Program-made: the position numbers and the translations under genes
Shown here: one piece after another, positions 1 to 36,746 of the stretch
Layout: every line of letters begins with the position of its first letter
Numbering within the stretch: position 1 is the stretch's first letter
DNA from: Exiguobacterium sp.
GTDB lineage: Bacteria; Bacillota; Bacilli; Exiguobacteriales; Exiguobacteriaceae
DNA length: 36,746 nucleotides
Direction: 5' to 3'
Assembly (NCBI RefSeq): GCF_020832205.1
Contig: NZ_JAFIFD010000054.1
Coordinates: forward strand, 1 to 36,746
Notes under the pieces: model-generated
Databases searched by the model: none
What the model was told of the DNA's origin: nothing
The model's input: the letters and a program-made list of their open reading frames with translations, nothing else

Positions 1-246
1 CCCCAGGCGACGCCGAAGCGCCTTTCATCCTCGAACCATGCGGTTCGATGACCCATCCGGTATTAGCCCCGATTTCTCGTGGTTATCCCAGACCTGAGGG
101 CAGGTTCTTTACGTGTTACTCACCCGTCCGCCGCTCATTCCATCGACTTCCCCCCCGAAGGGTTCCGTCGATTTCCTGCGCTCGACTTGCATGTATTAGG
201 CACGCCGCCAGCGTTCGTCCTGAGCCAGGATCAAACTCTCCAAAGA
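1..246 (-). rRNA. rrs: 16S ribosomal RNA, 5' part (runs off window)
   Basis: The minus strand carries the universal 16S start: the 27F primer site AGAGTTTGATCCTGGCTCAG is the reverse complement of 220-239. It is followed by the conserved ACGAACGCTGGCGGCGTGCC and TACATGCAAGTCGAGCG blocks. By analogy with E. coli numbering (27F = positions 8-27), the mature 5' end falls near 246. Only the first ~246 nt are inside the window; the rest of the rRNA operon lies to the left. It is the first gene of an rrn operon transcribed in the same direction as lysS. The exact mature end is inferred, not mapped. Confidence 0.97.
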
Positions 247-320
247 ATTTGATATAGCTCTTAAAAAATGACGAAGCTTGCGCTTCAATCAAAACTTGTA
301 AAACTTTTTTTGCCTCATCG

Positions 321-337
321 TTCAGTTTTCAAAGTTC
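321..337 (-). promoter_or_regulatory. boxA-like antitermination site in the rRNA leader
   Basis: On the minus strand this reads GAACTTTGAAAACTGAA, matching the CTTTGAAAACTGAA element typical of Bacillales rRNA leaders, where Nus factors bind to keep polymerase from terminating. It lies in the ~110-nt leader between the P2 start point and the 16S 5' end. The rest of 247-360 is A/T-rich leader without a gene. Confidence 0.6.
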
Positions 338-364
338 GTCTGCCGCTCATTGGCGACTCTTAAA

Positions 365-393
365 ATAATACAAGTCATCGACACAGTTGTCAA
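365..393 (-). promoter_or_regulatory. rrn P2 promoter
   Basis: Minus strand TTGACA (388-393), 17-bp spacer, TATTAT (365-370). The -35 is consensus and the spacing optimal. The stretch just upstream (394-410) is A/T-rich and looks like an UP element. It sits ~110 nt before the 16S 5' end, the usual place for the proximal rRNA promoter. Confidence 0.85.
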
Positions 394-438
394 CCACTTT
401 TTTAATTCTTTCCGCTGCCATCAGCGGCAACGTTTATT

Positions 439-467
439 AATTTACCGCATGTTCAATTAAAAGGCAA
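439..467 (-). promoter_or_regulatory. possible rrn P1 promoter
   Basis: Minus strand TTGCCT (462-467), 17-bp spacer, TAAATT (439-444), about 74 bp upstream of P2. A small hairpin (CCGCTG/CAGCGG, 412-427) lies between the two. Tandem promoters are usual for Bacillales rrn operons, but both hexamers are imperfect. This site, P2 and the lysS terminator account for the gene-free stretch 247-576. Confidence 0.4.
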
Positions 468-520
468 GCGTTTTTCAAAAACTTTTTAAAAATAATATTC
501 ACTGATGGATTCGTACATAT

Positions 521-555
521 AAAAACACCCGCTTCAGTTGGACTGAAACGGGTGT
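521..555 (-). terminator. lysS (folate operon) terminator
   Basis: A 14-bp stem (525-538 with 542-555, one G-U pair) with a 3-nt loop, followed on the minus strand by a T-run. It starts 22 nt after the lysS stop and separates the folate/lysS operon from the rRNA promoters. Confidence 0.9.
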
Positions 556-576
556 ATCTCTACAAATTGAAGACAA

Positions 577-2187
<1,611 letters not shown>

Positions 2188-2215
2188 TTACCATAAATCA
2201 CTTTTTTACACTAGT

Positions 2216-3211
2216 TCACACTTCTTGCATTTGTCGCTCGAGCTGATCGACAAAATGATACAGCACAATCCCGAACGCATCCCGAGATTCGACTTCGTTG
2301 ATTTGCTTCCGGACCGGACCGCTTCCTTTCAGCCCTTTCAAATACCAGGCTGCATGTTGGCGCATCTCCCGTACCGCGGTCAACTCGCCTTTGATCGCCA
2401 TCAAGCGATCGAGGTGCAACATACAAATATCAATTTTCTCACGCGCTGCTGGTTCCGGCGGCAGTTCACCTGTCTCTAGATACTGCACCGTCTGATAAAG
2501 CATCCACGGATTTCCGAGCGCCGCCCGGCCAATCATGACGGCATCGACGCCATAATGATCAATCGCGTGCTTCGCTTCTTGCGGTGTCGAAATGTCGCCG
2601 TTTCCGATGATCGGAACGTTGGCGATCTTTTTCGCCTCGCCGATCCAGTCCCAGTTAGCGGTTCCTTCATATTGTTGAGAACGGGTCCGGCCGTGAATGG
2701 CAATCGCCGCGGCGCCACCTGACTGGGCAGCTCTGACGTTGTCGAGCACATAAATATGCTCTTCATCCCAACCGAGACGCATCTTCACCGTCACCGGTTT
2801 TTCAACGGCGCTCGAAACAGCACTCACCATCTCATACACTTTATCAGGATCAAGCAGCCACTTTGCGCCCGCCTCGCATTTTGTCACTTTCGGGACAGGA
2901 CATCCCATATTGATATCAATGATGTCAGCGTTCGTGTTTTGATCGACGTATTGAGCTGCTCGTACGAGCGTTTCTTTCGACCCGCCGAAAATTTGTAAGC
3001 TGAGCGGCTTCTCGCGTTCATCCACGTAGAGCATTCGTAGCGTCCGCGCGTTCTCTAACAGAATGCCCTTATCACTCACCATTTCGGCACAGACGAGCCC
3101 CGCACCGAACTCTTTGGCGATGAGTCGAAATGCGGGATTCGTGACGCCAGCCATCGGGGCAAGGACCGCCCGATTTTTAATGTCCACGTTCCCAATCTTA
3201 AATCCTGACAT
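2216..3211 (-). CDS. dusB: tRNA-dihydrouridine synthase DusB
   Basis: A flavin enzyme that reduces specific uridines in tRNA D-loops to dihydrouridine with NAD(P)H. The 331-residue protein has the Dus TIM-barrel: APMAGVTNPAFR near residue 18, the catalytic cysteine at 104 in NMGCPVPKVTK, substrate/FMN contacts in VKMRLGWDE, and the phosphate-binding GNGDI and IGRAALGNPW motifs. The ATG at 3211 follows AGGAAGTGG. It lies 23 nt after folK in the folate operon, as in B. subtilis (yacF). The small yazB gene that sits between folK and dusB in B. subtilis is absent. Confidence 0.95.
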   Translation of the reverse strand: MSGFKIGNVDIKNRAVLAPMAGVTNPAFRLIAKEFGAGLVCAEMVSDKGILLENARTLRMLYVDEREKPLSLQIFGGSKETLVRAAQYVDQNTNADIIDINMGCPVPKVTKCEAGAKWLLDPDKVYEMVSAVSSAVEKPVTVKMRLGWDEEHIYVLDNVRAAQSGGAAAIAIHGRTRSQQYEGTANWDWIGEAKKIANVPIIGNGDISTPQEAKHAIDHYGVDAVMIGRAALGNPWMLYQTVQYLETGELPPEPAAREKIDICMLHLDRLMAIKGELTAVREMRQHAAWYLKGLKGSGPVRKQINEVESRDAFGIVLYHFVDQLERQMQEV

Positions 3212-3234
3212 ATATCCACTTCCTTTTATTGACG

Positions 3235-3738
3235 TTACACCGGGTCGACAAGTGACGGTAACGATTCAAGCCGAATGACATCGCTTCGTTCCGACTCAGG
3301 AAGAGCAGCGAGTAGCTGTTGAACCGTCTTCCCTCTCACCTCGAGCAACGGAGCGATCTCCGCGAGCGGGGCAAGGACAAAAGCACGTTCATGCATCCGC
3401 GGATGCGGTACAGATAAGTGCTTCGATTGTATATCTTCGCCGTTAAATACTAAGATGTCAAGGTCGATCGTGCGCGGCCCGTTCTTGAAGAGACGCTCCC
3501 GTCCGAGCCGTTGTTCAATTCGTTGCAAGAGAGAAAGTACTTCCTCCGCCGGCCGTGTTGTCGCCACTTCAACGACCATATTATAAAACGAGGGCTGCTC
3601 GATATAACCGACTGGTGCCGTCTCGTACACGGCCGATTGTTTCGTCACGTGAAGACCGTCTGCCTCCATCGCTTGAATCGCTTCGCTCAAATAACTTGCC
3701 CGCTCTCCAATGTTTGAACCGAGTGCCACATAGATCAT
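3235..3738 (-). CDS. folK: 6-hydroxymethyl-dihydropterin pyrophosphokinase
   Basis: HPPK transfers pyrophosphate from ATP to 6-hydroxymethyl-7,8-dihydropterin, making the substrate of FolP. The 167-residue protein begins with the family's ALGSNIGER and contains the signature GPRTIDLDILVF, whose aspartates bind Mg-ATP, followed by LSVPHPRMHERAFVL. Length is typical. Its start overlaps the folB stop by 4 nt (ATGA), so it is translationally coupled. It works with FolB and FolP encoded immediately upstream. Confidence 0.97.
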   Translation of the reverse strand: MIYVALGSNIGERASYLSEAIQAMEADGLHVTKQSAVYETAPVGYIEQPSFYNMVVEVATTRPAEEVLSLLQRIEQRLGRERLFKNGPRTIDLDILVFNGEDIQSKHLSVPHPRMHERAFVLAPLAEIAPLLEVRGKTVQQLLAALPESERSDVIRLESLPSLVDPV

Positions 3739-4100
3739 CCGTTCCGCCTCCGTGTCATCTCAATGGCGACCGAATCATAATGTCCAGGAATCGGCGGATC
3801 CGGTTTAATGACCTTCACCGTCACCGTTTGAATCTTTTCACTGTGGGCGAGTACCGCCTTCGTGATTCGTTCGCCGAGTGTCTCAAGCAGGTTCACTGCT
3901 TCTCCCGTGACGATCTCTTCCGTCAATTGATAAAGTCCGGCATAACTGACGCCGTCTTCCAAGTTGTCTGACTGGCCGGCTGGTGCGAGATCCAATTCAC
4001 ACATCAGATCGATATGAAACCGTTGTCCGAGCCGATTTTCTTCTTCAAACACACCGTGATACCCATAAAACCGCATTCCATTCACATACATCTTATCCAT
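3735..4100 (-). CDS. folB: Dihydroneopterin aldolase
   Basis: FolB cleaves 7,8-dihydroneopterin to 6-hydroxymethyl-dihydropterin and glycolaldehyde. The 121-residue protein has the family pattern: FYGYHGVFEEENRLGQRF at the N-terminus, DGVSYAGLY in the middle, and the C-terminal VKVIKPDPPIPGHYDSVAIE with the conserved lysine. Its start overlaps the folP stop by 8 nt and its stop overlaps folK by 4 nt, so folP-folB-folK form a coupled cluster. Confidence 0.96.
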   Translation of the reverse strand: MDKMYVNGMRFYGYHGVFEEENRLGQRFHIDLMCELDLAPAGQSDNLEDGVSYAGLYQLTEEIVTGEAVNLLETLGERITKAVLAHSEKIQTVTVKVIKPDPPIPGHYDSVAIEMTRRRNG

Positions 4101-4878
4101 GTTGTCCGCCTCCTAACATTACATCCATCATTCGGGCGGCCCGCTTATTCGCGAGCACGTCATGAACGCGCACCCAAGCGCACCCTTTCACGATACCAAG
4201 GCACGTCGTCGCGATCGTCCCTTCTCCCCGCTCTTCGGTCGGTAAGTCGAGCGCTTGTCCGATGAACGATTTTCGTGATGTGCCAAGCAATACCGGGTAC
4301 CCGAGGTTCGTGATGACATCAAGTCGATTCAGAAGCTCCAAGTTCTGCTCATAGTTTTTCGCAAACCCGATGCCCGGGTCGAGCCAAATCAATTCATCCG
4401 GCACCCCGGCCTCGTGGGCAATTTCAATCGACTCTTGAAGATCGCCGACGACTTCTTCGAGGAAATGACCGTAATTTCGATTGTCGCGATTATGCATGAG
4501 GATGATCGGGACGTTAAATTCTTTGGCGACGTCCGCCATCGAACGATCTCCCCACTTCGAACCCCAAACGTCATTGATGATGTCAGCCCCCGCTTCAAGC
4601 GCCGCCCGTGCCACTTCAGGTTTATACGTATCAATCGAGATGAGCACGTCTAGCTCTTGCTTCAAACGGCGGATGACCGGAACGACTCGGGCGATTTCTT
4701 CTTCTGCCGAAACGAGCTGCGCTCCCGGACGAGTCGATTCCCCTCCGACGTCAATCGCGTCAGCGCCGTCTACGATGAGTTGCTTCGCGTGTGCCACCGC
4801 CGCCTCAAGCGCCGTATAGCGACCACCGTCCGAAAACGAATCCGGTGTCACGTTTAAAATACCCATCACGTTTGTCAT
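4093..4878 (-). CDS. folP: Dihydropteroate synthase
   Basis: FolP condenses p-aminobenzoate with hydroxymethyl-dihydropterin pyrophosphate to form dihydropteroate; it is the sulfonamide target. The 261-residue TIM-barrel protein shows MGILNVTPDSFSDGG at residue 5, DVGGESTRPGA at about 44-53, SIDTYKPEVA, and the LGTSRKSFIG loop. Length and motifs are normal. The ATG overlaps the pabC stop by 4 nt. Sulfonamide status cannot be judged without comparison to susceptible sequences. Confidence 0.97.
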   Translation of the reverse strand: MTNVMGILNVTPDSFSDGGRYTALEAAVAHAKQLIVDGADAIDVGGESTRPGAQLVSAEEEIARVVPVIRRLKQELDVLISIDTYKPEVARAALEAGADIINDVWGSKWGDRSMADVAKEFNVPIILMHNRDNRNYGHFLEEVVGDLQESIEIAHEAGVPDELIWLDPGIGFAKNYEQNLELLNRLDVITNLGYPVLLGTSRKSFIGQALDLPTEERGEGTIATTCLGIVKGCAWVRVHDVLANKRAARMMDVMLGGGQHG

Positions 4879-5708
4879 GTCGCACTCTCCTTTTCAATCG
4901 TCTGTATTAAAACCGACCACGCGTCGATAAAACGCGCTCCTTGCCGTCCAGGGAAACGTTTCCCTGCAAATTCTGTCACCGGGGCAATCTGTTGCACCGA
5001 GTTCGTGAGCCAAATCTCTTCGGCTTCGGCCAGTTGTGCGAACGTCACGTCACGTTCCGAGACGTCAAACGTGTCGATTATCCACTGACGCGTCACACCA
5101 GCTAAAGCTCCTGTCGAGAGAGGAGTCGTCCAGATCCGTCCATCGCGATCCGTCCAACATACGTTCGAGACGAGACCTTCGACGACGCGTCCCGTCTCGT
5201 CCGCGAACAACCCTTCTGCTGTTCGGTCGACGAGCGCGCGTTTCCCGAGAATATTGTTCATGTAATGATGCGATTTCAATCGAAACGCCGCCTCAGGCCG
5301 GCTTCTCGGAAACGGTAACGCTTCAAGCGTTTTCTCGACCGGTTCGAATGAATCCGGCAACGGTTTGACAAGGAGCGTCACGTTCGGCCGCGCGTAACGC
5401 CCGTCATGCAAACCGAGCGGCGCGACTCCCGCGGAAACATTGAGCCGGATGTAGAGGTTTGGCGCGTTGTTTTGACGGGTGACTGCTTGGATCGCCTGCT
5501 CGATATCGCGTTTCTTGTACGGAAGGTCGATCCAAAGCGCGTCCATGCTTTTCTCTAGTCGCGCCCAATGCTCATCCCATAAAAACGGGTGCCCTTCAAA
5601 CGTTCGGAACGTCTCGAATAAACCCATCCCGTATAAAAAGCCGTGATCGTACACGGGAATCGTCACTTCGTCGCTTCCTCGCAACTCGCCGTTATGCCAA
5701 AGCCACAT
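4875..5708 (-). CDS. pabC: Aminodeoxychorismate lyase (PLP fold type IV)
   Basis: PabC removes pyruvate from 4-amino-4-deoxychorismate to give p-aminobenzoate. The 277-residue protein is a fold-type IV PLP enzyme related to branched-chain and D-amino-acid aminotransferases: [13 protein letters not shown] near the N-terminus, the probable Schiff-base lysine in [10 protein letters not shown], and EGLVSNVCW followed by [14 protein letters not shown] in the cofactor-phosphate region. I chose the ATG at 5708, seven bases after GAGGTG. A TTG five codons upstream is in frame, but its codons contain that ribosome-binding site. It overlaps pabA by 17 nt. Confidence 0.93.
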
Positions 5709-6276
5709 GGCGGTACACCTCAATGAAATTTCGAATCATCTCTTTGCCGTGTTCCGTCAAAATCGCCTCCGGATGATATTGGACGCCTTCGATTGGCAAC
5801 ACTTTATGCCGAAGCGCCATGATCTCGCCTTCCTCTGTTTCCGCTGTCACTTCGAGACAGTCAGGGAACGATTCGCGGTCGACGGCGAGCGAATGGTATC
5901 GTGTCACAATCGTCTCTTGTGGGACTCCCGTGAAAATCGTCTTCCCGTCGTGGCGAATCGGCGACGTCTTTCCATGCATGAGACGTTCGGCATGGATGAC
6001 TTCACCACCGAACGCTTGAGCGATCGCTTGGTGGCCGAGGCAGACGCCAAGGATCGGGATACGACCGGCGAACGAGCGAATCGCGGCAATACTGATTCCA
6101 GCCTCGTTCGGCGTGCACGGTCCTGGCGAGACGACGAGATAGTCCGGATTTAACGTGTCGATTTCTTCGAGCGTGATGTCGTCATTTCGCCGGACGACGA
6201 TTTGCTCGCCTAGTTCCCCGAAGTATTGGACCAAGTTGTACGTGAATGAATCGTAGTTATCAATGAGTAAAATCAT
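5692..6276 (-). CDS. pabA: Aminodeoxychorismate/anthranilate synthase glutamine amidotransferase subunit
   Basis: The amidotransferase subunit hydrolyses glutamine and passes ammonia to PabB. The 194-residue class I GATase starts [15 protein letters not shown] and carries the catalytic cysteine in [15 protein letters not shown] and the His-Glu pair in [12 protein letters not shown]. The ATG at 6276 follows GGAGGCGACGAC; an in-frame start 11 codons upstream lies inside pabB and has no family match. Its start overlaps the pabB stop (ATGA). In B. subtilis the equivalent protein also serves tryptophan synthesis; no trp genes are in this window, so shared use is possible but not shown. Confidence 0.95.
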
Positions 6277-7652
6277 GTCGTCGCCTCCGTTGACGCTTTT
6301 GCCGCCCATAGCGCTTTCGCTTTCGACAGCGATTCTTCGTATTCTGCGACCGGATCGGAATCGATGACGATGCCGGCACCGGCTTGAACGTGGGCCGTCC
6401 CGTCTTTGACGACCATTGTCCGAATCGTGATATTGAAGACGAGATCATCATCCCAACTGATCCAGCCGAACGATCCCGTATAAATTCCGCGGCGGACCGG
6501 TTCCAATTCTTCGATAATCTCCATCGTCCGAATTTTCGGGGCGCCAGTAATCGTCCCGCCTGGGAACATAGCCCCGAGCGCTTCGGCACCGGACACGCCG
6601 TCACGGATCATTCCACGTACGTTCGAGACGATATGTTGGACGTGGGAATACTTCTCGATGACCATCAGTTCATCGACGTGCACCGTCCCATACGCCGCCA
6701 CTTTACCGAGGTCGTTGCGTTCCAAATCAACGAGCATGACGTGTTCAGCCCGTTCTTTCTCATTGTCGAGCAACGTGCGCGCCAATTCCATATCTTCTTT
6801 CTCGTCGCGGCCACGCGGCCTCGTGCCAGCAATCGGGCGAGTCGAGATCGCAGACCCGTGTTTTTCAATCAACAGTTCCGGAGAAGCCGACACCATCGTC
6901 AAATGATCGTCCGTGAAATAGCCCATGTATGGGGACGGGTTCATGCGACGAAGCGTATCGTAAACGTGCCGCGGGTCGGCGAGGAGCGGTTCAGACTGCC
7001 TTACACTCAAGTTCACTTGAAACACGTCTCCCTCGACGATGTAGTGTTGAATTTTCTCGACCGCCGCGACAAATTCTTCGCGGGAGAGCGAACGCGACCG
7101 TTGGACTACTTCGCGTGTGACTGGTCCGAACGTGTAGTGCGTTTCTGTATGCCATAGAGCGGCAAAGCGTTCGAGTTTCGTGTCGACACCTTCATCTCCG
7201 GTGACCATCACGTATAAGAGCGATTCCTCTTCATCAAACACCGCCACTTCGTCGAACAACAAGAACGACACGTCCGGCGTCGCCAAATCGTCTTCCGCGT
7301 CTCGCGGCAACCGTTCGAGCGTCCGGGCGACATCGTAACTGACGTATCCGATCATCCCGCCAAAGAAAGGTGGCGCCCCGACCGGCCGCGGCGCCACGAA
7401 ACGCGAACGCACCGTTTCGACGATGTCGAGCGGGCGACCGTGGATCGTCTCTGTCCCTGTCTCGGTCGTGAGCGTACCAATCCCGTCTTTCACGTGAAGC
7501 GTAGCGAACGGTTCGACTCCCGCCACCGTATACCGGCCGGCCCGGCCGCTCTCGAGCCACGCGTAGCGCTCTTTTCCTTCCGTCAACGTCAAATACGTCT
7601 CATACATGTTCTCTTTTGTCATCCGGATTGTTTTGAACGCTGTCGTCCTCAC
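6273..7652 (-). CDS. pabB: Aminodeoxychorismate synthase component I (PIAGT-type)
   Basis: PabB aminates chorismate at C4 to 4-amino-4-deoxychorismate, the first step to p-aminobenzoate. The 459-residue protein has the chorismate-utilising fold: [10 protein letters not shown] near 40, [10 protein letters not shown] at 98, and the C-terminal core [23 protein letters not shown] and [11 protein letters not shown]. The active-site loop at 273-277 reads PIAGT. Classical PabB such as E. coli's has PIKGT with a nucleophilic lysine, while anthranilate synthase has PIAGT. The fol/pab operon context supports the PabB call, though TrpE-like activity cannot be excluded. The start is a GTG (7652) after a GGGGG-like site. 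No full promoter is evident; a TACAAT (minus, 7688-7693) lacks a good -35. Confidence 0.88.
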
Positions 7653-7696
7653 ATCCCATTCCCCCGTTCTTCAAGTTCATGCCTTTAATTGTACAC

Positions 7697-7741
7697 AAGA
7701 AAAGGCAGTTCCCGAAAGAAGTTGTCTCCCGGTAACTGCCT
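7697..7741 (-). terminator. cysK terminator
   Basis: Inverted repeat AGGCAGTT (7703-7710) / AACTGCCT (7734-7741), extended inward by partly paired CCGGGA/TTTCGG, followed on the minus strand by TTTTCTT. It starts just after the cysK stop and separates cysK from the pab/fol operon. Confidence 0.8.
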
Positions 7742-7747
7742 CTTTCC

Positions 7748-8701
7748 TTATGAACGGACGCTGTCCGATTCTTCGTCGAATTGATAGAGCGGCGTGCTCA
7801 AGTACCGTTCCCCGTTCGACGGGATGATCGCGAGCACGTTTTTTCCTTTGCCAAGTCGTTTGGCCGTATCGACTGCCGCGGCGATGGCCGCACCTGACGA
7901 GATGCCCCCGAGAACCCCGTTCGTACGCGCCGCAAGCCGGGCATATTCGAACGCTTGGTCCGTCGTGATTTGAAGGACACCTTCGTAAATTTCTGTATCG
8001 AGAATCGACGGGATAAAGCCGGCCCCGATCCCTTGGATTTTATGTGGACCAGGCTTTCCGCCTGACAAGACTGGCGAGTCGACCGGTTCGACCGCTAAAA
8101 TTTGCACGTCCGGGTACTGGGCTTTCAATACTTTACCTGCTCCGGTGATCGTGCCGCCTGTACCGACGCCCGCGATGAACGCATCGACGCTCAACCCGGC
8201 ATCTTCGAACGCATCGACGATCTCTGGCCCCGTCGTCAATTCATGGACGTTCGGGTTGGCCGCGTTGTTGAATTGTTGCGGAAGGAAATATCCGTTCGCC
8301 TCAGCTTCTTCTGTCGCCCGACGAATCGCTCCGCCCATCCCTTCCGGACCTGGCGTCAAGATAAGCTCAGCGCCATAACCGCGAAGTAAGTTGCGACGTT
8401 CCATGCTCATCGTTTCCGGCATGACGAGAATCGCCTTGTACCCTTTAGCGGCACTGACCATCGCGAGCCCGATTCCGGTGTTACCGCTCGTCGGTTCAAT
8501 GATCGTGTCACCAGGTTTTAAGACGCCGTCTTTTTCGGCCGCCTCGATCATCGCTAAGGCGATCCGATCTTTTACACTCGACCCCGGGTTCATATACTCT
8601 AACTTCATATAAACCGTCGCGTCATCCGGACCTGTAAGGCCGTTCAATTTCACTATCGGTGTCTTCCCAATCAAGTCTGTCACTGAATCTACGATACGCA
8701 T
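7748..8701 (-). CDS. cysK: Cysteine synthase (O-acetylserine thiol-lyase)
   Basis: CysK makes L-cysteine from O-acetylserine and sulfide. The 317-residue PLP fold-type II enzyme has the Schiff-base lysine at 44 in [11 protein letters not shown], the substrate loop TSGNTG at 71-76, the phosphate-binding [10 protein letters not shown] and the C-terminal SSGAAIAAA region. The ATG follows GGAGGAGG. It is a single-gene unit with its own promoter and terminator. In B. subtilis yacD lies between hslO and cysK; it is absent here. A cystathionine beta-synthase-like role is less likely given the length and motifs. Confidence 0.95.
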
Positions 8702-8742
8702 GCTATTTCCTCCTCCATAATTCCGACTATTCCGATATTGTA

Positions 8743-8772
8743 ATCATACCCTATCAGATTGAAAATATGCAA
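8743..8772 (-). promoter_or_regulatory. cysK promoter
   Basis: Minus strand TTGCAT (8767-8772), 18-bp spacer, TATGAT (8743-8748), about 40 nt upstream of the cysK ATG. This is a good sigma-A match. No riboswitch-sized leader fits between it and the gene, so any sulfur control would act through a DNA-binding protein. Confidence 0.75.
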
Positions 8773-8787
8773 TTTGGAACGAACGGC

Positions 8788-9714
8788 TCAGCGTGCTTGC
8801 TGTTTCATCGCCTCTAACTGTTCAGCTGAGAAATGATACTTTTCCCCACAGAAATGGCAGACTGCTTCTGCTCCGCCGTCTTCCTCGATCATTTGACGAA
8901 TCTCTTCCGCACCGAGGCCGATGATGGCACCTTCCATCCGGTCGCGGCTGCACGTGCAGTTGAACTGGACCGGTTTGTTGTCGAGCAGTTCGAGGCTGTC
9001 GCCGAGGAGCATGCCGAGCATTTCTTCCGGCGTCTTCTCTTCGCCGATCAACACAGATACTGGCGGGAACGTCTTCAATGCGCTCTCTAACGCTTGAATC
9101 GTTTCTTCAGACGCATCCGGCATCAATTGAACGATAATCCCGCCCGCAGCGAGAATCGATTCATCTTCGGGAAGGACGAGAACGCCAGCACCGACGATTG
9201 ACGGCACTTGTTCTGACGTCGCGAAATAATACGTGAAGTCTTCACTGATTTCCCCGGTCTGAATTTCAGACGAGCCACCGACGTAGTCTTTCAATCCGAG
9301 GTCTTTGATAACCGAGATCGTTCCGCGACCGACGACTTCACCGACTTTCAATTTCGTCAATCCGTGGTCGTTGACGAACGTTCCGCCTTCAACGCGCGGG
9401 TGTGACACGTAACCGCGCACATCGCCCGCCGTGTCGGCATCGACGATGATTTTTCCGATCGGCCCGTCGCCTTCGACTTTGAGCGTCACGCGCGCGGCGC
9501 CTTTTTGCATCGCACCAATCATCGTACCGATCGTCATCGTCCGGCCAAGTGCCGCCGAAGCGACGGGTGTCGTCTGGTGACGAAGTTGGGTTTCAAAAAT
9601 CGTTTTTGTCGTACGGACGGCAAAAGCTCGAACTTCTCCGTTGAACCCTAACGCCCTGACGAGGTAGTCTTCTTTCATTTGGTCAAGTAACGCTTGTTGT
9701 TCTGGTTGGATCAT
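8788..9714 (-). CDS. hslO: Hsp33 redox-regulated molecular chaperone
   Basis: Hsp33 is a cytoplasmic holdase activated by oxidative unfolding. The 308-residue protein has the N-terminal chaperone domain (LVRALGFNGEVRAFAV, GRTMTIGTMIGAMQKG) and the C-terminal zinc redox switch: NCTCSRDR followed about 30 residues later by VCHFCGEKYHFS, giving the CxC...CxxC cysteine set. The ATG follows AAAGGAG, 20 nt after coaX, so the two are probably co-transcribed as in B. subtilis (yacC). No terminator separates it from the cysK promoter. Confidence 0.96.
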   Translation of the reverse strand: MIQPEQQALLDQMKEDYLVRALGFNGEVRAFAVRTTKTIFETQLRHQTTPVASAALGRTMTIGTMIGAMQKGAARVTLKVEGDGPIGKIIVDADTAGDVRGYVSHPRVEGGTFVNDHGLTKLKVGEVVGRGTISVIKDLGLKDYVGGSSEIQTGEISEDFTYYFATSEQVPSIVGAGVLVLPEDESILAAGGIIVQLMPDASEETIQALESALKTFPPVSVLIGEEKTPEEMLGMLLGDSLELLDNKPVQFNCTCSRDRMEGAIIGLGAEEIRQMIEEDGGAEAVCHFCGEKYHFSAEQLEAMKQQAR

Positions 9715-9734
9715 ATTGTGTAACTCCTTTAAAT

Positions 9735-10499
9735 TTATTTCTGGTTGCGCTCGTAGATGAGGCGGAGCCCATCGAGCGTCAAGAATGAATCGACGACGTC
9801 GATCGTCTCGGCATGTTCACTGATGAGGCGGGCAAGGCCGCCCGTCGCGATGACCGTCGCCTCTCCGACTTCACGTTTGATGCGACTGACGATTCCGTCG
9901 ACTTGCGCGACATAGCCGTAGTACGTCCCGGACTGCATCGCCTGAATCGTGTTCTTCCCGACGACAGTCGGAGGAGTCGCGAGTTCGATGCGAGGCAATT
10001 TGGCGGCACGTTGGTAGAGCGCCTCGACCGAGATCATAATGCCCGGCGAGATGATCCCGCCGTGGTAGCGACGGGACGCATCGATATAACAATATGTCGT
10101 CGCCGTTCCGAAGTCGACGATGATGAGGGGACCCTCATATTTCGCAATGCCGGCGACCGCGTTGACGATGCGGTCGGCCCCGACTTCACGCGGGTTATCG
10201 ACATGGATATCAAGCCCCGTCTTCACGCCCGGGCCGACGACGATCGGGCGGACGTTGAAGTAGCGTTGCGACATCTGCTCGAGCGGAAAGATGACGGGCG
10301 GGACGACGGACGAAAGAATCACGCCATCGATTTGATCGAACGATACGTTCGAGTGGTCAAACAACGACTTGACGAGCATGCCATACTCATCGGTCGTTTT
10401 CGTACGGTCCGTCGAGATGCGCCAATGGTGGACGAGCGTCTCGCCATCATACATCCCAAGAACAATATTTGTATTCCCAACATCGATCACTAAAATCAT
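9735..10499 (-). CDS. coaX: Type III pantothenate kinase
   Basis: CoaX phosphorylates pantothenate, the first step of coenzyme A synthesis; type III enzymes are insensitive to CoA feedback. The 254-residue ASKHA-fold protein begins [11 protein letters not shown] (nucleotide-binding aspartate), and has [33 protein letters not shown] and [12 protein letters not shown] chose the ATG at 10499. A GTG five codons upstream is in frame, but its codons form the GTGAGG ribosome-binding site. It heads the coaX-hslO unit. Confidence 0.96.
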
Positions 10500-10540
10500 G
10501 ATATAGTTCCTCACTTTGTTGTCAATTACAGTTCGCTCGA

Positions 10541-10549
10541 ATTATAACA
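10541..10549 (-). promoter_or_regulatory. coaX extended -10 promoter
   Basis: Minus strand TGTTATAAT, a consensus -10 with the TGn extension, placed directly after the ftsH terminator and ~40 nt before coaX. No clear -35 is present, which is normal for extended -10 promoters. Confidence 0.6.
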
Positions 10550-10551
10550 CG

Positions 10552-10585
10552 AAAAAAGACGAATGCCTCATCTAGGGCATTCGTC
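10552..10585 (-). terminator. ftsH terminator
   Basis: Perfect 10-bp stem GACGAATGCC/GGCATTCGTC (10558-10567 with 10576-10585), 8-nt loop, then TTTTTT on the minus strand. It begins within 10 nt of the ftsH stop and ends the tilS-hpt-ftsH unit. Confidence 0.93.
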
Positions 10586-10593
10586 TCTTCCGG

Positions 10594-12621
10594 TTAACGC
10601 GATTCGTTGTTCGGGCGTTCCGTTGGTGTCGCCTCAGGCTTGTCGCCTTCAGGGACGACGTCCGGCTTCACTTCTTGAACCGACTCAGGTTGATCGACGA
10701 TTTGTCCGTGCTTGACGGCCGCCTCATCTTTCTTCGCCTCGTCGCTCGAATCGTCCGTCGATGGTGTCGACGGCTCTTCCGGTTCGTGCGGAAGGTATTC
10801 GCGCGTCTTGATCAAGTGACGAATCTGCTTCGAGTCGAGCGTTTCGACTTCGAGAAGTGTCTTCGCAACGAGCTCAAGATCGTCTTTACGGTCTGTCAGG
10901 ATTTGCTTCGCTTTCGCATAGCAACGGTTGATGATATCGCGAATCTCAAGATCGATGTCTTGGGCGATGGCATCCGAGTAGTTTTGTTCCGTTTGGAAAT
11001 CACGTCCCAAGAACACTTGTCCGCCATGGTTTGATCCGAGTTGGAGTGGTCCGAGCTTGTCGCTCATTCCGTAATCCATGACCATCTTCCGAGCAATTCC
11101 AGTCGCACGTTGGAAGTCGTTGCTCGCGCCGGTCGACACTTCGCCAAAGATCACATCTTCTGCGACACGACCGCCGAGAAGACCGACAATCTTATCTTCG
11201 AGCTCTGGTTTCGTCATGAAGTAACGATCTTCTTTCGGAAGCATGACGACGTAGCCGCCCGCGTTTCCGCGTGGAACGATCGTCACTTTATGGACTTCGT
11301 CAGCGTTCTCAAGCTCGATACCGATAATCGTGTGACCCGCTTCGTGGTAAGCCACGATTTGACGCTCTTTCTCCGAAATGACGCGACTCTTCTTCGAAGG
11401 TCCCGCGATGACGCGGTCAATCGCTTCCTCGACATCCACGACCGAGACCGCTGCACGGTCAGACCGGGCTGCGACGAGCGCCGCCTCGTTGAGCAAGTTC
11501 TCCAAATCAGCTCCTGAGAATCCAGGCGTCCGCTGGGCGATCGACTTCAAGTCGACCGTTGAATCGAGCGGCTTGTTGCGCGCGTGAACTTTCAAGACTT
11601 CTTCACGGCCTTTCACGTCAGGGCGGTCGACCGTGATTTGACGGTCAAAACGTCCTGGACGGAGAAGGGCTGGGTCAAGGATGTCCGGACGGTTCGTCGC
11701 GGCAATCATGATGATCCCTTCATTATCGCTGAACCCATCCATTTCGACGAGCAATTGGTTGAGCGTTTGCTCACGTTCATCGTGTCCGCCACCGAGACCG
11801 GCACCACGCTGACGTCCAACCGCATCGATTTCATCGATGAAGATGATACACGGCGCGTTCTTCTTCGCGTTCTCGAACAAGTCACGGACACGTGATGCCC
11901 CGACCCCGACGAACATCTCTACGAAATCAGAACCTGAAATCGAGAAGAACGGTACACCGGCTTCACCCGCCGCCGCACGGGCGAGGAGTGTCTTACCTGT
12001 TCCTGGAGGACCGACGAGCAAGACCCCTTTCGGGATGCGCGCCCCGAGTTTCGAGAACTTGCGCGGGTCTTTCAAGAATTCAACGACTTCGATGAGCTCT
12101 TGTTTCTCTTCGTCCGCTCCGGCGACGTCTTTGAACGTCACACGGCGCTTCTCTTGGTCGTATAATTTCGCCTTCGATTTTCCGAAGTTCATCACACGAC
12201 CGCCACCGCCGCCACCTTGGGCTTGGTTGAGCAAGAAGAAGAATAAGATGAAGATGATGATGAACGGTAAGATCGCAAACACGATGCTGAACCAGTTCCC
12301 ACTCGACTCTGCTTCTTCGACGCTAATGTCCGTATTCGCACGAAGCGACGAGAGCACTTCTGCGTATTCGGCCTCGTTGGCCGGGATGTTCGTTTCAAAA
12401 CGCTGGTCTTCATCTCCTGAAAGATCACCTGTAATTGAGATGGCACCCGGAATTTCTTGCACGGTCGCCGTTTCAATCCGACCTTCTTCCACATATTCCA
12501 AAAACTTCGAGTACGTGAGCGTCTCGCTCTGGCTGCTCGGGTTTTGTAAATATTGAAGGAACAAGATCAAGGCTAGGAAAATCACACCGAAAACTAAGGT
12601 GTTTTTCACTGCACGATTCAT
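10594..12621 (-). CDS. ftsH: ATP-dependent zinc metalloprotease FtsH
   Basis: FtsH is a hexameric membrane protease that degrades unassembled membrane proteins and short-lived regulators. The 675-residue protein has two membrane segments (about 8-25 and 112-131) flanking an extracytoplasmic domain, then a Gly-rich linker, an AAA+ module with Walker A GPPGTGKT at 204-211, [11 protein letters not shown] as Walker B and the SRH arginines, and the zinc site HEAGH at 426-430. The C-terminal ~60 residues are acidic, Pro/Glu-rich and poorly conserved. The ATG at 12621 follows GGAGGC; an in-frame start 13 codons upstream lacks family similarity. A small hairpin (CGAGAA/TTCTCG, 12638-12655) sits just before the ribosome-binding site. 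No convincing promoter in 12622-12726. Confidence 0.97.
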
Positions 12622-12726
12622 TCTCTGCCTCCTATTCCGAGAAACGATGTTCTCGCCCATTCAGTATATGTGTATACTTTGGGTATTTCTTTTATCTTAC
12701 CACGTCACATTTTCAAAAGAAAAACG

Positions 12727-13272
12727 TTAGCCCCCGTAAACGCTCGGCTTGAGCACACCGACGTAAGGAAGGTTACGATATTTCTCTTCATAATCGAGAC
12801 CGTAGCCAACGACGAATTCGTGAGGAATCACGAAACCGCTATAATCTGCAGACAATCCGTTTTTACGTCCTGTCGGCTTATCGAGCAACGTCACAATTTT
12901 TACCGACTTCGCTTTGCGGTATTTAAGGAGGTCTACGAGATAACCGAGCGTGAGCCCGCTATCAATGATATCTTCTACAATCAAGATGTCACGACCTTCT
13001 ACAGACGTATTTAAATCTTTCTCGATTTTCACTTCACCTGTCGAAGACGTCCCTCCGTGATACGTCGACACGTCCATGAAATCCATCTCTAAATGGATAT
13101 CCATTTCTTTGACGAGGTCTGACATGAATGGCATCGCACCTTTCAATACACAGACGAGAAGCGGGAACTCTTCTTTATATTCTTCGCTGAGCGTTGCCGC
13201 GAGTTCTTTCACTTTTACTTGAATCTCTTCACTCGAAATGAGCACCTTTTCCATATCGTTCATTAATGACAT
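12727..13272 (-). CDS. hpt: Hypoxanthine-guanine phosphoribosyltransferase
   Basis: Hpt salvages hypoxanthine and guanine with PRPP to give IMP and GMP. The 181-residue protein aligns along its length with B. subtilis Hpr[37 protein letters not shown], the PRPP-binding [14 protein letters not shown], and the C-terminal [23 protein letters not shown]. The ATG follows AGGAGG. It lies between tilS and ftsH, an order conserved across Firmicutes; in B. subtilis TilS and HprT are reported to act together in ftsH expression. Confidence 0.97.
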
Positions 13273-13304
13273 CTTGAAATCCTCCTCTTTCTAATCCGAC
13301 ACAA

Positions 13305-14531
13305 TCACCATTTTACCATTAATCGTGGGCATCTCGCATCCGACTTCTCTGGAAAGTCGGAAACTCTTATCCCTACTATAGCGATAACCCGCCCAGTTGC
13401 GTCAACTAATAACGGGATGAACGGACGTTTTTCGCGTGGGACTTTCGCATCCATGAGTATACGGGCCACTTTTTTCGTCCCGACCGTGAGGTGCATCCGA
13501 TCACCCGGGCGCGCGGAACGGACGTGGAGCGGCATTTGAATCGCAGCGAGCGGTACCCCATGCACGCCGTCGACTTGCTCGATCGAAACGAGCTGCTCTC
13601 CAAACTTGACCCGTGCCGGCAAAGACGCCACGACTTGTGGTTGCGGCAGCGGTGATGCGACATGTTCAGTCAATAAGATTTGGCCGTCCCGTTTCTCTAA
13701 GCGCCACTCTCCTTCTAAGTCATAGCGTCCCGTCCCTCGCTCACTGCGAACGAGTCGTTCGAGCCCTTCCGCTATTTGTACCCCAAATCGTTGGGAGAGA
13801 AGCCGACCGAGGACGTATCGATCTAACGGACGTAACGACGTCACATCCTCAAGTTTCACATGAAACGCTTTCATTTCAAAATGGACAGTCCGCTCCATCC
13901 AAGCCCACATCGTCGTATAGCGATGTTGCCACATATGGCGATGCGCTTTAGCCGCCGTTCCGACATCGGCTGCTAGGTTCGGCCAATCCATACGCAATGC
14001 CGGAATGAGCTGATGCCGAATTTTATTGCGCAAATAGTCACATTCATCGTTCGTCGCATCTTCGCGCCAGTCAAGACCGTGGCGTCTCGCATATGCGATG
14101 AGATCTTGTTTCGTCTCCGATAACAACGGCCGGGTGAGGACGCCGTCGCCAAACGGCCTGCACTCGGGAATCCCGGTCACTTCGACGACGTTTCGATAGA
14201 GTTGAATCAACACCGTCTCGACCACATCGTCAGCATGGTGGGCCGTCATTAACTCCGTGTACGCGTTGTCTCGCATGACTGTCTCGAAAAACGCATAACG
14301 CGCTTCGCGGTAAGACGCTTGAGACGCTTGATCGAACATCAACCGTTTACCGTGAAAAGGAACGCCGTAATCCTGCGCCAGTCGCTCCACGAAACGATAC
14401 TCTTCATCGGATGCAAGGCGCTGACCATGATGGACGTGGGCGATGCCCACATCAAGCCCTTGTTCAATCATCCGATGCAACAAGACGACTGAATCGACCC
14501 CGCCGGAGACGGCAATTAATACGTTCGGCAT
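13305..14531 (-). CDS. tilS: tRNA(Ile)-lysidine synthetase
   Basis: TilS attaches lysine to C34 of tRNA-Ile(CAU), changing its codon from AUG to AUA; it is essential. The 408-residue protein has an N-terminal PP-loop ATP pyrophosphatase domain (VLIAVSGGVDSVVLLH near residue 4), the AHVHHGQR motif, TAHHADDVVETVL, and LTRPLLSETKQDL, followed by the C-terminal TilS substrate-binding domains (PGDRMHLTVGTKKVARILMD). The ATG at 14531 follows GGAGGG. It starts only 22 nt after a tRNA terminator, leaving almost no room for a promoter. Confidence 0.95.
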   Translation of the reverse strand: MPNVLIAVSGGVDSVVLLHRMIEQGLDVGIAHVHHGQRLASDEEYRFVERLAQDYGVPFHGKRLMFDQASQASYREARYAFFETVMRDNAYTELMTAHHADDVVETVLIQLYRNVVEVTGIPECRPFGDGVLTRPLLSETKQDLIAYARRHGLDWREDATNDECDYLRNKIRHQLIPALRMDWPNLAADVGTAAKAHRHMWQHRYTTMWAWMERTVHFEMKAFHVKLEDVTSLRPLDRYVLGRLLSQRFGVQIAEGLERLVRSERGTGRYDLEGEWRLEKRDGQILLTEHVASPLPQPQVVASLPARVKFGEQLVSIEQVDGVHGVPLAAIQMPLHVRSARPGDRMHLTVGTKKVARILMDAKVPREKRPFIPLLVDATGRVIAIVGIRVSDFPEKSDARCPRLMVKW

Positions 14532-14553
14532 CTTCCGCCCTCCTTGAGATAAC

Positions 14554-14581
14554 AAAAAAAGCCACCTCAGATGAGATGACT
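14554..14581 (-). terminator. tRNA-Met/tRNA-Glu operon terminator
   Basis: Minus strand AGTCATCTC-ATCT-GAGGTGGCT, a 9-bp stem with two G-U pairs and a 4-nt loop, followed by TTTTTTT. It lies 17 nt beyond tRNA-Glu and immediately before the tilS ribosome-binding site. Confidence 0.8.
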
Positions 14582-14597
14582 TTTTCGCTTAGGTAAG

Positions 14598-14669
14598 TGA
14601 CCCGTACGGGATTCGAACCCGTGTTACCGCCGTGAAAGGGCGGTGTCTTAACCGCTTGACCAACGGGCC
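14598..14669 (-). tRNA. tRNA-Glu (UUC)
   Basis: A complete cloverleaf on the minus strand: acceptor GGCCCGT/ACGGGTC, D-arm TGGTCAAGCGGTTAAGACA, anticodon stem CCGCC/GGCGG with loop CTTTCAC (anticodon TTC at 14634-14636), and T-arm with GGTTCGAATCC. The sequence closely matches B. subtilis tRNA-Glu. After the discriminator A, the gene continues CTT, so CCA is not encoded, unlike the neighbouring tRNA-Met. Confidence 0.96.
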
Positions 14670-14678
14670 TAAATAAAA

Positions 14679-14755
14679 TGGTAGCGGCGGAGGGAGTCGA
14701 ACCCACGACCTCACGGGTATGAACCGTACGCTCTAGCCAGCTGAGCTACACCGCC
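14679..14755 (-). tRNA. tRNA-Met (CAU)
   Basis: A complete cloverleaf on the minus strand: acceptor GGCGGTG paired with CGCCGCT-like 3' arm, D-arm TAGCTCAGCTGGCTAGAGCG, anticodon loop TTCATAC (CAT at 14719-14721), T-arm GGGTTCGACTCC, ending in encoded CCA. It is most likely an elongator tRNA-Met, by position matching trnSL-Met1 of B. subtilis and because it lacks the three G-C pairs of initiator anticodon stems. A tRNA-Ile(CAU) modified by TilS is the alternative to exclude. Confidence 0.93.
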
Positions 14756-14788
14756 ATGTTATTGTGTTGTGTCCTAAGCACATTTTCT

Positions 14789-14817
14789 ATAATAACCAGT
14801 CACCACGTTCGTGTCAA
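14789..14817 (-). promoter_or_regulatory. tRNA-Met/tRNA-Glu promoter
   Basis: Minus strand TTGACA (14812-14817), 17-bp spacer, TATTAT (14789-14794), preceded by an A/T-rich UP-like stretch. Both hexamers and spacing equal those of the rrn P2 promoter, as expected for a stable-RNA unit. It begins ~34 bp upstream of tRNA-Met. Confidence 0.88.
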
Positions 14818-14844
14818 TTCTTTTTTAAAGTTTTTTTATAAAAG

Positions 14845-14884
14845 AAATCGTGTATAGTGTCGTCTTCCCCACTATACACGATTT
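14845..14884 (-). terminator. yhgE terminator (perfect 15-bp stem)
   Basis: AAATCGTGTATAGTG (14845-14859) pairs perfectly with CACTATACACGATTT (14870-14884) around a 10-nt loop. On the minus strand the stem ends in a T-rich run (ATTTCTTTTAT). It lies 15 nt after the yhgE stop and directly before the tRNA promoter. Confidence 0.85.
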
Positions 14885-14899
14885 TCGTGTCCTTTTACA

Positions 14900-17302
14900 T
14901 TATGCTTCTGACGGAATACCGCGATATTTCTTTTTCCAAGCAATCCGGAAATAACCCCATAAAAGCCCGAGACAAGCGAGGGAGACGAGCGTGAGATAAA
15001 TCGTCGCCGTCTGTAAATATTGCGCCCCGTCCCCGGAAAGGATTTCTTTATAACCGGCCACCGTATACGTCATCGGAAGCAACGCGTTGAACGGTTGAAG
15101 CGCCCGCGGAATCAATTCTAACGGGAACGTTCCTGCCGACGTCGTCAGCTGTAAGATGAGCAAGACGATCGCCACGAAACGCCCCGGATTCCCGAGCACC
15201 GTTACGAGCAGTTGGACGATCACTAAGAACGTGATACTCGTCAACCAACTGAAACCGAAGAACTGAAGTGGCGCATCGACTTCTAACCCGAGCAAGTAGA
15301 TCATCGAGACGTCCAACACGAGCGCTTGAACGAACCCGATGACAATCAAGACACCCGATTTCGAGGCGAGCCAAGACGAGCTTCGTTTCGGTTTGCCTGC
15401 CGGGTCGTAAAGCGGATAGACGATTGAGAGCAAGAGTGCACCGACGAAAAGGCCGAGCGACATGAAGTAAGGGGCGAATCCAGTCCCATAGTTCGGCACT
15501 TCATGAATCGAATCATTTACAAGCGTGACTGGACCCGCCATCATGTCGACGTTATCGTCTCCGAGATCGATGGACGCTTGATCGGCACCTTCGGCTAACG
15601 CGTCACGTAGCGTTGTACTCCCCGACTCGAGTTCAGACAATCCATCTTTCAGTTCACTGCTTCCTGACGCGATCGTCTTCCCGCCATCAGCGAGTTGGAT
15701 CGCCCCGTCAGATAGCGAGCGCGTTCCGTCCTCTGCGTCTTTCGCGCCGGCAGCGAGCTTCTTGCTTCCGTCCGTCAGCGCACCGGTCGCTTCTGTCAAA
15801 CGCGTACTGCCTGAGGCCAGTTCAGATGTCCCGTCTCTCAACTGTCCTGCTCCAGCGTTCAACATTGTACTCGCTGATGCGAGCTCACTCGAACTCGCCG
15901 CAGCTGTTTTAGCCCCTTGCTCGAGTTGGGCCGAACCAGTAGCGAGCGCCATAGCCCCATCAGCTAACTCGGATTGTCCTTCCTTCAGCGTTGCCAAACC
16001 TGAAGCAAGTTCATTCGCCCCCGCTTCTGCTTTCGTTAAGCCGGCATCTAGCGCGGTTTGTCCGTCTCGGACACGTGTCGCACCCATCGTGAGTTCATCA
16101 AATCCGGCCGCTGTGGCCTGTTTACCTTCCTCAAGTCGACTTACTACTTGTTGAAGCACTTCTGGAGGAATCGGTTGACCCGATTGGGCCAGCGCCGAAA
16201 GTTGTTGCATCAATTCGTCTTGATTGGCGAGTAGCGTCGTTTTCATTTGTCCGATGCCGTCAATCAATTCGGTCTCTCCTGACAAGAGCGCGGCGTTCCC
16301 TTGTTTGGCGTTCGTCATCCCGTTCGCCAATTCATTCGAGCCGGTGACTAGCTGTTCACTGCCAGACTTCGCTTGATTGATTCCCGCCGCCAAGTCTTGT
16401 ATCCCGTCGTCAAGCGACTTTGTGCCTGCATGCAGTTCCTCAAGTTTTGAGGCGAACGTCGTCGTTCCTTGGACGAGTTGATTCGTCCCGTCCAAGAGAG
16501 CGGACGCGCCGTCCTCCACGCGGCGAGCCCCATCTGACAGGGCCGCACTTCCTTCATACACTTGTTGACTACCGTCAGCCAAGTCGGTCGTACCCGTTGC
16601 GAGTTGAGACACTCCTTCACCTAGACGACCCGCTCCGTCTGCAAGTTCCTGCTGTTTCGAAGCGAGAAGCGCAGCGCCATCAGCAAGTTGGGTCGCACCA
16701 TTTTTTGCCGTCTCGGAACCGTCAGCGAGAAGTGAGGCGCCGTCTGCCGCTTCCCCAAGTCCTGATGCCGCTTCATCGATGCCATCCCGCAACGCACTGA
16801 CGTACTGCTTCGCCACTTCCGTCGACAGTTCAGCTTTCACTTGTTCCATCGCCGAACCACCGATTTGAGCGGCCAAAAAGTTATAAGACTCGTTCGCGAT
16901 GTACTTGAGCTCGAGCGGCTCCGGTTTGTCATCGAGTGCAGTCGTCGCTTTCTCCGAAAAGTCTTGTGGGATTTCAATGGCCATATAGTAGTCATGGTCA
17001 TTTAAGCCCAGCTCTGCTTCTTTTTTTGTCGTCTCAATAAATTCGAACGCTTCCGAAGCAAGCAATTTATCGACGAGCTCGTCTCCGATGGCGAGCGACT
17101 CCCCTTCGAACGTGGCCCCGCGATCTTCATTGACGATGGCGACCGGTAAATCCTTCATTTGTCCGTACGGATCCCAGAACGCCCATAAAAACATTCCCGC
17201 ATACATGAGCGGCACGAGCACGACCGCGAGAATCGGGATCCATACCCGCGGATCTTTCCCAACGCTTCGCCACTCGGCTTTCCATAGTTTCCATCCATTC
17301 AT
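14900..17302 (-). CDS. yhgE: YhgE/Pip-family membrane protein with glycine-marked heptad repeats
   Basis: An 800-residue membrane protein of the YhgE/Pip (phage infection protein) family, related to ABC-2-type permease membrane domains; the transported or bound substrate is unknown. One membrane helix lies near 21-41 and five near 609-629, 649-672, 685-704, 708-726 and 765-785. Between them is a large extracytoplasmic part: a family-specific region (LPVAIVNEDRGA at 52-63, DYYMAIEIPQDFS) and then 26 heptads (173-354) and 25 heptads (392-566), nearly all with Gly at the second place and Leu/Ala/Val at the sixth. A 37-residue break with GQPIPPEV separates the two blocks. The start MNGWKLWKAEW is family-typical. 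The gene is not part of the B. subtilis order here and sits alone between yabR and the tRNAs. Confidence 0.85.
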   Translation of the reverse strand: MNGWKLWKAEWRSVGKDPRVWIPILAVVLVPLMYAGMFLWAFWDPYGQMKDLPVAIVNEDRGATFEGESLAIGDELVDKLLASEAFEFIETTKKEAELGLNDHDYYMAIEIPQDFSEKATTALDDKPEPLELKYIANESYNFLAAQIGGSAMEQVKAELSTEVAKQYVSALRDGIDEAASGLGEAADGASLLADGSETAKNGATQLADGAALLASKQQELADGAGRLGEGVSQLATGTTDLADGSQQVYEGSAALSDGARRVEDGASALLDGTNQLVQGTTTFASKLEELHAGTKSLDDGIQDLAAGINQAKSGSEQLVTGSNELANGMTNAKQGNAALLSGETELIDGIGQMKTTLLANQDELMQQLSALAQSGQPIPPEVLQQVVSRLEEGKQATAAGFDELTMGATRVRDGQTALDAGLTKAEAGANELASGLATLKEGQSELADGAMALATGSAQLEQGAKTAAASSSELASASTMLNAGAGQLRDGTSELASGSTRLTEATGALTDGSKKLAAGAKDAEDGTRSLSDGAIQLADGGKTIASGSSELKDGLSELESGSTTLRDALAEGADQASIDLGDDNVDMMAGPVTLVNDSIHEVPNYGTGFAPYFMSLGLFVGALLLSIVYPLYDPAGKPKRSSSWLASKSGVLIVIGFVQALVLDVSMIYLLGLEVDAPLQFFGFSWLTSITFLVIVQLLVTVLGNPGRFVAIVLLILQLTTSAGTFPLELIPRALQPFNALLPMTYTVAGYKEILSGDGAQYLQTATIYLTLVSLACLGLLWGYFRIAWKKKYRGIPSEA
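15605..16786 (-). repeat. Coding heptad-repeat tract in yhgE
   Basis: About 51 consecutive 21-bp coding units in two blocks (16241-16786 and 15605-16129) separated by 111 bp. Units follow the form [DSAETNQ]-G-x-x-x-[LAV]-x, for example DGAALLA, DGTNQLV and SGSSELK. Register is kept exactly within each block. A few units have lost the Gly (SKQQELA, SKLEELH, SASTMLN, EATGALT). DNA identity between units is low, so this is an old protein-level repeat rather than a recent tandem duplication. Confidence 0.85.
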
Positions 17303-17353
17303 GTCATTTCTCCACCTTCACTTATAAAACATAACTATTTTTTCATGTCCCCT

Positions 17354-17382
17354 ATTTTGCTCCCTTCTTTTAAAAAATGCAA
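17354..17382 (-). promoter_or_regulatory. possible yhgE promoter
   Basis: Minus strand TTGCAT (17377-17382), 17-bp spacer, CAAAAT (17354-17359). The -10 is weak. It is flanked by a 7-bp inverted repeat, ATAACTA/TAGTTAT (17390-17396 and 17333-17339), that might bind a regulator. Confidence 0.4.
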
Positions 17383-17418
17383 CCCTTTTTAGTTATTTTT
17401 CATAACAATTTATACGCC

Positions 17419-17450
17419 AAAAAAAGCCACAGACGTCAATCGTCTGTGGC
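17419..17450 (-). terminator. yabR terminator
   Basis: Perfect 10-bp stem GCCACAGACG/CGTCTGTGGC (17426-17435 with 17441-17450), 5-nt loop, then TTTTTTT on the minus strand. It lies 63 nt after the yabR stop. Confidence 0.93.
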
Positions 17451-17513
17451 CATGCATGTCGCATATGAAAAAGTGTGTATCGTTACGAGTAGAAGCTTGT
17501 GGTTTACGAAGGG

Positions 17514-18053
17514 TTACCCGCGCTTGGCTCCACGCCCACCGCGTTTCGAATCAGTCTGACGCTTCAACGTTGTGAGACGCTCATCGCTATCTTTCAAGAA
17601 CTTGCTCATCAACGTGTCAAACGTTTCAGGCTCACGACGTACTTCACGACGTCCGCCGCCACCGCGTGGACCGCCGCCACCACGTGGACCGCCACCGCCG
17701 CCGCGTGGACCTTGTCCTGGGCCGCCTGGACGTGGACCTTGCCCTGGGCCACCTGGACGCGGGCCGCGAGGAGCGAAACGCTCGCCTGCTGGACGCTCAG
17801 GACGTTCGCTCACAGGACGATCGACCGCTTTTTTGATGGACAACCCGATTTTGCCATCGTTCTCGACGTTCAATACTTTGACTGTGACTTCCTGACCGAC
17901 CGTGAGGACTTCATTGATGTCTTTGACGTAAGAATCCGCCACTTCACTGATGTGCACCAAACCTGTCTTTCCGTTTGGAAGTTCTACGAACGCTCCGAAA
18001 TGCGTAATCCCTGTAACCTTACCTTGTACCTTGCTTCCTACTTCAATTGACAT
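17514..18053 (-). CDS. yabR: S1-domain RNA-binding protein YabR with Gly/Pro/Arg-rich insert
   Basis: A 179-residue cytoplasmic protein with one S1 RNA-binding domain (1-75: GSKVQGKVTGITHFGAFVEL, GLVHISEVADSYVKDI) and a conserved C-terminal tail (144-179: FDTLMSKFLKDSDERL, KRGGRGAKRG). B. subtilis YabR, as I remember it, is about 128 residues. The extra length here is a low-complexity insert at about 92-136: two copies of RPGGPGQGP and three PRGGGG units. The ATG at 18053 follows AAAGGAG; an upstream in-frame extension has no match. It has its own promoter and terminator. A role in translation or RNA handling is inferred from the domain only. Confidence 0.9.
   Translation of the reverse strand: MSIEVGSKVQGKVTGITHFGAFVELPNGKTGLVHISEVADSYVKDINEVLTVGQEVTVKVLNVENDGKIGLSIKKAVDRPVSERPERPAGERFAPRGPRPGGPGQGPRPGGPGQGPRGGGGGPRGGGGPRGGGGRREVRREPETFDTLMSKFLKDSDERLTTLKRQTDSKRGGRGAKRG
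17649..17765 (-). repeat. Low-complexity Gly/Pro/Arg coding repeat in yabR
   Basis: Two tandem 27-bp units encoding RPGGPGQGP, followed by three PRGGGG units of 18-21 bp. The near-identical codon use (GGA/GGC CCT/CCC CGT) makes this stretch prone to length change by slippage or recombination. Confidence 0.8.
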
Positions 18054-18090
18054 AAAATAATGTACTCCTTTTTTTGATTGATTCCCTACA

Positions 18091-18119
18091 ATTATACGAG
18101 TCGTTTCGTCAACGGTCAA
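18091..18119 (-). promoter_or_regulatory. yabR promoter
   Basis: Minus strand TTGACC (18114-18119), 17-bp spacer, TATAAT (18091-18096). It starts 9 bp after the divIC stop and gives yabR a strong independent promoter. Confidence 0.85.
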
Positions 18120-18128
18120 CGAAGCGAC

Positions 18129-18503
18129 TTATTCCTCTGGTGAGAAGTAAAAAATAATCTCGCCATCTTTCGAGAACAACAGCTCGTTGCGCGCGAGGTT
18201 GGCGATATATTCATCGTCTTGTAAACGTTCGACCTGCTCCCTCAATTCCGCTTGCTCTTCTTTCACTTCATTCAATTCGACTTGCGCTTCGTTCTGATTG
18301 CGTTCTTGCTCCGAAACGTAGCCAACTTTCGTGAAGTAGCTCTGACCGATCAATACGATCATCAACAAGAAGAGGAGCGAGGCCGCGGCCAGGCGGCGTC
18401 GAAGATGGATACGTCGCCGGCTCTGATCTTTTTCCAGCTGTTCTCTCCGTTCATCGAGAGCCCGAATTCGCTGTTTGCGATCTATCGGGGTACGTCCATT
18501 CAT
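18129..18503 (-). CDS. divIC: Cell division protein DivIC (FtsB-like)
   Basis: DivIC is a bitopic septum-assembly protein that acts with FtsL and DivIB. The 124-residue protein has a basic cytoplasmic N-terminus (RKQRIRALDERREQ), one membrane helix at about 38-57, and an extracytoplasmic coiled coil (EQERNQNEAQVELNEVKEE) ending in the family motif YIANLARNELLFSKDGEIIF. The ATG follows GGAGGAAGG. In B. subtilis yabP and yabQ (sporulation) separate rqcP from divIC; here divIC follows rqcP after 45 nt. Confidence 0.94.
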   Translation of the reverse strand: MNGRTPIDRKQRIRALDERREQLEKDQSRRRIHLRRRLAAASLLFLLMIVLIGQSYFTKVGYVSEQERNQNEAQVELNEVKEEQAELREQVERLQDDEYIANLARNELLFSKDGEIIFYFSPEE

Positions 18504-18548
18504 CGAATCACCTTCCTCCTGTCCTAATACGTCCAGTATACCTTTTTT

Positions 18549-18821
18549 TTACGCTTCCGTACCACTGTTCACCTTTTCTTCTTTGATCAAGCGATACATT
18601 TCCTTCGCGTCTTCCTTGCGTGCATGTTCGGCAATTGAATCGATAACGACCGTGACGAGTTTATTGCCGAAGCGAATTTGAAGCTCGTCCCCGACTTTGA
18701 CGTCCGTGCTCGCTTTCGCGACTTGTCCGTTCAGTTGGATGCGCCCTTGGTCAGCCACTTCTTTGGCTAACGTACGCCGCTTGATCAAACGCGACACTTT
18801 TAAAAACTTGTCTAATCTCAT
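18549..18821 (-). CDS. rqcP: S4-domain protein RqcP (YabO)
   Basis: RqcP is the Hsp15-related S4-domain protein of bacterial ribosome quality control; it binds the 50S subunit and helps RqcH add the alanine tail to stalled peptides. The 90-residue protein is almost all S4 domain: [28 protein letters not shown]-like start, then [22 protein letters not shown]. Its ATG overlaps the yabN stop (ATGA). Position and length match B. subtilis yabO. Confidence 0.94.
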
Positions 18822-20233
18822 AATCCCTGCTCCTTCGCTTCATTCCAGAGCCGGTCCATTTGGTCGAGCGTCATGTCCTCAATCGAACCGTTCGCCTCGA
18901 TATATTCAAACCGTCTCTTGAATTTTTGATTCGTTCGTTCGAGCGCCTGTTCGGCATTCAACGCATAATAACGGGCGACATTGACGATCGAGAACAACAC
19001 ATCGCCGAGCTCCGTCTCGTCTTCTGGACGTTCTTTCCACTCCCGTAATTCTTCCTCGAGCTTTTCGAACGCCCCACTGACGTCATCCCATTCGAACCCG
19101 ACTGTCGCTGCTTTCTTTTGCAGTTGTTCCGCACGCATCAAGCCCGGTTGCGTCATGAGAACACCGTCTAGCTGCGATTTCTTCTTTTCCCCTTTTTCGG
19201 TCTGTTTAATCGCATTCCAGTTTGAAATGACGTCGTTCGCGTCGTTTACCGTCACGTCACCAAACACATGCGGGTGACGGCGCACCATTTTCTCGCTGAT
19301 TGACCCGATGACATCCCGGATATCAAAGTAACCGTCGTCGGCACCGATTTGAGCGTGAAGCATGACTTGTAACAACACATCACCGAGCTCTTCGATCATC
19401 GCATCGTCGTCTTCAGCGTCGATCGCCTCAATCAACTCATACGCCTCTTCGAGTAAATACTTCCGAAGCGACTCGTGTGTCTGCTTTTTATACCACGGAC
19501 AACCGTTCGGCCCCCGAAGTGTCGCGATAATTTGCCGAAGCGTCGCAAACTCCCGTGCCAAATACGATTCATCTGTCAACGGCGGGACGTAGAGCGTCGT
19601 CAAGTTATCCACTTCCGCGACCCGGTCCATCTCATAAAGCGGCACTGTTACGATCTTCTCTCGCTTCGTCCCGGCAGCCGTGACGAGCTTGACTTGATGG
19701 TCGTCCGGATAACGTTCCATCAGTTGGACTTTCACATCACCGGCCACGAAGCCGTCATACACTTGGCCGACTAGCACGTGTTGCGTCACTTGTAACCGTT
19801 CGATGTCAAGAGCGGTCGCATCGAGCAATTGAAACCCGTTAATCGGGTCGATTCGCAACGACTGGAACATGGCGTCCAAAAAACTCTGTCCGCCGAGGAA
19901 CGTGACGTCCGCGCCTTGCTCTACTAACAGTTCGACCGTCCGTTCGGCAACGAACGGATGACCTGGGACCGCATATGTGATCGCGAGTTCTTCGCTTTTA
20001 GCAAGGAGCGTCTCGACGATTTGGGTGTAGACAGCCTCGAACGTTTCGCACGATTCATATACAGAATCAAACGATTCGAAATGCACACCTTCCGCCTCTA
20101 GTTCAGCGACGACAGGATGGTCTTTCGTACGCAACCAGACGAGCGGCTGCTGTTTCAAGTGGCGATACACACCGAGCGGAAGTTGCTCGATTTCGCCGGA
20201 CCCTAGTCCGACGACCGTAATTCCAAAGCTCAT
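18818..20233 (-). CDS. yabN: Tetrapyrrole methylase-MazG fusion (YabN)
   Basis: A 471-residue two-domain protein: an N-terminal tetrapyrrole (SAM) methylase-like domain (about 1-215; [26 protein letters not shown]) and a C-terminal MazG all-alpha NTP pyrophosphohydrolase. The MazG part shows the metal motif [15 protein letters not shown] followed by [15 protein letters not shown], and a second degenerate MazG half ending [12 protein letters not shown]. MazG hydrolyses NTPs to NMP and PPi and is thought to clear aberrant nucleotides; the methylase-like domain has no established substrate. The ATG at 20233 follows AAGGAGAA, 1 nt after the yabM stop. Confidence 0.93.
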
Positions 20234-20234
20234 A

Positions 20235-21788
20235 TCAGTTCTCCTTTTTATCAATCAAATGGATGAAACGGTTACCGAACGGAATCATCTCCCATTCTTC
20301 CGTCGTCAATACTTGTTCTTTCCACAATCTCCAGACATACACGCCGCCGCCTGTCACGATCATGACACCTAGCCATACGAGCGCATCGAGGCGATGGGTG
20401 ACACGTTCGATCCCAATCATGTTCATCAACAAAAGCACGAGCCCCATGGGTACAACCGTCTTCAACAATACACCATAATGTTTCAGACGAAGCATACCGA
20501 GCGGGATGACTTGATCGAGCCGATTGAAGTTGTAAGCGGCCATCCCTAAAAAGGCGAGTGACGTGCCAATCGCCGCTCCTGCAATCCCGTACCGCGGAAC
20601 GAGCCACAAGTTGACGGCCAGTTTCAAGACGATGGCCATCACCATTCCAAGCGCCGCTGTCCGTTCTTTATCAATCGCCTGTAAACACGTCATGCTGGCC
20701 ACAGCGAGCGATGCCGCAAACGTGCTCGTCGAGAGCAGGATAAGGGCAATCGTTCCGTCTGCGTTTTCAAACAGTGCCACGTTCAACGGGAACATCACTC
20801 CCATCAAACCGACCGTGGCGGCGGCAGCGACTGCCGTCGTCACTCGAATCATCGAGCGCAACCCGACCGCCGTCGCCTCGATGCGATTGGCCCGGTAATG
20901 ACGGACAAGACTTGGCACGTTCGCCATCCCGAGCGCTGTCGTGAACAAAATGGCAAACTGCACGAGCGGATAGCCTCGGTCGAACACCCCTTTGCTCACT
21001 TTGGCGTCAAAGTCGGCGCCCGTCAAATTGACGATTGTGAACGAATCGACGAGTTGCATCCATAAGATGCCGAGCGAGGCGAATCCGACCGCCAAGCCGG
21101 TCGTCAACAAGACGCGTAAAACGGCACGCAACGTCGAGAGACGGACGCGGACGAAGCGAAACGTGAATCCTTTTGCCCAGACGCCGAGTCCGACAATCGC
21201 GACAACCCCGCCGACGAGCGTGGCCCCGTACGCGTAGCGACTTAACGCATACGCGTCGAGACCGACACGGACACCGATGAGGAGCGCGGCGAGCAACACG
21301 GCGACACGGACGAGGTTCTCAAGCACTTGGGAGGCGGCACTCGGCTTCAAATCATCAATCGCTTGAAACGAGCCTCGCAAGACAGCGAGAGCGGGCATGA
21401 GCAAATAGCTGAGGCTAATCACCCGCAGCGTCGGGGCGAGTTCGCGGTCACCAAGCCAGTCTGCGATTACCGGGGCGAGTCCCCACATGGCGATGACAAG
21501 TGTGATGGCCAACGTGAGGAGGACGTAGAAACTTCCCCACAGCACTTCGAGCTTGCGCCTCGGTCCGTTCGCATCGACCCCGATTTTCGCGATGACGACC
21601 GGCATCGCATACATGCCGAGCGAAGCGACGATGGCCGCGAACGGATACACCGTCTGGTAGGCGTACAATCCAAAGTCGCCGGCAATGTTTTGGTAAGGAA
21701 CGCGATAGGCGAAACTTATAAACTTCGTCAAATAACCTGCGAGTGCGAATAAGACGACACCGGTCGCAAACTTACTGGACGGACGCAT
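20235..21788 (-). CDS. yabM: Polysaccharide-type lipid flippase of the MOP superfamily (YabM/SpoVB-like)
   Basis: A 517-residue polytopic membrane protein with about 14 hydrophobic segments, of the Wzx/MurJ/SpoVB branch of the multidrug/oligosaccharidyl-lipid/polysaccharide (MOP) exporters. The start MRPSSKFATGVVLFALAGYLTKFISF and DFGLYAYQTVYPFAA are typical of the SpoVB/YabM group, which is expected to flip lipid-linked cell-wall precursors across the membrane; the substrate here is unproven. It overlaps the mfd stop by 17 nt. In B. subtilis spoVT lies between mfd and yabM; it is missing here. Lack of sporulation genes argues for a vegetative envelope role. Confidence 0.88.
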   Translation of the reverse strand: MRPSSKFATGVVLFALAGYLTKFISFAYRVPYQNIAGDFGLYAYQTVYPFAAIVASLGMYAMPVVIAKIGVDANGPRRKLEVLWGSFYVLLTLAITLVIAMWGLAPVIADWLGDRELAPTLRVISLSYLLMPALAVLRGSFQAIDDLKPSAASQVLENLVRVAVLLAALLIGVRVGLDAYALSRYAYGATLVGGVVAIVGLGVWAKGFTFRFVRVRLSTLRAVLRVLLTTGLAVGFASLGILWMQLVDSFTIVNLTGADFDAKVSKGVFDRGYPLVQFAILFTTALGMANVPSLVRHYRANRIEATAVGLRSMIRVTTAVAAAATVGLMGVMFPLNVALFENADGTIALILLSTSTFAASLAVASMTCLQAIDKERTAALGMVMAIVLKLAVNLWLVPRYGIAGAAIGTSLAFLGMAAYNFNRLDQVIPLGMLRLKHYGVLLKTVVPMGLVLLLMNMIGIERVTHRLDALVWLGVMIVTGGGVYVWRLWKEQVLTTEEWEMIPFGNRFIHLIDKKEN

Positions 21789-24700
21789 GCGCCAGCCTCT
21801 TCGTCAATTCCTCGAGCACGGCATCAGCATCGTTCAACAACTCCACGACGGGCATTCGGCCGCTGAGCGATAGTTTAAGCGCGCCGTTGTCTTGACCGAC
21901 ACCGAGTTTTCGGCCAAGCGGCATCGTCCATTCCATAAAGGACGAAACATCGAGCGCCTGCGTCGATTCGAGCGTCAAGACGATCTCAACACGGCCCGGC
22001 ACTTGTTTGATGCGTGCCACTCTTGCCATTTCTCCGTAGATGCGCAGACGCGTCAACTGAATGAGAAGTGCGACTGGCTCCGGAAACTCGCCGAACCGTT
22101 CAATCAACTCATCTTGGAGCGCGAATAACGCTTCCGGTGTGTCGACGTACTTGAATCGTTTATACATTTCAATTTTCAGTTCGCTATCCGACAAGTAGTC
22201 GTCTGGGATATAGGCGTCGGCCTGGAACGAAATTTCTGGTTTGAAGACGACTTGCTTCGCTTGTCCTCGCATCCGGTCTTTCCGTTCTTCGATTGCTTCC
22301 GATAGCATTTGAGAGTATAAGTCAAAGCCGACCGAGTCGATGAACCCAGACTGTTGTGCGCCGAGCAAGTTGCCGGCCCCGCGAATCGACAAATCGCGCA
22401 TCGCGATTTTAAATCCGCTCCCGAGCTCGGTAAATTCCTTGATTGCTTGCAGACGACTCTCCGCCACTTCTGTCAACCGTTTGTCTTTCCGATACGTGAA
22501 GTAGGCATAGGCGATCCGATTCGAACGTCCGACGCGCCCGCGAAGTTGATACAGCTGTGACAGCCCCATCTTATCTGCATCGTGGACGATGAGCGTATTG
22601 ACGTTCGGAATATCGATGCCCGTCTCGATGATCGTCGTCGACACAAGCACGTCAGCCTCTCCTTCTAAAAAGCTGATGAGTTGGCTCTCGAGCTCCGTCT
22701 CGGTCATCCGTCCGTGCGCCGTCGCGATCCGTGCTTCCGGTAAGAGCGCCCGAATCTCTTCGGCTTTCCGCTCAATCCCTTCGACCCGGTTGTAGAGGAA
22801 GAATGCTTGGCCACCGCGCGCGAGCTCCCGTTCGAGCGCTTCACGCAGGACGATGCCGTCATACTCCATGACGTACGTCTGAACCGGGTAACGGTTCTCT
22901 GGTGGCGTCTCAAGGACAGACAAATCACGAATCCCGATCATCGACATGTGAAGCGTTCGCGGAATCGGCGTCGCCGTCAACGTCAACACGTCGATATTCG
23001 TCTTCAGTTGTTTCAGACGCTCTTTATGTTTGACCCCGAATCGCTGTTCTTCATCGATGATGACGAGACCGAGGTCGGCGAACGTCACGTCTTTCGACAA
23101 GACGCGATGCGTCCCGACGACAACGTCAATCGTCCCTTCCTTTAATCCTTTTTTCGTCGCCGCCATCTCACTCTTCGAGCGGAAGCGGCTCATGACAGAG
23201 ACGTTGATCGGGAATTCACTGAACCGTTCAAGCATCGTCTCATAATGTTGTTGGGCAAGGACGGTCGTCGGAACGAGGAATGCGACTTGCTTCCCTGCGA
23301 GCACCGCTTTGAAAGCAGCCCGAATCGCCACTTCCGTCTTCCCGTAGCCAACGTCGCCGCACAGCAAACGATCCATCGGTCGTGAGCGTTCCATATCCGC
23401 TTTGATCTCGGCAATCGACCGAACTTGGTCTTCTGTCTCTGCATACGGGAAAGAGGATTCAAATTGACTCATCTCCGCATCGTCCGTTGGAAACGCGAAT
23501 CCGACTGATGCTTCGCGCGCCGCATATAGCTTGATCAGTTCATCGGCAATATCTTCGACCGATTTCGCGACTTTCGACTTCACTTTCTTCCATTCGGTTC
23601 CGCCGAGTTTATAAATCTTCGGTTCTTTCCCTTCGGCCCCGACGTACTTCTGGACGAGGTCGATTTGATCGACAGGGACGTAGAGGGCATCGTCGCCGGC
23701 ATAGACGAGATGCAAGTAGTCTTGGTGGATACCGCCGACTTCGATTGTTTTGATGCCCAAGTATTTTCCGATCCCGTGATGGATATGGACGACGTGGTCG
23801 TTCGGCTTCAGTTCCTGATAACTTTTGATCCGTTCGGCGTTCGTTAAGTTCTTCGTCTGACGCTTTCGTTTCGCCACACGTTTGAACAACTCTTCTTCCG
23901 AAACGACGACGAGACGGCTCGTCGAGAGCTCGAACCCGCCCTCAATTTGCCCGATCATGACGTGCACATGGCGAGGCAACAAGTCTCCGTCGACGTTCGT
24001 GAACGTTGACGGGACACCGTAATCTTCGAGTAGCGCCGCCACTTTATCCGCTCGTTCTCGGTCACCGGCAAGGAAGACGATGCGATGGTCACTTTGTTGC
24101 CACCGTTCGACTTCTTGCTTCAAGAGATGCATCTGTCCGTGAAAAGCCGGGAGTGGCCGACAGCTAAGGTGGACCGTGTTGGACTCCGGGATTCCCGAGC
24201 GCCGCGACGGCAGGAGCGAGAATGCGACTTGCTTCATGTCTCGAAACACTTTGTGCATCGGGACGGCGAGCGTGTAGTTCGAGACCGACTCCCCGCGTTC
24301 GATGAGGGACGAGAACCATTCCGCCTCCTCCCGGTCTTGAACGTCGGCTGCGTCCTCGATTCGCGCCACTTCGTCTAAAATGAGCACCGCGTCCGGTCCG
24401 ACGTAATCGAGCAACGTCGACTTATATAAAAGCGGTGTATATTTTCCGATCTTCTCCGGGACGTCTCCGCGCCCGAACACTTCGATGTCACGCGCGATCC
24501 CTTCTTCGAGCGCCTGGCGAATCGTCTCTGTCTCGATGAGCGAAAGTGTTCGGTCGTATTGCCGTTGGAGCGCCTCCCCGGCCTTTTTCAGCACATCCGT
24601 CGACGCCACAAATTCCGTCGCCGGCGTGATCACCGCTTCTTTCGCGACACCGAGCGACCGCTGCGTCTCAGCGTCGAACGTAAAGACCGAGTCGACTTCT

Positions 24701-25296
24701 GTATCGAACAAGTCGATGCGGTACGGCCGTGCTTCCGTCAGCGGATATACATCGAGGATGCTACCGCGCACCGAGAACTCTCCCGGAGCGGTTACCGTAG
24801 CCGTCCGTTCATATCCGAGCGAGACGAGCGTTTCGCTGAACGGCTTCAACTCCAGTTCTTGCCCCGGTTTGATGACGTGGTGACTTGCCTGCCAGTCGGC
24901 CGGGGTCGGCACGAATCGCCGCAATCCGCCGAGCGGCACGACGATAACGCCTCCCTCTTTATTGAGGAGACGCGTCCGCGCCTCGATCCGGGCAGCGAGC
25001 AGTTCTGGGCTAGACGTCAACGACAGTTCGCCGGCAAGCGTCTCATCGATCGGGTACAGGAGTGTCTGACTCGGACCGATGAGCGTCTCGAGTTGATCGT
25101 ACATCTTTTGAGCTTGATACATGTTGTGTGTGACGACGACGAGACGTCGCGACGACTCTTTCGCTAAACCAGCCAATACGAGCGCTTTGGCACTCGTCGT
25201 CAATCCGGTGACGAGTTGACGGTCGAGTTTCGGCACCCGATCGCGAATAATTTTTGTCTCGGGCAGCGTCACCATAAATCTCTCTAGTGCGTTCAT
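21772..25296 (-). CDS. mfd: Transcription-repair coupling factor
   Basis: Mfd displaces RNA polymerase stalled at lesions and recruits UvrA. The 1174-residue protein has the UvrB-like N-terminal region (about 1-340), the RNA-polymerase-interacting domain (about 475-545; ELKPNDHVVHIHHGIGKYLG), and the RecG-like translocase with Walker A GDVGYGKT at 647-654, DEEQ at 748-751, and TRG-motif arginines after ELGSGFKIAMRDLSIRGAGN, then the C-terminal D7 domain. The ATG follows GGAGGAAAA. It starts only 27 nt from the pth-linked hairpin. The sporulation gene fin, between pth and mfd in B. subtilis, is absent. Confidence 0.97.
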   Translation of the reverse strand: MNALERFMVTLPETKIIRDRVPKLDRQLVTGLTTSAKALVLAGLAKESSRRLVVVTHNMYQAQKMYDQLETLIGPSQTLLYPIDETLAGELSLTSSPELLAARIEARTRLLNKEGGVIVVPLGGLRRFVPTPADWQASHHVIKPGQELELKPFSETLVSLGYERTATVTAPGEFSVRGSILDVYPLTEARPYRIDLFDTEVDSVFTFDAETQRSLGVAKEAVITPATEFVASTDVLKKAGEALQRQYDRTLSLIETETIRQALEEGIARDIEVFGRGDVPEKIGKYTPLLYKSTLLDYVGPDAVLILDEVARIEDAADVQDREEAEWFSSLIERGESVSNYTLAVPMHKVFRDMKQVAFSLLPSRRSGIPESNTVHLSCRPLPAFHGQMHLLKQEVERWQQSDHRIVFLAGDRERADKVAALLEDYGVPSTFTNVDGDLLPRHVHVMIGQIEGGFELSTSRLVVVSEEELFKRVAKRKRQTKNLTNAERIKSYQELKPNDHVVHIHHGIGKYLGIKTIEVGGIHQDYLHLVYAGDDALYVPVDQIDLVQKYVGAEGKEPKIYKLGGTEWKKVKSKVAKSVEDIADELIKLYAAREASVGFAFPTDDAEMSQFESSFPYAETEDQVRSIAEIKADMERSRPMDRLLCGDVGYGKTEVAIRAAFKAVLAGKQVAFLVPTTVLAQQHYETMLERFSEFPINVSVMSRFRSKSEMAATKKGLKEGTIDVVVGTHRVLSKDVTFADLGLVIIDEEQRFGVKHKERLKQLKTNIDVLTLTATPIPRTLHMSMIGIRDLSVLETPPENRYPVQTYVMEYDGIVLREALERELARGGQAFFLYNRVEGIERKAEEIRALLPEARIATAHGRMTETELESQLISFLEGEADVLVSTTIIETGIDIPNVNTLIVHDADKMGLSQLYQLRGRVGRSNRIAYAYFTYRKDKRLTEVAESRLQAIKEFTELGSGFKIAMRDLSIRGAGNLLGAQQSGFIDSVGFDLYSQMLSEAIEERKDRMRGQAKQVVFKPEISFQADAYIPDDYLSDSELKIEMYKRFKYVDTPEALFALQDELIERFGEFPEPVALLIQLTRLRIYGEMARVARIKQVPGRVEIVLTLESTQALDVSSFMEWTMPLGRKLGVGQDNGALKLSLSGRMPVVELLNDADAVLEELTKRLAHASVQ

Positions 25297-25320
25297 TTGT
25301 TTTCCTCCACCTCATACGAC

Positions 25321-25343
25321 AAAAAAGGGTACAGCGACCCTTT
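25321..25343 (-). terminator. pth terminator or attenuator
   Basis: Minus strand AAAGGGT-6 nt-ACCCTTT (25337-25343 with 25324-25330) followed by TTT. The stem begins within the pth stop codon. It is short and has no promoter after it, so it may only reduce transcription entering mfd. Confidence 0.6.
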
Positions 25344-25899
25344 AGTTATATCGATTCATAAGCGCGATCCATTCTGTGTCCACAAAATCTGTTGCGGCCG
25401 CCACAGACTGGTCGAGCGTATCATTTAGTTCAGGCATGTCTTCTTTCCGATAGTTCATGAGCACCCAGTCGACGACTTTGACCGGATGGGGCGGGCGGCC
25501 GATCCCGAGTTTCAACCGTTTAAAATCTTGCGTTCCTAAATGTTGAATTAACGATTTGATCCCGTTATGACCACCGGCGCTCCCTTTCGGACGGAACCGC
25601 AGTTTTCCCGGAACCATATCAAGGTCGTCATAAATGACGAGCAAGTCGTCGATGTCGATCTTATAATAGTCCATAATCGGCCGGACCGCTTCACCCGACA
25701 AATTCATGTACGTGAGCGGTTTGACGAGGACGACACGTTCTCCATTGATTCTTCCCGTTCCTATCACTGCCTTAAACTTTGCTTCATCCAACTTGATCCC
25801 GTGCTTCTCGGCAAGGCGATCAATTGCCAAAAAACCGATGTTGTGACGGGTCATCTCATATTTTTTGCCCGGATTCCCTAGGCCGACGATACATTTCAT
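25342..25899 (-). CDS. pth: Peptidyl-tRNA hydrolase
   Basis: Pth releases tRNA from prematurely dropped peptidyl-tRNA and is essential. The 185-residue protein starts MKCIVGLGNPGKKYE and carries the catalytic histidine at 19 (TRHNIGF), the LVKPLTYMNLSGEAV loop, YDDLDMVPGKLRFRPKGSAGGHNG, and GIGRPP. The ATG at 25899 follows AGGAGG; a TTG six codons upstream is rejected because its codons are that site. In B. subtilis ctc (a general-stress L25-family protein) lies between prs and pth; it is not present here. Confidence 0.97.
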   Translation of the reverse strand: MKCIVGLGNPGKKYEMTRHNIGFLAIDRLAEKHGIKLDEAKFKAVIGTGRINGERVVLVKPLTYMNLSGEAVRPIMDYYKIDIDDLLVIYDDLDMVPGKLRFRPKGSAGGHNGIKSLIQHLGTQDFKRLKLGIGRPPHPVKVVDWVLMNYRKEDMPELNDTLDQSVAAATDFVDTEWIALMNRYN

Positions 25900-25914
25900 C
25901 CGTTTCCTCCTGAA

Positions 25915-25945
25915 CAAAAAAGCCCAAAGGCGGACGCCTTCGGGC
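25915..25945 (-). terminator. prs terminator
   Basis: Minus strand GCCCGAAGGC-GTCC-GCCTTTGGGC (25936-25945 with 25922-25931, one G-U pair) followed by TTTTTT. It ends directly before the pth ribosome-binding site, so pth may depend on read-through. Confidence 0.85.
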
Positions 25946-25954
25946 CTCGTTTTT

Positions 25955-26911
25955 TTAATCGAATAACGTGCTCACCGATTTGTGCTCGTGGACACGCATG
26001 ATCGCTTCCCCAAGCAAACGGGCAACCGACATTTGCTTGATCTTGTTCGAGCACTCGCGACCTGTCAAATCGATCGTATTCAATACGACGAGTTCTTTGA
26101 TCGATGAGTTGTCGATTCGTTCCATCGCTGGACCAGACAAGACAGGGTGTGTACACGATGCGTACACTTCTTTCGCACCCGCCTGGACGATAGCGTCAGC
26201 CGCGAGCGTGATCGTTCCGGCCGTGTCGATAATGTCATCGATGAGAATCGCCGTCTTGCCTTCGACGCTGCCAACGATGTTCATGACTTCAGCCACGTTC
26301 GCTTCAGGACGACGCTTGTCGATGATCGCGATCGGTGCTTTCAAACGCTCAGCAAGTTTCCGTGCGCGCGTGACGCCCCCGTGATCTGGCGAGACGACGA
26401 CGATGTCTTTCGCTTTGAACTCCTCTGTCTCGAAATACGTCGAGATGAGCGGGACCCCTAGCAATTGGTCTACTGGAATATTGAAGAAACCTTGGATTTG
26501 CGCGGCGTGCAAGTCCATTGTAATGACGCGTGTGGCGCCGGCTACTGTAAGAAGGTCAGCCACGAGTTTCGCCGTGATCGGTTCACGCGAACGAGCTTTA
26601 CGGTCTTGGCGTGCGTAGCCGTAATACGGCATGACGATGTTGATCGTACGAACCGATGCCCGTTTCAATGCGTCAATCATAACGAGTAGCTCCATGAGCG
26701 TCTCGTTGACTGGTGAACTCGTCGATTGGATGATGTACACGTCATCACCTCGAACGCTTTCCTCGATGTTAATGTATAGTTCTCCGTCGCTAAACCGCTT
26801 CACTTGGCAATCGCTAAGCGGGATGCCGATTTCCTTGGCAATCTCTTCGGCGAGCGGGCGGTTTGAATTTAAGCTGAATAGGCGAATTTCACGTTCATAT
26901 ACAGTAGACAT
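25955..26911 (-). CDS. prs: Ribose-phosphate pyrophosphokinase
   Basis: Prs makes PRPP from ribose 5-phosphate and ATP, feeding purine, pyrimidine, His, Trp and NAD synthesis. The 318-residue protein has [17 protein letters not shown], the ATP-site [18 protein letters not shown], the metal-binding [15 protein letters not shown], and the PRPP loop [14 protein letters not shown]. Length is standard. The ATG follows GGAGGAGAA, 45 nt after glmU, and it probably shares the glmU promoter. PRPP is also the effector sensed by PurR, encoded just upstream. Confidence 0.98.
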
Positions 26912-26956
26912 GTTTAGGATTCTCCTCCATCGTTTTCCATAATAATTAGCAGCAAC

Positions 26957-28330
<1,374 letters not shown>

Positions 28331-28353
28331 TCAATCGACTGTAATTTCGTACT

Positions 28354-28366
28354 ATAGTTCGGGTTT
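28354..28366 (-). promoter_or_regulatory. PurBox-like site in the glmU-prs leader
   Basis: Minus strand AAACCCGAACTAT, matching 12 of 13 positions of the B. subtilis PurBox consensus AWWWCCGAACWWT as I remember it. It overlaps a near-palindrome centred on ACTATAGT (28348-28361). It lies about 25-45 nt downstream of the probable start point. Known PurR operators have two inverted boxes about 16-17 nt apart; a second box at that spacing is not seen. Confidence 0.4.
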
Positions 28367-28397
28367 TCTGCATATAAATCCTATTTACACCGTTTCT

Positions 28398-28426
28398 ACT
28401 ATATCGAAACGGCGAGCCCGTTTCAA
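28398..28426 (-). promoter_or_regulatory. glmU-prs promoter
   Basis: Minus strand TTGAAA (28421-28426), 17-bp spacer, TATAGT (28398-28403). It is close to sigma-A consensus and overlaps three alternating inverted 7-mers (CCGTTTC 28390-28396, GAAACGG 28406-28412, CCGTTTC 28418-28424). Confidence 0.8.
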
Positions 28427-28459
28427 CCGTTGTAGCGATTCGTAACCAATCCCACGCAA

Positions 28460-28490
28460 AAAAGCAGCGGAACGAGTTTGCGTTCCGCTG
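28460..28490 (-). terminator. spoVG terminator
   Basis: Perfect 10-bp stem CAGCGGAACG/CGTTCCGCTG (28465-28474 with 28481-28490), 6-nt loop, then TTTTTT on the minus strand. It starts 5 nt after the spoVG stop. Confidence 0.93.
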
Positions 28491-28495
28491 TCCGA

Positions 28496-28798
28496 TTATG
28501 ATTCATGGATCTCGTTATACAGTTCTGACGTCTCATTCGACGCGACATCGACCTCTGAGTACGCCTCTAACACTGCCGCTTCGACTTTTTGACGCATCTC
28601 GCCGTTAATCGGGTGCGCGATATCCCGAAATATGCCTTCGGGCGTCCGTTTACTCGGCATCGCAACGAAGAGCCCCGTGCTCCCTTCAATGATTCGAAGG
28701 TCGTGCACGACGAACTCGTGATCGAGCGTGATGGAAGCGAGCGCCTTCATCCTACCTTCTGTTGCCACTTTGCGAATTTTTACGTCTGTGATCTGCAT
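28496..28798 (-). CDS. spoVG: SpoVG-family RNA/DNA-binding regulator
   Basis: A 100-residue SpoVG protein. The family binds nucleic acid and acts as a global regulator also in non-sporulating bacteria such as Listeria and Staphylococcus. The first 80 residues are highly conserved ([57 protein letters not shown]); the C-terminus is variable and acidic. The start at 28798 follows AAAGGGG and aligns with B. subtilis SpoVG; an in-frame extension upstream is spurious. B. subtilis has yabJ (ridA) between purR and spoVG; here there is none, and spoVG has its own promoter. Confidence 0.96.
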
Positions 28799-28905
28799 GT
28801 TTCGCATCCCCTTTTCATCGTTGTCTATACCAAGGTGTCCTTTATTCAAGGTTGAGGTGCCGTCTAACGAACGCAACTGATTCCGTATGACTCATATACC
28901 CTTTC

Positions 28906-28934
28906 ATCATAAAACGAAATCAAATTTTTGCCAA
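28906..28934 (-). promoter_or_regulatory. spoVG promoter
   Basis: Minus strand TTGGCA (28929-28934), 17-bp spacer, TATGAT (28906-28911), beginning directly after the purR stop codon. It leaves a leader of about 100 nt before spoVG. Confidence 0.8.
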
Positions 28935-29759
28935 TCACTTTAAGAACTGTTCGACGTTTCCACGTGAAATCGTGACGAGACCTTCGTCTGAATCGACGTT
29001 CGTCAACTTCATCAAACTCACATACTCACTCACCATTTTTTTCTCAGCGCCTTCTGCCTCCATGAGCACACCGACGCCAGCGAGGTTCGCTTCGAACTCG
29101 TTCAATAAACTCATCATCCCGCGAATCGTCCCGCCGGCCTTCATGAAGTCATCGATCAACAACACGTTGGCACCGCGTGGCAAGCTACGGCGAGCGAGCG
29201 CCATCGTACGAATCGCTTTCGACGAGCCTGACACGTAGTTGATGCTGACGGTCGATCCTTCGGTGACACGGCTGTCAGACCGGACGATGACGAACGGGAC
29301 ACCGAGCTGTTCTGCGACCGCATAGGCGAGCGGGATCCCTTTCGTCGCAATCGTCATGACGACGTCGACTTTCCGATCGGCGAACACCGAGGCAAACACT
29401 TGGCCCATCGGCTTGACTTGACGCGGATTGCCGAGGACGTCAGTTAAATATAAGTAACCGCCTGGAAGCAGGCGTTCTGGTTTCGACAATTGTTCGCACA
29501 ATCCATCGATCATCGAGAGCGATTTTTCTTTGCTCCAGCCCGGAATGAACATGACGCCTCCAGCCGCTCCAGGAACAGTCACGAGTTTGCCGGTCCCATC
29601 ATGGGCCAGCATCTCGCTTACGATGACCAAATCCTCACTAATCGATGACTTGGCGGCTTTATAGCGGCTCGAAAACATCGATAACGAGACGAGCTGGTGT
29701 GGATGGTCGAGCAAATAACGGGTCATATCGACGAGACGACCACTTCTACGGATTTTCAT
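28935..29759 (-). CDS. purR: Purine operon repressor PurR
   Basis: The Gram-positive PurR represses purine synthesis and salvage genes and releases DNA when PRPP is high. The 274-residue protein has an N-terminal winged helix (about 1-75; KIRRSGRLVDMTRYLLDHP, SISEDL) and a phosphoribosyltransferase-like domain with the PRPP motif VLLIDDFMKAGGT at 199-211 that binds PRPP without catalysis. The ATG follows GAAGGGGAA. A single-gene unit with its own promoter, which contains a perfect inverted repeat that could be an autoregulatory operator. Confidence 0.97.
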   Translation of the reverse strand: MKIRRSGRLVDMTRYLLDHPHQLVSLSMFSSRYKAAKSSISEDLVIVSEMLAHDGTGKLVTVPGAAGGVMFIPGWSKEKSLSMIDGLCEQLSKPERLLPGGYLYLTDVLGNPRQVKPMGQVFASVFADRKVDVVMTIATKGIPLAYAVAEQLGVPFVIVRSDSRVTEGSTVSINYVSGSSKAIRTMALARRSLPRGANVLLIDDFMKAGGTIRGMMSLLNEFEANLAGVGVLMEAEGAEKKMVSEYVSLMKLTNVDSDEGLVTISRGNVEQFLK

Positions 29760-29787
29760 ACGGATTCCCCTTCACTTTTACGATAAT

Positions 29788-29828
29788 AGACGAATGTTCT
29801 ACACAGAATATATCAGACTCATTCGTCT
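29788..29828. promoter_or_regulatory. Inverted repeat across the purR promoter (candidate operator)
   Basis: AGACGAATG (29788-29796) and CATTCGTCT (29820-29828) are a perfect 9-bp inverted repeat with a 23-bp spacer. The arms bracket the purR -10 and lie within the -35/-10 spacer on one side. The CGAA/TTCG core resembles part of a PurBox, but overall match to the consensus is weak (8 of 13). Confidence 0.55.
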
Positions 29829-29836
29829 TTGTTCAA
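29807..29836 (-). promoter_or_regulatory. purR promoter
   Basis: Minus strand TTGAAC (29831-29836), 18-bp spacer, TATATT (29807-29812). The -35 overlaps the ispE stop codon. Confidence 0.75.
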
Positions 29837-30696
29837 TGTTTTTTACCGAGAATCCGAACGACGAACACTTCTGGGCAAAAACCTTTCAACCCATTGTAGA
29901 CCCGATGTGCTTTCTGCTCATGTTCGATTAAAGCAAAGACGGTCGGTCCGCTTCCGCTCATGAGCACCCCATCTGCCCCGCAGTGGAGCATCGTTTCTTT
30001 GATTTGACGAACTTCCGGATGCAGTTCGAGCGTGACCGCCTCAAGGGCATTTCCGAGGTTGTCACAAATCGCTCCAAAATCGCGAGCGCGAATCGCTTCG
30101 ACCATCGCCGCCGTGTTCGGATGAACGATATGTTCCATGTTCACCGCCCGATACACGTCGGCCGTCGAGACGCCGATCTTCGGTTTCGCCAGTACGACGT
30201 AGCACGGGGGAGGCGACGGAATCGTCTCCAATAACTCACCGCGACCGCGAGCGATCGCCGTCCCGCCCATGACACAAAATGAGACGTCCGAACCGACTTC
30301 GGCACCTAGTTCCGCCAACTCTTCAAGCGACAAACCGAGCTCGAACAGCTCGTTCATCCCGCGCAGCGTCGCCGCCGCATCGCTCGAACCTCCGGCAAGT
30401 CCGGCCGCAACCGGAATTTGCTTGTCGAGGACGATGTCTACTCCTTCAGCGATATCGAAGCGTTTCCGCAACAGTTCGGCCGCACGATACGCCAAGTTCC
30501 GATGATCGTTCGGGACGTAAGCATGCTCGGACTGAATCCGGATTTCATCCGTCTCGAGCACGGTGATTTCCAATCGATCGGACAAGTCCACCGTCGTCAT
30601 TACCATTTCCACTTCATGATAGCCGTCCGTCCGCTTCCCGAGGACGTCGAGCGTCAAATTTATTTTTGCCGGCGCTTTCACACTAATCGTGCGCAT
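29833..30696 (-). CDS. ispE: 4-diphosphocytidyl-2-C-methyl-D-erythritol kinase
   Basis: IspE phosphorylates CDP-methylerythritol in the MEP pathway to isoprenoids. The 287-residue GHMP kinase has the substrate-binding [16 protein letters not shown] at residue 8, the ATP-binding [15 protein letters not shown], and the C-terminal [11 protein letters not shown]. The ATG at 30696 follows GAAGGGTG and matches B. subtilis IspE; an in-frame start six codons upstream is rejected. In B. subtilis sspF (a spore DNA-binding protein) precedes ispE; it is absent. A TACAAT -10 (minus) lies upstream but without a clear -35. Confidence 0.96.
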
Positions 30697-30751
30697 ATCG
30701 TTCACCCTTCCCATTTATCTCCTGTTCGCCATTGTACCGTAAACGAGCGCA

Positions 30752-30778
30752 CAAAAAAAGAAGCAGCTGCCAATGCAT
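30752..30778 (-). terminator. possible veg terminator
   Basis: Minus strand GGATGCA-8 nt-TGCTTCT, an imperfect 7-bp stem with one mismatch, followed by TTTTTTT. Weak, but placed shortly after the veg stop. Confidence 0.45.
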
Positions 30779-30796
30779 CCGCCCCTCATTTATCGA

Positions 30797-31033
30797 TCAA
30801 TTACTGAATTCAATTTTAACTGTATCCGTTAGGACATCAGCGTAGCTATATGAGACACGTTCCACGTTATGATGATCTTCATCCAACTTGACGACGAACA
30901 CCGCAGGATACGTCTCAACGAGCGTTCCAAACCGAGTAACGACTTTCTTACGACCGCCGTTTGCTTTCAACGTCAATCGTTCTCCAACATGCGATTCGAG
31001 TTTCTGTCTGATTTCTTGTAACGTCTTTGGCAT
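30797..31033 (-). CDS. veg: Veg protein (biofilm-formation stimulator family)
   Basis: A 78-residue Veg-family protein. In B. subtilis Veg is highly expressed in growing cells and stimulates biofilm formation by antagonising SinR; no enzymatic role is known. The conserved parts are RLTLKANGGRKKVV, ETYPAVFVVKLDED and ERVSYSYADVLTDTV. The ATG at 31033 follows GAGGTG; an 11-codon in-frame extension is spurious. Strong promoter upstream. The yabG gene found between rsmA and veg in B. subtilis is absent. Confidence 0.95.
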   Translation of the reverse strand: MPKTLQEIRQKLESHVGERLTLKANGGRKKVVTRFGTLVETYPAVFVVKLDEDHHNVERVSYSYADVLTDTVKIEFSN

Positions 31034-31091
31034 ACGCTTCACCTCACTGTTACAAGTATAGCACATTCAAAAATAAAAATAAAGATTAAAT

Positions 31092-32544
<1,453 letters not shown>

Positions 32545-32552
<8 letters not shown>

Positions 32553-33834
32553 CTTCAGTTCCTTCTTTCTCTTCTTGCTTCGGGATGACCCAAATCGTGA
32601 GCGGTTTGCGTCCGAACGTGACCGCTTCTTCCTTCGTGTCCATCATGATGTCAATTTTATTTCCTTTGATGGCACTTCCGGTATCGAGGGCGATCGCCAT
32701 GCCGAATCCTTCCACATATACACGAGTTCCGAGCGGAATGATGGACGGGTCGACGGCGATGATTCGCAATCCTTCATAAAGGATCGTCTCGGTCACATCG
32801 TACCCGCTCCGCGTCAACACACGGCCATCGTACGTGATCGTGTCTTCCGCGTTGTTCGTATAGGCGGTCGCCTCGACGAGGAGCTGCTTCGCCGAAGAGA
32901 AATCAAGCACGTCTTCGGCTCGTGGCGTCTCCTCGATTTTGATTTCGGCTTCCTCTCGAAACGGACTGTCCGTCTTCGGCGCTTCAGCCGTTTGATCCTC
33001 CGGCGGTTCTGGTACCGGCTTTGTTCCCACTTTTATAATCTGCGGGCGGACCGTTTGAAGCGTTTCGATCCCTGTTTCGGTCCGATTTGTAATTGTACCA
33101 TTTTCGACCGTCAGTGCATACCGCGTCCGTTCGAGTCCAGGAATCCCGACTTGCGCCACCGCGGTTTGACCGATTTCGAGTGTCTCATCTTCTTCTTTGA
33201 CGATGTCAAACGGAATGAGACGATTTTCATATTGGACGACGTCTCGGCTCGTATTGACCGTGATCGTCATCCCTTCCCGTACGGTCTCGACGAGCGCTGG
33301 ACTTACCGTATCCCGTTCCGACACGTCCACTCCCGCTTCACGTAACACCTGCTCCACGGTCGTCGCCATCGTGTACATCGTCTTCGCTTTGTCTTCAACG
33401 ATGACGTTCACGGCAACCACCGGCTGATAACGAATCGTCATCCCTGAGGTGATCGGGGTACGGACGTCCGGGTAGACATCGTCTCCTTCCCGGACCGCGA
33501 CCCCATAACGTAACAACACGTCACGTACCGTGCGTTCACGTGTCTCGATCGTCTCGATTTGACCGTAGCCGATTTGAAGCGACACCGTATTGGCTCGTTC
33601 GATATGGATGACGCGTTCAACCGGAAGCTCAGCACTTAAAGCCGGGGTCACATAATCAGCCTCGTCGATTTCAATGCCGGTCTCTTCCAGCACTTCAAGA
33701 ACCGATTTGGCCCGCGTCTCATGTTCGATGCGCATCCCATCGTCAATGATGATGACTGGTTCTGGTTGGGTCATCACATAGGCGAACACCGCCACGACGA
33801 GGACGCCGATGCTTAACGTAATCCGTTTCAACAT
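32545..33834 (-). CDS. yabE: G5 and 3D domain cell-wall protein (YabE-like)
   Basis: A 429-residue secreted or anchored cell-wall protein resembling B. subtilis YabE and the resuscitation factors RpfB/YuiC. Order: a hydrophobic N-terminus (about 4-21), three DUF348 repeats (about 25-190; EVLEETGIEID, DVLLRYGVAV, QVLREAGVDV), a G5 domain (about 200-275; IPFDIVKEEDETLEIGQ), an acidic Pro/Glu linker, and a C-terminal 3D domain with its three aspartates (AVDPSIIPLGTRVYVEG, ALDTGSAIKGNKIDI), a fold related to MltA lytic transglycosylases. Starts ATG at 33834 in a TGATG overlap with tatD; no clear ribosome-binding site, so coupling is likely. GTG at 33837 is an alternative. Confidence 0.9.
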
Positions 33835-34601
33835 CACGGCAAACGGAACAAACGCTTGGCGTTAGCTGTCGTCGCTTCAGCCAAGTCTTCGAACGGCATG
33901 TCACGGAGCAACGCGATCTCTTCGGCGACATACGTCACGTACGCCGGCTCGTTCCGTTTGCCGCGGAAAGGAGTCGGGGTCAAGTACGGACAATCTGTCT
34001 CAACGAGAAGACGTTCGAGCGGGACGCGCTTCGCCACTTCTTTCGGCACTTTGGCATTTTTGAACGTCACCGGTCCACCGAGCGAGATGTAAAAGTTTAG
34101 GCGCAGACAGCGTTCTAGTAGCTCAACGGACATGCTGTAACTATGGAACACCCCGCCGACAACTTCCGCGTGCTCTTCTTCCAAAATGTCGAGAACGTCG
34201 GCTGTCGCTTCCCGGTTATGAATGACGATGGGCATATTCGTCCGCTTCGCGATGGCAATCTGTTGGCGGAACAGGCGTTGTTGCACGTCTTTCGGCGATT
34301 TGTCCCAATGGTAATCGAGACCGATTTCCCCGAGCGCCATCATTTTCGGATGCTCCATGAGCGTCTCGATTCGTTGTAAGTCAGCTGGTGTACAATCAAT
34401 CGCATCGACCGGGTGCCAACCGACGATCGCGTAAATATCGTCATACGTTTCAGCGAGTTCGAGCGCACGTGTAATCGTCTCATTATCAAAACCGACGACG
34501 AGCAACGGCGATACACCCGCTTCTCGTGCCCGTTCAATCGTCGCGTCGACATCCTCTTTAAATTGCTCAGCATTAATATGGGTGTGCGTATCAATTAGCA
34601 T
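33834..34601 (-). CDS. tatD: TatD-family metal-dependent deoxyribonuclease
   Basis: A 255-residue TIM-barrel metallohydrolase of the TatD family, associated with 3'-5' DNA processing; in B. subtilis the neighbour gene yabD (dayD) also acts on D-aminoacyl-tRNA. Metal ligands are seen in the start MLIDTHTHIN, GEIGLDYHWDKSP, VIHNREAT, FHSYSMS, and LVETDCPYLTPTP. The ATG at 34601 follows GGAGGACG; a 17-codon in-frame extension is rejected. It follows metG after a stem-loop and is coupled to yabE. Confidence 0.95.
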   Translation of the reverse strand: MLIDTHTHINAEQFKEDVDATIERAREAGVSPLLVVGFDNETITRALELAETYDDIYAIVGWHPVDAIDCTPADLQRIETLMEHPKMMALGEIGLDYHWDKSPKDVQQRLFRQQIAIAKRTNMPIVIHNREATADVLDILEEEHAEVVGGVFHSYSMSVELLERCLRLNFYISLGGPVTFKNAKVPKEVAKRVPLERLLVETDCPYLTPTPFRGKRNEPAYVTYVAEEIALLRDMPFEDLAEATTANAKRLFRLP

Positions 34602-34621
34602 GGTGCGTCCTCCTTGTTTAA

Positions 34622-34648
34622 ACGAAGAGAGGGAGACCGAAGTCTCCC
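34622..34648 (-). terminator. Stem-loop between metG and tatD
   Basis: GGGAGAC (34631-34637) and GTCTCCC (34642-34648) form a 7-bp stem; on the minus strand the loop is TTCG, an extra-stable tetraloop. Only a C/T-mixed tail (TCTCTTCGTTT) follows, so it may be a weak terminator or an mRNA-stabilising hairpin that tunes tatD-yabE-rnmV-rsmA against metG. Confidence 0.55.
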
Positions 34649-34654
34649 CCAAAT

Positions 34655-36651
<1,997 letters not shown>

Positions 36652-36662
36652 CACGGTTCGAC

Positions 36663-36699
36663 AAAAGAATTTCCAAACCAATTGTTTGGAAATTCTTTT
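36663..36699. repeat. Perfect 16-bp inverted repeat upstream of metG
   Basis: AAAAGAATTTCCAAAC (36663-36678) and its exact complement (36684-36699) around a 5-nt loop. On the minus strand it ends in TTCTTTT like a terminator, yet it also covers the metG -35 region. Confidence 0.8.
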
Positions 36700-36711
36700 C
36701 AGATTGGAGAC

Positions 36712-36746
36712 AAAGTCACGTTTCAGGCGAACTGAAACGTGACTTT
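36712..36746. terminator. Perfect 15-bp hairpin at the window edge
   Basis: AAAGTCACGTTTCAG (36712-36726) pairs exactly with CTGAAACGTGACTTT (36732-36746), loop GCGAA. It probably ends a gene to the right of the window. Orientation cannot be decided because the flank is cut. Confidence 0.6.

Follow-up and report, generated by a model that had tools for sequence, protein, structure and literature searches.

The yhgE gene of an Exiguobacterium species codes for a protein in which two long blocks of glycine-marked heptads, almost equal in length, are separated by a short segment rich in proline. This raises the question of which structure is formed by the two blocks, and why their lengths agree. 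The gene was analysed within a window of 36,746 nucleotides, which comprises positions 1 to 36,746 of contig NZ_JAFIFD010000054.1 (assembly GCF_020832205.1). The features discussed below are collected in Table 1.

Table 1. Features of the yhgE region, in positions of the window and residues of the encoded protein.
Feature	Residues	Positions	Strand	Evidence
yhgE/pip gene	800 aa	14900..17302	-	ORF; TIGR03061, TIGR03062, TIGR03057 above cut-off
N-terminal YhgE/Pip domain (first membrane helix and extracytoplasmic base)	10-171	16790..17275	-	TIGR03061, PF12698
Arm 1, 26 glycine heptads (Gly 24/26)	173-354	16241..16786	-	sequence, segmentation, shuffles
Zone of +35 in arm 1 of long-form relatives	203-247 (extremes 199-247)	16562..16696	-	alignment
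Hinge/apex (37 residues)	355-391	16130..16240	-	sequence; AlphaFold2 loop 374-379
GQPIPPEV proline turn	375-382	16157..16180	-	sequence
Arm 2, 25 glycine heptads (Gly 22/25)	392-566	15605..16129	-	sequence, segmentation, shuffles
Zone of +35 in arm 2 of the same relatives	515-556 (extremes 500-567)	15635..15760	-	alignment
C-terminal YhgE/Pip domain (membrane part)	586-786	14945..15547	-	TIGR03062, PF01061
Terminator-like hairpin between S1-domain gene and yhgE		17425..17451	-	consensus scan only; 9 such sites in the stretch vs 3.4 expected

The protein is an ordinary member of the known YhgE/Pip family, and its repeat has already been catalogued. The N-terminal YhgE/Pip model TIGR03061 was matched with 195.1 bits (cut-off 96.15, E 5.7e-58), the C-terminal model TIGR03062 with 210.7 bits (cut-off 102.2, E 1.7e-62), and TIGR03057, the NCBIfam 'X-X-X-Leu-X-X-Gly heptad repeat', with 126.1 bits in 15 stretches (cut-off 18.6). 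Two models of ABC-2 permeases were also matched, PF12698 (ABC2_membrane_3) at residues 26-158 with 68.6 bits (cut-off 31.6) and PF01061 (ABC2_membrane) at residues 641-752 with 30.8 bits (cut-off 26.9). For the relatives YueB and YjaE, a membrane part with five helices was reported. The host genome contains a single YhgE/Pip match. A genome_contigs search with peptides of the protein itself identified 12 relatives, all from Exiguobacterium, while a scan of viral contigs revealed no relative.

Residues 173-566 are encoded by positions 15605-16786 of the minus strand. The first-pass annotation had described 26 and 25 consecutive heptads in exact register, forming nearly equal blocks around a 37-residue spacer with the motif GQPIPPEV, and this was confirmed in every part, without a register break inside either block. 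The glycine, which had been called almost invariant, is replaced only by lysine at residues 216 and 286 of arm 1 and by S470, A477 and A505 in arm 2, and the described leucine, alanine or valine four residues further on is present in 24 of the 26 heptads of arm 1 and in 23 of the 25 of arm 2. In 2000 shuffles of each block with composition retained, the best in-phase glycine count was on average 6.2 and 6.1 and never exceeded 11, compared to the observed 24 and 22. In the DNA there is no sign of a recent tandem array behind the heptads; TRF (score 30) identified only one 19-bp row in the gene, outside both blocks. Among 13 Exiguobacterium proteins, pairwise identity averages 98-99% at the glycine place and 92-94% at the leucine place, compared to 37-56% at the three most variable places of the heptad. 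Such conservation of the glycine is compatible with the suggestion in the first-pass annotation that a small residue at this place may allow unusually tight helix packing.

To compare the arms across the family, 124 proteins were divided into arrays by Viterbi segmentation, and 115 distinct proteins remained after removal of 9 with an identical stalk region. Of these, 111 relatives were taken from the best matches listed, with one copy sampled for all 26 other Exiguobacteriaceae genomes and a spread of other genera chosen with a preference for high scores. The largest gap was taken as the hinge, irrespective of its position. The arms hold 8-36 and 7-31 heptads, respectively, and their spans are strongly correlated (Spearman 0.92, Pearson 0.89). 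Exactly two arrays were identified in 97 of the 115 proteins, and the difference between the heptad numbers of arm 1 and arm 2 (n1-n2) lies between -1 and 3 in 96 proteins and outside this range in 19. On average the arms differ by 2.3 heptads, whereas 5000 permutations gave 5.7 (minimum 4.7). The same fact in another view is that in 111 of the 115 proteins the apex deviates from the midpoint of the stalk by no more than 5%. Three of four segmentation settings gave a consistent result; with the fourth (open 0.05, exit 0.005) the Pearson value was 0.43 and the Spearman value 0.84. On a tree calculated from the conserved ends only, the 114 contrasts were correlated with r = 0.83, with a slope of n2 on n1 of 0.70 and thus not 1. 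A change was present in 63 contrasts, with the same sign in 46, the opposite sign in 5 and one zero in 12, so that 46 of the 51 sign-informative contrasts agree. There is also a trade-off between the span of arm 1 and the length of the hinge (contrast r -0.54), to which the fuzzy boundary between them contributes.

Matching arms were also identified among eleven plasmid-borne relatives, eight from outside the Bacilli and three from Lactobacillales. In five proteins from Deinococcota, the sums of heptads on the two sides of the middle gap are 30/28, 20/19, 23/23, 27/25 and 28/27; here the hinge was set by eye to the middle of three gaps, and the largest-gap rule picks another gap in four of the five. 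In these proteins both arms are also interrupted by a break, which lies 10-12 heptads above the base in arm 1 and 7-8 heptads above it in arm 2. The Roseburia protein has 14/15 heptads when a spurious three-heptad array at 689-710, within the membrane domain, is left out. The proteins from Rhodococcus (10/8), Enterococcus gilvus (15/11), Latilactobacillus (21/17), Leuconostoc (13/9) and Tsukamurella (13/7) complete the set, and in some the match is looser.

Related proteins were compared in 31 pairs joined by non-overlapping paths in the tree, with at least 45% identity in the conserved ends and unlike segmented spans. Judged from the spans, the two arms agree only weakly: of 19 pairs with a change by a heptad, 11 have the same sign and 10 agree within a heptad (Spearman 0.41, P 0.085). 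Pairwise alignments revealed that such span differences mostly reflect shifted boundaries between array and tip, and they were rejected as a measure of real insertions and deletions. Real gaps were counted in the alignments of 32 pairs, the 31 and one extra. In 21 of these, neither arm has a net heptad change. In the other 11, an arm changes by at least a heptad, and in 7 of them, representing at least 5 lineages, the change is equal in both arms within one residue: +14/+14 twice (in one genus, and perhaps a single event), +35/+35, +21/+21, +28/+28, +15/+14 and, in the extra pair, +7/+7. Four distant pairs (identity 0.41-0.51) have unequal changes of 13/24, -30/-5, 91/46 and 54/28, with both arms still changing in the same direction. 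For 6 events, the insertions tend to lie at similar heights in the two arms (mean offset from the mirror position 22.5 residues, 54.9 expected, P 0.0125), bearing in mind that gap placement inside repeats is ambiguous and that one event is not independent in the tree. Among the literature matches listed, which were in part excerpts of longer lists and included few subscription papers, no account of paired heptad changes was found.

A paired change is also found in Exiguobacterium itself. Of the 12 relatives identified, 8 have 800 and 4 have 870 residues, and the additional 70 residues are divided evenly, with 35 in each arm and none elsewhere. Lengthening of a single arm was not found among the 13 Exiguobacterium proteins, and 13 further genomes of the genus, some repeating one species, contain the same two length classes. 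The possible cut points lie at about 199-247 in arm 1 and mostly at 507-557 in arm 2, and the latter overlap the range of about 506-554 that is obtained by reflecting the arm 1 zone about the hinge (i + j = 753).

The protein is thus most probably a stand-alone YhgE/Pip protein in which one helical arm leads away from the membrane and the other returns to it, so that a rod is formed whose far end is the hinge. That the two blocks are arms of this kind is well supported, and the rod they would form is roughly 27-35 nm long. Both ends of the stalk would be anchored in one membrane domain, so that the arms have to cover the same distance; equal arm length would be kept because both ends are fixed there, and an insertion in one arm alone would give a buckled rod or shifted packing. 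The paired heptad changes are the strongest evidence for arms running out and back, and together with the matched lengths they show that both arms span the same distance, a result that fits pairing within one chain and between chains alike. An antiparallel hairpin projecting from the membrane domain had been proposed in the first-pass annotation, together with a survey of homologues for matched block lengths; the proposal is supported, more by this evolutionary evidence than by structural models, as the survey gave matched lengths, two arrays in most proteins and paired changes in close relatives.

An AlphaFold2 model of the protein, calculated with 13 sequences, has a loop at 374-379, with helices at 138-258 and 262-373 before it and at 380-490 and 495-576 after it. 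The overall confidence is low (pLDDT 64, pTM 0.43); most of the stalk has pLDDT values of about 70-87, which drop to the 50s in places, and the membrane domain, mostly under or near 50, is unreliable. In the model of an 870-residue long form (pLDDT 56, pTM 0.38) the loop is at 409-414, which is the shift of 35 residues expected from a hairpin with +35 in arm 1. At 1.5 Å per residue, 26 heptads correspond to about 270 Å and the whole predicted first arm (138-373) to about 350 Å, so that the earlier estimate on the order of 250 Å was low. VIA-align superimposed the model on a chemoreceptor over 254-496 (240 residues, 4.0 Å, Z 11.2, where Z below about 13 can be common among long helices), on PrgA over 254-493 (239 residues, 5.3 Å) and on 7x8v over 172-577 (176 residues, 3.7 Å). 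The Foldseek and VIA-align matches are mostly generic long-helix proteins. The structure prediction called for at the outset thus gave long helices meeting at 374-379 and hairpins among the VIA-align matches, at low confidence. The EsaA structure 7JQE was outside the best 50 matches listed by Foldseek and by VIA-align, which excludes nothing. The possibility that the kinks at 259-261 and 491-494 are conserved was rejected, as those of the long-form model, at 236-240 and 580-585, fall on non-homologous residues. In both models, the two kinks lie almost symmetrically on either side of the hinge.

The arms might also run out and back with each of them pairing with its counterpart in another molecule, giving two parallel coiled coils or a swapped four-helix bundle. 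Length matching and paired indels would follow equally from any such path, and relatives were described as dimers, with contacts along the whole rod in YjaE (PMC12474359, PMC10765036). The single-chain model aligns over both arms (172-577; 254-496), yet one chain cannot test dimers; on balance, we consider the arrangement between chains unlikely, though it is the most serious of the alternatives.

A different explanation for the equal arms would be that gene conversion maintains the likeness of two copies, with no physical constraint involved, for which the motif common to both arms could be taken as a sign. In the four long forms, however, 51 of 52 windows in or beside the inserts have a better match in their own arm than in the opposite one, and the remaining window is a tie, a result covering Exiguobacterium only. 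Windows of 35 residues across the inserts are matched elsewhere in their own arm at 18-30 of 35 positions and in the other arm at 15-20, so that each insert looks like a local tandem duplication. At the best five-heptad offset, the copy in arm 2 is also weaker (17-22/28) than that in arm 1 (21-25/28), the arm 2 copies being more diverged. This makes gene conversion a very unlikely cause of the equal lengths.

The helical nature of the arms was considered separately, because heptads of this kind might form a beta-roll as in ice-binding proteins or trimeric autotransporters, with a much shorter rod. PF21300 (LbR_Ice_bind) was matched at residues 300-349 with 27.9 bits (E 2.5e-6), under its cut-off of 30, and a phmmer search of the PDB, which revealed no clear relative, had the repetitive adhesin BpaC as its best match (E 0.015). 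Against this, both the short and the long form are predicted by AlphaFold2 to be helical almost throughout. In composition, AELMQKR account for 51% of the arrays and V/I/Y/F/W/T for only 14%, and proline is scarce as well; it makes up 127 of 36,742 array residues (0.3%) compared to 4.4% outside the stalk, with the segmentation itself penalising proline. In a beta-roll two heptads form one turn, and changes by odd numbers of heptads (+7, +21, +35) suit a seven-residue helical period better. A beta-roll is therefore regarded as highly improbable, and the helical, folded-back rod is retained in the following.

In the window, yhgE is flanked by a tilS-like gene and an S1-domain gene, with tRNA-Met and tRNA-Glu located between yhgE and the tilS-like gene. 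From the terminator-like hairpin upstream, the gene probably stands alone as its own transcription unit. A pair of Walker A and signature motifs was not found at the loci of 30 relatives (flanks of up to 1500 bases), at 9 Exiguobacterium loci and at two more, in a scan that overlooks truncated genes; one of these is the gene annotated as an ABC protein next to an actinobacterial relative. That relative begins 3 bases after the gene annotated as an ABC protein, for which 150 residues gave no Pfam hit. Least probable of all is a role in type VII secretion as a component of the EsaA type, as the N-terminus of the protein matches TIGR03929 with 70.1 bits, as expected of a related family but below the cut-off of 122, PF10140 (YukC/EssB) has 0 matches in the 57-contig host assembly with a positive B. 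subtilis control, and the EssC match reaches just 125 bits of the 778 required.

By analogy to its relatives, the folded-back protein might act as a homodimer with its rod across the peptidoglycan and its apex exposed. Its role could be that of a wall-spanning element on an ABC-2-like membrane domain, which shows the apex outside the wall for export or contact. The function had been called unsettled; this still applies to the native role, while relatives are known phage receptors. We know of no phage of the window's protein. For enterococcal PIP, it was reported that a variable region at residues 342-494 of 888 decides phage tropism (PMC4999554), and its midpoint is residue 418. A family member of 888 residues would have its stalk midpoint at 413.5, using the family median arm start of 175 and a C-terminal tail of 236; by symmetry, this agreement would place the published tropism region at the apex. 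Likewise, in the YjaE study the phage-binding tip of this protein was predicted at its far end, residues 309-447, and a dimeric rod of 360 Å folded on itself is predicted, with the tip likely outside (PMC12474359). In the same study, the predicted Pip dimer was of low confidence and odd geometry (PMC12474359). Variability of the apex as a sign of an arms race with phages was not supported, since in the 13 Exiguobacterium proteins the apex (conservation 0.65) is only slightly less conserved than the arms (0.70 and 0.68). In a Pfam search of 9 relatives for known domains in large tips, the tips gave only hits below the Pfam cut-offs.

It is possible, though rather doubtful, that the stalks serve as evolvable rulers, in which mirror-image gains and losses of heptads tune the reach through the wall and leave the apex free to become a large variable tip. 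If so, stalk length should track wall thickness, and the heptad count should predict the distance of the phage receptor or contact site from the membrane. In any case, heptads per arm are a countable trait that can be set against wall thickness and phage range.

Among known systems, the closest are the other members of the YhgE/Pip family, lactococcal Pip and YjaE and enterococcal PIP, which share the N- and C-terminal domains and the heptad repeat with the window's protein. The apex of the latter is a short proline hinge of 37 residues, in contrast to the YjaE tip (309-447) and the enterococcal variable region (342-494) as reported. In the type VIIb system with EsaA/YueB, EsaA ectodomains were described as elongated and long enough to cross the wall (PMC9600267, PMC10765036), and as an elongated dimer (PMC10765036); the window's protein falls under the cut-off of the EsaA model, and its host genome has no YukC match. 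Both membrane parts of YhgE match ABC-2 permeases above cut-off, but in YhgE the stalk separates the first membrane helix from the remaining membrane part, and the flanks in the window are without an ABC ATPase gene. Chemoreceptor hairpins, which are not known to have a glycine at every heptad, belong to an unrelated family and are cytoplasmic, not extramembrane, and the MCP signalling domain was not among the 7 Pfam hits on YhgE (E up to 1). The likeness lies only in the rule of length, as these hairpins were reported to vary by symmetric insertions and deletions of seven residues (PMC5907407). For YhgE/Pip, a folded-back rod was already predicted in 2025 for the lactococcal relative YjaE (PMC12474359). 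To this architecture, so far backed by predictions and structures of related ectodomains, the comparison of the arms adds a test from sequences alone, in which the equal changes by whole heptads speak for two arms that reach equally far from the membrane.

In several relatives of the Exiguobacterium YhgE protein, the apex between the matched glycine-heptad arms consists of 197-258 residues (loci L074, L132, L142, L144 and L168), and a Pfam scan of the tips from L074, L132, L142 and L144 identified no domain over the cut-off. In the plasmid-borne Deinococcota loci (L162, L164, L165, L166 and L171), each YhgE arm contains an internal break. The heights of the breaks in the two arms approximately mirror each other, which would resemble a knee in the predicted folded-back rod. 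At these loci, TetR or MarR regulators adjoin the YhgE gene.

In Leuconostoc and Lactiplantibacillus, small plasmids of 8-31 kb also carry YhgE/Pip genes (H9-H12, H18 and H19 among the matches listed). For Rhodococcus erythropolis, a gene annotated as coding for an ATP-binding cassette protein ends 3 bases before the start of the YhgE/Pip gene, which would suggest that the two form an ABC exporter pair. A Pfam search with 150 residues of the annotated ATP-binding cassette protein gave no match.

Upstream of yhgE in the window, a gene codes for an S1-domain protein with a long C-terminal tail rich in Gly, Pro and Arg, in which the motif RPGGPGQGP recurs. Two tRNA genes are flanked by yhgE and the tilS-like gene.

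Coordinates of the features
Feature	Sequence	Positions
tRNA-Glu and tRNA-Met	window	14597-14755
S1-domain protein	window	17514-18119
ATP-binding cassette and YhgE/Pip genes	R. erythropolis L161	1-2444

In B. subtilis, the corresponding stretch is occupied by spoIIE, and therefore yhgE in the window may occupy the site of a lost sporulation gene.
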